A program made the translations under genes and the position numbers. Positions 1-52,060 of a stretch of 52,060 bases of DNA are shown one piece after another. The stretch spans positions 1 to 52,060 of the forward strand of contig JABMNV010000063.1 in assembly GCA_013203475.1 (NCBI GenBank). Reading direction: 5' to 3'. The stretch comes from Acidobacteriota bacterium (GTDB lineage Bacteria; Acidobacteriota; Vicinamibacteria; Vicinamibacterales; SCN-69-37). The first letter of the stretch is position 1. Every line of letters starts with the position of its first letter. The notes below the pieces were generated by a model that had not been told where the DNA came from, did not search any database, and saw only the letters and a program-made list of their open reading frames with translations.

Positions 1-1112
1 ACGAAATCGTCCAGATGGAGGCCCTGGTCGCACAGGGCATGCTGGACGGCGCGTTCGGGCTGAGCACGGGTCTGTTCTATGTGCCGGGCGCCTTCACGCC
101 CACCAGCGAAGTGGTCGCCCTTGCCCGCGTCGCCGGACGCTTCGGTGGTGCCCACGTCTCACACCAGCGCGACGACGCCTCGAAGGTGCTGGACAGTGTG
201 CGCGAGACGATCCAGATCGGCGAAGAGGGCGGCCTGCCGACCCAGATCACACATCACAAGATCATCGGCAAACCCTACTGGGGACGCAGCGTCGACACAC
301 TCGCACTCATCGATGCGGCGAGAGCGCGCGGCGTGGACGCCACCAGCGATCAGTATCCCTACACGGCGTCGAGCACCAGCGTAACGTCGGCCCTGATGCC
401 CGCCTGGGCGCTCGAAGGCAGTCGAGAAGCACGACAGGCGCGACTCGACGACCCAATCACGCGCGAGCACGTTCTGGCTGACAGTCTCAGGATGATCCGC
501 GACGAGCGTGGCGGTGGAGCCCCGGCGAACGTGCAGTTCGCAAGCTGCGGCTTCGACCCTGCGCTCGCCGGCAAGACGCTGGCAGACCTGCTGCAGCAGA
601 AGGGCCTGTCGCTGACGCTCGAGCATGCCGCCGAAACGGTCGTCTGGATTGCTGAACAGGGTGGATGCCAAGGGATCTTCCACGCGATGAGCGAAGAGGA
701 TCTCGTCCGCATTCTGGTGCACCCGGCCACGATGGTCGCGTCAGACGGCGAAATACCGACGTTCGGTCGAGCGAATCCTCACCCGCGCAGCTACGGTACG
801 TTCGCGCGCGTGCTCGGTCGGTACGTGCGAGAACAGCAGGCGCTGACTCTTGAGGATGCGATCCGGAAGATGACGTCATTTCCGGCCGCGCGACTGCACC
901 TGCTCGACCGCGGCATCCTCCGCCCGGGCATGAAGGCAGACATCACAGTCTTCGATCCAGTGACGGTGGCCGACCGAGCGACCTTCCAGAATCCGCACCA
1001 GTACGCCGTCGGCTTCAGCACGGTCATCGTCAACGGGCACGTCGTCTTCGAGCAGGGAGAGATGACCGCTGCCCGGCCCGGCCGTGTCCTGTACGGACCT
1101 GGTAGACGCTAG
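1..1112 (+). CDS. N-acyl-D-amino-acid deacylase (D-aminoacylase family), 5'-truncated by window edge
   Basis: The reading frame is open from base 3, so the gene starts before the window; the visible part ends at TAG 1110-1112. The product matches the C-terminal two thirds of the D-aminoacylase/amidohydrolase family, which removes N-acyl groups from D-amino acids using a zinc-bound TIM-barrel site. Visible family marks are 'GLSTGLFYVPG', 'HVSHQRDD', 'ITHHKIIG', 'SDGEIPTFG' and the closing 'ADITVFDP' plus 'VNGHVVFEQGE' segment typical of the small beta domain in amidohydrolases. It converges with the suf operon, whose last stop lies 7 bases away. The exact substrate cannot be told from sequence; dihydroorotase-like or imidazolonepropionase-like relatives are less likely because of the C-terminal signature. 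Confidence 0.88.
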   Translation, partial: EIVQMEALVAQGMLDGAFGLSTGLFYVPGAFTPTSEVVALARVAGRFGGAHVSHQRDDASKVLDSVRETIQIGEEGGLPTQITHHKIIGKPYWGRSVDTLALIDAARARGVDATSDQYPYTASSTSVTSALMPAWALEGSREARQARLDDPITREHVLADSLRMIRDERGGGAPANVQFASCGFDPALAGKTLADLLQQKGLSLTLEHAAETVVWIAEQGGCQGIFHAMSEEDLVRILVHPATMVASDGEIPTFGRANPHPRSYGTFARVLGRYVREQQALTLEDAIRKMTSFPAARLHLLDRGILRPGMKADITVFDPVTVADRATFQNPHQYAVGFSTVIVNGHVVFEQGEMTAARPGRVLYGPGRR

Positions 1113-1119
1113 CCGCGAG

Positions 1120-1581
1120 CTACTCCGTCTTGGCCGGCTCCGGCGCGTTGGTGATCGCAGCTTTCAACGTGTGCCAAGGCAACGACGCGCACTTGACGCG
1201 GGCCGGAAACTCGCGGACACCGGCGAGCACGGCGAGCTTGCCGACGGCCGCCTCAGCGTCCTTGTCGATGGGCTCGTCGATGGGCGTGGTTACCATCAGG
1301 TGAAAGCGATCGAACAACGTGATGGCCTCGTCGAGCGTCATCCCCTTGACCGCGTCCGTCATCAGCGATGCCGACGACTTCGAGATGGCGCAGCCCGATC
1401 CTTCGAACGAGATGCCCGTAATGCGGTCGGCCTCGACCTTGAGTGACAACGTCAACCGATCGCCGCACAGCGGATTGTGTCCCTTGGCCGACTGTGTGGC
1501 GTCCGGCAGTGGTCCAAAGTTCCGGGGCCGCCGATTGTGGTCGAGGATGACCTCCTGGTAGAGGTCGTTCAGATCCTGCAT
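1120..1581 (-). CDS. sufU: SufU/IscU-type Fe-S cluster scaffold or sulfur acceptor
   Basis: This 153-residue NifU-N fold protein carries the three family cysteines at C39 (NPLCGD, with D41), C64 (GSGCAIS) and C131 (RVKCAS). The spacing between the second and third cysteine is longer than in IscU, which fits SufU, the zinc-dependent sulfur-transfer partner of SufS. It is the last gene of the minus-strand suf operon and begins directly after the sufT stop codon. In Gram-positive bacteria SufU stimulates SufS; the same role is inferred here because no sufE is visible in the cluster. The function could also include scaffold activity, which sequence does not decide. Confidence 0.92.
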   Translation of the reverse strand: MQDLNDLYQEVILDHNRRPRNFGPLPDATQSAKGHNPLCGDRLTLSLKVEADRITGISFEGSGCAISKSSASLMTDAVKGMTLDEAITLFDRFHLMVTTPIDEPIDKDAEAAVGKLAVLAGVREFPARVKCASLPWHTLKAAITNAPEPAKTE

Positions 1582-2199
1582 CTAAAAGAATCCCAGTGTG
1601 AGCTTGGCGGCCTCGGACATTCGGTCTTTGGTCCACGCCGGTTCCCACACAACCTCCACCTTGGCATCTTCAATCTCGGGCAGCGACTTCACCTTGAAGC
1701 GCACTTCGGCGGGAATCTGCTGCGCCGACGGACAGGCCGGGCTGGTCAGCGTCATGTTGATCAAGGCGTTGCGATCTGCGTCAACGATGATTTCGTAGAT
1801 CAGGCCGAGCTCGTAGATATCCACAGGAATTTCAGGGTCAAACACGGTCTTGATGACTTCGACAATCTTGCCCTGCAGCGCCGCAGTCTGTTCAGGGTCA
1901 AGCGGGCCGAATTCGAGCGTCTCCTTGGCCGACCCGGCGCCCGAGTCCGAACTCGCGTCGGCACTCGGCTTCGGGCTCGACTCAGGCTTCGGCGTCTTCA
2001 TGGCTTCCGGACTCCACGCATCCGGCGCCGTAAAAGGCGTTGACGAATGAGGTGGAGTCGCCACCTTGGACGCGGCACGGGCTTCCGAAGCCGTTGGCGT
2101 CGCAACCGGGGGAGACGCGGCAGGCTCGGCCTGCGCCCCGGTCGTCACGGCACCCGCCTCGTCTTCCTTCTTGCCTGTGAGAAATGAAAACATGCCCAT
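1582..2199 (-). CDS. sufT: SufT: DUF59/MIP18 family Fe-S maturation protein
   Basis: About 205 residues. The N-terminal 85 or so residues are rich in Ala, Ser, Pro and Glu and probably disordered; the C-terminal half is a DUF59 (MIP18) domain with 'YDPEIPVDIYELGLIY'-like features (FDPEIPVDIYELG), 'INMTLTSPACPSAQ' and 'VWEPAWTKDRMSE'. DUF59 proteins in suf operons (SufT) help mature Fe-S proteins under high demand. The frame is open further upstream, but the ATG at 2199, 7 bases after the sufS stop with a GGGA in the sufS end, is the best start; ATG 2193 is the alternative. Next to sufS and sufU it is clearly part of the operon. Confidence 0.88.
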   Translation of the reverse strand: MGMFSFLTGKKEDEAGAVTTGAQAEPAASPPVATPTASEARAASKVATPPHSSTPFTAPDAWSPEAMKTPKPESSPKPSADASSDSGAGSAKETLEFGPLDPEQTAALQGKIVEVIKTVFDPEIPVDIYELGLIYEIIVDADRNALINMTLTSPACPSAQQIPAEVRFKVKSLPEIEDAKVEVVWEPAWTKDRMSEAAKLTLGFF

Positions 2200-2206
2200 C
2201 GTGTGT

Positions 2207-3460
2207 TTATCCCAGTAATTGTCGAACCCGTGCCAGCGCTCCCACCAGCGCATCCACATCGTCTGTGGTGTTATACATGGCCAACGACGCACGTGCGGTC
2301 GCTGGAATTCCGTACCGATCCATGACCGGCTGCGCGCAGTGATGTCCAGTTCGAATGGCGACGCCCTCGCGGTCCACTATCGTACCGATGTCGTGAGGAT
2401 GAATGTCGTCGATCACAAACGACACGACGCTCGCCTTGTGTTTCGCGGTGCCAATGATCTTCAATCCAGGCACGGCTGACAGCTGAGCGGTCGCATAGGC
2501 GAGCACGGCGGACTCATGCGCCCCGATCGCGTCAAACCCGATGCTCTGTACAAAGTCAAGCGCCGCGCCCAGGGCAATAGCGTCCGCGATATTCGGCGTC
2601 CCGGCCTCGAATTTGTACGGCAACTCGTTCCATTCGCTCTTTTCGAATGTCACGGAACTAATCATGTCGCCGCCGCCCAGAAACGGCGGCATCGCCTGCA
2701 GAACCGACTCGCGGCCATAAAGCACGCCGATGCCGGTCGGACCGTAGACCTTGTGGCCGGTGAACACATAGAAGTCGGGGTCCAGGGCCTGAACATCGAC
2801 GGCCTGATGGTAGGCCGCCTGCGATCCGTCAATCAGAACCGTCGCGCCCACGCTGCGGGCCATCTTCACCATGTCGCCGACCGGATTGATGGTGCCCAGG
2901 GCGTTGGACATGTGCGTCACGGCGAGCATGCGCGTCTTTGGCGTGAGCATCCGCGCGAACTCGTCCATGACGACGTCACCGTAATCATCAATGGGCGCCA
3001 CGCGCAAGATTGCCCCCGTCCGCGCGCACGCCATCTGCCAGGGCACGATATTTGAGTGGTGCTCCATCGCAGTGATGAGCACTTCATCACCGGCGTTGAG
3101 CTGCCAGTCACCCCACGCCCGCGCCACGAGATTGATGCTCTCGGTGGCGTTGCGTGTGAACACAATCTCCCGGTCTGATCGCGCGTTCACAAAGCGCTGC
3201 ACGGTCTTTCGGGCCGACTCAAACGCCGCCGTGGCGCGCTCGCTCAGCGCGTGGACACCGCGATGGACGTTGGCGTTGTCATGCGCGTAGTAGCTGACCA
3301 GGGCGTCGATGACCGCTTGCGGCTTCTGCGTCGTGGCCGCGTTGTCGAGATAGACCAGCGGCTTGCCGTGCACCTGCTGCTGCAGGGCGGGAAACAGCGC
3401 ACGAATCGCCGCGACGTCAAAGATGGCAGGCGGTGCCGCCGGAGCCGGGTGGATTCTCAT
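2207..3460 (-). CDS. sufS: SufS: group II cysteine desulfurase
   Basis: A 417-residue PLP enzyme that removes sulfur from L-cysteine and holds it as a persulfide for Fe-S assembly. Visible landmarks are the conserved 'YLDNAATTQKP' start (residues 37-47), 'EHHSN' (133-137), the PLP lysine K237 in 'TGHKVYGP', and the persulfide cysteine C375 in 'RTGHHCAQP', which is the SufS-type (group II) arrangement. The start codon overlaps the sufD stop by four bases (ATGA), indicating translational coupling. Length and motifs are normal for the family. Confidence 0.96.
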   Translation of the reverse strand: MRIHPAPAAPPAIFDVAAIRALFPALQQQVHGKPLVYLDNAATTQKPQAVIDALVSYYAHDNANVHRGVHALSERATAAFESARKTVQRFVNARSDREIVFTRNATESINLVARAWGDWQLNAGDEVLITAMEHHSNIVPWQMACARTGAILRVAPIDDYGDVVMDEFARMLTPKTRMLAVTHMSNALGTINPVGDMVKMARSVGATVLIDGSQAAYHQAVDVQALDPDFYVFTGHKVYGPTGIGVLYGRESVLQAMPPFLGGGDMISSVTFEKSEWNELPYKFEAGTPNIADAIALGAALDFVQSIGFDAIGAHESAVLAYATAQLSAVPGLKIIGTAKHKASVVSFVIDDIHPHDIGTIVDREGVAIRTGHHCAQPVMDRYGIPATARASLAMYNTTDDVDALVGALARVRQLLG

Positions 3461-4761
3461 GACGGCAAATGCAATTTCTCAAGCAGCAACGCCTCGAGCC
3501 GGGCGCGCACGACTTCGTTCGCCACACCATTGAGCACATCGCTGGCGAACGCGTGAATCAACATGTTGCGTGCGTCTTTTTCACTGATGCCACGCGCACG
3601 CAAATAGAACAGTCCATCTTCATCGAGCTGGCCAATCGTCGCCCCATGCGTGCACTTGACGTCGTCAGCAAAGATCTCGAGCTGCGGCTTCGTGTTAATC
3701 GTAGCGTCAGGCGACAGGAGCAGTGCCTTGTTCGTCTGTTTCGCGTCGGTCTTCTGTGCGTCTGGACGCACGATGATTTTGCCGTTAAAGACCGCCTTGG
3801 AACGACCAGACAAAATGCCTTTGTAGATCTCGTGACTGGGGCAATGCGCCTGCGCGTGATCGATGGTGGTGTGGGTGTCCACGAGTGTGTCGCCGTCTGC
3901 AACGTAGAGGCCGTTCAGCGTGCACTCGGCGCCCTCGCCCGCCATCGTCGCAGTGATGTCGTTGCGCGCAATCCGTCCGCCGAACGTGATGGCTCGCGAA
4001 GCGAACGTACTCGAACGGTGGAGATGCACGAACGTACTCGCCAGATGGAACGCCTGAGCGGTCTCGCGCTGAATCTTCACGTGGTCCACGACCGCTCCCG
4101 GTCCCAACATAACCTCGGTCACCGCCGTCGTCAGCACCGACGAGGTCCCGAGGCCGGCGTAGCTCTCGACCAGTGACACCTGCGACTGTTCGCCGGCCAC
4201 CACCATCAGACGCGGCGCGACCAACGCCGGTGTTGATCCGGGCGCCGAGAGGAACAAGACGTGGATGGGTTCAGTGATGACGGCCTTCGGATCGACATGC
4301 ACAAAGATACCGTCCTCAAAGAAGGCGGTATTCAGAGAAACGAACGCGTGATCGCTCTTGAGGCTCGGGCCATCAAGAGACTCGTGCGCGGCCAGTGCCT
4401 CGACAAAGGTCGAAATCGTCACGCCCGCCGGCAAATCCTTGAGCGAAGACAGTGCGGGAGCAAAGCGTCCATTGACGACCACGGCCTGAAGGCGCAAACT
4501 GTCGCCGAACAGAAACGGCTCGAGCGTCTCGGCGCTGACCGATGCGTCTTCGTTGACGCGCTGGAACGGCGTCGCGGCCACGGGAGCCACGTTCGTGAAC
4601 TTCCACTCTTCGTCTCTTGTGGTCGGAAATCCTCGCTCCAAGAATCGACCAAATGCCGCCGACCTGGCCGTTCGCAGCCACTCTGGCCCAAACGCGGGCG
4701 TGGTGCGGAAGCGTTCAAATGCGGCGGCGTACGTCTCCTGGCGTTCTGCAACCTGCGCCAT
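3457..4761 (-). CDS. sufD: SufD: Fe-S cluster assembly complex subunit
   Basis: A 434-residue SufD/SufB-type right-handed beta-helix protein. The C-terminal half has the family pattern 'GRSKAVFNGKIIV', 'TDAKQTNKALLLS', 'PQLEIFADDVKCTHGATIGQ' and 'YLRARGISEKDARNML', which includes the conserved Cys-Thr-His triad of the SufBC2D scaffold. SufD pairs with SufB and SufC to build clusters and take up iron. It starts 2 bases after sufC and overlaps sufS by four bases. Confidence 0.95.
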   Translation of the reverse strand: MAQVAERQETYAAAFERFRTTPAFGPEWLRTARSAAFGRFLERGFPTTRDEEWKFTNVAPVAATPFQRVNEDASVSAETLEPFLFGDSLRLQAVVVNGRFAPALSSLKDLPAGVTISTFVEALAAHESLDGPSLKSDHAFVSLNTAFFEDGIFVHVDPKAVITEPIHVLFLSAPGSTPALVAPRLMVVAGEQSQVSLVESYAGLGTSSVLTTAVTEVMLGPGAVVDHVKIQRETAQAFHLASTFVHLHRSSTFASRAITFGGRIARNDITATMAGEGAECTLNGLYVADGDTLVDTHTTIDHAQAHCPSHEIYKGILSGRSKAVFNGKIIVRPDAQKTDAKQTNKALLLSPDATINTKPQLEIFADDVKCTHGATIGQLDEDGLFYLRARGISEKDARNMLIHAFASDVLNGVANEVVRARLEALLLEKLHLPS

Positions 4762-4763
4762 GG

Positions 4764-5525
4764 TTACGCCCCGGCTCCAGCCACAGCATCAATCCAGCCA
4801 TAGCCTTTTTCTTCAAGTTCCAGGGCCAGTTCCTTGCCGCCAGACCTGACGATGCGGCCGCCACTGAGTACGTGCACAAAGTCAGGCACGATGTAGTCGA
4901 GCAACCGTTGATAGTGGGTGACAACGACGATGGCCCGGTCAGGGCTACGCAACGCGTTCACACCGTTGGCGACGACACGAAGGGCGTCGATATCGAGCCC
5001 TGAATCCGTTTCGTCGAGCACGGCCAGCTTCGGCTCGAGCACGGCCATCTGGAAGATCTCGTTGCGCTTCTTTTCGCCGCCAGAGAACCCTTCATTGACG
5101 GCGCGATGCAGCATGGACTGATCCATCTCGAGGAGGCTCGCCTTCTCGCGAATCAGCGTCATGAACTCCACCGCGTCGAGTTCCTGCTCACCACGGTGTT
5201 TGCGAACCGCGTTGAGCGCGGCTTTCAGGAAATAGGCGTTGTTCACGCCAGGAATTTCCACCGGGTACTGGAACGCCATGAAGACGCCTTCACACGCGCG
5301 CTCTTCCGGAGCCATATCGAGCAGGTCTTTGCCGTTGTAGGTAATCGAGCCGCCCGTGACCGCGTACCCAGGGTGGCCCGAGAGCGCCCGGGCGAGTGTA
5401 CTTTTGCCTGAGCCGTTGGGGCCCATGATGGCGTGCACTTCGCCGGCATTGACGGACAGATTAAGGCTCTTGAGGATGTCTTTATCCTCGGCCGACACGC
5501 AGAGATCTTTGATTTCAAGCAACAT
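4764..5525 (-). CDS. sufC: SufC: ABC-type ATPase of the Fe-S assembly complex
   Basis: A 253-residue soluble ABC ATPase. Walker A is GPNGSGKS at residues 35-42, the SufC-type signature is 'GFSGGEKKRNE', Walker B is 'LAVLDETDSGLD', and the switch histidine is in 'VVVTHYQRLLDYI'. SufC drives shape changes of SufB and SufD. The frame extends upstream, but the ATG at 5525 lies 2 bases after the sufB stop and gives the standard 'MLLEIKDL' N-terminus, so it is chosen as the start. Confidence 0.96.
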   Translation of the reverse strand: MLLEIKDLCVSAEDKDILKSLNLSVNAGEVHAIMGPNGSGKSTLARALSGHPGYAVTGGSITYNGKDLLDMAPEERACEGVFMAFQYPVEIPGVNNAYFLKAALNAVRKHRGEQELDAVEFMTLIREKASLLEMDQSMLHRAVNEGFSGGEKKRNEIFQMAVLEPKLAVLDETDSGLDIDALRVVANGVNALRSPDRAIVVVTHYQRLLDYIVPDFVHVLSGGRIVRSGGKELALELEEKGYGWIDAVAGAGA

Positions 5526-5527
5526 GA

Positions 5528-6970
5528 CTAACCGACGCTTCCTTCCAGGCTGATCGAGAGTAATTTCTGGGCTTCCACAGCGAACTCCATCGGGAGCTCG
5601 CGGAACACTTCTTTGCAAAAGCCGCTGACAATCATGTTCACCGCGTCTTCGGTCGCAATGCCCCGCTGCTGGCAGTAGAAGATCTGGTCTTCACCGATCT
5701 TCGACGTAGAGGCCTCATGCTCGACGATAGACGACGTGTTCTTGATTTCGAGATAGGGGAACGTGTGTGCGCCGCACTTGTCGCCGATCAGGAGCGAGTC
5801 GCACTGTGAATAGTTCCTGGCGCCATGGGCGTTCTTGCCGATTTTCACCGCGCCGCGATAGGTGTTCTGGCCCTTGCCCGCAGAGATGCCCTTGGACACG
5901 ATCGTGCTGCGCGTGTTCTTGCCAATGTGGATCATCTTCGTGCCGGTGTCGGCCTGCTGACGATTGTTGGTCGTGGCCACCGAATAGAACTCGCCGACCG
6001 AGTTGTCACCTTGGAGGATGCAGCTGGGATATTTCCAGGTAATCGCAGAACCAGTTTCCACCTGCGTCCACGTGATCTTTGCGTCGGTCATCGCTTTGCC
6101 GCGCTTGGTCACGAAGTTGTAGATGCCCCCCTTGCCGTTCTTGTCGCCCGGGTACCAGTTCTGAATCGTGGAGTACTTGATCGTCGCACGGTCGAGCGCA
6201 ACCAGTTCGACCACGGCGGCGTGCAGTTGATGCTCGTCGCGCATGGGCGCTGTGCAGCCTTCGAGGTAGCTCACATGGGAGCCCTCGTCGGCCACGATCA
6301 GGGTGCGTTCGAACTGGCCCGTGTTCTTCGCGTTGATCCGGAAGTAGGTGGACAGTTCCATCGGGCACTTGACGCCCTTGGGAATGTAGACAAATGACCC
6401 GTCGCTGAAGACCGCCGAGTTGAGCGTGGCAAAAAAGTTGTCGGTGTACGGCACGACCGAACCGAGATACTGCCTGATCAACTCCGGGTGGTCCTTCACG
6501 GCTTCTGAGAACGAACAGAAAATGACGCCCATTTCTCCGAGTTTCGCGCGGAAGGTGGTGGCCACCGAGACGCTGTCAAACACGGCGTCCACGGCCACGT
6601 TCGCCAGCATCTTCTGCTCTTCGAGAGGAATGCCCAGCTTTGCAAACGTCGCCAGCACTTCGGGATCGACCTCATCGAGGCTCGCCAGTTGAGGCTTGGC
6701 CTTGGGAGCCGAGTAGTAACTGACGGCCTGGTAGTCAATCGGCTCAATCTGCAGGTTGTGCCACGTCGGCTCGGCCATGTCCTGCCATGCGCGGAACGCC
6801 TTGAGCCGGAACTCCAGCATCCACTCCGGCTCGTTCTTCTTCGCCGAGATGCCGCGGACGACCGTCTCGTTCAGCCCCGGAGGGAACGTGTCGGACTCGA
6901 GGATGGTTTCCCAGCCGTACTTGTACTCGCGGGTGGCTAGTTGTTCGATGCTTTCTTCGGTGGTTTCCAT
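5528..6970 (-). CDS. sufB: SufB: Fe-S cluster scaffold subunit
   Basis: A 480-residue SufB. Family marks include 'EYKYGWET' near the N-terminus, '[25 protein letters not shown]', '[22 protein letters not shown]', '[21 protein letters not shown]', '[14 protein letters not shown]' and '[21 protein letters not shown]', where conserved Cys and Glu residues bind the nascent cluster. The ATG at 6970 is chosen because upstream codons in this frame translate the heptamer repeat in the sufA-sufB gap and have no family match. No strong ribosome binding site is visible before it, so this start may depend on translation of sufA. Confidence 0.95.
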
Positions 6971-6979
6971 AGGTAACTC

Positions 6980-7013
6980 GGTGCTCAGTGCTTGGTGCTC
7001 AGTGCTGGGTGCT
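6980..7013. repeat. Heptamer AGCAC array between sufA and sufB
   Basis: Read on the minus strand, this gap is a chain of 7-base units NNAGCAC: (AG)CAC, CCAGCAC, TGAGCAC, CAAGCAC, TGAGCAC, CGAG. It begins at the first base after the sufA stop codon and ends about 9 bases before the sufB ATG. The same unit recurs at 39285-39325 and 51561-51583. No coding role is likely. Confidence 0.8.
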
Positions 7014-7340
7014 TCATGTGGTTGAGAACGACGTCCCGCAGCCGCACGTCTGCTTGGCGTTGGGGTTCTGGAACACAAATCCACGGCTGACCAGGCTCGT
7101 GTCGTAGTCAAGCGTGGTGCCATTGAGCAGTCGATGACTCCGGGGATCAACCCAGACCTTCACGCCATCGGGCCCTTCAAATACCAGGTCATCGGCTCCG
7201 GGAGCAGCTTCCCACTCAAACAGGTACTCGAACCCAGAGCAGCCCCCGGCTTTGATTCCCAGACGGAGCCCTTGGACGCCTTCCTGCTTGGTCAACAATT
7301 TCTTCATCTGCGTGGCTGCCGTGGTCGTGACTGCAATCAT
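7014..7340 (-). CDS. sufA: A-type Fe-S carrier (SufA/ErpA/HesB family)
   Basis: A 108-residue HesB-fold protein with the three family cysteines at C34 (GGCSGFEY), C99 and C101 (TCGCG). A-type carriers move assembled Fe-S clusters from the SUF scaffold to client proteins. It is the second gene of the operon, overlapping the rrf2 stop by four bases. SufA and ErpA cannot be told apart from sequence alone; the operon position favours the SUF-dedicated carrier. Confidence 0.92.
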
Positions 7341-7804
7341 GATCGCCTCACCATCTGAATCGGTACCGCCTGCTCTGAGAGAGCCGGAACGGGCGTCGCC
7401 ATTTCCATGGCCAGTTCGGCGACGGACGTGGCCGCCAAAGTGGCCACGATTCGGTCCTTGATCCGCCAGAGCGGATCACGAATGTTGCATTTTGAGTACT
7501 GGTCGCAGCTGTGATCCTCTTCCGAGCACGCCGTCACCATCAGTGGGCCATCGACGGCCTGAATCACATCCGCCACTGATATGCTCGCTGCAGGTCTGGC
7601 CAGCGCATATCCGCCCCGAATGCCCTGCTGCGACTCCAACAAACGGCCCCGAACCAGCTTTTGGAGCACCTTGGCCAGCAATTCCGCTGGAATGTCGTAA
7701 GACTCGGCCAGCTCACGGGCCGATACGGAGCCCCGGTCTGCATTGGCTGCCAGATGCCGCATGGCGAGCAGCGCGTAGTCGGTTTTCTTGGAGAGCCGTA
7801 ACAT
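7337..7804 (-). CDS. Rrf2-family regulator of the suf operon (IscR/SufR-like)
   Basis: A 155-residue winged-helix Rrf2 protein: 'KTDYALLAMRHLA' at residues 7-19, a recognition region near 30-60, 'GIRGGYALARP' (61-71) as the wing, and three cysteines C93, C100 and C106 that would ligate an Fe-S cluster (pattern C-x6-C-x5-C, as in IscR). Proteins of this kind sense Fe-S status and control suf or isc transcription. It is the first gene of the operon and overlaps sufA by four bases, so it most likely controls its own operon. An AGAGG motif lies upstream of the ATG. Confidence 0.92.
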   Translation of the reverse strand: MLRLSKKTDYALLAMRHLAANADRGSVSARELAESYDIPAELLAKVLQKLVRGRLLESQQGIRGGYALARPAASISVADVIQAVDGPLMVTACSEEDHSCDQYSKCNIRDPLWRIKDRIVATLAATSVAELAMEMATPVPALSEQAVPIQMVRRS

Positions 7805-7837
7805 TCGCGAGCCTCTTGGGGATTCGGCCGACTCCTG

Positions 7838-7890
7838 ATGTCCGACCGAACCAGTCCATATTAGAGGTACGGACTCGTTGTTGCAAGTCC
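7838..7890. promoter_or_regulatory. Candidate Rrf2 operator dyads around the suf promoter
   Basis: A perfect inverted repeat GGACT (7871-7875) and AGTCC (7886-7890) with a 10-base gap spans the promoter spacer and touches the -35. Just downstream of the -10, minus-strand GACT-GGTTC-GGTC resembles the GACT-N5-AGTC core of type 1 IscR sites with one mismatch in the core. Either could be the autoregulatory site of the Rrf2 protein; this is inference from position and symmetry. Confidence 0.4.
7858..7886 (-). promoter_or_regulatory. Sigma70-type promoter of the suf operon
   Basis: On the minus strand there is a -35 TTGCAA (7881-7886) and a -10 TAATAT (7858-7863) with an exact 17-base spacer. Transcription would begin near 7851, giving a leader of about 47 bases before the rrf2 ATG at 7804. 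This is the best promoter in the window. Confidence 0.72.
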
Positions 7891-7908
7891 CGGACGATTC
7901 ACATGGGT

Positions 7909-9030
7909 CTAGGAATGCCCGGCCATGCGCCAGGCCTGGATGCCGCCCGTCAGGTTGACGGCGTCATAACCTTCCTCGCGCAGTGCCGCGGTCACCCGGG
8001 CGCTTCGGGCACCCGACTGGCACTGGACGACCACGGGGCGGTCTTTGGGCAACTGCTCCAACTGCCCCATCACCACGCCCATCGGTATCAGCACGGCGCC
8101 CTCGATTCGGGCAGACGCGTGCTCAAACGGCTCGCGTACATCAATCAACATGTGAGGCTGTTTTGCCTCGCGCCACTGGTGCAACTCGTCAACGGTGATG
8201 GCATCTCGCATAGGTACAGCAGTGTCGCACACCTGATCGTAGGCCACGAGCGTACGAATGGTCGGCGCGTCACCACAGACCGGGCATTCGGGATCTCGCG
8301 ACAGCGAAATCTCCCGGAATCTCATTCGCAGCGCGTCATAGAGCAGCAGCCGTCCGACGAGCAGCTCGCCGATGCCCGTGATGAGTTTGATGGCTTCCGT
8401 GGCTTGGATCGTGCCAATGATGCCTGGGAGCACGCCCAGGACTCCGGCTTCCGCGCAGTTCGGGATCAACCCATCAGGCGGCGGTTCCGGATGCAGGCAC
8501 CGATAACACGGCCCGCCGGGTGCCGCGAACACGGCCGCCTGCCCTTCGAACCGGAAGATGCTGCCGTACACGTTCGGAGTCCCGGTCATCACACACACGT
8601 CGTTGACCAGATATCGGGTCGGAAAATTGTCGGTGCCATCGATGACGACGTCGTAGGCGTCGACGAGTCGCCGGGCATTCTCCACGGCGAACAGTTCTTC
8701 GTGGAGTTCGAGCGCCACATCAGGATTGATCTCACGGATAGCATTGGCCGCCGACGTCAGCTTCGATCGGCCCACGTCAGAGGTGCCGTGGATGATCTGG
8801 CGATGCAGGTTGGTTTCGTCAACGACGTCAGCGTCGACCAGGCCCAACGTGCCCACGCCTGCTGCCGCGAGATACAACGCGGCTGGAGACCCCAGGCCAC
8901 CCACACCAATGAGCAGCACCCGCGCATCGATCAGCTTCTGCTGTCCCTCTCGACCCAATTCGGGAAGCAGAAGGTGTCGGGCATATCGAAGCGCGTCGGG
9001 CGAAGCCATACGCCGATAGTAGCTCAGCAT
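7909..9030 (-). CDS. MoeB/ThiF-type adenylyltransferase fused to a rhodanese domain
   Basis: A 373-residue E1-like enzyme (MoeZ/MoeBR type). The first 260 or so residues hold the Rossmann nucleotide motif GVGGLG (42-47), the adenylation loop 'NLHRQIIH', 'DGTDNFPTRYLVND', and the zinc pairs CYRC and CPVC. The C-terminal rhodanese domain carries the sulfur-accepting cysteine C337 in CQSGARSAR. Such proteins adenylate and thiolate the C-terminus of small sulfur carriers (MoaD, ThiS or CysO) for molybdopterin, thiamin or cysteine synthesis; which carrier is not visible here. ATG 9030 lies 6 bases after the preceding stop; ATG 9009 is a plausible alternative start. The gene lies downstream of the nucleotidyltransferase on the same strand. 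Confidence 0.92.
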   Translation of the reverse strand: MLSYYRRMASPDALRYARHLLLPELGREGQQKLIDARVLLIGVGGLGSPAALYLAAAGVGTLGLVDADVVDETNLHRQIIHGTSDVGRSKLTSAANAIREINPDVALELHEELFAVENARRLVDAYDVVIDGTDNFPTRYLVNDVCVMTGTPNVYGSIFRFEGQAAVFAAPGGPCYRCLHPEPPPDGLIPNCAEAGVLGVLPGIIGTIQATEAIKLITGIGELLVGRLLLYDALRMRFREISLSRDPECPVCGDAPTIRTLVAYDQVCDTAVPMRDAITVDELHQWREAKQPHMLIDVREPFEHASARIEGAVLIPMGVVMGQLEQLPKDRPVVVQCQSGARSARVTAALREEGYDAVNLTGGIQAWRMAGHS

Positions 9031-9036
9031 ACATGC

Positions 9037-9618
9037 CTAACGGCGCACGCGTCGTGCGCGGACCAAGCCAGCCTCGAATGTCGGGAGGAGATCGTCTTGC
9101 GCGAGCGCCTCTTCCAGCTCCCCGAGCGTCGCGCGGATCGCGGCCGTATTCAGCGTGTCACCATGCGCGGCCGCGATCGCGACGATGTCTTCCTGGTCCT
9201 TGGGTCGGCCCGCCAGAATTTTCATGACGACGATGTCCTCCGCTGACGCCACGGGCACTCGGACACCGTCCACGTCCATCACCTGCACACGCGCAAAAAA
9301 CTGTTCCTCCAGACCAGGGCCAGCCAGCACCACGTCCAACGGCAGCCCAGTGGCCTCATGCACAAACGGCATGACGCGCGTGCGCGCGACAAAGTCCTTG
9401 CCAGACACGCGCAAGGTGAAGCCATGCCTGGCGAGGGCTGCCGCCAGCATCTCGCCGGTGGTCCGTTCAGCCAGCTGGACGGTGACATCAACATCGGCGG
9501 TCAGACGCGCGACTCCGTACAGGATTGCCGCACGAGCGCCGAACAGATACCAGGGCGCGGCAATGCGCTGAAGGCCGGCGCCGAGGTCCGCCAGCACGTC
9601 AGCGACCGGCGAAGGCAC
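9037..9618 (-). CDS. AbiEii-like nucleotidyltransferase
   Basis: A 193-residue protein with the minimal nucleotidyltransferase fold. Residues near 25-48 show the pattern G-x-R-A-x4-YG-x2-R-x-T-x-D-x-D (visible as 'YLFGARAAILYG' then 'RLTADVDV'), where the two Asp residues would bind metal. Later 'PVASAEDIVVMKILAGRPKDQEDI' matches the helical part of AbiEii/AbiGii-type and MNT-type toxins. It overlaps the upstream 88-residue gene by 20 bases, so the two are co-translated. In related pairs the enzyme modifies tRNA or partner proteins; the target here is unknown. Confidence 0.78.
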   Translation of the reverse strand: MPSPVADVLADLGAGLQRIAAPWYLFGARAAILYGVARLTADVDVTVQLAERTTGEMLAAALARHGFTLRVSGKDFVARTRVMPFVHEATGLPLDVVLAGPGLEEQFFARVQVMDVDGVRVPVASAEDIVVMKILAGRPKDQEDIVAIAAAHGDTLNTAAIRATLGELEEALAQDDLLPTFEAGLVRARRVRR

Positions 9619-9865
9619 TCGCCGCCCGATCGAGAAGATTGCAGAGCTTCAGATGATGCGCGCAGTCGTCGTCGCGGTTGTCAGCACTGGGGTAATGTGG
9701 CTGGGTTCGTCTCACATCGAGCCAGAGGGCATCAGATGCAGTCCACGCCGGACGCCAGCCGCGCTGTTGAAAGAGATTTGCCCAGTACGCAGACTTCGAG
9801 GCCTGCACGGCCTCCCAATCGCGGTGGACAAACGCCTCAACGTCGCGACGGTTCACGAAGCCCAT
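9599..9865 (-). CDS. Small protein paired with the nucleotidyltransferase
   Basis: An 88-residue, probably helical protein ('RDWEAVQASKSAYWA', 'DALWLDVRRTQP', 'AHHLKLCNLLDRAASAFAGR') with no catalytic motif that I recognise. Its 3' end overlaps the nucleotidyltransferase by 20 bases. I recall similar small proteins beside nucleotidyltransferase genes, which suggests a partner or antitoxin-like role, but the function is inference from context. It begins 30 bases after the vapC stop on the same strand. Confidence 0.65.
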   Translation of the reverse strand: MGFVNRRDVEAFVHRDWEAVQASKSAYWANLFQQRGWRPAWTASDALWLDVRRTQPHYPSADNRDDDCAHHLKLCNLLDRAASAFAGR

Positions 9866-9895
9866 TGTAGCTGGTCCCGAAGCGCGCGGATCGCT

Positions 9896-10282
9896 CTACC
9901 AGACCGAGCGCGCCGCGTACTGCGTGATGAGGGGATCCGGCGTGAGAATCGTCAGGCCGTGGACGATGGCCTGGCTGACCAGCATGCGGTCGAACGGGTC
10001 GCGATGCAGCCAGGGCAGGCGGGCTTGGTGAAGCGCTGCTTCTTCCGTAATGTCCAACGCGTCAATCCCGTGCGCCTCGCGCTGCGCCGGTACGAAGCGA
10101 GCGGGTTCTTCAGGCAAGGGCAACTTACCGATGGCGTGCTTGGTGGCGATCTCCCAGGCAGACGCAGCGCTCAGGTAGACCTTGTGACCGGGCGCACGAT
10201 AGAGGTCGAGTGCCGACGCCGAGACACGCGACGCATCGCTGATGATCCACAAGAATGTGCAGGTATCGAGCAGGACCCTCAT
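9896..10282 (-). CDS. VapC-family PIN-domain toxin
   Basis: A 128-residue PIN-domain ribonuclease. Starting at ATG 10282 the protein begins 'MRVLLDTCTFLW' with the first acidic residue D6, followed by 'SAASAWEIATKHAIGK' (conserved Glu) and 'DPFDRMLVSQAI' (conserved Asp), which together make the metal-binding acidic cluster. The frame is open upstream, but this start overlaps the antitoxin stop by four bases, the usual toxin-antitoxin arrangement. The 'LWIISD' variant and Phd-type partner place it in the PIN group that pairs with Phd/YefM antitoxins. Confidence 0.9.
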   Translation of the reverse strand: MRVLLDTCTFLWIISDASRVSASALDLYRAPGHKVYLSAASAWEIATKHAIGKLPLPEEPARFVPAQREAHGIDALDITEEAALHQARLPWLHRDPFDRMLVSQAIVHGLTILTPDPLITQYAARSVW

Positions 10283-10545
10283 CGAGGCGTCCGCGTCTTT
10301 GGAACGGAGCCGCCGGTGAACCCACTCACGAAATCCTCCGGAAGCGGATCGAAAAAGCCCGACGGCACAGCGAAGCTGCCAGAGGCTCCTCCCACGGGAC
10401 GAGATTCGGTGCGCACAGCCTCGACCGCCACCAGTTCTGCAACCGGTCGATTGTGTTTGCAAATCACGACCCGCTCTCCTCCGGCAACCAACGCCAAGTG
10501 CTCGGAAAGCTTGGCCTTAACCTGGGCGATATTGACCTTTATCAT
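10279..10545 (-). CDS. Phd/YefM-family antitoxin
   Basis: An 88-residue antitoxin. The N-terminal 55 residues are a Phd/YefM DNA-binding domain ('MIKVNIAQVKAKLSEHLALV', 'GERVVICKHNRPVAELVAV'), and the rest is a Gly/Pro-rich tail that would wrap the VapC active site. The gene leads the operon and overlaps vapC by four bases. Antitoxins of this family bind operators in their own promoter, and a matching dyad covers the start codon here. Confidence 0.88.
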   Translation of the reverse strand: MIKVNIAQVKAKLSEHLALVAGGERVVICKHNRPVAELVAVEAVRTESRPVGGASGSFAVPSGFFDPLPEDFVSGFTGGSVPKTRTPR

Positions 10546-10581
10546 GACCTAAATTATGGTCATCATTATATGCATAGTCAA
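10544..10581 (-). promoter_or_regulatory. Toxin-antitoxin promoter with operator dyad over the start codon
   Basis: On the minus strand a -35 TTGACT (10576-10581) and a -10 CATAAT (10553-10558) are separated by 17 bases. A perfect inverted repeat ATGACC/GGTCAT (10544-10549 and 10558-10563, 8-base gap) overlaps both the -10 and the ATG at 10545. Transcription is predicted to start at or beside the ATG, so the mRNA would be leaderless. The dyad is the likely antitoxin binding site. Confidence 0.6.
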
Positions 10582-10631
10582 ATCGGAGTCAGTCCCACTC
10601 CTCCAGTTTCTACAATTCAGCGGTGGTCGGA

Positions 10632-11657
10632 CTAATCTTCTTTCAGCTCTTCGTACGACTCGTGGAGATGGGCCAACTTCCAGCCTTGATCGCTACGGAC
10701 GAAAATAGATGTACTCGCGTAGCGGAGTCGCTTCGGAGGTCCAGCCTCGGACCCAAATGTCATGACGCCCCTCCGGACGATGTAGGCGTTGTCGCGCGAC
10801 AGGACGTGGACATCGGCGTCTTCGATCTCGAAGTGGCTGGGTGTCCCGATTCCGTCGGGGCACATCGGTCTCAGGTCTTCGGCCGTGCGAAACGTATTGC
10901 CTCCACTGGCAACCACGGGCTCTCGGTCTCCGAAGAGTTCGAGCGCGGCCACGCACTGGTCGTGATCAACTTTGACGTCCATCGTCGCGGCCAGCCGCCT
11001 GATCGTCTCGGCGATTTCAGTTCGCTCGGCGTCTGTTAATGGAGCGCGGCTGGCGCCCGGCTGAGCTACCTCACTGGGCAACTCGCCCGCCAGCCGAAGA
11101 TCAAGACTGATGTCGGAACTCGTCGGCTCTCCCTGGTGTATTTCCACAGCCAGCACGTTGACGCCTGCTCTCAGGCCGTCCGCGGCAATCGAGAATTGTA
11201 CGGGGTCGTACTCCGATGCCTCAATTGCCAGCGTGGTGAAATCGGCCTCGCCGGCAGGCATATTCACCCGGAAGATTTCTGAGCCATTGAGATACACCAC
11301 GGCCCCGTCGTCGCAGGTCAACTCCCCGACGAGACCAGAGTAGAGAGAAGGTGTATCAACGGTGAAGGACGTGCGGAAGTACGTGGTCACGAAGTGGGAA
11401 TCCACGGGACCTGACTCGACGCTCGTCACTTCATCCCCGTCGCCGTACCCGAGCTCGGCCCGACCGGTGGCCCACGTCGAACTGTCGAAGTCAGCCGCGC
11501 GCCAGGCCGCGCCTTGATTCGATCCGTCGGCCAGAAACTCCCAGGTGCCCCCCCTTGGCACCAGCACCTGCTGAGGCAGCGCCGGTGTCGCCGGACCGCA
11601 ACTCGCCACGACAACGCTGGCGACGACGACCATCGCGATTCCTCTGGATTTCTTCAT
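10632..11657 (-). CDS. Lipoprotein with galactose-binding-like domain and SnoaL/NTF2-like C-terminus
   Basis: A 341-residue exported protein starting at ATG 11657 with a lipoprotein signal ending in 'VVASC' (cysteine near residue 21). Residues 30-200 look like a jelly-roll carbohydrate-binding-like domain ('GGTWEFLADGSNQG', 'STWATGRAELGYGDGDE', 'YFRTSFTV', 'GAVVYLNGSEIFRVNM', 'VNVLAVEIHQ'). The last 120 residues resemble a SnoaL/DUF4440-type domain ('IRRLAATMDVKVDHDQCVAALELFGDR'...'DQGWKLAHLHES'), often a ligand-binding or scaffold fold. Function unknown. A TACAAT hexamer lies 6 bases before the ATG (11664-11669). It is divergent from the Tat sugar isomerase-like gene. Confidence 0.8.
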   Translation of the reverse strand: MKKSRGIAMVVVASVVVASCGPATPALPQQVLVPRGGTWEFLADGSNQGAAWRAADFDSSTWATGRAELGYGDGDEVTSVESGPVDSHFVTTYFRTSFTVDTPSLYSGLVGELTCDDGAVVYLNGSEIFRVNMPAGEADFTTLAIEASEYDPVQFSIAADGLRAGVNVLAVEIHQGEPTSSDISLDLRLAGELPSEVAQPGASRAPLTDAERTEIAETIRRLAATMDVKVDHDQCVAALELFGDREPVVASGGNTFRTAEDLRPMCPDGIGTPSHFEIEDADVHVLSRDNAYIVRRGVMTFGSEAGPPKRLRYASTSIFVRSDQGWKLAHLHESYEELKED

Positions 11658-11663
11658 CAGCGG

Positions 11664-11669
11664 ATTGTA
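11664..11669 (-). promoter_or_regulatory. -10 element 6 bases from the lipoprotein start
   Basis: TACAAT on the minus strand with only 6 bases (CCGCTG) before ATG 11657; no good -35 is visible. It fits the leaderless pattern seen at other leading genes in the window. Confidence 0.4.
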
Positions 11670-11787
11670 GCGTGACTGCCGCAATGTTCCTCCGCGCCTA
11701 CTGTTTCGCTGTGTTACGAATCGGGTCTGACCGGCGCGGGCCGATGTCGATCGCTTCGCCGACCGTTGCGGAGTATCCTCTGTCCCT

Positions 11788-12780
11788 ATGGGATACACGA
11801 GACGCGAATTCACGAAATTGACACTGGCGGCCGCACCGGCGATCGGACTGATCAAGACCCCCTTCCCTGGTTCGTGGCTCGGCCAGGGCAGACCACAGTC
11901 GTTGATCAACGGCGTCCAGATCGGAGCGATTACCTACAGCTACCGCAGCATGCCTGACCAGAGCGCGGAGGCCACACTGCAGTACATCGTCGACTCCGGA
12001 GTCAGTGCGATTGAACTGATGGGCGATCCGGCCGAGAACTTTGCGGGCCGGCCGTCAGCGGGCCGTGGCGGCGGGCGGGGTGCGCGCGGCGCTCAACGGA
12101 CACCGGAACAGGTGGCCGAACAACGCGCGGCCCAACAGGCGGCAGCGGCTGAACTGAAGGCATGGCGAACGTCGGTCTCGATGGACAGGTTCAAGGCGCT
12201 ACGTAAGCTGTACAACGACGCGGGCGTATCGATCTACGCCGTCAAGTTCCTGAACCCCACCATGTCGGACGAAGAGTTTGAGTACGTGTTCAACGTCGCC
12301 GAAGCGCTCGGGTGCACGCACACGACCCTTGAATTGCCAACCGATGAGGCTCAACTCACGCGTGTGGGCAACTTCGCCATGAAGCGCAAGATCTACGCGG
12401 CGTATCACACGCACTTGCAGGGTTCGATGACGGCGTTCGATCGTGCGTTCGCGCGCTCGCCCGGGAACATGGCCAACGTGGATCTGGGTCACTACGTTGC
12501 TGCTGGAAACGTCGGTGGCACAACGCTCCAGTTCCTCGAGAAGCACCACGCGCGTGTCTCGAGTGTGCACATCAAGGACCGGCGATCAAAGGACAGCGGA
12601 GCTGACAACGTACCGTGGGGCACAGGCGATACACCGATTCGAGAGATCCTCCAGACGATGAAAAAGAACGCGTGGCGCTTTCCGGCGACAGTCGAGCTCG
12701 AGTATCGAATACCTGAAGACTCTGATGCCGTCAGAGAGACGAAGAAGTGCGTACAGTACTGCGCAGAGGCGTTGGTGTAG
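11788..12780 (+). CDS. Tat-exported sugar phosphate isomerase/epimerase-like TIM barrel
   Basis: A 330-residue protein with a Tat signal ('TRREFTKLTLAAAP') and an AP-endonuclease-2/xylose isomerase-like TIM barrel. Visible segments include 'GAITYSYRSMPD', 'SGVSAIELMGDP', 'GVSIYAVKFLNP', 'ALGCTHTTLELP', 'YAAYHTH', 'NMANVDLGHYVAAG', 'VSSVHIKDR' and 'VELEYRIPEDSD', where the His, Asp and Glu residues would bind a divalent metal. A Gly/Arg-rich insert sits near residues 84-97. Members are common in Acidobacteriota and Planctomycetota and are thought to act on exported sugar metabolites; the substrate is unknown. A TATCCT hexamer 8 bases before the ATG may be its -10. Confidence 0.88.
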   Translation: MGYTRREFTKLTLAAAPAIGLIKTPFPGSWLGQGRPQSLINGVQIGAITYSYRSMPDQSAEATLQYIVDSGVSAIELMGDPAENFAGRPSAGRGGGRGARGAQRTPEQVAEQRAAQQAAAAELKAWRTSVSMDRFKALRKLYNDAGVSIYAVKFLNPTMSDEEFEYVFNVAEALGCTHTTLELPTDEAQLTRVGNFAMKRKIYAAYHTHLQGSMTAFDRAFARSPGNMANVDLGHYVAAGNVGGTTLQFLEKHHARVSSVHIKDRRSKDSGADNVPWGTGDTPIREILQTMKKNAWRFPATVELEYRIPEDSDAVRETKKCVQYCAEALV

Positions 12781-12872
12781 GCACTGGGCGTGAATACACC
12801 ATGTGCTCGTAGGCGTCACAGGAGCCGGGGCGTGCGGCCGTGGTGGTGACGACGGGCGGCCTTCATCGCTCA

Positions 12873-14153
12873 CTATTCGTAGCGGAGCGCCTCTACCGGG
12901 TCCATGAGCGAGGCGCGGCGCGCCGGCCAATACCCGGCGACCACACCCACGACCACGGCACTCGTCACGCCGGACAGCACAGCCCACAGCGGCGGCAATG
13001 CGGGAAAAGCCGGTGCGATCGCTGCGGCCACCACACCCAGAGCCAGGGCAATGGTCACACCGGCCACACCGCCGATGCCGGCCAGGATGGCAGACTCCAT
13101 CAGAAATTGGAGGCGCACATCCTCGCGGCGGGCACCGATGGCCAGACGTAATCCAATCTCGCGTGTGCGCTCCGTCACGCTGATCACCATGACGTTGGCC
13201 ACCCCAATGCCGCCAATCACCAACGAGACCGTCGCCAGCGCAATCGTTGCGAGGAAAATCTGCGCGCCGATGCTGTCGAATTGCGCGATGATCTGGTCGG
13301 CAGTCGACAGATTGAAGTCACTCGGGGCCTCGGCGGGAACGCCGCGAATGAGGCGCAGAATGGTTTCGGTTTCTGTGCGTGCCGACTCACGCAAACCGGG
13401 CATGGCCCGCACATAGATCACCGTCTGGTCGGCATCAGGAAACCGGCGGGCTGCGGTCGCCACAGGCATCGACACCACATTGTCGTTTCGGTTTTCGCCG
13501 AAGAACGTCCCCTTGCGAGGCGCGAGGACTCCCACGACGAAATACCGGTCGCCGCCAAGCAGAAACGACTGACCCACCGGATCAGTCGTGCCGAACAACG
13601 CTCGTGCGACATTTGCCCCCAGCACAGTCACAGACGCGGCCACCCGATTTTCGGTCTCCGTGAATGGTCGACCCAATGCGAACGGCGTGTCGGTGACCTC
13701 AAAGAAATTGGGCGACGCCCCCTCGATCAGCACAGAGTCTGACTCGTTGCCGCCGGCACGAGCGGTGATGATGCGGGTGGTCGTCGCCGCCGGCACCAGT
13801 ACCTGCACGCCGACATCCCGTACGGACGGGCCCAATCGGGCAATCGTAAGGGCGTCTTCGGGGCTCAGGGTACGCCGAGAGGCGTCCGCGTCTGAGGCCG
13901 GAGTGTACGGGTCCCCGTTTCGGTGAAACGCAAAGATGTTGTCGGTGCCCAATTCGCGAAACAACTGGGCCACCGAATTGCGCAGCCCGACGAGTGTCGA
14001 GGCCACGAGTACCACTGTCACAATCCCAATCACCAGGCCGATGACGGCTAGGACCGACCGGGCTGTCTGCACACGAATGGATTCAACCGCGAGCCCGGCG
14101 GCTTCGTGGACGGCAGATCGCCAGCGCGCGGTCCCAATCGCCATCAGCGTCAT
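12873..14153 (-). CDS. MacB/FtsX-type ABC transporter permease (first of two)
   Basis: A 426-residue permease with one N-terminal membrane helix near residues 28-50, a large periplasmic MacB_PCD domain (about 55-290) and three C-terminal helices forming the FtsX domain ('LVIGGIGVANVMVISVTERTREIGLRLAIGARREDV' region and after). The 'TERTREIGLRLAIGAR' coupling helix contacts the ATPase in this family. Its start overlaps the stop of the neighbouring permease by four bases. Members of the MacB group carry out mechanotransmission, moving peptides, lipids or drugs through the periplasm rather than across the inner membrane. No ATP-binding subunit is encoded nearby. Confidence 0.92.
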   Translation of the reverse strand: MTLMAIGTARWRSAVHEAAGLAVESIRVQTARSVLAVIGLVIGIVTVVLVASTLVGLRNSVAQLFRELGTDNIFAFHRNGDPYTPASDADASRRTLSPEDALTIARLGPSVRDVGVQVLVPAATTTRIITARAGGNESDSVLIEGASPNFFEVTDTPFALGRPFTETENRVAASVTVLGANVARALFGTTDPVGQSFLLGGDRYFVVGVLAPRKGTFFGENRNDNVVSMPVATAARRFPDADQTVIYVRAMPGLRESARTETETILRLIRGVPAEAPSDFNLSTADQIIAQFDSIGAQIFLATIALATVSLVIGGIGVANVMVISVTERTREIGLRLAIGARREDVRLQFLMESAILAGIGGVAGVTIALALGVVAAAIAPAFPALPPLWAVLSGVTSAVVVGVVAGYWPARRASLMDPVEALRYE

Positions 14154-15406
14154 TCCACCCGTATCGCATCAACAATCGTCAACCGCGCCGCTCGACGGGC
14201 TGGATACCACCCGGCGGCCAGGCCGCTAAGGGCCGATGCCGCCAGACTCGACGCGACCGTCGATGGGGCCACCCCGAGCGGAATGTCCAACGCTCCGGCC
14301 AGCACGGCCACAAGCGCCATCGCGACCACCAGGCCGGCTATTCCTCCAACCCCTGCGGTCAACGCCGACTCGGCAAGGACCTCACGCATGATCTGCGACC
14401 GGGGCGCGCCGAGAGCTCGGCGGACGCCAATCTCCCTGGTCCGCTGGGTGACCGAGACCAACACCGTGTTGGTCACCACCACGATAGCGGCGAGAAGCGC
14501 CATGAGTGAGATGGGGCCGGCCGCGACACCAATCCGCTGAGACAGGTTCGCCACAAATCCGCGCGCCGCGTCTGGCGTCAGCACATCGAACGTATCGGCA
14601 GACCCCGGTGCCAGTTGCCGACGTGCCCGCAGGGACGCCCTGGCCCGGTCCTCGGCCACAACAGCGTCCACGCCGGGCAACGCCCTGGCGAACACGGGCA
14701 ACGACCGTGGAGTACCAAACGCACGCTCCCACGCCTGCATCGGAATCCAGACAGAGCGATCCAGCGATGTGCCCGATGAGCTACCCAGCCGCATCTGTAT
14801 GCCGACGATGACAAAGCGCCTGCCGGCAATTCGAATCGGTTGACCAAGAGGATCGCTGGTCGGAAACAGGGCGTCGACAACGTCAGCGCCAATGACGGCG
14901 AAGCCCCCACCGGTTCGGTCATCCTCTAGCGACAGGAAACGTCCGCGAGTCACGGCCAAATCCCTCAGCTCGGCCAGGACCGATGTGGTGCCCACCACGG
15001 CCGCGGTTTCCAGCGCACGCGAACCAGAGGTGACTTCTGCCACCGTCTGGACGTACGGCGCATACTGCACCAGCCCCGCACCGTACTGCTCAAGAAACCG
15101 CCAGTCCGTCCGCCGAATCGGCTGGTTCCGCTGCAACTGCTCCTGCAGTTCACGGCGCGACACGCGGCCCGGCGAGGCAATCTGGGCCAGCAAGAACGTG
15201 TCAGACCCGAACGCCCGTGCGGTGGACGTTTCGGCAAACATCGCCACGGCGTCCAAGGCGCTCACCACAATGACCTGAGTCGCCACCGCCACCGCAATTG
15301 CAAGGGCACCAAGCGCAGCCCGGAGTCGATTTATCGTGAGAGTACGCGCTGCCTGGCGAAACGATTCCTGCAGAGAAAACCACGTATGAGACGCGGAACG
15401 GGCCAC
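14150..15406 (-). CDS. MacB/FtsX-type ABC transporter permease (second of two)
   Basis: About 418 residues with the same layout: N-terminal helix after 'RLRAALGALAIAVAVATQ', periplasmic domain, then 'LMALLAAIVVVTNTVLVSVTQRTREIGVRRALGAPRSQI' as the start of the FtsX domain and two more helices. The frame runs on upstream into the divergent adaptor gene, and no ATG exists before the first helix, so GTG 15406 is the best start; a TATACT hexamer lies 6 bases before it. It overlaps the downstream permease by four bases. The two permeases probably form a heterodimer. Confidence 0.88.
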   Translation of the reverse strand: MARSASHTWFSLQESFRQAARTLTINRLRAALGALAIAVAVATQVIVVSALDAVAMFAETSTARAFGSDTFLLAQIASPGRVSRRELQEQLQRNQPIRRTDWRFLEQYGAGLVQYAPYVQTVAEVTSGSRALETAAVVGTTSVLAELRDLAVTRGRFLSLEDDRTGGGFAVIGADVVDALFPTSDPLGQPIRIAGRRFVIVGIQMRLGSSSGTSLDRSVWIPMQAWERAFGTPRSLPVFARALPGVDAVVAEDRARASLRARRQLAPGSADTFDVLTPDAARGFVANLSQRIGVAAGPISLMALLAAIVVVTNTVLVSVTQRTREIGVRRALGAPRSQIMREVLAESALTAGVGGIAGLVVAMALVAVLAGALDIPLGVAPSTVASSLAASALSGLAAGWYPARRAARLTIVDAIRVE

Positions 15407-15425
15407 TGTGTGAGTATACGTGTAT
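15407..15425. promoter_or_regulatory. 19-base divergent promoter region with central GTATAC palindrome
   Basis: The whole gap between the permease GTG (15406, minus) and the adaptor ATG (15426, plus) is 19 bases. The palindrome GTATAC (15414-15419) gives TATACT on the minus strand, 6 bases from the GTG, and TATACG on the plus strand, 5 bases from the ATG. Both could be -10 elements sharing one core. No clear -35 was found. Confidence 0.4.
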
Positions 15426-16685
15426 ATGTCCCGTCGTCTTCTTGCAGCAGCCGTCGTCGTCATCGTGGTGGGCACTGGTGGGTGGTGGTCGACTCGCGGC
15501 CCATCAGCCATTGAGGTGGATGTGGAGGTCGTCGCTCGAGTCGACACACTGCGGGCGTATGTGACGGCGTCGGGAGAAATTGTCGCGACGCGTTATGCAG
15601 ACCTGGGGTCGTCTGTCATGGGACGCCTCGTCAACCTGCGCGTGCGCGAGGGCGACCAGGTGGCAGCCGGCCAGGTACTTGCGCGCATCGACCCGGTGCA
15701 GGCCGAAAGCGCGGTCGCCTCATCGGCGGCAGCGTTGAGGGCACTGGAAGCCGATGCGGATGGATCGGCCAGTCAGGTGCGCTCCGCTGACGCCGATTTG
15801 GTGCTCGCCGAATCGCGACAGACCGAAGCCGAACGCGCACTCTCCCGTGTGCGCGAGTTGACATCGTCGGGCCTGTTATCGCAATCAGAGTTGGACGCCG
15901 CCATCGCCAACGCTGCGGCGTTGACCGCCCAGGTCAACGCCGCCACTGCAGCACTCGCGCGGGCGAGGCAGACACAACAGGCCGCCACACAGCGTGTGGC
16001 TCAGGGACGGGCGGAACAAACGCGCGTGCGGGATCAGTTGTCGAAGACGGAGATTACGGCACCGATTGCCGGTGTGGTCACGCGACTCGATGTGCAGGAG
16101 GGTGAGATGGTCGTCATGGGCGTCCAGAACCAGCCCGGAACAATCCTGATGACCATTTCAGATTTGAGCGCCCTCAACGCCGAAGTGAAAGTGGCCGAGG
16201 CCGATGTCCTGCGGTTGTCGCTTGACGATAAGGCCAGAGTCACGATGGAGGCGGTGCCTGGGCGAGAGTATCTGGGCCGAGTCGTCGCGATCGGCGCAAG
16301 CGCCCTGGCCCAGGTCACCGCGCAGGCCTCCGCGCGCGAGTTCAGAGTCAAGGTACAACTGGAGGGAGCTGTGGAGTCGCTTCGGCCGGGACTCACCTGC
16401 GACACCGAGAATCTCGTCGACGAGCGGCGGGACGTGCTGGCGATTCCCCTTCAGGCAGTCGTGCAGCGTGGCGGGCGAAGTGGGGTGTTTGTTGTCAGCG
16501 ACGGCCGCGCGGTGTTCACGCCGGTGACGACTGGCATCATCGGCGGCCTGAGTATCGAGATCACGGGCGTCGACGAGGGCGCATCGATCGTGACCGGTCC
16601 GTTTCAGGCGCTGCGGAACCTGCCGGACGGCGGTGCCATCCGACCCTCGACCTCGATGACTTCGTCTCCTGCAGGGGAAACGTAA
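15426..16685 (+). CDS. HlyD/MacA-type periplasmic adaptor subunit of an efflux system
   Basis: A 419-residue membrane-fusion protein. It begins with a short cytoplasmic stretch and a hydrophobic anchor ('LLAAAVVVIVVGTGGWW'), followed by a biotinyl-lipoyl half ('VMGRLVNLRVREGDQVAAGQVLARID'), a long Ala/Gln-rich alpha-helical hairpin of about 130 residues, the second lipoyl half ('ITAPIAGVVTRLDVQEGEMVV') and beta-barrel plus membrane-proximal domains. Adaptors of this kind link MacB-type permeases to an outer-membrane channel. It is divergent from the two permease genes and surely works with them. GTG 15420 is an alternative start. Confidence 0.93.
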   Translation: MSRRLLAAAVVVIVVGTGGWWSTRGPSAIEVDVEVVARVDTLRAYVTASGEIVATRYADLGSSVMGRLVNLRVREGDQVAAGQVLARIDPVQAESAVASSAAALRALEADADGSASQVRSADADLVLAESRQTEAERALSRVRELTSSGLLSQSELDAAIANAAALTAQVNAATAALARARQTQQAATQRVAQGRAEQTRVRDQLSKTEITAPIAGVVTRLDVQEGEMVVMGVQNQPGTILMTISDLSALNAEVKVAEADVLRLSLDDKARVTMEAVPGREYLGRVVAIGASALAQVTAQASAREFRVKVQLEGAVESLRPGLTCDTENLVDERRDVLAIPLQAVVQRGGRSGVFVVSDGRAVFTPVTTGIIGGLSIEITGVDEGASIVTGPFQALRNLPDGGAIRPSTSMTSSPAGET

Positions 16686-16740
16686 ACGAAGTCGTTCCGG
16701 GTCCTCCGCGCCCGCATTGGTCGGTATACTGGCCGTGTAT

Positions 16741-17625
16741 ATGACACGGCATGTCCATGGTCCACGCTTGGTCTGGGTGATGGCGGCATTAGCGACGGCA
16801 GTGCTCCACGGCCAGATGACCGCCGGAGGCGATACCCTCGTCGCCGTTGATGACCCCATCGCCGTGCTCGATGCTCGCATCACGGCCGGCGAGCTGACGG
16901 TCGCTTCGCACGGCGTGCATGGGTACCTGGAGGGGTTACTCGAGGCGCTCGACATCCCGCTCGCCTCTCAGGGCCTGGTCTTCTCGCGAACCAGCCTGCA
17001 GACGGCTCGGATCGGCCCCTGGGCGCCGCGCGCGCTTTACTTCAACGACGACGTCTACATTGGCGCGGTTCAGGGGAGCACGTTTCTGGAGGTCGCAGCG
17101 ATCGATCCCGATGCGGGGGCGCTCTTCTACACCGTGAACCAGGACGGCGGCACGCGGCCGGTCTTTCAGCGGGAGACGACGACCTGCCTGATGTGCCACG
17201 AGTCGAAGATCGTCACCGGTGGCGTGCCCGGCATTATCGTGCTCTCGGTGCTCACAGACCGCCTGGGCTACACGATCGGCTCGCTGCAGGAAGGGTCAAT
17301 CACCGACCGTACGCCGTTCGCCCGGCGCCTCGGGGGCTACTACGTGACCGTCACCCACGGCGACGCGAGTCACGCGGGCAACACCATCTCCCCACTACTG
17401 GCGCACGAGGTGAATCGCCGCGACAACTATGTGCGCACCTTCGGCCAGGCTGACGCCGGAAACGTCACCGACCTGTCCAGCCGCCTCAACACCAGCCGTT
17501 ATCTGACCCCGCACAGTGACATTGTGGCGTTGCTGGTGCTGACCCATCAGGCGCGAGTGCACAACCTGATCATCCAGGCGCACCAGGGCTGGCGAATCGA
17601 CGTCGGGTATCCCGTCTCTGCTTGA
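16741..17625 (+). CDS. Exported CxxCH (haem c) protein, 5' part of a frameshifted gene
   Basis: About 294 residues from ATG 16741, with a signal peptide ('LVWVMAALATAVLHG') and one haem c motif CLMCH in 'TTTCLMCHESK'. The rest ('GGVPGIIVLSVLTDRLGYTIGSLQ', 'RLGGYYVTVTHGD', 'TSRYLTPHSDIVALLVLTHQARVHNLI') looks like a family of exported proteins of unknown role. The frame ends at 17625 right where the family should continue; the continuation is in the +1 frame and runs to 17995. The shift lies between about 17582 and 17612. TATACT 10 bases before the ATG may be its -10. Either a real mutation or a base-call error could explain the break. Confidence 0.75.
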   Translation: MTRHVHGPRLVWVMAALATAVLHGQMTAGGDTLVAVDDPIAVLDARITAGELTVASHGVHGYLEGLLEALDIPLASQGLVFSRTSLQTARIGPWAPRALYFNDDVYIGAVQGSTFLEVAAIDPDAGALFYTVNQDGGTRPVFQRETTTCLMCHESKIVTGGVPGIIVLSVLTDRLGYTIGSLQEGSITDRTPFARRLGGYYVTVTHGDASHAGNTISPLLAHEVNRRDNYVRTFGQADAGNVTDLSSRLNTSRYLTPHSDIVALLVLTHQARVHNLIIQAHQGWRIDVGYPVSA

Positions 17626-17653
17626 GGGCGCCGTCGACCGACTGCTCAACGAA

Positions 17654-17995
17654 ATGCTTTTTGTGCGCGAAGCGGCGCTCCGTGGGCCCGTGCGCGGGAC
17701 CACGGACTATGCGAAGGACTTTGCCGCGCGCGGGCCAGCAGACCGCCAGGGCCGGTCGCTCCGTGATTTCGATCTCGACAGTCGGCTCTTCAGGAACCCC
17801 TTGAGTTTCCTTGTCTACTCGGCCGCGTTCGACGCGCTTCCTGACGTTGTGCTGGACCGGTTCTATTCGCGACTCGACGCGGTCCTGTCGGGAGAAGACC
17901 ACCATCCGAACTTTGCGCATCTGTCCGAGGTGGACCGAGTCGCCATCCAAGAGATTCTTGAGGCGACCAAACCGGAGTTCGTGACCCGTCGCTGA
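17654..17995 (+). pseudogene. 3' part of the frameshifted CxxCH protein gene
   Basis: The frame opens upstream of ATG 17654: codons from about 17582 read '...IPSLLEGAVDRLLNE' and continue into 'MLFVREAALRGPVRGTTDYA', 'DRQGRSLRDFDLDSRLFRNP', 'SAAFDALPDVVLDRFYSRLD' and 'HLSEVDRVAIQEILEATKPE'. This reads as the C-terminal domain of the protein that starts at 16741, not as a separate gene: there is no ribosome binding site or promoter before it. Joining the two by skipping one base gives one protein of about 418 residues. Confidence 0.7.
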
Positions 17996-18074
17996 CGTGA
18001 CGCACCACTCGACACGTGACCGCACGCGTCGCCGCCGGGCTAGCGTCGTCGGGAGTTGGTCCGGCCGCTCGGGC

Positions 18075-19505
18075 TCACAGCCGCCACTTGAAGTCTGGCG
18101 GCCAGACGCACGGTCGGGCCGGCAGTTCAACCAGGACGAACTCGCCCTCGCTCGCAACAACGACACCTGGCACCTCGGTGCCTTCTCTGGCGATGACGTG
18201 ACTGATCCAGCCTGATTCCAGCGATGCCTGGTCCGCGTTGAACAGGGGAACACGACGATGGAGATACGCGTAGCCGCCGGTCCAGGCGATGTGGACCGCG
18301 TCCACCCGCACACCGCATAAGCCCGGTCGATCTCGCGCGACGAGCAGGAGTCGATTCACAGGTCCTGGATCGTCGTAGGCGCTCTCGGTCGCACGATTCG
18401 GATACATGCCGACGTCGGCATAGGTCAGCGCGTGGAACCGCGCACCAGAGAGTGCTGCCACCAGCAAGACCGCACCGACAACGGCCGTCCGCCATCGCCC
18501 GATCGGCAGTGCGCTCAGACCGATGGCCGTCAGCGCGCAAAGCAGAGGCAGGGCGGGAACGATGAAGCGCAGTTCCTTGTGCGGCACGGCCACGTGCAGC
18601 GCAACAAACACCACCGTGGTCACCAGGAGCCCGGTGGCGGGCCGCCATGCCACGACGGACAGTGCGACGATCAGGAGCATGGCGACCGGCGCGGCACTCC
18701 ACAGGGTGGTGAAGTAGTAGTGCCATGGCGACGTGCCCCAGTTGGCGGAATTACCTTCGATCAGATTGAACTGGAGATAGGTGAACGCCGAGTGGAACCA
18801 GCCATCGAAGCGTGTGCCTGGGACGTTGGCCCACGTGAGATGGTCGAGCCAGCCGAACAGCAGCGCGAAGAACGCCAGCGTCGCCAAGGCTTCGACGGCG
18901 CGCCCCCCTTTCCGGCGCGCAAGCAGAATCACGATGAGCGCCACGGCGAAGACCCCCGCCTGCAGGCGAAACAGCACGGACAGGCCGATGAGTGCAGCCC
19001 CTGCGACCGTGCGGGCTCGCCCGGCTGACGGCGACAAGGCCAGGGCGAACCCAAGCACCACCGGAAGCGCCGAGGCACTCTCGCTCATCGCCCGCGGCGC
19101 GAAGTAGATCAAGGGCGCCAGCAGTGCGCAGAGCGCGGCGCCGGTCGCCGCCTCAGTGCGGCCCGCAGCATACGCTCGCGCCAACATGTAGGTGCCTGCC
19201 GCACACGCCAGTGAGATGGCGCCGAACACCAGCTTGATGAAGGAGATGTATGTGCGGGGATCGTCGATTCCGAATATCTGACAGATCTTGAGCAGCGATG
19301 CCACAAAGCCGGGGAACGCCCAGTTTCGCATCCCGTCAACAAACTCCCAGGGAATGAGTCCGTACCCGAAGACCAGCCAGTGCGCCGGCTCCAGGCTCTG
19401 AAACAATTCATCCGGCCAGTAAATGCCGTCATCGTTTAGCGCGAGCCAGACGCGGATGGCACCGCCAAACACCAGCGACACGGCGAGGATGATACGGGCT
19501 GGCAC
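18075..19505 (-). CDS. GT22-like membrane mannosyltransferase (PIG-B/ALG9-like)
   Basis: About 476 residues with roughly ten membrane helices. After the first helix comes 'YWPDELFQSLEPAHWLVFGYG' and 'WEFVDGMRNW', which match the lumenal Asp-Glu loop of GT22 mannosyltransferases such as GPI mannosyltransferase PIG-B; later 'PHKELRFIVPALPLL' matches the family HKExRF motif. GT22 enzymes use dolichyl- or polyprenyl-phosphate-linked mannose as donor. The best start is GTG 19505, one base after the stop of the DUF1501 gene (TGA-G-GTG), so translation is probably coupled. The acceptor in this bacterium is unknown; a cell-surface glycan or glycoprotein is likely. Confidence 0.8.
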   Translation of the reverse strand: MPARIILAVSLVFGGAIRVWLALNDDGIYWPDELFQSLEPAHWLVFGYGLIPWEFVDGMRNWAFPGFVASLLKICQIFGIDDPRTYISFIKLVFGAISLACAAGTYMLARAYAAGRTEAATGAALCALLAPLIYFAPRAMSESASALPVVLGFALALSPSAGRARTVAGAALIGLSVLFRLQAGVFAVALIVILLARRKGGRAVEALATLAFFALLFGWLDHLTWANVPGTRFDGWFHSAFTYLQFNLIEGNSANWGTSPWHYYFTTLWSAAPVAMLLIVALSVVAWRPATGLLVTTVVFVALHVAVPHKELRFIVPALPLLCALTAIGLSALPIGRWRTAVVGAVLLVAALSGARFHALTYADVGMYPNRATESAYDDPGPVNRLLLVARDRPGLCGVRVDAVHIAWTGGYAYLHRRVPLFNADQASLESGWISHVIAREGTEVPGVVVASEGEFVLVELPARPCVWPPDFKWRL

Positions 19506-19506
19506 C

Positions 19507-20772
19507 TCAGACGATATTCGGTGCGCCGGCTTTGAAATTTCCGCCGAGAATGGCGATCGAATCGGCGCCCAACCACCCGTCGAGCACGCGGGCATAGACA
19601 GAGCGGAAGTCCGTCTCGTAACTCACGTCGTTGCCGCTGTTCTCCAGGGAGCCGTCAACGTTGTTCGGGTCGAGATTGGGTGCCGTGCCGTACAGGCCGC
19701 CGCGCACGCCGCCACCGAGCGCCATCATCGTCCCGGCCGAGCCGTGGTCGGTCCCCTGGCTGCCGTTTTCAGAGATTCGGCGACCGAACTCAGAGAATTG
19801 CAGCACGAGCGTGTCGTCATGCAGGCCCTGATTGCGCATGTCGTTGTAGAACGACAACAGGCTGTCGCCCACCGTGCCCATCAGGTTCGCGTATCCGGCA
19901 TTGGCGTCGGTGACTCTCTGATTCGAGTGAGTATCGAAACCTCCGAGCTGCACCCAGAACACCTTGGTGCCAATGCCTTTGGCGATCGCACCTGCCACGG
20001 CCTTGAGCGCCTGCGCCAATCCATTGTTCGCGTACGCCACCGTTCCGGTATACGTGCCGACCGATGCCACACGGTCGAGCGTGGCCATCGCGGCCTGCGA
20101 CGTGCCGTTGACGAACGCCACGTGTGGCCGATCCACGGGTACATGGGACGCGATCGTCGCCATCGTGGTGCGAGAGTATGTCGCTTCCACACCCGAATTC
20201 GGGCTCAGGAACGCGTACCCGGTCACGCTGGGAATCGCGGGCACACTCACCTCTCGGCCTTTAAGCGAGTGGGGCACCTCCCGTACGGTGCTCCAGCCAA
20301 CAAGCGGGTCCACAGGATCGGGTAATGCGTCAAGATAGCGGCCCAGCCACCCAGTGCCGGACGAGTTCGCGGGATTGGCCGTGGACCAGATGTCAGTGCC
20401 ATGAAAATGGGACCGGCTCTGATTCGGGTACCCCATGCGTTGCATCAGTGCCAAGTCGCCCTGGTCGAAGATCTGCTTCAAGCCGGTCAGCCGGGGATGC
20501 AGGCCGAGGACCTTGCCAGACAAATCGGTGCCCACTTGCAACACATTGGCCGCCGGCACGGCGATCCCCGGGCGCCGGCTGTAGTAGAAACTGTCGCCAT
20601 ACGGAATCAGCGTGCTGAGCGAGTCGTTGCCCCCACTGAGATACAACACCACCAGATTCCGCCGCGACGCGCCCTGGGCGCGCGCAATGTCTGAGAGAAA
20701 CGCTGGGGCGACACAACTGACGGTGAATGCCGTCACGCCGCCTTTCACGAATTGTCGTCGAGTAAATTTCAT
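19507..20772 (-). CDS. DUF1501 Tat-exported protein
   Basis: A 421-residue protein of the DUF1501 family (sulfatase/alkaline-phosphatase-like fold). It has a Tat signal ('FTRRQFVKGGVTAFTVSC') and family segments 'NLVVLYLSGGNDSLSTLIPYG', 'LHPRLTGLKQIFDQGDLALMQRMGYPNQSRSHFHGTDIW' (given here in parts: 'LHPRLTGLK', 'SRSHFHGTDIW'), 'VFWVQLGGFDTHSNQ', 'LVLQFSEFGRR' and 'GTDHGSAGTMMALGGGV'. The His and Asp residues in these would bind metal. It is always found next to DUF1800 genes; the pair's biochemical role is not established. Upstream codons in frame have no family match, so ATG 20772 is the start. Confidence 0.92.
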   Translation of the reverse strand: MKFTRRQFVKGGVTAFTVSCVAPAFLSDIARAQGASRRNLVVLYLSGGNDSLSTLIPYGDSFYYSRRPGIAVPAANVLQVGTDLSGKVLGLHPRLTGLKQIFDQGDLALMQRMGYPNQSRSHFHGTDIWSTANPANSSGTGWLGRYLDALPDPVDPLVGWSTVREVPHSLKGREVSVPAIPSVTGYAFLSPNSGVEATYSRTTMATIASHVPVDRPHVAFVNGTSQAAMATLDRVASVGTYTGTVAYANNGLAQALKAVAGAIAKGIGTKVFWVQLGGFDTHSNQRVTDANAGYANLMGTVGDSLLSFYNDMRNQGLHDDTLVLQFSEFGRRISENGSQGTDHGSAGTMMALGGGVRGGLYGTAPNLDPNNVDGSLENSGNDVSYETDFRSVYARVLDGWLGADSIAILGGNFKAGAPNIV

Positions 20773-20809
20773 AGGTCGCCCCCGTCCGATCACTGTCTCA
20801 AGTAATGTG

Positions 20810-22270
20810 TCAGATGAACTGGTACTCGCCAGACCCGGTGAGCAGGTGGACGACGCCAGCGGCCTTATTGAGTAACTGAGTTTCGGAACCGGTCCAGTTG
20901 CCACCGGCGCGCGTGTAGTCCACCAGGGCGTTATAGACATGGGCCGGCACCTCCGGCATCGTGGTTTTCCTCATCGCCCACTCAATCACCGCCTGCGGCG
21001 TCTGTCTGAACGGGCGGGCGGCATTGCGCAACTCGAACCGCTGATTGGTGGCCAGCGCCGAGACGAAATTCATGCGCGCCAGCATGCCGCCGGTGGAGAA
21101 CCACTGCGGCCCCAGCGCCCACCCATTGACGTCGGGCGGTTCAAACAGGCTCTGTCCCATGTTGAGCATCGGTGTCAGGGCATCGTTAGCCGAAAACCCG
21201 ACGTGCCCGACTTCCTTGAGGCTGCGCACGACAAACTCGACAGGCCAGGCATACCGCTGAAAATAGTGGGCCGGATCTCGGAACTGCGCAGACAGAAGCA
21301 CCTCTCGAAGAACCTGCCGCATGTCGGTGCCGCTCGACAAGTACACACCCGCGATCTTCTCCACCCACGCCTCGTCAGGAGGGCTGACTTCGCTGACAAA
21401 CCACGTCCACAGCCGGCGAGAAAGACGCCGCGCGGTCTCGGGATGCACCGCCAGGGCCGCGATCAGATCGAGGCCGTCCTGCATACCGGTCGTTGCCGCC
21501 CGAGCCGGGATGACCTTCGAACCACTACTGTAAATCGGAAACGTGAAGGTCTTGGCGGCCGTGTCGTGCTGGGCTGATCGGTAGTTGAACGCGTACCGCG
21601 CCGACGGCGTGTTGCGTGTGCCCAGCAGTGTCAGGTTCCAGCCAGTGAACACCCGCGCGGCCGCGTAGACATCCTCTTCGGTGTAGTTGCCGATTCCGAA
21701 GGTGAAGAGTTCCATCAATTCGCGTCCGAAATTCTCCTGCGGGCGCGACTTGATGTTCGTGTTGCCGTCCAACCAGACGATCATGGCTGGGTCTCGCGCC
21801 ACCTCCACCAGCAGGTCACTGAACTTGCCCAGGCCCTGCTCACGGAACAACTCAATCTGGCCGCGGACGCCGGCCGTATCCTCAGACGGTTTGGCCGCCA
21901 TCAGACGGGTGCCTTCCACCGCCCCAAACGAACCGGCCAATTTACTGTAGGCGGTGGCAAAGTGGTGGTGCCAGAGCAGGGCCATCTTTTCCCGCAGGGG
22001 CGCGGGCGAATGCACCATGCGAAAGATCCAGCGCTGACGTGCGTCCGCGATGACCGTGTTCGGCGTGAACCCGTTGCGGGAGGTGAACCCGAGATACCCG
22101 GGCGTCCCGATCCTGGCGTCGATGTCCCTCGAAGTGGGACCGAAGTTCAGGAGACTCGCAACCGCCTGGCGATAGGTGAGTTCCTCGAATGAGTTTCGCT
22201 CCTCCGGCGTCGCGCCGAAGCCGGCACGGCGGATCAGGTGTTCGAGAAGTTGCCACTGGCTCGTCTGCAT
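20810..22270 (-). CDS. DUF1800 family protein
   Basis: A 486-residue DUF1800 protein: 'LIRRAGFGATPEE' at the N-terminus, 'EKMALLWHHHFAT' (three His), 'VWLDGNTNIKSRPQENFGRELMELFTFGIGNYTEEDV' in parts ('NENFGRELMELFT'-type motif), 'ARVFTGW' and 'PPDVNGWALG'. DUF1800 proteins accompany DUF1501 proteins in Planctomycetota, Acidobacteriota and others, probably as an exported pair. No signal peptide is evident in this copy. It sits 37 bases upstream of the DUF1501 gene on the same strand and 18 bases after the cupredoxin gene. Confidence 0.92.
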   Translation of the reverse strand: MQTSQWQLLEHLIRRAGFGATPEERNSFEELTYRQAVASLLNFGPTSRDIDARIGTPGYLGFTSRNGFTPNTVIADARQRWIFRMVHSPAPLREKMALLWHHHFATAYSKLAGSFGAVEGTRLMAAKPSEDTAGVRGQIELFREQGLGKFSDLLVEVARDPAMIVWLDGNTNIKSRPQENFGRELMELFTFGIGNYTEEDVYAAARVFTGWNLTLLGTRNTPSARYAFNYRSAQHDTAAKTFTFPIYSSGSKVIPARAATTGMQDGLDLIAALAVHPETARRLSRRLWTWFVSEVSPPDEAWVEKIAGVYLSSGTDMRQVLREVLLSAQFRDPAHYFQRYAWPVEFVVRSLKEVGHVGFSANDALTPMLNMGQSLFEPPDVNGWALGPQWFSTGGMLARMNFVSALATNQRFELRNAARPFRQTPQAVIEWAMRKTTMPEVPAHVYNALVDYTRAGGNWTGSETQLLNKAAGVVHLLTGSGEYQFI

Positions 22271-22288
22271 GGCGGGTCCTGTCGCGTT

Positions 22289-22690
22289 CTACCGAATGGT
22301 AATCGTCCCGGTGAGACTGGCCGTCCCGGGGTTGTCGTGATCGTGAAATCCACACGTCCGGACGGTGTTCATGTTCCCTGACTCACGTGTTTGCCCTGGC
22401 GCCAGCAGCCCAAGTTGATTCAACTCAGGGCACATCGTGTGTTCAGGATGCGAATCGCTGGCCATGTTGTGCGAGCGTGAGTCATTGTTAATGATCGTCA
22501 CGCGTGTGCCGACGCTGATCTGGATGTCGCGGGGCGATGCTCCCTGCGCCGTGATCGTAATGGTGTTGGTGACGGTCGGCGCCGAGGTGCCCGGGGACGT
22601 CGGCGCAGGCGCGTTACCGCCACCACCGCTGCAGGCGGACACAACGCCCACCAGGAACACGACAGCCACGAACCGTATTGACACGCCCAT
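22289..22690 (-). CDS. Cupredoxin-like lipoprotein
   Basis: A 133-residue protein: lipoprotein signal ending 'GVVSAC' (Cys near residue 19), a Gly/Pro/Thr-rich linker, then a plastocyanin/cupredoxin fold ('ITITAQGASPRDIQISVGTRVTIIN', 'DSRSHNMASDSHPEHT', 'VRTCGFHDHDNPG', 'LTGTITIR'). The Cys and His of 'TCGFHDHD' and the His of 'SHNM' are candidate copper ligands. It would carry electrons or store copper at the outer face of the membrane. A GAAGGGG ribosome site precedes ATG 22690; a 15-base tandem repeat lies in its leader. Confidence 0.85.
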   Translation of the reverse strand: MGVSIRFVAVVFLVGVVSACSGGGGNAPAPTSPGTSAPTVTNTITITAQGASPRDIQISVGTRVTIINNDSRSHNMASDSHPEHTMCPELNQLGLLAPGQTRESGNMNTVRTCGFHDHDNPGTASLTGTITIR

Positions 22691-22720
22691 TAGAAGAACC
22701 CCTTCTGCTTTGACCGATTC

Positions 22721-22775
22721 ACATGGCCGATCGTTACATGGCCGATCGTTACATGGCCGATCGTTACATGGCCGA
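22721..22775. repeat. Tandem repeat of a 15-base unit upstream of the cupredoxin gene
   Basis: Three perfect copies of ACATGGCCGATCGTT (22721-22735, 22736-22750, 22751-22765) and a partial fourth (22766-22775). Each unit holds the palindromes GGCC and CGATCG. It fills most of the gap between the oxidoreductase stop (22779) and the cupredoxin start (22690). Confidence 0.95.
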
Positions 22776-22778
22776 GAC

Positions 22779-24425
22779 TCAGGACAGCTCAAACCCCCGT
22801 CGGTAATTTCGAGTCAGAAAGTCGTTGGCGGCCATGGTGTTCGTCACGCGCATGTTGGGCCCGTCGTACTCCAGCCGTGTACCAGCTCGCAGCGCGGCAA
22901 CGCCAAGCAGCATGATTTCAGTCAGATGGGCGGCATACGAGAAGGGGCACGAGATGGTGTCGGTCCCCTTGATCGCGTTCACCCAGTTCATCTCGTGCGC
23001 CTGGTTCGGCACCCGAGGCAGCCGCTCAGCGGGAGCACCGACGCTGTTGTGCAGTTCGACGGGCAACAGGCGCGGGCGGGCACCGGTGTTGTCCTGGAGC
23101 ATCTTGCCTTTGGTGCCCACGTACAGCACACCGCCGCCAGCCTCGAGCTTCACGTCACCCATTTCGAATGGTCGCTGCGGCATGAAGCCGCCGTCGTACC
23201 ACGTCAGTTTCACCGGCGGCATGCCCTCCCGCGCACCAAACTCGTAGTACGTCGTCGTCGCATTGGGATAGCTGAGGCGATTGAACGGCGTCGAAACCGT
23301 CTCAATCGACGTCGGGTCGCCAAGCTTCAAGCCCCAGACGGGATGATCCATGAGGTGCGCACCCATATCGCCGAGCGCGCCCTGACCCCAGTCCACCCAC
23401 CCGCGCCAATTGAAGGGATGGTAAATCGGGTGGTACTCCACATCGGGCGCCGCACCCAGAAACAAATCCCACCGGAGCCCCTTCGGCGTGTTCGAGTTCA
23501 CTTTCTTCGTAAACGAATCGGCCATGCGCCGAGTGACGCCCCCGTTCCCCCAACCGAGCGACTTCCAGTCACCATCGAACTTCTGCGGACGCGGAATCCC
23601 CTGAGGCCAGTACGCCAGCGGGCGGTTGGTCCACACATGCACTTCCTTGATCTCGCCGAGCACGCCGGAGGCCAGATAGTCCTGGCCACGCCGCGCGTCG
23701 TCCGTCGAGTGGCCCTGGTTGCCCATCTGCGTGACAAGTGTTGGATTGGCGGCCGCCTGGTTTGCCAGATGGCGAGCTTCTCCCACAGACCAGCACATCG
23801 GCTTCTGCACGTACACATGTTTGCCCGCGGCCATGGCGGCCGACGCGATCGGCGCGTGCATGTGATCGGGCGTTGCCACAACGACGGCGTCGATGTCGTT
23901 CTGCTGCTCGAGCATCTCTCGGTAGTCCTGGTACCGTTTCAGCCGAGGCACCTGTTCTTCAACGAAGCCCCGCAGGCGAAGATCGCCCGGCGTCGGATTC
24001 CATCGCTGATCAGCGGCCTGCTGCAGTTGCGAAGGGCCAAAGTTGTCCCACGCCAGCGTCGGAGGCGGTGTCGCGTTACCGCGGTTGCCCCCGCCCCCGC
24101 TGTTCGTGGGTGTGGGACGCGGCTGCAACGATTTGCGCCACGCCTCAAGCCGACCCTCAAGCAGGTCCTTATCCACGTCGCAGATAGCGACGATGTTTTC
24201 GCTCATCACGGCCTGGGCATTGGCGGCCCCCATGCCGTTGATGCCGACGACGGCGATGTTCAGGCGGTCGCTGGGAGGCGTCAGGCCCTGACCGAGCACA
24301 TGGCGCGGCACAATCATGAAGGCGGCTGCCGCTATCGCGCCGGTTGCAACAAACTCGCGACGAGTGGCGCCTCCGGAAGAGGTGGACGACGCGACGGTGG
24401 ACTTCGAGGTGTGTGATTCGGCCAT
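22779..24425 (-). CDS. Tat-exported Gfo/Idh/MocA-family oxidoreductase
   Basis: A 548-residue NAD(P)-dependent oxidoreductase. It has a Tat signal ('ATRREFVATGAIAAAAFM'), a Rossmann motif 'NIAVVGINGMGAANAQ', 'IVAICDVDKD', 'DAVVVATPDHMHAPIA' and the catalytic 'KHVYVQKPMCWSVGEA' (EKP-type motif with Gln). A Gly-rich insert near residues 105-115 follows the second strand. Exported Gfo/Idh/MocA enzymes act on sugars or glycosides using tightly bound NAD(H). ATG 24425 has a GGGAG ribosome site; a TATAAT hexamer is at 24453-24458 on the minus strand. Confidence 0.92.
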   Translation of the reverse strand: MAESHTSKSTVASSTSSGGATRREFVATGAIAAAAFMIVPRHVLGQGLTPPSDRLNIAVVGINGMGAANAQAVMSENIVAICDVDKDLLEGRLEAWRKSLQPRPTPTNSGGGGNRGNATPPPTLAWDNFGPSQLQQAADQRWNPTPGDLRLRGFVEEQVPRLKRYQDYREMLEQQNDIDAVVVATPDHMHAPIASAAMAAGKHVYVQKPMCWSVGEARHLANQAAANPTLVTQMGNQGHSTDDARRGQDYLASGVLGEIKEVHVWTNRPLAYWPQGIPRPQKFDGDWKSLGWGNGGVTRRMADSFTKKVNSNTPKGLRWDLFLGAAPDVEYHPIYHPFNWRGWVDWGQGALGDMGAHLMDHPVWGLKLGDPTSIETVSTPFNRLSYPNATTTYYEFGAREGMPPVKLTWYDGGFMPQRPFEMGDVKLEAGGGVLYVGTKGKMLQDNTGARPRLLPVELHNSVGAPAERLPRVPNQAHEMNWVNAIKGTDTISCPFSYAAHLTEIMLLGVAALRAGTRLEYDGPNMRVTNTMAANDFLTRNYRRGFELS

Positions 24426-24492
24426 TTGGTGAGATCTCCCTCTCGCGCAGGCATTATATCGATCGTGGCGGCGCGAACCTGGCGTAATTGCG

Positions 24493-25650
24493 CTACTGGA
24501 TCTTCCAGAAGGCGAGCCCACCCGCCTGCTTGCCAACATCGACCGTCGCAGCGCGCGAGAGCGTTGCCAAATCGTAGACCTCGACCGTGCCAGGCTCACC
24601 GCCGACACCCTCCAGGGTGACGAACGCGTAATTGGAGTCCGGAGAGATGACGACGCCATGCGGAATTGTTCGAGTGGTCTTGATGTTGGCCACCTCTTTT
24701 CCGGACGTGAGGTCCCAGATGCCGATGGCGGCGGACTTCTTGTAGGTAGCCACGAGCAGTCTGCCGTCAGCCGTCACGTCGAGGTTGTAGGGCCCCGCCG
24801 TCGTGTTCTCGAACCGGCGGGTGATTTCCCACTTCGCCACGTCGACCTCATAAATGACGTTGGAGTTATTACCAGCCACATACACCATGCCTGAGGCGGT
24901 CGGCGTCGCCCACGTGGGTTGCGCCAATTCCGCCTTCATCGACTTCATCATCGCGGCGCCGGCCTCGCTGGCCATGTCCATGGTGGCCATGTGGGCCGCG
25001 TGCTCAGAGAGCGGGAGCTTTCGAGCCACTTCGAACGAGAGCCCATCAATCTCCCACAGATGGTCGTCCATCATCGACACCGAATAGTGCTTGGTGCCAC
25101 TGACGTCCAGACGCGACCCGTGAGGCATGACGCCTGTCGGCACCTGGGCGATTTCCGACATCGACGTGGTATCGACCACGGACACCGAACTAGGCTCCAT
25201 CAGACCGTAGAGATTGAAGTTCACCACGTAGAGGAACCCCGTGGCCGGTGACACTGTCAGGGTGGCCGGAAAGAGCCCTACCGGAACCGAGTCGATAAAC
25301 TCGTCACTGCCGGTCGCGTACTTGTGAATCGACCCGTAGGGGGTCCCATGCGACAGGGAGACGAACCAGGACTTGCCATCCGGGTGGATAGCAATGCCGT
25401 GAGGCCCCTCGATCTCGGTCGGCCAGATACCCACATCAATCGTCTTGACCACATCCATCGTGCCTTGGCCAGGCCCGGAGGGCCTGAACCGCACCAGGGC
25501 AATGGTGTCGTCGGATTCGGCGCACACATACGCGTAGTACGCCGGCCGGGCCTGTTCACGGGCCTGTTCAGTGGATGCCGACGGTGCCACGGCACACAGC
25601 ACCGCGGCGCCGAAAACCGAGAAACACAGGGTCGCAGTATGTTTGGTCAT
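24493..25650 (-). CDS. Secreted YVTN/YncE-type beta-propeller with His/Met-rich insert
   Basis: A 385-residue exported protein with a Sec signal ('ATLCFSVFGAAVLCAVAPSAS') and a seven-bladed propeller of repeated strands ('HGIAIHPDGKSWFVSLSHG', 'LTVSPATGFLYVVNFN', 'NLDVTADGRLLVATYK', 'HGVVISPDSNYAFVTLEG'). Propellers of this type are common in periplasmic proteins that bind partners or metals. A loop near residues 200-225 is unusually rich in His, Met and Ala ('HAAHMATMDMASEAGAAMMK'). It starts 8 bases after the LVIVD protein stop and so belongs to the same operon. Confidence 0.85.
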   Translation of the reverse strand: MTKHTATLCFSVFGAAVLCAVAPSASTEQAREQARPAYYAYVCAESDDTIALVRFRPSGPGQGTMDVVKTIDVGIWPTEIEGPHGIAIHPDGKSWFVSLSHGTPYGSIHKYATGSDEFIDSVPVGLFPATLTVSPATGFLYVVNFNLYGLMEPSSVSVVDTTSMSEIAQVPTGVMPHGSRLDVSGTKHYSVSMMDDHLWEIDGLSFEVARKLPLSEHAAHMATMDMASEAGAAMMKSMKAELAQPTWATPTASGMVYVAGNNSNVIYEVDVAKWEITRRFENTTAGPYNLDVTADGRLLVATYKKSAAIGIWDLTSGKEVANIKTTRTIPHGVVISPDSNYAFVTLEGVGGEPGTVEVYDLATLSRAATVDVGKQAGGLAFWKIQ

Positions 25651-25657
25651 CACGCCG

Positions 25658-27727
25658 CTACCGGATCTCCCCGCGCCTTCCAGGTGGCGGGTCGTCCGTA
25701 ATACGCACAATGTAGAGGCCCGAGTTGAAGTCAGAGAAGAACACGTGCCCCTTGAACGGTTGGGGCCCCCAGACCATGGGAGCATTCGCAATGAACCCCT
25801 CAGGGTCGTACGAGTAGTACTTGCCGATCTCCCGTCCCTGACGACCGAGGTCACCAAGCAGTTCCCCCGAGACGTCGACGACGCGCAGGCCACCGTTGTA
25901 GTAGCCGATGTACATCTTGTCGTCTTCCACCCAAAGGTTATGCGTGCCGGCATCCTCGACGGCATAACGCGCCACCTCTTCCGGATGATCCCAGTCAGTC
26001 ATATCGACGACGTGGACCCATCCAGCCGCGCGTCCGGCCCGATTGGTCGGCGTACCTTCGGGGAAGCTCTCGTCGGCGGCAAAGATGTAGCGCTTGCCCG
26101 TGGACTGGCTCACGTACGGATAGGCGGCATGATTCCAGCCACTGGGATAGGTGTACGACCCGAGCTTGACTGGGTTCTCCGGCGATCCCCCTTTGCCACC
26201 GCCGCCGACGTCGACGGCCACGACGCCGTTGCGCCAGTTCGACGAGTACGCGATCCCATCCTGCACCCAGACGTCATGAATGCTGGCGCCCGGCTCATCG
26301 AGTTCGAATCGCCCTACCCGTTTCGGATTCTTCGGATCTTCGATGTTGATAATGTCGTAACGCTGGCCGGCACTGAGGGCGTAGACGTGGTTGTCTTCAA
26401 CAAACACGTTGTGCACGCCCCCCGCCAGTTCGTCATCGAACGTCGACAGGATCGGCAGGCCCGCACGCGGATTCGACACGTCGATAATCACGAACCCGTT
26501 CCGACGATTTGACGCGCCTTCTCGACTGATCACGGCGATGCGTCCATCTTCCGAGACTTTCACGTCATTGACGGTTCGTGCATCAACCTTGACCTCACCA
26601 ATTTTCTCGGGATTGGCCTTGTCTGTGACATCCCAGAAATAGGCGTGTCCGTCGGCCCCCCACGTCCCCGTGATGGCGTAGTCCTTTCCATCAACGCCCT
26701 CCCACACCCACAAGTCCGATGTGTGTCGGTCGCGCACGGCACCGTGTCCCACGAGCGCAATGTTTCGCGCGATGTCACGCGACGTGACCTCAATCGTCGT
26801 GGTGCCCGTATGTGATCCGGTTGTGGCGACAACGGTGTAGAGCCCTGAACGTTCGGCGACAAACCGGCCGTCCGGCTTGATCTGGGCCATGGCGCCAGCG
26901 CCAAAAATGCCCGCCGCCGGAGCGGTCATCAGCGCGTACTGAATCGGCGCACCGGTCACGGGCTGTCCGTTCGCCGCGACAGCCCTCGCACTGACGTGAA
27001 CGACGTCTCCGGTTCGAGCGTCCGCCCTCGACGCGCTCACCTCAAGCCGAGAGATCGGATTGGCGACGACCGAGACGGGGAGCGACGCGGTGACACCACC
27101 CGTGCTCGCGGTAATCGCGGCCGCACCGACCGACAACAACCGCAGTTGGCCATATTTATTCACGGTGGCGACGGCGGGAGCGCTCGACGCGTACGCAATG
27201 ACCTCCGTGCTTCGGTTGCGGTCGGCCGAATCGGTCACCCCGACGGAGACGCCAACCGTCGTCCCTGCATAAAAACGAGTGGGCGGGTCGACAAACATCA
27301 CGTCTCGAATCGGCGGTTCGGGCACAGTCACGGTCACCGTCGTCCGGTTAGGCGCGCCGCCCCCTCCCCGTCCCCCTTGACGTGCGCCGGCCGCGCCGGC
27401 AGCAGGCACTGCAGTCACCGTCACCTGATAGGTGCCCGGCGCAATGGCCCGCATCACCCCCTGGGCGTTGACTGAGAGCTCTCGGCGCGACTGCGATGCG
27501 AATACGACCGTCGCGTCGCTCACGGTCCGGCCAGACGCGTCGTGAACCACGGCCGTCAGTGTTGCTTCCTTGCCAAGCTCGAGCGTGACGGTGCCGGGCG
27601 TGACCACAACCGTCAACTGCGGCGGGGCCTGAGGCTGAGACGCCTGGGCCTCGGGTCGAGCGACGGACAAGGGTGCGGCAAACGCCAACGCGGTAAGAAC
27701 CGAGACAAGGCAACGGTGTGCGGTCAA
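25658..27727 (-). CDS. Secreted Ig-like/LVIVD-repeat beta-propeller protein
   Basis: About 689 residues. The signal peptide ('VLTALAFAAPLSVARPEAQA') is followed by bacterial Ig-like domains (about residues 40-340; 'GTVTLELGKEATLTAVVHDASG', 'VAANGQPVTGAPIQYALM') and a C-terminal propeller made of LVIVD repeats ('FVIIDVSNPRAGLPILSTF', 'YDIINIEDPKNPKRVGRF', 'VHVVDMTDWDHPEEVARY'). A Gly/Arg-rich loop ('RQGGRGGGGAPN') sits in the first Ig region. No ATG fits; TTG 27727 is preceded by a perfect AGGAGG (27733-27738) at 5 bases and is chosen as the start. Function unknown; surface or periplasmic adhesion or binding is likely. Confidence 0.85.
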   Translation of the reverse strand: MTAHRCLVSVLTALAFAAPLSVARPEAQASQPQAPPQLTVVVTPGTVTLELGKEATLTAVVHDASGRTVSDATVVFASQSRRELSVNAQGVMRAIAPGTYQVTVTAVPAAGAAGARQGGRGGGGAPNRTTVTVTVPEPPIRDVMFVDPPTRFYAGTTVGVSVGVTDSADRNRSTEVIAYASSAPAVATVNKYGQLRLLSVGAAAITASTGGVTASLPVSVVANPISRLEVSASRADARTGDVVHVSARAVAANGQPVTGAPIQYALMTAPAAGIFGAGAMAQIKPDGRFVAERSGLYTVVATTGSHTGTTTIEVTSRDIARNIALVGHGAVRDRHTSDLWVWEGVDGKDYAITGTWGADGHAYFWDVTDKANPEKIGEVKVDARTVNDVKVSEDGRIAVISREGASNRRNGFVIIDVSNPRAGLPILSTFDDELAGGVHNVFVEDNHVYALSAGQRYDIINIEDPKNPKRVGRFELDEPGASIHDVWVQDGIAYSSNWRNGVVAVDVGGGGKGGSPENPVKLGSYTYPSGWNHAAYPYVSQSTGKRYIFAADESFPEGTPTNRAGRAAGWVHVVDMTDWDHPEEVARYAVEDAGTHNLWVEDDKMYIGYYNGGLRVVDVSGELLGDLGRQGREIGKYYSYDPEGFIANAPMVWGPQPFKGHVFFSDFNSGLYIVRITDDPPPGRRGEIR

Positions 27728-27801
27728 AAAAGCCTCCTGAAAAGTTTGGGACGGTCGCCATGATATCAGGACAATCGGCGTCATAATTGATCCGCTGACT
27801 G

Positions 27802-29046
27802 ATGTCTGACACGCTCCTGTTCCTGATCCTTGGCGCGGCACTGGGCGCCGCCGGGGCCTCTATTTGGTTCCTGATTGGCCGCCAGCGCCTGACCGCCGAC
27901 CAGGCACGACTGACGGCCGAGTTGGACGCATCTCGCCGCGCGGCCGATGAACAACGGGCCGCCCTGGCCGAGACACAGGCCCGGCTCCGCGACTCGTTTG
28001 CGGCACTGTCCCAAGAAGCCCTCCGTGACAATCGCACCGAATTCGTCCAGAAGGCAGAAGCCCTGCTGCAGCCGATGCGGGACACATTGGGCAAGGTGCA
28101 ACTGCAGGTCGCGGCCGCAGATCGCGACCGCGAAGGGTCGTTTCGCGCGGTGGCATCGCAATTGAGCGGCTTGGCCGTCTCCCAGGAACATCTGCGACAG
28201 ACGACCGAACATCTGTCGCAGGCCTTGCGATCGCCGAATGCCCGCGGCCGCTGGGGCGAAGTCCAACTGCGCCGCATTGTCGAGATGGCAGGCATGCTGG
28301 AACATTGCGATTTTGAAGAGCAGCCGCAAGCCACCACCGAATCAGGATCGCGGTTGACGCCCGACATGATCGTGCGATTGCCCGGCGATGCCAGCATCGT
28401 CATTGACTCAAAAGTGCCGATTGATGCCTATCTTCGGGCGGCCAAGGCGAGCGACGACGCCGAGCGGGACACGCATCTGACGGCGCACGCGAAGCAAGTT
28501 CGAGAACATGTGCGATCGCTGGGCAGCAAGGAATACTGGACGCAGTTTCAGCCCGCGCCTGAGTTTGTGGTGATGTTCCTGCCCATCGAACCGCTGCTGG
28601 CGGCGGCCTTTGAGCGCGACGAAACACTGCTGGAATTTTCTTCCGCCATGCGAGTCGTCCCGGCCACGCCAATGACACTCATCGCGATCCTCCGCGCCGT
28701 GGCGTACGGGTGGAAACAGCAACAACTGGCCGTCAATGCCGAAGAAATTCAGTTGCTCGGCCGTGAACTGTACGACCGCCTGGCGACCATGGTGGAACAC
28801 CTCGACCGCGTCGGCAGCAATATCAAACAGGCAGCCGACAGCTACGACCGCTTCATCGGTTCGCTGGAGCAGAAGGTCCTGCCAGGCGCACGGCGTTTCA
28901 AGGAACTCGGCGTGAGTTCGACCAAGGAGATCGAAATTCCAGAACCGCTGCGCCTGACGCTCAGAAAAGTGCAAAAGGACGAACTGACGCCCCTGCTCGA
29001 TGTCGAGGACGAGCCACGCGAAAAAAAGGGGCCGCGGCCTATTTGA
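27802..29046 (+). CDS. rmuC: RmuC-family DNA recombination protein
   Basis: A 414-residue RmuC: N-terminal membrane anchor ('LLFLILGAALGAAGASIWFLIG'), a coiled coil (about 25-125) and the nuclease-like RmuC domain with 'RGRWGEVQLRRIVEMAGM', 'PDMIVRLPGDASIVIDSKVP' (Asp and Lys of a PD-(D/E)xK-like core), 'VMFLPIEPLLAAAFE' and 'TPMTLIAILRAVAYGWKQQ'. RmuC limits inversions at short repeats in E. coli. Its 3' end overlaps the convergent SIMPL gene by 8 bases. Confidence 0.95.
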   Translation: MSDTLLFLILGAALGAAGASIWFLIGRQRLTADQARLTAELDASRRAADEQRAALAETQARLRDSFAALSQEALRDNRTEFVQKAEALLQPMRDTLGKVQLQVAAADRDREGSFRAVASQLSGLAVSQEHLRQTTEHLSQALRSPNARGRWGEVQLRRIVEMAGMLEHCDFEEQPQATTESGSRLTPDMIVRLPGDASIVIDSKVPIDAYLRAAKASDDAERDTHLTAHAKQVREHVRSLGSKEYWTQFQPAPEFVVMFLPIEPLLAAAFERDETLLEFSSAMRVVPATPMTLIAILRAVAYGWKQQQLAVNAEEIQLLGRELYDRLATMVEHLDRVGSNIKQAADSYDRFIGSLEQKVLPGARRFKELGVSSTKEIEIPEPLRLTLRKVQKDELTPLLDVEDEPREKKGPRPI

Positions 29047-29791
29047 TCGCCATCGTCACCCGGACCGTGGCCCGAATTTCGATGTCGGACGGGGCAATCG
29101 GCGTCGAAACCTGGGCATCGCCGGCGCGCGACATCATCATTGGCTGCTCGAACTTCATGACGCCGGCGTCCGCACCGGCCTCCTCGATTCGAAGCACCAT
29201 CCCAACCTCACGACCCGCGCCCAGGGCCATCACCGTCGCGCGTGCCGTGGCGTCTTCAACCGCCTGTCGCAGGGCCCGACGCTCCACGCCGACCCGGTCT
29301 TTCAGATCAAAACGCACACTCCCAATGGACGACATCGAGGACGTCGGCAGCGAGAGACCTCCAACTGCGTCGAGCACATCCGCCACGCGTCCAATGTCGT
29401 CCACCCGCGCCTGAATCTGGTTCGACACGACAAAACCCTTCATGCGCTGCCGGCCGTTCGCGTAGTCATACTCGGGACGCAACGAAAACCCCACCGTTTG
29501 GATGGCGTCGGCGGGCAACCCCGCCCCGGCCAACGCCGCCAGCACTGACGTCATCGCCACCGCGCCCAGACGACGGGCCTCTGGACCTCGGGTATCGCGA
29601 GTGTCGACCGAGACCGTGACCCACGCCTGGTCGGGCGCAGTCTTAATCGTGCTTTCCCCGGTGGTCACCACCACGGGCGATGTAAAGTTCTGAGCGGTGG
29701 CCTGGGTTTCGGCCCTGGTCACGGATGGTCGAGCAACGATCGCGAGCAAGCACACGGCACACGCGGCGGCAGATGTTCGGCTCAAGGTCAT
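29039..29791 (-). CDS. SIMPL-domain (DUF541) periplasmic protein
   Basis: A 250-residue exported protein with a Sec signal ('SAAACAVCLLAIVARPSVTRA') and a SIMPL/DUF541 domain: 'VVTTGESTIKTAPDQAWVTVSVDTR', 'GLPADAIQTVGFSLRPEYDY', 'GFVVSNQIQARVDD', 'ALRQAVEDATARATVMA' and a closing 'IEIRATVRVTMAIK'-like strand. The E. coli relative YggE protects against oxidative stress; the biochemical function is not established. A TATAAA hexamer lies 7 bases before ATG 29791, and AAAGGAG could be its ribosome site. Confidence 0.9.
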   Translation of the reverse strand: MTLSRTSAAACAVCLLAIVARPSVTRAETQATAQNFTSPVVVTTGESTIKTAPDQAWVTVSVDTRDTRGPEARRLGAVAMTSVLAALAGAGLPADAIQTVGFSLRPEYDYANGRQRMKGFVVSNQIQARVDDIGRVADVLDAVGGLSLPTSSMSSIGSVRFDLKDRVGVERRALRQAVEDATARATVMALGAGREVGMVLRIEEAGADAGVMKFEQPMMMSRAGDAQVSTPIAPSDIEIRATVRVTMAIK

Positions 29792-29809
29792 GGACTCCTT
29801 TATACACTC
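29792..29809. promoter_or_regulatory. 18-base divergent gap with a shared TATA core
   Basis: Only 18 bases separate the SIMPL ATG (minus) from the homoserine dehydrogenase ATG (plus). The centre reads TTTATA/TATAAA. On the minus strand TATAAA is 7 bases from the ATG; on the plus strand TTTATA is 5 bases from the ATG. No -35 was identified. Confidence 0.35.
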
Positions 29810-30883
29810 ATGCGAATAGCCCTGCTCCTCATCGGTTTTGGACACGTCGGTCGGCGGTTCGTGCATTTGGTGCATGAGATGACACCGACGCTCGAGGCGC
29901 TGGGCATCGCGCCCGTGGTCGTGGGCATCTGCACACGCCGCCACGGCACCGTGTTCAATGAAGCGGGCCTCGACGCCCGACACGCGGCACAACAGGTGGC
30001 TGGCGGGGACGCGGTTGGGCCAGCGTCAACCTCCACTTCAGCCCACGACGCGATTGCACAACTGGGTTCCCTGAACGCCGAAGCCCGCATAGTGGTTGAG
30101 ACGACCCCGCTCGACGTCCAGTCTGGCCAGCCGGCCATCGGACACATTGAGATGGCGCTGGCCTCGGGCGCCCATGTCATCAGCGCGAACAAGGGGCCGG
30201 TCGCGCATGCTTGGCATACGCTGGCCGCTCAGGCAACGGCTGCCCAGCGACAGTTTCTGTTCGAAGGCGCGGTGATGGACGGCATCCCGATCTTCAATCT
30301 GGTTCGGGAAACGATGCCCGGTGTGACCATTCTCGGCTTTCGGGGTGTGGTCAACAGCACGACCAATCACATCCTGAGTGCCATGGAACGGGGCGAACCA
30401 TTCGCGCCGGCCCTGGCCCGCATGCAAGCCGACGGCATCGCTGAAGCTGACCCGTCTCTGGATGTGGACGGGTGGGACACGGCAGCAAAAGTGGCCGCCC
30501 TGGCCAACGTCTGGATGGATGCACGCATCACCCCAAAGGACGTCAGGCGGGAAGGCATCTGCGCCAACGACGCCACACGCGTCGCTGACGCGGTGGCGGC
30601 TGGTCGCCGGATGAAGCTGGTCGGCCGTGCCACGCGCAGGACACCTGGCGCCAAGAAGATTGACGCGTCTGTCCAGCTCGAACCGCTCGAGATCAGCGAC
30701 CCGCTCGGCGGACTCGACGGACAGGCCAACGCGCTGGAAATCGACACCGACGCGCTCGGGCGCGTGGTCGTGACACAGCGAGACGGGGGCTTGGAGAAGA
30801 CGGCCTATGCGTTGTTCGCTGACCTGATGACCATCGCGCGCGCAGTGGCGGACGGGTCGGACCGGCGGTCGGGGCAACGATGA
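29810..30883 (+). CDS. Homoserine dehydrogenase family protein
   Basis: A 357-residue NAD(P)-dependent homoserine dehydrogenase without a C-terminal ACT domain. Landmarks: nucleotide motif 'LIGFGHVGRRF' (residues 7-17), 'VISANKGPVAHAW' with the catalytic Lys, 'FEGAVMDGIPIFN', 'GVVNSTTNHILSAMERG' and 'EADPSLDVDGWDTAAKVAALAN'. The enzyme reduces aspartate semialdehyde to homoserine in Thr and Met synthesis. It overlaps the CoA-transferase start by four bases. Because the neighbour is not an amino-acid gene, a related dehydrogenase role on another substrate is possible. Confidence 0.85.
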   Translation: MRIALLLIGFGHVGRRFVHLVHEMTPTLEALGIAPVVVGICTRRHGTVFNEAGLDARHAAQQVAGGDAVGPASTSTSAHDAIAQLGSLNAEARIVVETTPLDVQSGQPAIGHIEMALASGAHVISANKGPVAHAWHTLAAQATAAQRQFLFEGAVMDGIPIFNLVRETMPGVTILGFRGVVNSTTNHILSAMERGEPFAPALARMQADGIAEADPSLDVDGWDTAAKVAALANVWMDARITPKDVRREGICANDATRVADAVAAGRRMKLVGRATRRTPGAKKIDASVQLEPLEISDPLGGLDGQANALEIDTDALGRVVVTQRDGGLEKTAYALFADLMTIARAVADGSDRRSGQR

Positions 30884-32103
30884 ATACTCCGCACACGCCG
30901 AGTGGGCCACTCGCGGGTCTGACGGTCCTCGACCTGACCCGGGTCCTATCAGGACCGTATTGCACCATGCTCGCCGCCGACATGGGGGCGCGCGTCATCA
31001 AGGTTGAACGCCCACAACGAGGCGATGACACGCGGGCGTGGGGACCACCGTTCCTTGAGGGCGAAAGCGCGTATTACCTCAGCATCAACCGGAACAAGGA
31101 AAGCCTGGCGCTCGACTTCACGACGACCGAAGGCCGAGATATTCTCGATGCCCTCATTGCGCGCTCGGACGTCATCGTGGAAAATTTTCGGCCCGGCACG
31201 CTTGAGGATCGAGGCTTGGGATACGCGGCCCTCAAGGCCAAGCATCCGGGCCTGATCTATGTGTCGCTGTCGGGTTTTGGACACACAGGCCCGCGGCGCG
31301 AGGAGGCGGGATACGACGCCGTCCTACAGGCGGAAGGCGGACTGATGAGCGTGACGGGCTCGCGCGATGGTGAGGCCGTCAGGCTTGGCGTCGCCATCGC
31401 TGACATCGCGGGCGGCATGTTCGCGTTCCAGGGCTTGCTGCTCGCCTTGATCGCCAAAGGGCGGACGGGTCAGGGCCAGCATGTGGACGTGAGCCTGCTC
31501 GATGCGACGACCGCACTGATGACGTATCAGGCCGGGCGCTACTTCGCGACCGGCACTTCACCCGAGCGCCTGGGCAACCAACACGCGACCATCGTTCCCT
31601 ACGACGCGTTTGAAACGGCCGAGGGGGTGTTGGTGCTCGCCGTCGGGAACGACGATCAATTCCGTCGGTTTTGCCACCTGGCCGGAGCACGGGAACTGGC
31701 CGATGACGTCCGGTTCGCGACCAACGCCAAGCGCGTGGAACACCACCACGTGCTGCACCCGGTCCTATTGCATCTGTTGGCCAGCGATACGGCCAGCGGC
31801 TGGAGGGCCCGGCTTCGTGCCGCGGGTGTCCCCTGTGGCGCCGTCCGGTCGGTCGGCGAAGCCCTGACCGACCCACAGACGCTGGCCCGCGAGATGGTGG
31901 CCTCGGTTGTCCATCCCACGATTGGCCCGCTGCACGTGCTGGGGGTGCCGGTCAAGCTGTCGGACACGCCGGGCACCGTGCGCACGCCCCCCCCCCGACT
32001 TGGGGAGCATACGGCGCGCATCCTGGTGGACGACCTGGGCTACTCCCGTGACCGCGTCGACGAATTGGCCACGACCGGTGCGGTGGGCGTCCTGCGAACG
32101 TAG
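30880..32103 (+). CDS. CaiB/BaiF family CoA-transferase (class III)
   Basis: A 407-residue family III CoA-transferase: 'LAGLTVLDLTRVLSGPYCTMLAADMGARVIKVE' (given as the standard N-terminus, residues 8-40), 'DTRAWGPPF', 'NRNKESLALDF', 'SDVIVENFRPGTLE', 'LSGFGHTGP', and the catalytic Asp in 'HVDVSLLDATTAL'. Such enzymes exchange CoA between organic acids. The acid cannot be predicted; formyl-CoA, carnitine and succinyl-CoA relatives share the motifs. It is translationally coupled to the upstream dehydrogenase. Confidence 0.92.
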   Translation: MNTPHTPSGPLAGLTVLDLTRVLSGPYCTMLAADMGARVIKVERPQRGDDTRAWGPPFLEGESAYYLSINRNKESLALDFTTTEGRDILDALIARSDVIVENFRPGTLEDRGLGYAALKAKHPGLIYVSLSGFGHTGPRREEAGYDAVLQAEGGLMSVTGSRDGEAVRLGVAIADIAGGMFAFQGLLLALIAKGRTGQGQHVDVSLLDATTALMTYQAGRYFATGTSPERLGNQHATIVPYDAFETAEGVLVLAVGNDDQFRRFCHLAGARELADDVRFATNAKRVEHHHVLHPVLLHLLASDTASGWRARLRAAGVPCGAVRSVGEALTDPQTLAREMVASVVHPTIGPLHVLGVPVKLSDTPGTVRTPPPRLGEHTARILVDDLGYSRDRVDELATTGAVGVLRT

Positions 32104-32115
32104 TACGATCCCGCC

Positions 32116-32547
32116 ATGGAAGTTGCCGAGCTCCGTCGCCAGATTGTCCGGGAAATTGAACGCGCGCGTGGTGAGGTTGCTCAGCGCCGCAAGAACGCCG
32201 ACTCGGCTCAGGAGGCCTACGCCAAGTTCATCGTCGAGGTGGCCGGGCCCGTGGTCCTGCAGGCGGTCAACATCCTCAGATCAGAAGGGGTGCAACTGCA
32301 GGCGGAAACACCAGCCGGTATCGCACGGATTGGCTCGGACAAGTCTGCCGATGACTTTGTCGAATTCGTACTCGACACGAGTGTGCGCCCGCCGCGAGTG
32401 CTGGGGCGATCGAGCGTGGCCATCAGTCGCCACAACGTGGTGGTCGACGAGCAGCCGATCGCTCCGGGTACCGCCATTGCCGAGATTCAGGAGACGGATT
32501 TGCTGGCGTTCCTCGTGCCGGCCATTGGCCGCCTCGTCGCCAGGTGA
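32116..32547 (+). CDS. Conserved protein of unknown function
   Basis: A 143-residue soluble protein I cannot assign. The first 45 residues form an Arg/Glu-rich helix ('LRRQIVREIERARGEVAQRRKNAD'), followed by 'FIVEVAGPVVLQAVNILRSEG' and a beta-rich end. No signal peptide or membrane helix. A TACGAT hexamer (32104-32109) is exactly 6 bases before the ATG. The last 61 bases overlap the convergent ubiE gene. Confidence 0.7.
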   Translation: MEVAELRRQIVREIERARGEVAQRRKNADSAQEAYAKFIVEVAGPVVLQAVNILRSEGVQLQAETPAGIARIGSDKSADDFVEFVLDTSVRPPRVLGRSSVAISRHNVVVDEQPIAPGTAIAEIQETDLLAFLVPAIGRLVAR

Positions 32548-33254
32548 ATGGCCATCAAGCCACCCAGCAGGGGCAACACCCGCACATGTGCAAACCCGGC
32601 AGTCTCCATCAGGCCCGCAACACCCAACGCGCCTGGATAACGTTTGATTGATTCGGGAATGTAGCGATAGGTGTCGGGGTCACGGTGCAACAGCCACCCC
32701 AGCGTTGACCCGACCGTCGTCAAATACGCCAGATACACAGCGCGCACGATTCGTGACGTCGGCCGATTGAAGTCGAGCGAGACCAAGCTGCCGTTATCGC
32801 TGAGCACGCGGTGTATTTCGGCCAACGCGACCGACAGGTCAGGAACATTTCGCAGCCCGTATCCGGTCGTCACGACATCCACGGAGGCGTCTGGGAGCGG
32901 AAGCGAAGCCATGTCGCCCGCCACCCATCGGATGCCAGAACCGCCGGGCTTCTGGTGCGCCAGCGTCAACATCGCCGGGGTGATGTCGAGGCCGATCACG
33001 GCGGCACCGCGGGCCGTGAGTAACTGTGCGATGTCGCCTGTGCCGCACGCCAGATCAAGCGCCCGCGTACCGCGCGTCGCGCCGGTCAGGTCTGCGAGGC
33101 GCGTCTTCCAGCGCTGGTCGAGCCCGAACGACAGAAGCCGCGTAATCAGGTCGTAACGTGTCGCAATCGTCGCAAACAGCCGCCGGTTGTAGCGGCGTTT
33201 GTCTGCCGGCGAGTCAAACGCACGGTCAAGTCTGAGGCGTGGTCGATCGGCCAC
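32487..33254 (-). CDS. ubiE: Demethylmenaquinone/2-methoxy-benzoquinol methyltransferase (UbiE/MenG)
   Basis: About 255 residues. UbiE marks are 'YNRRLFATIATRYDLITRLLSFGLDQRWK' (residues 22-50 in parts), the SAM-binding 'ALDLACGTGDIAQLL', 'VIGLDITPAML', 'DASVDVVTTGYGLRNVPDL' and 'HRVLSDNGSLVSLDFNRP'. It methylates the ring in menaquinone or ubiquinone synthesis. The frame is open upstream, but GTG 33254 lies one base after the FAD oxidoreductase stop (TAG-G-GTG) and gives a normal length, so it is chosen. Its 3' end overlaps the convergent unknown gene. Confidence 0.92.
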   Translation of the reverse strand: MADRPRLRLDRAFDSPADKRRYNRRLFATIATRYDLITRLLSFGLDQRWKTRLADLTGATRGTRALDLACGTGDIAQLLTARGAAVIGLDITPAMLTLAHQKPGGSGIRWVAGDMASLPLPDASVDVVTTGYGLRNVPDLSVALAEIHRVLSDNGSLVSLDFNRPTSRIVRAVYLAYLTTVGSTLGWLLHRDPDTYRYIPESIKRYPGALGVAGLMETAGFAHVRVLPLLGGLMAIHLATRRPMAGTRNASKSVS

Positions 33255-33255
33255 C

Positions 33256-34437
33256 CTAGACCACGCCGCCTTCCACCACGCCCGATGGCCGACCGAAGCG
33301 CTCGAGACTGAACGGTGACAGATCGCACTCCGGGTCACGACCGGTAATCACGTCCGCAAGGATCCGCCCCGCTGCTGGCGAATGCTGAAACCCGTGGCCG
33401 CTGAAGCCGGCGATCGTGTACAGCCCTTTCGGTCCCGTGCGGCCGATGATCGGCATCGCGTCGGGCGTCATTTCGTACAGGCCAGCCCACGCCTTGACGA
33501 TCTCGGCGTCGGCCAGGGCGGGAAGCCGACGCGCCGCGACCGGCGCCACATCAGCCAGCAGGTTCCAATTCACCGAGATATCAAAGCCCGAACGCTCCGC
33601 CGGATCCCCCATGCCGAACAGCAGATTGGCCCCCTCGCGATGGAAGTAGAACGAGGTCGCGAAGTCGATGACCATGATGTGCGACGTTGGCCACGCGCCA
33701 ATCGCAGGCGGGCCGGCGATAAAGATGTGGCGCCGGAGCGGCGTGATCGGCAGCGGCACGCCGGCCATCGTACCGATTGACGCGGCCCACGGCCCCGCCG
33801 CGTTGACCACGATCCTGGTAGCGATGAAGCCCTGCGACGTGTCGACGCCAGAGACGCCACCTCCGACTCCAGCGCCGTCAACCCCAGCGCCGTCGACGCG
33901 GATCCCGGTCACCTCACACCCGCGCTTGATGACGACGCCCGCACGCCTGGCCGACGCTGCGAACCCCATCGTCACGCCGTTGGGATCACAGATGCCGTCA
34001 CGCGCACAGAACGTGGCGGCCTCAAGACTATCAGTCCCAAGGCCTGGCGCGAGTTCAGCGGCCTCACCCGCGGTCAGCCAATCGACCTGGACGCCGAGTT
34101 GACGCTGCATTGCAGCGGCCTGTTGGAACGCCTCGAGGTGCGCGGGCTCTGACAGCAGAAAGAGATAGCCATCCTGATGAAAATCGATGGGCACCCCCAC
34201 CGTGTCCTCAAATTGCTCGAAGAGACGTATCGACTCGATCGACAGCTGCACGTTGGCCGGCTGGGAAAACTGATGCCGCACACCTCCGGCATTCCGGGCG
34301 GTCGAACCCGTGCCCAACTGATCCTCCCGCTCAAGCAGGACGACGTTCGTCAGCCCAAGGCGCGACAGGTAGTACGCCACACTTGCGCCCATACAGCCGC
34401 CGCCAATGATCACAACGTCTGCGGTCACAAGGGCCAT
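33256..34437 (-). CDS. FAD-dependent oxidoreductase of the DAO (sarcosine oxidase-like) family
   Basis: A 393-residue flavoprotein. The N-terminal dinucleotide motif 'VVIIGGGCMGASVAYYLSRLG' is followed by 'VVLLEREDQLGTGSTARNAGG' (FAD ribose contact) and, at the end, 'AWAGLYEMTPDAMPIIG' and 'LYTIAGFSGHGFQHSPAAGRILAD', the typical DAO C-terminus. Members oxidise N-methyl- or amino-acid substrates; the substrate here is unclear. A short Gly/Val-rich repeat stretch ('VDGAGVDGAGVGGGVSGVD') sits near residue 208. ATG 34437 is chosen; a TATTAT hexamer lies 8 bases before it. Confidence 0.88.
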   Translation of the reverse strand: MALVTADVVIIGGGCMGASVAYYLSRLGLTNVVLLEREDQLGTGSTARNAGGVRHQFSQPANVQLSIESIRLFEQFEDTVGVPIDFHQDGYLFLLSEPAHLEAFQQAAAMQRQLGVQVDWLTAGEAAELAPGLGTDSLEAATFCARDGICDPNGVTMGFAASARRAGVVIKRGCEVTGIRVDGAGVDGAGVGGGVSGVDTSQGFIATRIVVNAAGPWAASIGTMAGVPLPITPLRRHIFIAGPPAIGAWPTSHIMVIDFATSFYFHREGANLLFGMGDPAERSGFDISVNWNLLADVAPVAARRLPALADAEIVKAWAGLYEMTPDAMPIIGRTGPKGLYTIAGFSGHGFQHSPAAGRILADVITGRDPECDLSPFSLERFGRPSGVVEGGVV

Positions 34438-34459
34438 TGTCGTCGATAATAGGGAGGCC
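34438..34459. promoter_or_regulatory. 22-base divergent gap with a shared ATAATA core
   Basis: The gap between the FAD oxidoreductase (minus) and DtxR (plus) starts is 22 bases. ATAATA at 34446-34451 gives TATTAT on the minus strand (8 bases from the ATG) and GATAAT on the plus strand (9 bases from the ATG). The plus side also has AGGGAGG as a ribosome site. Confidence 0.4.
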
Positions 34460-35137
34460 ATGCTTCCGTCACAGACGGTCGAGAACTATCTCAAGACCAT
34501 TCACCTCGCGCACGCGGCGCAAACTGATCGCGAACTGGTTCCTATGGGCCAGCTCTCCTCAGCACTGGGCGTCGTCCCAGGCACCGCCACCACGATGGTG
34601 AAAGCCCTGGCCGAATCGGGCCTGGTGCACTACGAACCCTACATGGGCGTTCGCCTGACGGACGCTGGTGAGAAGCTCGCGTCCCTCGTGCTGCGCCGGC
34701 ATCGACTGATCGAACTGTTCCTGGTCAAAGTGCTTGGCATGAGTTGGGCGGAGGTGCACGACGAGGCCGAGCATCTGGAACACGCCGTGTCTGAGCGATT
34801 GATCGATCGCATCGACGAGATGCTGGGCCGACCTGAGGTGGATCCCCATGGCGACCCGATTCCCACCGCTGAGGGACTCATCCCGAACACCGAGAAGGCC
34901 CACGTCGATTTGCTGAACGCGCCCGTGGACACGAAGTTGGTGATCACACGTGTGCTGGACCAGGACCCCGAGTTCCTGAGGTTCATTGAACAACGTGATT
35001 TGATGCCCGGCAGCTCGGTCGTCATTGAGGCCAGAGACGCCGTCGCTGACGCAGTCAGGCTACGGGCCGAAGAAGGCAAGGGCACCACCATCGGCACCCG
35101 CGCCGCCTCAAAGGTTCTGGTCCGCCTCGCACGATAG
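34460..35137 (+). CDS. DtxR/MntR-family metal-dependent regulator with SH3-like domain
   Basis: A 225-residue regulator: winged helix ('LPSQTVENYLKTIHLAHA', 'LSSALGVVPGTATTMVKALAESGLVHYEP' in parts), dimerisation and metal-binding domain ('RRHRLIELFLVKVLGMSWAEVHDEAEHLEHAVSE' in parts, with conserved His and Glu residues) and a C-terminal FeoA/SH3-like domain from about residue 150. DtxR-type proteins repress iron or manganese uptake genes when metal is plentiful. It starts at ATG 34460 behind AGGGAGG. Placed 87 bases before the membrane-fused DtxR-FeoA gene and feoB, it is the likely soluble regulator of that iron-uptake block. Confidence 0.92.
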   Translation: MLPSQTVENYLKTIHLAHAAQTDRELVPMGQLSSALGVVPGTATTMVKALAESGLVHYEPYMGVRLTDAGEKLASLVLRRHRLIELFLVKVLGMSWAEVHDEAEHLEHAVSERLIDRIDEMLGRPEVDPHGDPIPTAEGLIPNTEKAHVDLLNAPVDTKLVITRVLDQDPEFLRFIEQRDLMPGSSVVIEARDAVADAVRLRAEEGKGTTIGTRAASKVLVRLAR

Positions 35138-35183
35138 ATCGCCTTGGAAACAACAACTCGGCGCCTCCTGCTCTGCCTAGACC

Positions 35184-35213
35184 TTGATTTTGAATAGTCA
35201 AAACTTATATTAT
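35184..35213 (+). promoter_or_regulatory. Promoter with a 16-bp dyad upstream of the DtxR-FeoA fusion gene
   Basis: -35 TTGATT (35184-35189) and -10 TATTAT (35208-35213) are 18 bases apart. A perfect inverted repeat TTTTGA-ATAG-TCAAAA (35188-35203) lies between and overlaps the -35. Predicted transcription begins about 5 bases before the ATG at 35225, so the leader would be nearly absent. The dyad is a candidate operator for the DtxR-type regulators here. Confidence 0.55.
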
Positions 35214-35224
35214 GGCTAATCGAA

Positions 35225-36229
35225 ATGCCTCCTGCACTGTTGATGTCACTTGGAGGTTTGGCCCTGGCGTTGGTCTTGTACTTCGCCTTCGGCTGGAACC
35301 TCCGCCGTCGCACCGACCAGACCCGCCATCGTCTGGAAGACGCACTCAAACACCTCTTTGATCTCGAGTACCGGGGTCGGCGCGGTTCGCTGGCCTCCCT
35401 GACAGGCGTCCTTCGCGTGGCAGACCGTGTGGCTCTCGATCTTGTGTCACGGATGCAGACGCAGAGCCTGTTGGTCACCCGCGGGTCGGAATTTGACCTG
35501 ACGTCAGAGGGCAAGCGGCTGGCACTGCAAGTGATTCGGGCACATCGACTGCTGGAGCGGTACTTCGCCGACGAAGCGCGGCTACCACTGCCGAAAGTGC
35601 ACGCCGCCGCCGAACGCGGTGAGCATCATCTCTCGCCCGACGCCGCAGACCGCCTGTCGGCCTCGCTCGGACACCCGGTTGTTGACCCGCATGGTGACCC
35701 GATCCCGACGCGTGACGGTTTTGTGCCTCCAGCCGCCGGGACGCCCGCCACCGCGTGGCCGCTTGAGCAACTCGCTCGGGTCGTGCATCTGGAAGACGAA
35801 CCACCGATTTCCTACGCCCAACTCGTTGCAGCGGGCGTCGCGGTGGGCCAGACGATGCGCATTATCGCTTCGACGCCCGAACGGCTTGTGATGACCGATG
35901 GTGAGAACGAATTCCGCCTGGCTCCTGCGGTGGCGGCCAATATTTTTCTGGCGGCCGCGCCGCGCGATTCTGGCCAGCGGAGCGCGGCGCGCCTGGCTGA
36001 CCTGGCTACTGGCCAGGCGGCTCAGGTGCTTGGACTCGACGAGGCGTGTCAGGGGTATAGCCGGCGTCGGTTGATGGATCTGGGCTTTACCGAAGGCGCG
36101 ACCATTCGACCGGCGTTGAGCACGTTCGCCGGCGATCCTCGCGCGTATGAAATTCGCGGCACACTCGTGGCGCTCAGACGCGATCAGGCGTCGCAAGTGC
36201 TGGTGTTGCCACAGGAGCAGGTGTCATGA
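35225..36229 (+). CDS. Membrane-anchored DtxR-like regulator fused to FeoA
   Basis: A 334-residue fusion of unusual layout. Residues 4-24 are a membrane helix ('LLMSLGGLALALVLYFAFGW') followed by Arg-rich residues, so the rest faces the cytoplasm. Residues 33-95 resemble a winged helix ('LEDALKHLFDLEYRGRRGSLASLTGVLRVADRVAL' in parts), 100-165 a DtxR dimerisation domain ('VHAAAERGEHHLSPDAADRLSASLGHPVVDPHGDPIPT' in parts), 175-245 an SH3-like domain and 255-330 a FeoA domain ('GYSRRRLMDLGFTEGATIRPAL', 'YEIRGTLVALRRDQASQVLV'). FeoA assists FeoB in ferrous iron uptake. Its stop overlaps feoB-N by four bases. Whether the winged helix still binds DNA is unknown. Confidence 0.82.
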   Translation: MPPALLMSLGGLALALVLYFAFGWNLRRRTDQTRHRLEDALKHLFDLEYRGRRGSLASLTGVLRVADRVALDLVSRMQTQSLLVTRGSEFDLTSEGKRLALQVIRAHRLLERYFADEARLPLPKVHAAAERGEHHLSPDAADRLSASLGHPVVDPHGDPIPTRDGFVPPAAGTPATAWPLEQLARVVHLEDEPPISYAQLVAAGVAVGQTMRIIASTPERLVMTDGENEFRLAPAVAANIFLAAAPRDSGQRSAARLADLATGQAAQVLGLDEACQGYSRRRLMDLGFTEGATIRPALSTFAGDPRAYEIRGTLVALRRDQASQVLVLPQEQVS

Positions 36230-37041
36230 GTGCCGACAACTGTGGTTCGTGTGTGGTCAACGCCGAACTGGCGCGCATGGGAGTCAACGTCGACAAGGTC
36301 GACCGCGTCGTGGCCCTGGCGGGCAATCCCAACACTGGCAAGTCTACGCTCTTCAACGCGTTGACTGGCCTCAAGCAACATACGGGCAATTGGCCAGGCA
36401 AGACCGTGACGCGCGCGGAAGGCGGTTTCGAGTTCGCCTCCGTGCGTTACAAACTCGTGGATCTGCCCGGCACGTATTCGTTGCTCTCAGCGTCACATGA
36501 CGAAGAGATTGCTCGTGATTTCCTGCTCTTCGGACAGCCCGACGCTACCATCGTCGTGATCGACGCCACCGCGATTGAGCGCAACCTGAATCTGGTGCTT
36601 CAAGTGCTCGAAATCACGTCGCGCGTGGTCATCGCCGTCAACCTCATGGATGAGGCGAAACGCAAGAACATCGACGTCGATGTGCGAAGTCTCTCGCGCG
36701 ACCTCGGCGTGCCGGCGGTCGGGATCGTGGCACGCACAGGCGAGGGCATCCACGCACTTCTTGAGGCGGTCGGAGGAGTGGCGTCCGGCGAGACTCACAC
36801 GACGCCGCTGCGAGTCAAAGGCACACCTGAATTTCATCGGGCCATCTCAGAGTTGGTGCCCCTGATCGAGTCGCTCGCACCTGGCGTGCCCAATGCGCGT
36901 TGGATCGCGATTCGTCTTCTCGACGGTGATGCCGAGGTTGAACAGGCGCTCTCATCTGGACGGTTGGTCGAGCTGGCCGCAGCCCAACAACAGGCGGCAC
37001 AACGATTCAGTGGAAAAATTGCGCTGCAGGGGGCCCAGTAG
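36226..37041 (+). CDS. feoB: FeoB GTPase domain as a separate polypeptide
   Basis: A 271-residue protein equal to the soluble N-terminal half of FeoB. G1 is GNPNTGKS (residues 33-40), G2 lies in 'GKTVTRAEG', G3 is 'DLPGTYSLLS', G4 is 'NLMDEAKR', followed by the helical GDI domain to the end. An extra N-terminal CxxC pair (C6, C9, 'NCGSC') precedes the G domain. In usual FeoB the same chain continues into the membrane pore; here it stops at TAG 37039-37041 at the end of the GDI domain. It overlaps the fusion gene by four bases (ATGA). Confidence 0.93.
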   Translation: MSADNCGSCVVNAELARMGVNVDKVDRVVALAGNPNTGKSTLFNALTGLKQHTGNWPGKTVTRAEGGFEFASVRYKLVDLPGTYSLLSASHDEEIARDFLLFGQPDATIVVIDATAIERNLNLVLQVLEITSRVVIAVNLMDEAKRKNIDVDVRSLSRDLGVPAVGIVARTGEGIHALLEAVGGVASGETHTTPLRVKGTPEFHRAISELVPLIESLAPGVPNARWIAIRLLDGDAEVEQALSSGRLVELAAAQQQAAQRFSGKIALQGAQ

Positions 37042-38417
37042 TGGCAAGCCCGACTGCGGCTGATGTCCTCCATCGCGCCGCCGAACTTCGGGGCACACTG
37101 ACGGCCCAGTTTCGCGACGAGACAGTCAAATCGATCTATGCCGAGGCGGAACGTGTCGCCCGGCGTGCGTCCCACCAAACGGGCAGCGCGCGGTACGACT
37201 TCGATCAACGCATCGACCGCCTCGTCACGTCGCCCATCTTCGGCCTGCCGATCATGGCGCTCATGCTCGCCACGGTCTTCTGGCTCACGGTCGCTGGCGC
37301 AAACGTGCCGTCTGCGATGCTGGCGAACTTCTTCTTCTGGATCGAAGGACACGGCGCCGCGTTGTTTGATTCCTTCGGGGCACCGTGGTGGGTCACCGGG
37401 TTCCTCTGGCACGGCGTCTACCGCGGCCTGGCGTGGGTCATCAGCGTCATGCTGCCGCCCATGGCGATCTTCTTCCCGCTGTTCACGATCCTCGAAGACC
37501 TTGGGTACCTCCCCCGTGTCGCATTCAATCTCGACTTCCTGTTTCGTCGGGCGGGCGCGCATGGCAAACAGGCCCTCACCATGGCGATGGGGTTCGGATG
37601 TAACGCGGCCGGTGTGATTGCCACGCGCGTGATCGATTCTCCCAGAGAGCGTCTGGTGGCGATCCTCACCAACAACTTTGTCCCGTGCAACGGCCGCTTT
37701 CCGACGCTCATCATGATCGCCACGATCTTCGTCGGACCGCTGGTGCCTGCCGCCGTCGCGTCGTTGGCCGCCGCGGGTGCCGTGGTGGGTGTCGTCATCA
37801 TCGGCGTGATCTTCACACTCGCCGTGTCGTGGGGTCTGTCGCGCACGGTCCTCAAGGGCGAAGCGTCCGCCTTCACACTGGAGCTGCCGCCCTATCGGCG
37901 ACCTGGCGTGATGCGCATCCTTTACACGTCCCTGATCGATCGGACGTTGTTTGTGCTCTGGCGCGCAATTCTGACTGCGGCGCCTGCCGGTGCCGTGATC
38001 TGGATTCTCGCCAACATCAACATTGCCGATATCAGCATCGCCCGACACATCGCCAACGGGCTCAACCCGCTCGGGCACGCCATCGGGCTGGACGGTGTCG
38101 TGCTACTGGCGTACATCATCGCGATTCCCGCCAACGAAATCGTCGTCCCCACACTGCTCATGGTCTACATGGGCACAGGAATGATGACGGACGTGACCTC
38201 GATTGAGGATGTGACCAACCTGCTGATCAACCAGGAAGGCTGGACGCTGCTCACCGCCGTCAACCTGATGCTGTTCTCGTTGTTGCACAATCCGTGTGCC
38301 ACGACGATCATCACCATCTACAAAGAGACGCTGAGCATCAAGTGGACGACCATCGGCACGCTCCTGCCGCTCGGCTTGGCGTTTCTTGTGACGTTTATCG
38401 TCGCGTCACTCTGGTAG
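37041..38417 (+). CDS. feoB: FeoB membrane (pore) domain as a separate polypeptide
   Basis: A 458-residue membrane protein matching the C-terminal part of FeoB: the end of the GDI region ('DVLHRAAELRGTL'), then Gate motifs with 'LFTILEDLGYLPRVAFNLD', 'MGFGCNAAGVIATRVI' and 'NNFVPCNGRFPTLIMI', and 'LLHNPCATTIITIYKE' in the second Gate half. The conserved cysteines of the iron path are present. The start is GTG 37041, sharing one base with the TAG of the GTPase gene, behind AGGGGG (37028-37033) at 7 bases; this supports re-initiation of translation. Together the two chains make about 729 residues, the normal FeoB length. Confidence 0.93.
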   Translation: MASPTAADVLHRAAELRGTLTAQFRDETVKSIYAEAERVARRASHQTGSARYDFDQRIDRLVTSPIFGLPIMALMLATVFWLTVAGANVPSAMLANFFFWIEGHGAALFDSFGAPWWVTGFLWHGVYRGLAWVISVMLPPMAIFFPLFTILEDLGYLPRVAFNLDFLFRRAGAHGKQALTMAMGFGCNAAGVIATRVIDSPRERLVAILTNNFVPCNGRFPTLIMIATIFVGPLVPAAVASLAAAGAVVGVVIIGVIFTLAVSWGLSRTVLKGEASAFTLELPPYRRPGVMRILYTSLIDRTLFVLWRAILTAAPAGAVIWILANINIADISIARHIANGLNPLGHAIGLDGVVLLAYIIAIPANEIVVPTLLMVYMGTGMMTDVTSIEDVTNLLINQEGWTLLTAVNLMLFSLLHNPCATTIITIYKETLSIKWTTIGTLLPLGLAFLVTFIVASLW

Positions 38418-38426
38418 GACTTTCAC

Positions 38427-39140
38427 TTACTGCTTGTTGTAGGCGATTCCCGCTGTCTGTGCCTGTTCGATGGCGATCACCATCGCCGGGACGATGGTCA
38501 CACCCGGCAACACGTGCGCAGTCAGGTCTTTGAGGATGTCGGCTTGCGCTCCCTTGCCACGCGCCTCAAGGTCGAACGTCCACCCGTTGAGTGCGTTGTT
38601 GCACAGCAGGAACTTGGCGCCCATGCCCTGAAGGCTCTTGATGCCGGCGGCGACGATGGCGCCGCCGAACATTGGAAGGTCAGGCGAGTTGAGGGCCTGT
38701 GAGAAGAGATGACGGTCGTCAGCCGTTGGGCTGTTGAACACGTTACGCGTGTAGGCGCGACCGTTCGCATCTTTCAGGCCAAAGTACTCACCGAGGCCGT
38801 AATTCGCCCACATCTCATCGTCAACGCTCATTCCAATGCTTGCACCCGCACCAAAGGAGTAGAACGAACCGACCGCGCCCACGTCGCCGGGCTTGGCGCC
38901 CATGGCCGCTGAGTACGTATTGATGTAGTTCAAGATGTGGAGCAGCGGAAAGCCATTCTTGTGCTGAGGAAAATCGAAGAAGCACCGGTGGGTTCCCTTC
39001 ACGTCATTCATCCACGCAGTGCCGCCTTGATGTGGGGCCGACTCGGCGCGCAGGCCGGTCAACGGCAGGCTCACAGCGGCGGCGGTTGCAGCGAACAGGC
39101 CGCCCAGAAAGCTACGTCGAGGTGTCTTGCTGGTGGTCAT
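38427..39140 (-). CDS. Tat-exported DsrE-like protein
   Basis: A 237-residue protein with a Tat signal ('TPRRSFLGGLFAATAAAVSLP') and a DsrE/F-like alpha/beta domain: 'FPLLHILNYINTYSAAMGAKPGDVGAVGSFYSFGA' in parts, 'AAGIKSLQGMGAKFLLCNNALNGW' and 'VLPGVTIVPAMVIAIEQAQTAGIAYNK'. The Cys in 'FLLCNNAL' matches the active cysteine position of DsrE-like sulfur carriers. Exported relatives have no proven function. ATG 39140 is preceded by a near-consensus promoter. Confidence 0.82.
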   Translation of the reverse strand: MTTSKTPRRSFLGGLFAATAAAVSLPLTGLRAESAPHQGGTAWMNDVKGTHRCFFDFPQHKNGFPLLHILNYINTYSAAMGAKPGDVGAVGSFYSFGAGASIGMSVDDEMWANYGLGEYFGLKDANGRAYTRNVFNSPTADDRHLFSQALNSPDLPMFGGAIVAAGIKSLQGMGAKFLLCNNALNGWTFDLEARGKGAQADILKDLTAHVLPGVTIVPAMVIAIEQAQTAGIAYNKQ

Positions 39141-39150
39141 GTGGTCCTTG

Positions 39151-39178
39151 AGTCTACGGGCTGCCGAGACGATGTCAA
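39151..39178 (-). promoter_or_regulatory. Promoter of the DsrE-like gene
   Basis: On the minus strand a perfect -35 TTGACA (39173-39178) and a -10 TAGACT (39151-39156) are 16 bases apart. Only 10 bases separate the -10 from ATG 39140, so the leader would be about 3 bases, though AAGGA is present. Confidence 0.6.
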
Positions 39179-39284
39179 GTGTCAGGCCGCACCGCGGTGA
39201 CAAACATCAGTGGTCAAGTGCACGACGGTGGCTCCGGTATCTCCGGAGTCCGCGGCGTTGCGGCCCACGCCGCGCTACGATCCC

Positions 39285-39325
39285 AAGCACTCAGCACTCA
39301 GCACCCAGCACCAAACACCCAGCCC
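39285..39325. repeat. Heptamer AGCAC array behind queD
   Basis: Plus-strand units AAGCAC, TCAGCAC, TCAGCAC, CCAGCAC, CAAACAC, CCAGCCC. The array ends 3 bases from the queD stop codon (39329-39331) and belongs to the same family as 6980-7013, but in the opposite orientation relative to the adjacent gene. The rest of the 39179-39328 gap holds nothing I can name. Confidence 0.75.
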
Positions 39326-39328
39326 CCC

Positions 39329-39730
39329 TTACGGTCTCCAACTCGCGCACGACCCGGGCGTTTCCCAGAGCCGTACCGCTGACACGCTGAATCCGAGCTC
39401 CCTGACCGTGTCGTAAATCAGTCGCGCCAATCGCTCGGCGGTCGGGTTGCTGTCGAGAGTGAACACCGGCTCCCCCTGCGCGCGAAGCACCTCCACCATC
39501 GGGTCGTCGTGACACAGGATCATCTTGTGGTCCAGCTCCCGGTCGATCCACGCTTTGACGACGTTCTTCACGTCAGTAAAATCCACGACCATGTTCCGGT
39601 CGTCGAGTTCGGCGGCGGTGATGTCGATCTCCACCATGGCATTGTGGCCATGCAGGTAACGACACACTCCGTCATAGTTGAGCAACCGGTGGCCGTAGCA
39701 GAAGTCGAGACGTTTGGTGACGGAATACAT
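39329..39730 (-). CDS. queD: 6-carboxytetrahydropterin synthase (QueD)
   Basis: A 133-residue PTPS-fold enzyme: zinc ligands H14 ('YGHRL'), H27 and H29 ('LHGHN') and the catalytic C23 ('GVCRYLHGHN'), with 'VVDFTDVKNVVKAWIDRELDHKMIL' (in parts) and 'NPTAERLARLIYD'. It makes 6-carboxytetrahydropterin in the queuosine/7-deazaguanine pathway. Divergent from queC with a 62-base gap, so both are likely switched on together. Confidence 0.94.
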   Translation of the reverse strand: MYSVTKRLDFCYGHRLLNYDGVCRYLHGHNAMVEIDITAAELDDRNMVVDFTDVKNVVKAWIDRELDHKMILCHDDPMVEVLRAQGEPVFTLDSNPTAERLARLIYDTVRELGFSVSAVRLWETPGSCASWRP

Positions 39731-39792
39731 GGGTGGTTGATTGATTATTCGTCAATTGGAGGCTGGCCAGTGTTGAAACTTGAAGGCGTCAG

Positions 39793-40479
39793 ATGAGCGG
39801 GCCAACGGCCGTGCTGTTCTCAGGCGGGGTTGATAGCACGGTGCTGCTGGCCGAAGAATTGGCCCGCGGCCGACGTGTGCATCCGATTCACGTGCGGGTC
39901 GGCTTGGCCTGGGAAGACGCCGAGGCCCGCGCGATCACCCGACTCCTGGCCGCAGCGCCGTTCGTCGGCCGGGCCCGTCCGGGTGTCACACTCACGGTTG
40001 ATGCACGAGACATTTACCCGTCCGACCACTGGGCCCGAGTGGGTACTCCGCCCGCGTTCGACTCGCCGGACCGCGAGGTCTACATCGAAGGACGGAATCT
40101 ATTACTGCTCACGCATGCCGCGCTCTGGTGCCGACAACACGGGGTCGGTCGGCTCGCGCTGGCGCCGCTGGCAGGAAACCCGTTTCCGGATGCCACACTA
40201 GAATTTTTCGCCGCCATGTCCACGGCCGTCAGTCTTGGGCTCGACTCTCCCATCGAGATCGTCGCGCCCTACTTGGCGTTAAAAAAGCACGAGGTGGTCG
40301 CGCGCGGACTCCGGCTCGGCGTGCCACTGGAGTTCACGTTGTCGTGTATGAATCCCGCACCCGGCGACCGCCATTGCGGCAAGTGCAGCAAGTGCCGGGA
40401 GCGGCAAGAAGGGCTAGCCAGCTCCCCACTTCCCCACCTCCCCAGCTCCCCACTTCCCCAGCTCTCTAGTAGCGCGTGA
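39793..40479 (+). CDS. queC: 7-cyano-7-deazaguanine synthase (QueC) with repeat-encoded tail
   Basis: A 228-residue PP-loop ATPase that makes preQ0. The P-loop is SGGVDST (residues 10-16) and the zinc site is C185, C195, C198 and C201 ('CMNPAPGDRHCGKCSKC'). The normal protein should end near residue 207; the last 21 residues (Ser/Pro/Leu-rich) come from a direct repeat at 40418-40466. GAAGG before the ATG is the ribosome site. The 3' end overlaps the convergent DUF4097 gene by 14 bases. Confidence 0.92.
   Translation: MSGPTAVLFSGGVDSTVLLAEELARGRRVHPIHVRVGLAWEDAEARAITRLLAAAPFVGRARPGVTLTVDARDIYPSDHWARVGTPPAFDSPDREVYIEGRNLLLLTHAALWCRQHGVGRLALAPLAGNPFPDATLEFFAAMSTAVSLGLDSPIEIVAPYLALKKHEVVARGLRLGVPLEFTLSCMNPAPGDRHCGKCSKCRERQEGLASSPLPHLPSSPLPQLSSSA
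40418..40466. repeat. Direct repeat of a 17-base unit inside the queC 3' end
   Basis: AGCTCCCCACTTCCCCA occurs perfectly at 40420-40436 and 40444-40460 (period 24), with related C-rich spacers between and after. It encodes the odd queC tail and reaches the stop codon of the convergent DUF4097 gene. Confidence 0.9.
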
Positions 40480-41371
40480 GGCGAATCGACCCGTCCTCGG
40501 TCCGGAGAATAAACCGCTTGCCTCCGGTTCCGAGACGGCCACGCAGGGTGGGTTCGTCGCGGGTGCCTCCTGACTGATCAGCCAACTCGAGTTCGGAACG
40601 CACGCGGCTCCCCCGGGGCTCGGCGACTATTTCTGCGCTGAAATCGTCAGCGAGCTCGACCGAAATCGACCCATCGCTGGTCGCGGCCATCCAATCCTCG
40701 GCCATCACCGCACCACGCCGAATCCGGAGCACGATAGACCCGTCGCCCGACCTGGCACGAAGGGCCGTCGGCACTCCGGACAGCCTGATCGACCCGTCAT
40801 CGGTGCGCGCCTCGACGCGCCCCACAACGTCTTCGATCGTCACCGACCCATCGCCAGATTCGATCAATAAGTCGCCCGATGTCTCAATGGCCCGAATGCT
40901 CCCATCGCCGCTCCTGAGTTCGAGTTTGCCCTCAACGCGCTCTATGAGCATGGACCCGTCGCCAGTGCGAACGGTCACATTCGTCTTGAGTGGCACATTC
41001 ACGATCAGGCGGGCGCTGGGCGACGTGAAACTGCCAAACCCCACAAATGTCCGACTGCCCGTGTGGCGCACGTCCACTTTGATTCTCTGGCCCGTCTGCT
41101 CCGCGAGCACCTCGATCTTGTCGACGGCTTCTTTGTCCTCGGCTCGCTTCTCGATCTCCACGACCACGTCGTCTCGGTCCCAGCCGCGCACTTCGACACG
41201 GCCGTCAAAGGTGTAAAGATTGAGGTCCGCCACGCCTTCCACGGCGAACCGTTTCTCGACACGCTCGATGAATCCCTGGTTGTCGACGTTGATGGTGCAC
41301 GCCGTCAACGCGGTGACGCAGGACAAAATGCCGGTCGCGGCCAGTGTTCGCATACGTACGATTACGGTCAT
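40466..41371 (-). CDS. DUF4097-type lipoprotein with GDGS repeats
   Basis: About 301 residues. The lipoprotein signal ends at 'VTALTAC'; the mature part is a repetitive beta-solenoid with seven turns each ending in a G/D-D-G-S motif ('TGDGSMLI', 'SGDGSIRA', 'SGDGSVTI', 'TDDGSIRL', 'SGDGSIVL', 'TSDGSISV', 'TEDGSIRL'). DUF4097/DUF4098 proteins are common surface or periplasmic proteins of unknown role. It starts 14 bases after nagA; ATG 41353 is another possible start. Confidence 0.85.
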   Translation of the reverse strand: MTVIVRMRTLAATGILSCVTALTACTINVDNQGFIERVEKRFAVEGVADLNLYTFDGRVEVRGWDRDDVVVEIEKRAEDKEAVDKIEVLAEQTGQRIKVDVRHTGSRTFVGFGSFTSPSARLIVNVPLKTNVTVRTGDGSMLIERVEGKLELRSGDGSIRAIETSGDLLIESGDGSVTIEDVVGRVEARTDDGSIRLSGVPTALRARSGDGSIVLRIRRGAVMAEDWMAATSDGSISVELADDFSAEIVAEPRGSRVRSELELADQSGGTRDEPTLRGRLGTGGKRFILRTEDGSIRLTRY

Positions 41372-41385
41372 TCTGCGCTGAACGT

Positions 41386-42567
41386 TCAGGCGATGCCAGT
41401 GACCCGGTGCCCGCCCACCCACGTGCCGGCCACACGCAGGTCCGGCGTCAATGCCACTAGATCTGCCAGATTCCCGCGCGCAATCACGCCCAGGCCCGTC
41501 AGACCCAGCTCCCGGGCAGGCGTGGTGGAACACAGCGTCGCGGCCTCAACCAGAGACTGCCCTGCCCTGGCGACCAGCATCCCAAACACCCGGTCCATCG
41601 TCGCGACCGAGCCTGCCAACTTGCCGTCGTCCAATCGCGCCACGTCAGCCACCGTGATCGTCTGTCCGCCCAGTCGGGCGCACGCCCCCACCGGCAGACC
41701 GGCACCAGCGGTGCCGTCCGTGATGGCCATCACCCGGCTGTGTCCCTTTGCGGCGATCGCCGCGCGCACCACCGCGGGGTGCACGTGGTGTCCGTCGCAA
41801 ATAATCTCTGCGGCCACCTCATCACTCGACAAGATCGCGCCCACCAGCCCGGGTTCACGATGCGTCATCGGCGACATCCGGTTGAACAGATGCGTTGCGT
41901 GCCTGGCACCCAGCGAAATGGCTTCCATCGCCTGTTCAAACGTCGCACCTGAATGGCCCAGAGACACACGGATGCCAGCATCGATGGCCGCCCGCAGCAG
42001 GTCCATCCCACCGGGCATCTCCGGCGCCATCGTCAACACGCCGACGTCGGCCCGCCGGTCCAGGATGAGAGAAAGGATCAATGAAAAATCGCGCTCACGA
42101 TGCTGGGGGTCATGAATCCACTCGCGCGGCTGTGCGCCCGCGAAACCCGGATTGATGAAGTTGCTCTCAAGATGCGCCGGCAACACACGCGCGGCCCCGG
42201 GCTCGGCCAGCACACGGGCGGCCCGAACCGCGTCGAGAAATGTCGCCAGCGGCTCCGCGGGGCAGGCGACTGACGTGGGGCAAAACGCCGTCACGCCAAA
42301 CCTCGGCAATTGCCGCGCAACCGCGATGACGGCCTCAGGACCGTCAAGCACATCCACTCCCAACAGACCGTGCACGTGCACATCCACAAACCCGGGCACC
42401 AGCAACTGACTGGTCAAGTCCACTCGTGTTTCGTGACTCCCGAGTTCTCGTGGTCCGCTCGTCAGGTCAACGATGCGGTCGCCTTCCAGCACCAGGGTGA
42501 GCCCAGACGCCACGCGGTCTGGAAAGACCACGTCGGCGCCGGACAGAAAGGTGCGGAGGGTGGGCAC
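41386..42567 (-). CDS. nagA: N-acetylglucosamine-6-phosphate deacetylase
   Basis: A 393-residue amidohydrolase: 'LVPGFVDVHVHGLLGVD' near residue 55, 'LPAHLESNFINP', 'RVSLGHSGATFEQA', 'GARHATHLFNRMSPMTHR', 'EIICDGHHVHPAV', 'VMAITDGTAGAGLP' and 'LADLVALTPDLRV'. It removes acetate from GlcNAc-6-phosphate in cell-wall recycling or chitin breakdown. The catalytic Asp in 'ITDG' and metal His/Glu residues are in place. It lies 13 bases after fabI on the same strand. Confidence 0.94.
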   Translation of the reverse strand: MPTLRTFLSGADVVFPDRVASGLTLVLEGDRIVDLTSGPRELGSHETRVDLTSQLLVPGFVDVHVHGLLGVDVLDGPEAVIAVARQLPRFGVTAFCPTSVACPAEPLATFLDAVRAARVLAEPGAARVLPAHLESNFINPGFAGAQPREWIHDPQHRERDFSLILSLILDRRADVGVLTMAPEMPGGMDLLRAAIDAGIRVSLGHSGATFEQAMEAISLGARHATHLFNRMSPMTHREPGLVGAILSSDEVAAEIICDGHHVHPAVVRAAIAAKGHSRVMAITDGTAGAGLPVGACARLGGQTITVADVARLDDGKLAGSVATMDRVFGMLVARAGQSLVEAATLCSTTPARELGLTGLGVIARGNLADLVALTPDLRVAGTWVGGHRVTGIA

Positions 42568-42580
42568 CAGGGCCTGTCCC

Positions 42581-43354
42581 CTACACGCCCATGGCGTGAA
42601 ATCCGGAGTCCACCATCAGCACTTCTGCCGTAATCCCGCGGCTGTTGGGCCCGAGCAGGAACACGGCGGCATCCGCCACCTCGCTCGTGTCGACCGTGCG
42701 CCGCAGAGGTGCGCGATCGCGGTAGGTCTGCAGAATATTCGAAAAGCCCGAGATGCCGGATGCCGCGAGTGTCTTGATGGGCCCAGCCGAAATCGCGTTC
42801 ACGCGAATATTCTGGGGCCCCAGGTCGCTCGCCAGGTACCGCACTGACGCCTCAAGGGCCGCCTTGGCCACGCCCATGATGTTGTAGTTGGTAAACACGC
42901 GCTGGCTGCCGAGGTAGCTCAGCGTCACGATACTGCCGCCACCACGCGCAGCCATCATGGGTGCGGCACGGCGGGCCAACGCGACCAGTGAATACGCACT
43001 GACCTCAAGGGCCACTCGAAAGCCCTCTCGCGAGGTCTCGCTGAACGGTGCGGCGAGGTCTTCGCGCAGGGCGAACGCGGCTCCGTGAACCATGAAATCA
43101 AGTCCACCGTGCTCCGCTTCAATCGACGCAAACAGGGCGTCCATTTGCGCGTCGTCGGTCACGTCACAAGGCAGAACGGTGACATTCGAGAGGGTTGCGG
43201 CCAACTCGCGGACGTTGTCTTCCAGGCGTTCACCGGCGTAGGTCAGGATGAGCGTGGCACCTTCGGCTGAGGCCGCCTGGGCGATCGCCCACGCAATAGA
43301 ACGCTTGTTGGCCACGCCAACAATGAGGCCAACTTTGGACGTGAACTGTGCCAT
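42581..43354 (-). CDS. fabI: Enoyl-[acyl-carrier-protein] reductase (FabI)
   Basis: A 257-residue short-chain dehydrogenase of the FabI type: 'GLIVGVANKRSIAWAIAQAA' (NADH binding), 'LPCDVTDDAQMDALF', 'DFMVHGAAFALREDL' and the catalytic Tyr157 and Lys164 in 'YNIMGVAKAALEASVRYLA'. It reduces the double bond in the last step of fatty-acid elongation. Starts 6 bases after the upstream gene. Confidence 0.96.
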   Translation of the reverse strand: MAQFTSKVGLIVGVANKRSIAWAIAQAASAEGATLILTYAGERLEDNVRELAATLSNVTVLPCDVTDDAQMDALFASIEAEHGGLDFMVHGAAFALREDLAAPFSETSREGFRVALEVSAYSLVALARRAAPMMAARGGGSIVTLSYLGSQRVFTNYNIMGVAKAALEASVRYLASDLGPQNIRVNAISAGPIKTLAASGISGFSNILQTYRDRAPLRRTVDTSEVADAAVFLLGPNSRGITAEVLMVDSGFHAMGV

Positions 43355-43360
43355 GGGGGC

Positions 43361-44281
43361 CTATTCTTGCGGTCTCGGTTTCTTGTGACGACGCCGGCGA
43401 CGATTGCCACTGGGGCGCTGGCCATTCGGACTGCCAGGCTGGGCCGGGTCCGGCGCTGGTCCTCGTCCCTGCCCGGAAGAGCCTTGTCCGTCGGCGCGAA
43501 AGCTGCGGTTGGCATTGGGCGAACTGTTTCCGTTTCCGTTTCCGCTGCGATCCTGCCAGCCGCCACCGCCGCTTCCGCCGCCGCCGCCGCGAAACTGCTG
43601 GGAGCCCCGCACGTTGCGCTGATGCATCGTGAACTCGGGAATGGCTCGTTGGGTGGAAACCTCGCTGTCATTGCGGGGGAGGGAGGCGCGAATCAGCTTG
43701 CGATGAAGCGACCACACTTCGTCGACGACCGAAGTCGGCGGGGTGGGTGCCCCGTTGGTGGCCATCGGCACCTCTCTTGGCGGTGACGCCTCGACTGGAG
43801 CCGGGACTGGTGCGGGAGGCGGCGCCTGGACCAAGTTTGATACCGGGCTTGATGCCAGGCTTGATGCCAGGCCTGACGCCGGCTTCGGCACGGCCACCTT
43901 GCGCGATGCGGCGGCCCTGCGTGGCGGCCGCACGATCGGCACTAGCGGCGCTGGGTCGGGCGCGGCCGCAACAGGTGCGGCAGCGATCGGCACGGGCGCA
44001 ATCGGCACAGGTTCGGCCGGCGCCGGTGCTGGCGATGCCACAACCTGACCGGCTGTCACATTTGCCAGCACTTGATCGTAGAGGGCAGCCTTTTCGTCCT
44101 TCTTCTTGCGGACGGGCGCCTTCCCACCTTTGTAGACATGATCCGACTCGCACGTATTACAGCGAGTTTGTCGAATCGTGTCTCCAACGATGGCGACGAT
44201 CGCATGGTTGGTAACGCGGCGTTCTCGCGGACAGTAGTCGTCCACAGGATCGCCCAAGCGCAGCGGGCGCTGCTGTTCCAT
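43361..44281 (-). CDS. Zinc-finger-like, largely disordered protein
   Basis: A 306-residue protein. The first 55 residues have a possible zinc site ('YCPRERRVTNHAIVAIV' and 'TRCNTCESDHVY'), then Lys-rich residues, a long Ala/Pro-rich middle with direct repeats (about 80-170) and a Gly/Asn/Arg-rich end ('RGGGGGSGGGGWQDR', 'NRRRRRHKKPR'). This looks like a nucleic-acid-binding tail. I do not recognise a named family. GGGAG precedes the ATG by 11 bases. A structured leader lies upstream. It leads into fabI. Confidence 0.75.
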   Translation of the reverse strand: MEQQRPLRLGDPVDDYCPRERRVTNHAIVAIVGDTIRQTRCNTCESDHVYKGGKAPVRKKKDEKAALYDQVLANVTAGQVVASPAPAPAEPVPIAPVPIAAAPVAAAPDPAPLVPIVRPPRRAAASRKVAVPKPASGLASSLASSPVSNLVQAPPPAPVPAPVEASPPREVPMATNGAPTPPTSVVDEVWSLHRKLIRASLPRNDSEVSTQRAIPEFTMHQRNVRGSQQFRGGGGGSGGGGWQDRSGNGNGNSSPNANRSFRADGQGSSGQGRGPAPDPAQPGSPNGQRPSGNRRRRRHKKPRPQE

Positions 44282-44411
44282 TCGTGTTGTTACTCCCGCA
44301 ATTGCGGACGCCAGAAACCAAGGTCAGACATGACCTCAAGGCAAAAAACATCTGGCGTTCGTGTAGGTCGAACGAGGATAACAACAAATCACGGCAGATG
44401 GCAAATAGTTT
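44282..44411 (-). promoter_or_regulatory. Structured leader between the S41 peptidase gene and the zinc-finger-like gene
   Basis: Packed dyads on 130 bases: CGTTCG/CGAACG (44356-44361, 44369-44374), followed on the minus strand by T6 (44343-44348); ACGCCAGA/TCTGGCGT (44308-44315, 44351-44358); nested AGGTCA/TGACCT (44321-44326, 44331-44336); and palindrome CCGCAATTGCGG (44296-44307). The first stem shares three bases with the second, so they exclude each other, as in an attenuator. Confidence 0.45.
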
Positions 44412-46448
44412 CTACAGCCGGTCGAACCACCGCAAGGCGGCCTCGAGCGGTCCGTCGTGCCCCGCTCTGAGGTCGTCGATCGACAACGGCACCCGTTCGT
44501 CGGGAGCGACACCGTCCCCCTCGAGCCGCTGACCGGTGGCGGTCACGAAGTCTCCAACGGCGTACATGAGCAGATCGCCGCTCGGGAGTCGGCGGGTGGA
44601 AGCGGGCAACGCCTGGCCCATCGTCTGCCGGCCGAACACGCGGGCACGCCCGAGACTCTGGAGGGCGCCGGCGAAGCATTCAGACGCACTCGCGGTCAGT
44701 TCGTCGACGAGGATCGCCACCGGGCCGGCATAGGGTTCAACGCGCTCCCCGTCTGGAGTAACCACGCGGGGATTGGCGCGAAACTCGAGGTCGGAGGTTC
44801 TGGTTTTCATTCGTCCCAACAGCTCGGGCGTTGAAAACAGGTGGCCGGCGACCCCCCGAATCATGGCAGCCAGTCCACCTGGATTTCCTCGCAGATCGAT
44901 CACCAAGCCCTCGGCGGAACGATACTCGTCGACCGCCCGGGCCACAGGGTCGTTGACCTGCGGAACCCATACGTTGAAACCAATCACACCCACCACTCGA
45001 CCGCCAGGCGTCGTCGAGACTCGTGTCGTGACGCGTGTGACGAAGGTCGGCAGGTCTCCAATCGCCACGCGCGGGCCATCCTCGAGGGCACGCGGCACCT
45101 GCAGCACGCGTTCGCCGTGTTCGTCGCGCACGCGCACGGCGGCGGCGCCGACCGGGCCCCGCAGACTTCGACCGGCGCGTTGCCACACGTGACGAGCCGT
45201 CACCCTGGGGTCAGCGTCCAACGGCTCGGCAGACCACCATGACCCGGCCGACTGGTCGTCAACGCTCAGCAAGATCTGACCCGGCGACACACCCGCCCGG
45301 TCGGCAGCCGAGCCAGTCGGCACGCGAGTCACCACCACGTCACGGCCGAGCACGCGCAGGTCGATGCCGATCGTCGCACTGCCCGCGGGCGCCGCGGCGG
45401 CGCTGTCGGCGTCAGCCGACGTCGACAGCAGCACGAAGTGCGAACGTTTCAAACGCCCAAGCATCTCGACAATGGCCCGACGCGCCTCGGCCGGAGTGGT
45501 CGCCGAGGCCGCCCGAGGACGCAATTCGTCACGGATGGCGCTCCAGTCAAGTCCGCCAAACGTCGGGTCGTAGAACGACTCGTTGATCGTCGTCCATGCC
45601 TCATCGAAACTCGCCAGGGCCTCTGGGCGCCACGCGGGCTCCAATTTGATCATCGCCTTAATGAGAGTAGGCGGTTCGAACGCGTCTGCAGGAACGGTGC
45701 CGTATTCGTACGTGTCGACAACAAAATGCTGCTCGAATCCGTCCGCGGCCTGAATCATCCGCGTTGGATGCATCATCGGACCGAACGCCTTGTAGTCGCG
45801 CAGGGTCGTCATCATCGGCACCACGCCCATCTCAGTGTGGCTGTCGCCCTGCATTCCCAGGAGCCATCCGGTCTCCACATCGAAGTACTGATCACGTTCT
45901 TGCCCGGACACAAACACCACATGCGCCTTGTAAGCGGCGCGGTCGTCAAATGTCGTGCGCGCGGTCGTGGTCACGGACTTGATGAGTTCGGCCGGATGAA
46001 GTGCTGCCTCAAGGTACGACTCATCGCGCATCTCGGCGAGTTGAGGTCCGGTGACCAGCGATGGCCCAACCATGGGATCGAGCATCCACCCCACGCTGCC
46101 GTTGTAGCCAGTCTCGAAAGTTCCGATGCCGCTCAACTCCATCCGAACAATCGCCTTATTCGGCCGCCCACCGATCATCTCGAACGTGCCCTTCATGTTC
46201 TGCGCGGGGAATTCCGTCACGCCTGTCGCGCGGAATGACGTCATCGCGCGAATGGCCGCACTGCCACCGATCGCAGTGACGTACTTCGCAACAAGTTCGG
46301 CACCACTGGGCAGAGCGCGAGCCTCGCTTGCGGAGCGGCCGCCCTGTTCCTGATCGGACACCGCCGCGAATCGGGCACTGCCTGCACTCACCAGAATCGC
46401 GACCAGGCACGCCTGCCGAATCCAGCGGCGCTCACATCGTGTCACCAT
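44412..46448 (-). CDS. S41-family peptidase with N-terminal exported domain and PDZ
   Basis: About 678 residues, start ATG 46448 behind GGGAG. A signal peptide ('ACLVAILVSAGSARFAA') leads to a 230-residue domain resembling LolA/outer-membrane lipoprotein-sorting-like folds ('LVAKYVTAIGGSAAIRAMTSF', 'WMLDPMVGP', 'DVETGWLLGMQGD'), then the tail-specific protease part: a helical segment with 'FDEAWTTINESFYDPTFGGLDW', a PDZ region ('VVTRVPTGSAADRAGVSPGQILLSVDD' in parts) and the catalytic block 'GLVIDLRGNPGG', 'VDELTASASECFAGALQ' (Ser in TASASE) and 'VFGRQTMGQALP'. It would cut peptides in the periplasm. Confidence 0.9.
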   Translation of the reverse strand: MVTRCERRWIRQACLVAILVSAGSARFAAVSDQEQGGRSASEARALPSGAELVAKYVTAIGGSAAIRAMTSFRATGVTEFPAQNMKGTFEMIGGRPNKAIVRMELSGIGTFETGYNGSVGWMLDPMVGPSLVTGPQLAEMRDESYLEAALHPAELIKSVTTTARTTFDDRAAYKAHVVFVSGQERDQYFDVETGWLLGMQGDSHTEMGVVPMMTTLRDYKAFGPMMHPTRMIQAADGFEQHFVVDTYEYGTVPADAFEPPTLIKAMIKLEPAWRPEALASFDEAWTTINESFYDPTFGGLDWSAIRDELRPRAASATTPAEARRAIVEMLGRLKRSHFVLLSTSADADSAAAAPAGSATIGIDLRVLGRDVVVTRVPTGSAADRAGVSPGQILLSVDDQSAGSWWSAEPLDADPRVTARHVWQRAGRSLRGPVGAAAVRVRDEHGERVLQVPRALEDGPRVAIGDLPTFVTRVTTRVSTTPGGRVVGVIGFNVWVPQVNDPVARAVDEYRSAEGLVIDLRGNPGGLAAMIRGVAGHLFSTPELLGRMKTRTSDLEFRANPRVVTPDGERVEPYAGPVAILVDELTASASECFAGALQSLGRARVFGRQTMGQALPASTRRLPSGDLLMYAVGDFVTATGQRLEGDGVAPDERVPLSIDDLRAGHDGPLEAALRWFDRL

Positions 46449-46521
46449 GAAAATCTCCCACGTGATCATACGCGGCTTGGGTCGCGATCAGTTTCAGTCC
46501 GAGTCTGGGGGCTGACTCCGC

Positions 46522-46527
46522 TACAAT
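46522..46527 (+). promoter_or_regulatory. -10 element before the 73-residue gene
   Basis: TACAAT lies 9 bases before ATG 46537. An inverted repeat GAGTC/GACTC sits just upstream (46501-46505 and 46514-46518). Confidence 0.4.
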
Positions 46528-46536
46528 GACGACCTC

Positions 46537-46758
46537 ATGCTCAAAGGCACACGTACCGCTGTCGTCCACCGCATTCAACCCATGTCAATCCACGGGCAGA
46601 TTTCTCTCGATGTGTTCTGGACTGACCCCGAGGACCCCGAAGGTGAGATTCGGCATGCACGCGTGGGCAACGAAGCGACCCCCCTCCACATGGCAGCGGG
46701 CGACACGGTCACGCTACACTACCTGATGGGCATGGTCACCGAGATTACGAAAACCTAG
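46537..46758 (+). CDS. Small conserved protein of unknown function
   Basis: A 73-residue acidic, soluble protein ('SIHGQISLDVFWTDPEDPEGEIRHARVG', 'AAGDTVTLHYLMGMVTEITK' in parts) that I do not recognise. It has its own start region, converges with the MFS gene (stop 13 bases away) and is divergent from the S41 peptidase gene. The codon use fits its neighbours, so I treat it as real. Confidence 0.6.
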   Translation: MLKGTRTAVVHRIQPMSIHGQISLDVFWTDPEDPEGEIRHARVGNEATPLHMAAGDTVTLHYLMGMVTEITKT

Positions 46759-46771
46759 ACGTTGGCCTGGT

Positions 46772-47995
46772 CTATTCCACGAGCCGACCCTTGGTTTCTG
46801 GAATCAGCACCCAAAATCCGGCGGCAAGTAGATACGCGCCGGCCGTAATCGAGAGTGCGGCTGGATACCCGTTGGTCTGCGCCACTGATCCGACCAACCA
46901 GGGCGCGGCGGCGCTGGCGACTCGGCCGACGTTGTAGGTGATGCCCTGCGCCGTCGCGCGCACCGCGGTCGGATACAACTCGGCGGTCACCGCTCCGAAC
47001 CCGCTGAAGTACCCGGTCCCGACAAACGCCACAACAGGGCCCAACACCAGCAAGACCCACGGCGTGGTCGTGTATGCGTACACCATGACCACAACCGCAG
47101 CAGCCACCAGATAGCCAACGTAGGTCTTTCGTCGGCCCACCGCGTCACTGACGTAGCCGAACGTGACGTACCCGAACCACATTCCGATCTGCATGACGAC
47201 GATGAACCAGTTCATCGCCGCGTTGGAAAGACCGATACCGCCGGTATCAGGCGAGGCTCGCAAGTACGAGGGAATCCAGGAGTTGAGACCCCACCACGCG
47301 AACATCGTGCACGCGTTCATCAGGGTGACGGCCAGCGTAATGCGCAGCATGGGCCCGCCCATCGCGGTACCCAGTGAGATCCGGGACGGCTTCGCTTTCT
47401 CGGCCTTCCACATCGCCGGTTCTTCCACATTCCGACGGACCCAGAGCGCGTAGAGCGCGGGCAGAATGCCGACGAAAAACACCGCGCGCCAGCTCAAGCC
47501 CATCACGTCCTGAACCAGCCAACTCACAATGGCGGCCAAGGCGTAACCGATGGCCCACGAACTTTGCATGAACCCCAGCGCCTTGCCGCGGTCGCGTTCG
47601 CTCCAGGTCTCAGACACGAGTGCCGCACCACTGGCCCACTCGCCGCCCATGCCGATGCCGAGACAAATGCGAAACACGGCGAGTTGGCCAACCGTCTGCG
47701 CAAAACCGCACGCTGCCGTAAACACCGAGTAGATCAGCACGCTCAGCATCAATGCGCGCGTACGACCCCACTTGTCCGCCAGGACGCCAAACATCAATCC
47801 CCCGGCGGCGGACGCGACCAGTGTGTAGGACGCCAACGCCCCGGCCGTTGAGTTATCGATGCCCAGATCATTGCGCACGGCCAACAGTACGAGCGCGTAC
47901 AGCATCACGTCGAACGAATCGAGCATCCATCCGAGTGATGCCGCGACCAGCGATTTCTTGGCCGTCCGATCAGCGTCAATCCACCACGTGAACAT
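46772..47995 (-). CDS. MFS transporter (AAHS-like)
   Basis: A 407-residue twelve-helix transporter. 'MLDSFDVMLYALVLL' in helix 1, 'GVLADKWGRTRALM' (loop 2-3 motif A), 'CLGIGMGGEWASGAALVSETW' in helix 4 and 'FGYVSDAVGRRKTYVG' (second motif A) are the marks of organic-acid:proton symporters. It starts 2 bases after the hydantoinase B stop, and so probably imports the substrate of the HyuA/HyuB enzyme. ATG 47995 gives the family-typical N-terminus. Confidence 0.9.
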   Translation of the reverse strand: MFTWWIDADRTAKKSLVAASLGWMLDSFDVMLYALVLLAVRNDLGIDNSTAGALASYTLVASAAGGLMFGVLADKWGRTRALMLSVLIYSVFTAACGFAQTVGQLAVFRICLGIGMGGEWASGAALVSETWSERDRGKALGFMQSSWAIGYALAAIVSWLVQDVMGLSWRAVFFVGILPALYALWVRRNVEEPAMWKAEKAKPSRISLGTAMGGPMLRITLAVTLMNACTMFAWWGLNSWIPSYLRASPDTGGIGLSNAAMNWFIVVMQIGMWFGYVTFGYVSDAVGRRKTYVGYLVAAAVVVMVYAYTTTPWVLLVLGPVVAFVGTGYFSGFGAVTAELYPTAVRATAQGITYNVGRVASAAAPWLVGSVAQTNGYPAALSITAGAYLLAAGFWVLIPETKGRLVE

Positions 47996-47997
47996 CG

Positions 47998-49563
47998 TTA
48001 TGGCTCTCCGTATCCACCGCCGCCAGGCGTCTCCACACGAAGACGATCGCCCGGCTTCAACGTCATTTCCACTTTGCCCGGCAACTGCTGCTCCCATCCA
48101 TCGCGGATCAGCGTGTTGCATCCAACACCGCCGGGTAGTCCGCCGAGAACGCCGTACGGCGCGAGCCGACGACGGTCAGTCAGTAACGTGACTGACGTCT
48201 CAGTCAGCACCTCGTACTCGCGCACCAGACCTTCGCCGCCCGAGGCGCGACCGCGACCGCCACTGCCCTGGCGCAGACCATACCGCCGAACGCGTACTGG
48301 AAGATAGTGTTCAATCGCCTCAACCGGCGTGTTGCGGGTATTACTCATGTGGACATGGACGCCGCTCAAGCCCGCCATGCCCTTGCGGCCGCCCATGCCA
48401 CCGCCCATGGTTTCGTAGTAGGCAAACCGCCGACCGGTTCTGGGATCAGTCCCTCCCAGCGTCACGTTGTTCATCGTCCCCTGGCTCGCAGCAGGCCACC
48501 GCTCTGGCTGCGACGTCCCCAGAGCACCGAGGACGACGTCGGTAATCCGCTGTGACGTTTCGACATTACCGCCAGCCACGGCCGACGGTTTCAGAGCATT
48601 GACGATGGAGCCTTCTGGGGCGATGACCTGAATGGGCCGACCGACGCCGGCGTTATACAGCACGTCGTCTTGCACGAGGCAGCGAAAGGCGTAGAGGCAG
48701 GCTGACAGCGTGATCGCATAGTTCGCATTCACGCTTCCCGTCACTTGAGGAGCCGATCCCGTGAAATCGACGACTGCCTGATCGTTCCGGATCGAAATCT
48801 TCACTCGAATGGGCACCGGTGTGTCGCTGAACCCATCGTCATCCAGCGCATCTTCGAACGAGTAGTCGCCATCAGGTACGCCTGCGATCGCGTGTCTGAC
48901 CACGCGCTCGGTGTAGTCCTGCAGGGCTGCCGCGTACTTCATCGTCTTGACCCGGCCGTAGCGAGAGACAACATCGTGGAGGCGGGTTTCAGCCACACGG
49001 TTGGCGGCGATCTGGGCCGCCAGGTCTCCCTCGCGTTCATCTGGCGTGCGCACGTTGTTGAGCAGGAGCGCGAGGATGTCGTCGACGATCACGCCGCGCC
49101 GGACGAGCCGGACAGGCGGAATGATGAGGCCCTCCTGATAGATCTCTCGTGCGACTGGCATAGAGCCTGGGCTCATGCCTCCGACGTCGGAGTGGTGGGC
49201 GCGGTTGGCTGCATAAAACGTCGGGGTCTTCTTCCTGCCGAGAAACACTGGTGACACCAGCGTGATGTCGGGCAAATGCGTGCCACCCCTGAACGGGTCG
49301 TTCAGCATGACGATGTCACCCGGCTCCATGCGAACGGCATCGATGGCCGCGCGCACCGACAACGGCATCGCACCGAGATGCACGGGCATGTGATCGCCCT
49401 GCGCGATCGTGTTGCCCTCAGCGTCGTAGACCGCGCACGAGTAGTCCAGCCGCTCTTTGATGTTTGGTGAAAATCCGGTCCGACACAGCGTGACACCCAT
49501 CTCTTCAGCGATGGAGAGGAACAAGTTCTTGAACACCTCGAATTCGATCGGACTCGTCTTCAT
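47998..49563 (-). CDS. Hydantoinase B/oxoprolinase family subunit
   Basis: A 521-residue HyuB: '[27 protein letters not shown]', '[16 protein letters not shown]', '[24 protein letters not shown]', '[15 protein letters not shown]' and '[13 protein letters not shown]', all shown in short parts of the conserved N-terminal half; the end has '[26 protein letters not shown]'. The B subunit acts with HyuA in ATP-driven hydrolysis of hydantoins, 5-oxoproline or carboxylation of ketones. It overlaps hyuA by four bases. Confidence 0.93.
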
Positions 49564-51545
49564 CGCGTCCCCACCACGTTCCCGTGACCGTCAACCGTGA
49601 ACCGCCACCCGGGTGACACCACCACTGTGGCTTCGCCGCCGGCAATGACTGCGGGCCCCAACCCAGAGGCCCCTGACGTCAGATCATCCCAGCGGAAAAA
49701 CGAAATCCGCACGTTCTTGCCGCCCAGGCGACCCGGGCGCACCGCGGTCGGCGTTGCTTTGGTCGCCCGGCGGACCCTTTTTATCGCCGGCAAGGATGGT
49801 TTGTCGGTGACGCCAGCCGCGGACACACGAACGTTCACCACCTCAGTCGGTCGAGCGGAATTCGAGTAGCCGTACGTTTTGCCGTGCTGCTGATCAAACG
49901 CCTCGCGGTAGTCTGCCTCAAGGGGCAACGTGATTTCGAACGACTGTCCGATGTACCGCACGTCCAGTGAACGCGTGATGACTTGCCGCCCCGGAGGAAA
50001 CCCCTCCATCTCCAGCTCGGTTCGCGCCGTCTCGACCAGCGGCGCGCACGCGGCCTCGAGGTCCTTCATCGTCAGGCTCGTGCTCGGTTTGAGCACGCTG
50101 GCTGAATAGTCTTTCGTCACGTCGGCGACGAGCATGCCAAACGCTGACAACACTCCGGCGTGCCGGGGGACGATGACGGTCGAGATTTGAAGTTGTTCGG
50201 CGATCTCGCAGGCATGCATGCCTCCCGCGCCGCCGAACGCCAGGAGTGCGAAATCTCGCGGGTCGTGGCCTCGCTCCACTGAGACGACGCGAATCGCGCG
50301 TTCCATGTTGGCGTTCGCCACTCGGATGATGCCCTCAGCCAGTTCTGGCACCGACAGGCCAACGTCGTTGGCCAGCGCCTCGGCCACCCGCTGTGTGCGT
50401 TCACCATCGATCGCCATTCGTCCACCGAGAAAATAGTCCGGATCGAGTCGGCCGAGCAGCAGGTTCGCGTCAGTGACGGTCAACTCATTGCCGACGCCGT
50501 AGCACACCGGGCCCGGGCTGGCCCCGGCGCTTCGCGGACCGACGCGCAGGGCTCCTCCGGTATCCAAATAGGCGATAGACCCTCCACCGGCACCGACCGT
50601 GTGAATGTCGATGACCGGAAGCCTCACCGGAAAGTCTCCGATCTTCGAATCCGTGGTCGTTCCGATTTCGTCGTCAATCAGGCTGACGTCGGTTGAGGTT
50701 CCGCCCATATCAAAGGAGATGACTCTCGGAAACCCGGCCGCATGGGCGACGGAACTGGCACCCACGACACCAGCGGCCGGGCCGGACAGCACGGTACGAA
50801 CGGCCTGAGCCCGGGCGGCTGACGCTGAAATGCAGCCCCCGTTCGACTGCATGATCGAGAGGCGAGAAGCCGGGGGTCCGGGGGTCCTGAGGGCCTGCTC
50901 CAGTTTTGCAAGATAGCGATCCATCAGCGGCGTGACGTAGGCGTTGACGACCGTCGTGCTCCAGCGTTCGAACTCTCGATACTCCGGCAACACCTCACTC
51001 GACGTGCAGACCGACAGACCGGATTTGCGGAGGATCGCGGCCACCTGCTGTTCGTGCGCCGGGTTGGCATATGAGTGCAAGAGGCACACGGCCACCATCG
51101 TGGCACCGCGCACGTGAATCAGACGGGCAATTTGGTTGACGTCGTCCTCGTTGACGTTCTGCAAGATGGCGCCTGACGCGTCGAGGCGTTCGTCGACGCC
51201 GAATGTCAGCTCAGCTTCCACGAGAGGCGGTCGGGGCTCAACAAAGACGTTGTAGAGCTCGGGCCGTGTCTGGCGACCGATCTTCAGCACGTCCTCGAAG
51301 CCCCGCGTCGCGACCAGGGCCACCTTGGCACCTGTGCGTTCCAATACCGCATTCGTGGCCACCGTCGAGCCGTGGACCACGTCGAGGGGGGCGTCGTCTC
51401 CGGTCAGGTGCCGGATGCCCTCCAGGATCGCACGCGCCGGGTCGTCGGGCGTAGAGCGCTGTTTATGGACGACGAGACCGTGGGGCCCCAAGTGGACGAA
51501 GTCGGTGAACGTGCCACCGGTGTCGATGCCGAGACGGGAATGCAC
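49560..51545 (-). CDS. Hydantoinase A/oxoprolinase family subunit
   Basis: A 661-residue HyuA from GTG 51545: 'LGIDTGGTFTDFVHLG' (ATP-binding), 'VVHGSTVATNAVLERTGAKVALVATRGFEDVLKIGRQTRP' in parts, 'SGPAAGVVGASSVA', 'VISFDMGGTSTDVSLID', 'IDIHTVGAGGGSIAY' and 'FALLAFGGAGGMHACEIAEQL'. Together with HyuB it would open a cyclic amide using ATP. TATCAT is exactly 6 bases before the GTG. Substrate is not predictable from sequence. Confidence 0.94.
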   Translation of the reverse strand: MHSRLGIDTGGTFTDFVHLGPHGLVVHKQRSTPDDPARAILEGIRHLTGDDAPLDVVHGSTVATNAVLERTGAKVALVATRGFEDVLKIGRQTRPELYNVFVEPRPPLVEAELTFGVDERLDASGAILQNVNEDDVNQIARLIHVRGATMVAVCLLHSYANPAHEQQVAAILRKSGLSVCTSSEVLPEYREFERWSTTVVNAYVTPLMDRYLAKLEQALRTPGPPASRLSIMQSNGGCISASAARAQAVRTVLSGPAAGVVGASSVAHAAGFPRVISFDMGGTSTDVSLIDDEIGTTTDSKIGDFPVRLPVIDIHTVGAGGGSIAYLDTGGALRVGPRSAGASPGPVCYGVGNELTVTDANLLLGRLDPDYFLGGRMAIDGERTQRVAEALANDVGLSVPELAEGIIRVANANMERAIRVVSVERGHDPRDFALLAFGGAGGMHACEIAEQLQISTVIVPRHAGVLSAFGMLVADVTKDYSASVLKPSTSLTMKDLEAACAPLVETARTELEMEGFPPGRQVITRSLDVRYIGQSFEITLPLEADYREAFDQQHGKTYGYSNSARPTEVVNVRVSAAGVTDKPSLPAIKRVRRATKATPTAVRPGRLGGKNVRISFFRWDDLTSGASGLGPAVIAGGEATVVVSPGWRFTVDGHGNVVGTR

Positions 51546-51551
51546 GGATAG

Positions 51552-51557
51552 ATGATA
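51552..51557 (-). promoter_or_regulatory. -10 element of the hyuA-hyuB-MFS operon
   Basis: TATCAT on the minus strand, 6 bases (CTATCC) from GTG 51545, so the mRNA would be leaderless. Heptamer AGCAC repeats begin 3 bases upstream and occupy the -35 region. Confidence 0.45.
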
Positions 51558-51560
51558 CGG

Positions 51561-51628
51561 GGTGCTGGGTGCTGGGCGCTGGGCGAAGCACCGCCGTAGG
51601 CTTGGCGGAGGCGGGTGCTGCGCTACGG
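51561..51628. repeat. Heptamer AGCAC array plus adjacent dyads
   Basis: On the minus strand 51583-51561 reads CCAGCGC, CCAGCAC, CCAGCAC, C. Next to it are inverted repeats CCGCC/GGCGG (51591-51595, 51604-51608) and CCGTAG/CTACGG (51594-51599, 51623-51628). These fill most of the gap between hyuA and the next gene. Confidence 0.6.
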
Positions 51629-51676
51629 AAAGACTTGTCGGGGCCGTTCCGGGTCTAATACGGCCGGAGGCTCACA

Positions 51677-51973
51677 ATGAACAGAATTACGGGTGTGGTC
51701 AAGCTGGCGTGGATTCTGGTGGCGGTGGCGGGGTCGGCGGCGGCGGGAGTTGTGGTCGGGGGCCAGACGCAAGAGCCCGAGTATCCGAAAGTCGTGGTGG
51801 CGAACAAGGCCAGCGAGGCCGTGCCAGTGTCGGCCGTGGTGACGCGGATGCCCGCGCTCAGGTTTGAGCGCGAGTCGGAAGTGGAGTTAGGCGCTACAAC
51901 GATAGCGGCGCTCAAGGACGGCGCGGTGGTCAAGCTGAACCGTCCCGGGATTGTCGGAGGGCGAATTCCCTGA
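51677..51973 (+). CDS. Exported protein, C-terminus probably replaced by IS sequence
   Basis: A 98-residue reading frame behind GGAGG. Residues 1-30 form a signal or anchor helix ('GVVKLAWILVAVAGSAAAGVVVGG' in parts), then 'EPEYPKVVVANKASEAVPVSAVV'. The last 11 or so codons (from about 51936) look like the left end of an IS3-family element, so the original gene was probably longer. Function unknown. Confidence 0.55.
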   Translation: MNRITGVVKLAWILVAVAGSAAAGVVVGGQTQEPEYPKVVVANKASEAVPVSAVVTRMPALRFERESEVELGATTIAALKDGAVVKLNRPGIVGGRIP

Positions 51974-52060
51974 GAGGATTCGCAGATGGCAAGACCGAGC
52001 AAGTATTCAGCAGAGGGACGAGAACGGGCGGTTCGGATGGTGCGGGAGCACGGGCCCGAG
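51936..52060 (+). mobile_element. IS3-family insertion sequence, left end (element runs off the window)
   Basis: TGAACC at 51936-51941 followed by CGTCCCGGG resembles left terminal repeats of IS3-family elements (TGAACCG...CCGGG type). About 50 bases further an OrfA-type transposase begins. The right end is outside the window, so size and target duplication cannot be checked. Confidence 0.5.
51986..52060 (+). CDS. IS3-family transposase OrfA, 3'-truncated by window edge
   Basis: Only 25 residues are visible: 'MARPSKYSAEGRERAVRMV' followed by 'REHGPE', the typical start of the helix-turn-helix OrfA of IS3 elements. AGAGG lies 9 bases before the ATG. OrfA normally overlaps OrfB, which would lie beyond the window and carry the DDE site. 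Confidence 0.85.
   Translation, partial: MARPSKYSAEGRERAVRMVREHGPE

Follow-up and report, generated by a model that had tools for sequence, protein, structure and literature searches.

In a genus of the Vicinamibacterales, an order that is common in soil and freshwater and has few cultured members, the hexamer TANNNT recurs a few bases before the start codons of leading genes. In all likelihood it is the -10 element of housekeeping sigma-70-type promoters that abut the start codon, and transcription from it would be leaderless or near-leaderless. About one in five transcript-leading genes has such a putative -10 box against the start codon, which predicts an mRNA whose 5' end lies on the codon or only a few bases away. 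An earlier note on this DNA had described the recurrent element and taken it as a sign of leaderless mRNAs; it was right on the pattern and very probably right on the meaning too. Such a frequency would allow better gene-start calls in Vicinamibacterales genomes, and the genes offer a ready promoter set for testing how precisely a leaderless mRNA needs to have its AUG or GUG at the 5' terminus.

Genomes, gene starts and chance baseline

The window, meaning the whole stretch of 52,060 nucleotides that was analysed, is contig C19 of a metagenome-assembled genome (MAG) of 3.58 Mb and ~63% G+C. One window protein has close relatives, 73-83% identical, in MAGs labelled Acidobacteria or Vicinamibacterales. 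The exception is L007 (VFZF01000013.1), which carries the public label Acidimicrobiia, yet groups with Vicinamibacterales MAGs and was placed in the genus of the window. The comparison set consisted of six congeneric genomes (G001-G006) and other genomes of the family and order; the genus pool comprised G000, G003 and G004. For the genome test we sampled 553 kb of the window's genome as stretches, the window included, with 281 non-internal genes.

Gene starts were assigned by a home-made, motif-blind caller that used only coding score and start-codon type, and the motif was therefore unable to bias the choice of start. Single starts called in this way may be wrong, while the population result is robust. 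Spacing was counted as the bases between the TANNNT hexamer and the start codon, and the chance baseline was obtained by dinucleotide shuffles of the upstream sequence (2000 for the window). Scans of the window for Rfam families and for tRNAs gave no matches, nor did the genome to which the window belongs yield a 16S gene. In the congener G005, the anti-Shine-Dalgarno (anti-SD) end of the 16S rRNA is intact (GGATCACCTCCTTT); since TANNNT genes are present as well, both modes of starting translation coexist.

Hexamers upstream of individual starts

The earlier note had listed 13 starts, each with a TANNNT-like hexamer at a given distance. Reading the upstream sequence of all 13, we found a strict TANNNT at that distance in 10 (11657, 15406, 32116, 51545, 34437, 11788, 46537, 39140, 16741 and 35225). 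The other three do not fit strictly: 10545 has CATAAT at 7 bases, 29791 has TATAAA at 7 and 34460 has GATAAT at 9. The sites, together with one further site before 15426, are as follows.

11664-11669, minus strand: TACAAT, 6 bases before ATG 11657 of a secreted protein with a SnoaL-like domain (Pfam)
15413-15418, minus strand: TATACT, 6 bases before GTG 15406 of a MacB/FtsX permease (Pfam)
15415-15420, plus strand: TATACG, not a strict TANNNT, 5 bases before ATG 15426 of a HlyD-type membrane fusion protein (Pfam)
32104-32109, plus strand: TACGAT, 6 bases before ATG 32116 of a 143-residue protein
51552-51557, minus strand: TATCAT, 6 bases before GTG 51545 of a hydantoinase A (Pfam)
11774-11779, plus strand: TATCCT, 8 bases before ATG 11788 of a protein weakly similar to xylose isomerase-like TIM barrels
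34446-34451, minus strand: TATTAT, 8 bases before ATG 34437 of a FAD-dependent oxidoreductase (Pfam)
34445-34450, plus strand: GATAAT, not a strict TANNNT, 9 bases before ATG 34460 of an iron-dependent repressor family protein (Pfam)
29799-29804, minus strand: TATAAA (TANNNA), not a strict TANNNT, 7 bases before ATG 29791 of a SIMPL-domain protein
46522-46527, plus strand: TACAAT, 9 bases before ATG 46537 of a 73-residue protein
39151-39156, minus strand: TAGACT, 10 bases before ATG 39140
16725-16730, plus strand: TATACT, 10 bases before ATG 16741, a start that is uncertain
35208-35213, plus strand: TATTAT, 11 bases before ATG 35225 of a protein with FeoA and iron-dependent repressor C-terminal domains (Pfam)
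10551-10556, minus strand: TAATTT, 5 bases before ATG 10545 of a Phd/YefM antitoxin family protein (Pfam)

The motif-blind caller preferred other starts at three of these genes (11633 for 11657, 16780 for 16741 and 34406 for the reading frame of 34460) and called no gene at 32116. Single sites, for example those of 39140, 16741 and 10545, may be due to chance.

Two stretches near these sites have features of their own. The region 10545-10585, before the Phd/YefM-type antitoxin gene, is A+T-rich and partly palindromic, contains a second TATAAT and is perhaps the operator of that gene. Just upstream of the putative promoter of 51545, at ~51558-51628, lies a short C+A-rich repeat (CCCAGCACCCAGCACC...) that matches several other places in congener genomes at 75-93% identity, a dispersed intergenic repeat.

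Enrichment next to the starts of leading genes

Of the 29 non-internal genes in the window, 8 are preceded by a TANNNT at 5-11 bases, against a shuffled mean of 1.31, and none of the 2000 shuffles reached 8. Among operon-internal genes the fraction is 1/20; the earlier note had tied the element to leading genes. The 281 non-internal genes of the 553 kb sample have 52 TANNNT hexamers at distances 5-10, compared with 10.7 after shuffling. A peak at fixed short spacing was what the earlier note had expected of a histogram set against shuffled upstream sequence, and the sample has it at 6-9: 17, 8, 9 and 11 matches at spacings 6, 7, 8 and 9, respectively, against ~2 per position further upstream. 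The peak is also present without the window; for leading genes only, at distances 4-12, we counted 33 matches versus 10.0 in shuffles (z 7.3).

Among patterns with three of six letters fixed, including the first and the last, TA...T ranked top with a score of 10.8, the next reaching 4.8. ATG or GTG triplets that are not starts have TANNNT upstream in only 1.1% of cases. A stop-codon artefact was rejected because TA[CT]NNT alone peaks at the identical place, as was a general A+T enrichment, other A/T patterns being far less enriched than TA...T.

Composition and spacing of the putative -10 element

When the hexamers were aligned, the free positions had A at 4 and 5, and two bases ahead of the hexamer stood a G, as is typical of sigma-70-type -10 elements. 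No clear -35 element was found at 16-18 bases. A pyrimidine-purine step, as is usual at transcription starts, falls exactly on the start codon in 79% of the genes with spacing 6 and 82% of those with spacing 7, compared with a background of 53%. At spacing 8-9 no start-site step was found at any position checked, including those of leaders of 0-3 bases.

Where transcription starts, which sigma factor acts and how ribosomes initiate are inferences from these features. At spacing 6-7, the initial letter of the codon would also be the first nucleotide transcribed by RNA polymerase. The resulting mRNA would be truly leaderless, and ribosomes would initiate at its 5'-terminal AUG or GUG, with no Shine-Dalgarno (SD) pairing involved. 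At spacing 8-9, transcription would begin either on the codon or 1-3 bases ahead of it. Operon-internal genes retain SD sites or coupled starts. For spacings of 8-11 the leaderless reading is less certain.

Two candidate explanations of the wider spacing were rejected. A distinct promoter type for spacing 8-9 is at odds with a -10 composition that equals that of spacing 6-7, and a fixed 3-base leader at spacing 9 has no start-site signature.

The spacing between the -10 and the start is unusually variable in the genus, with 56 genes at 8-9 and 72 at 6-7; in the Actinobacteria pool the numbers are 0 and 31, all of its sites having spacing 6-7. Spacing 8-9 is also rarer in G015, Deinococcus and Thermus than in the genus, which is not significant for any of them singly (p 0.08-0.14); with the three pooled with Actinobacteria, the difference from the genus has p 8e-6. 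Start codons vary with spacing too. In G000, G003 and G004, spacing 6 has 26 GTG and 31 ATG (26/57 GTG), and spacings 7-10 have 18 GTG and 90 ATG (18/108; p 1.6e-4), an effect that was found and tested on identical data; two genomes of the three have it, and in G003 alone it is not significant.

These observations raise the possibility, which we regard as somewhat doubtful, that spacing 8-9 is a distinct near-leaderless class, in which transcription would start ~7 bases after the hexamer, leaders of 1-3 bases would be tolerated and AUG would be preferred. The equal -10 composition is consistent with such a class, as are the concentration of GTG at spacing 6, the tendency of spacing classes 6 and 8-9 to be inherited among orthologs, and the lack of the wider spacing in the 31 genes of the Actinobacteria pool, where an exact 5'-terminal RTG is required (PMC4633059). 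However, the class predicts a start-site step 1-3 bases before the codon, which is not seen, and the GTG effect has the limits given above. Alternatively, transcription may begin on the A of AUG itself, at 9-10 bases from the hexamer, in which case these genes would be leaderless too.

Leading genes and Shine-Dalgarno avoidance

In three genomes of the genus, TANNNT genes make up 19-24% of non-internal genes versus 7-8% of internal ones. An SD core precedes 10% of TANNNT genes, versus 32% (p 2e-11). Leaderless transcription, the meaning that the earlier note had given to the element, is supported by this SD avoidance, and also by a base composition typical of a -10, a start-site step on the codon at spacing 6-7, the enrichment at leading genes and the conservation in orthologs described below.

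The same hexamers could in principle serve translation and not transcription, as an A+T-rich unstructured stretch or a binding site for ribosomal protein S1 before the start codon. Non-SD starts of other phyla do tend to be A+T-rich upstream, perhaps owing to S1 binding (PMC5397173). Here, however, only TA...T at fixed positions is strongly enriched, and three of its traits are those of a promoter: a -10-like composition, a start-site step where the spacing is 6-7, and a bias towards leading genes; we therefore consider a translation signal very unlikely.

Conservation in orthologs

Among orthologs with an aligned start codon, a query with TANNNT at 5-10 bases has a partner that also carries it in 34 of 44 pairs, and a query that lacks it has a partner with it in 7 of 107; the pairs are not independent, the 44 coming from fewer genes. 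Control distances of 20-55, taken together, retained the pattern in 12 of 42 pairs (p 1e-5 versus 34/44), and control distances near the start had some conservation too; no single control window is large enough to be ranked. The hexamer letters changed in 23 of the 34 conserved pairs while the TANNNT pattern was retained.

The window genes illustrate this range. For 15406, four congeners have the identical hexamer TATACT, spacing 6 and GTG, and TATAAG stands at the equivalent place upstream of 15426 in three of four. At 51545, five congeners have TAATAT or TAGAAT with spacing 6 and GTG amid diverged flanks, and at 32116 five keep TACGAT or TACGCT at spacing 7-8. Four congeners have TACAAT or TAGAAT at spacing 9 before 11788. 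Three keep CGATAAT at 34460, three keep TATAAA or TATCGA at 29791, and the region of 35225, whose start is uncertain, is alike in three. No conservation at the aligned start was found for the TATTAT of 34437 in the orthologs examined, no ortholog with an aligned start for 11657 among the congeners searched, and no ortholog for 39140 in a search of the congeners.

Switching between a -10 at the start and an SD-like upstream site was observed within the genus at 11774-11788 and 46522-46537, with the orthologs L184, L231 and L236-L239. In G005, AAAGGAG, an SD-like site, replaces the -10 of the 11788 ortholog. The -10 of 46537 is present only in the window, being missing upstream of 87-96% identical orthologs in five congeners.

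Occurrence in other lineages

The TANNNT peak has a z of 13.4 in G003 and 14.8 in G004, both of the same genus, and of 12.4 in G015, which belongs to another family of the same order. Outside the phylum, we obtained 12.6 for the Actinobacteria pool, 10.1 for Deinococcus deserti plasmid 1 and 11.9 for Thermus thermophilus pTT27, all from groups with known leaderless genes (PMC3160421, PMC4633059, PMC12340547). No TANNNT excess was found in pools of Firmicutes, Proteobacteria, Chloroflexi and delta-type genomes. TANNNT is short, the earlier note's starts and distances were freely chosen, 3 of its 13 sites fail a strict fit and two of its starts are doubtful; chance is nonetheless refuted for the population of sites, and improbable in the extreme as an explanation of the pattern, by the motif-blind starts, the dinucleotide shuffles, the genome without the window, the TA[CT]NNT-only control, the non-start RTG triplets and the negative phyla.

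The leaderless phenomenon itself is already described, Acidobacteria included, and the detail for Vicinamibacterales is an extension. Zheng et al. (2011) found TA-led genes in all three Acidobacteria they covered, at 9.7-19.4% of genes, under the rule that in G+C-rich genomes the first T of TANNNT lies ~12 bases ahead of the start, the same placement as here (PMC3160421). In contrast to those three genomes, the present case concerns a genus of Vicinamibacterales, in which spacing extends to 8-9 and orthologs add evidence. Mycobacterial leaderless transcripts are alike in having the -10 against the codon, in using both ATG and GTG and in preferring a cytosine at -1; there an RTG at +1 is necessary (Shell et al. 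2015), whereas here spacings of 8-9 are frequent and spacing 6 is where GTG clusters (PMC4633059). The -10 motifs adjacent to open reading frames in Deinococcus-Thermus, a different phylum, likewise place the -10 box beside the frame with no need of a -35 (PMC12340547); the D. deserti and T. thermophilus samples are more concentrated at spacing 6, a difference that is not significant for either alone.

Divergent genes that may share one -10 element

In G000, G003, G004 and G015, 5 of 20 divergent spacers of 8-30 bases have strict -10 hexamers on both strands, compared with ~0.23 expected.

L271:12528, both strands, in G003
L271:19728, both strands, in G003
L163:6890, both strands, in G004
L168:7192, both strands, in G004
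L133:15444, both strands, in G015

The start codons of these strict cases lie ~23-24 bases apart, and both mRNAs would therefore be leaderless; the spacers would be symmetric bidirectional promoters feeding two leaderless genes. Symmetric bidirectional promoters of E. coli likewise have overlapping -10 elements on the two strands, with common distances of 18, 10 or 23 bp between the start sites (PMC12825309), whereas here it is the start codons themselves that are ~23-24 bases apart.

None of the five spacers is in the window, where three pairs (15406/15426, 29791/29810 and 34437/34460) look similar but fail the strict test. Between the permease and fusion protein genes (15407-15425), the plus-strand TATACG at 15415-15420 overlaps the minus-strand -10 at 15413-15418; taken with the strict cases, starts are ~19-24 bases apart. 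The TATAAA at 29799-29804 overlaps a plus-strand TACACT at 29803-29808, upstream of ATG 29810. The sites of 34437 (minus) and 34460 (plus) are one stretch of a few bases read on both strands, and are thus not independent.

A broader proposal combines two selected classes, leaderless AUG or GUG mRNAs at 6-7 and, at 8-9, mRNAs with 1-3-base leaders that favour AUG, with symmetric -10s that fire two leaderless genes; we put it forward tentatively, as rather unlikely in its entirety. If its two classes were real, short leaders, of which mycobacteria seem to make poorer use, would be acceptable to these ribosomes. The potential novelties are modest: the conserved 8-9 class absent from the Actinobacteria pool, the concentration of GTG at spacing 6 and the divergent pairs that would share a symmetric -10. 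In two divergent spacers of 11 bases, L090:9263 (G000) and L271:9936 (G003), the -10 of one gene overlaps the start codon of the other.
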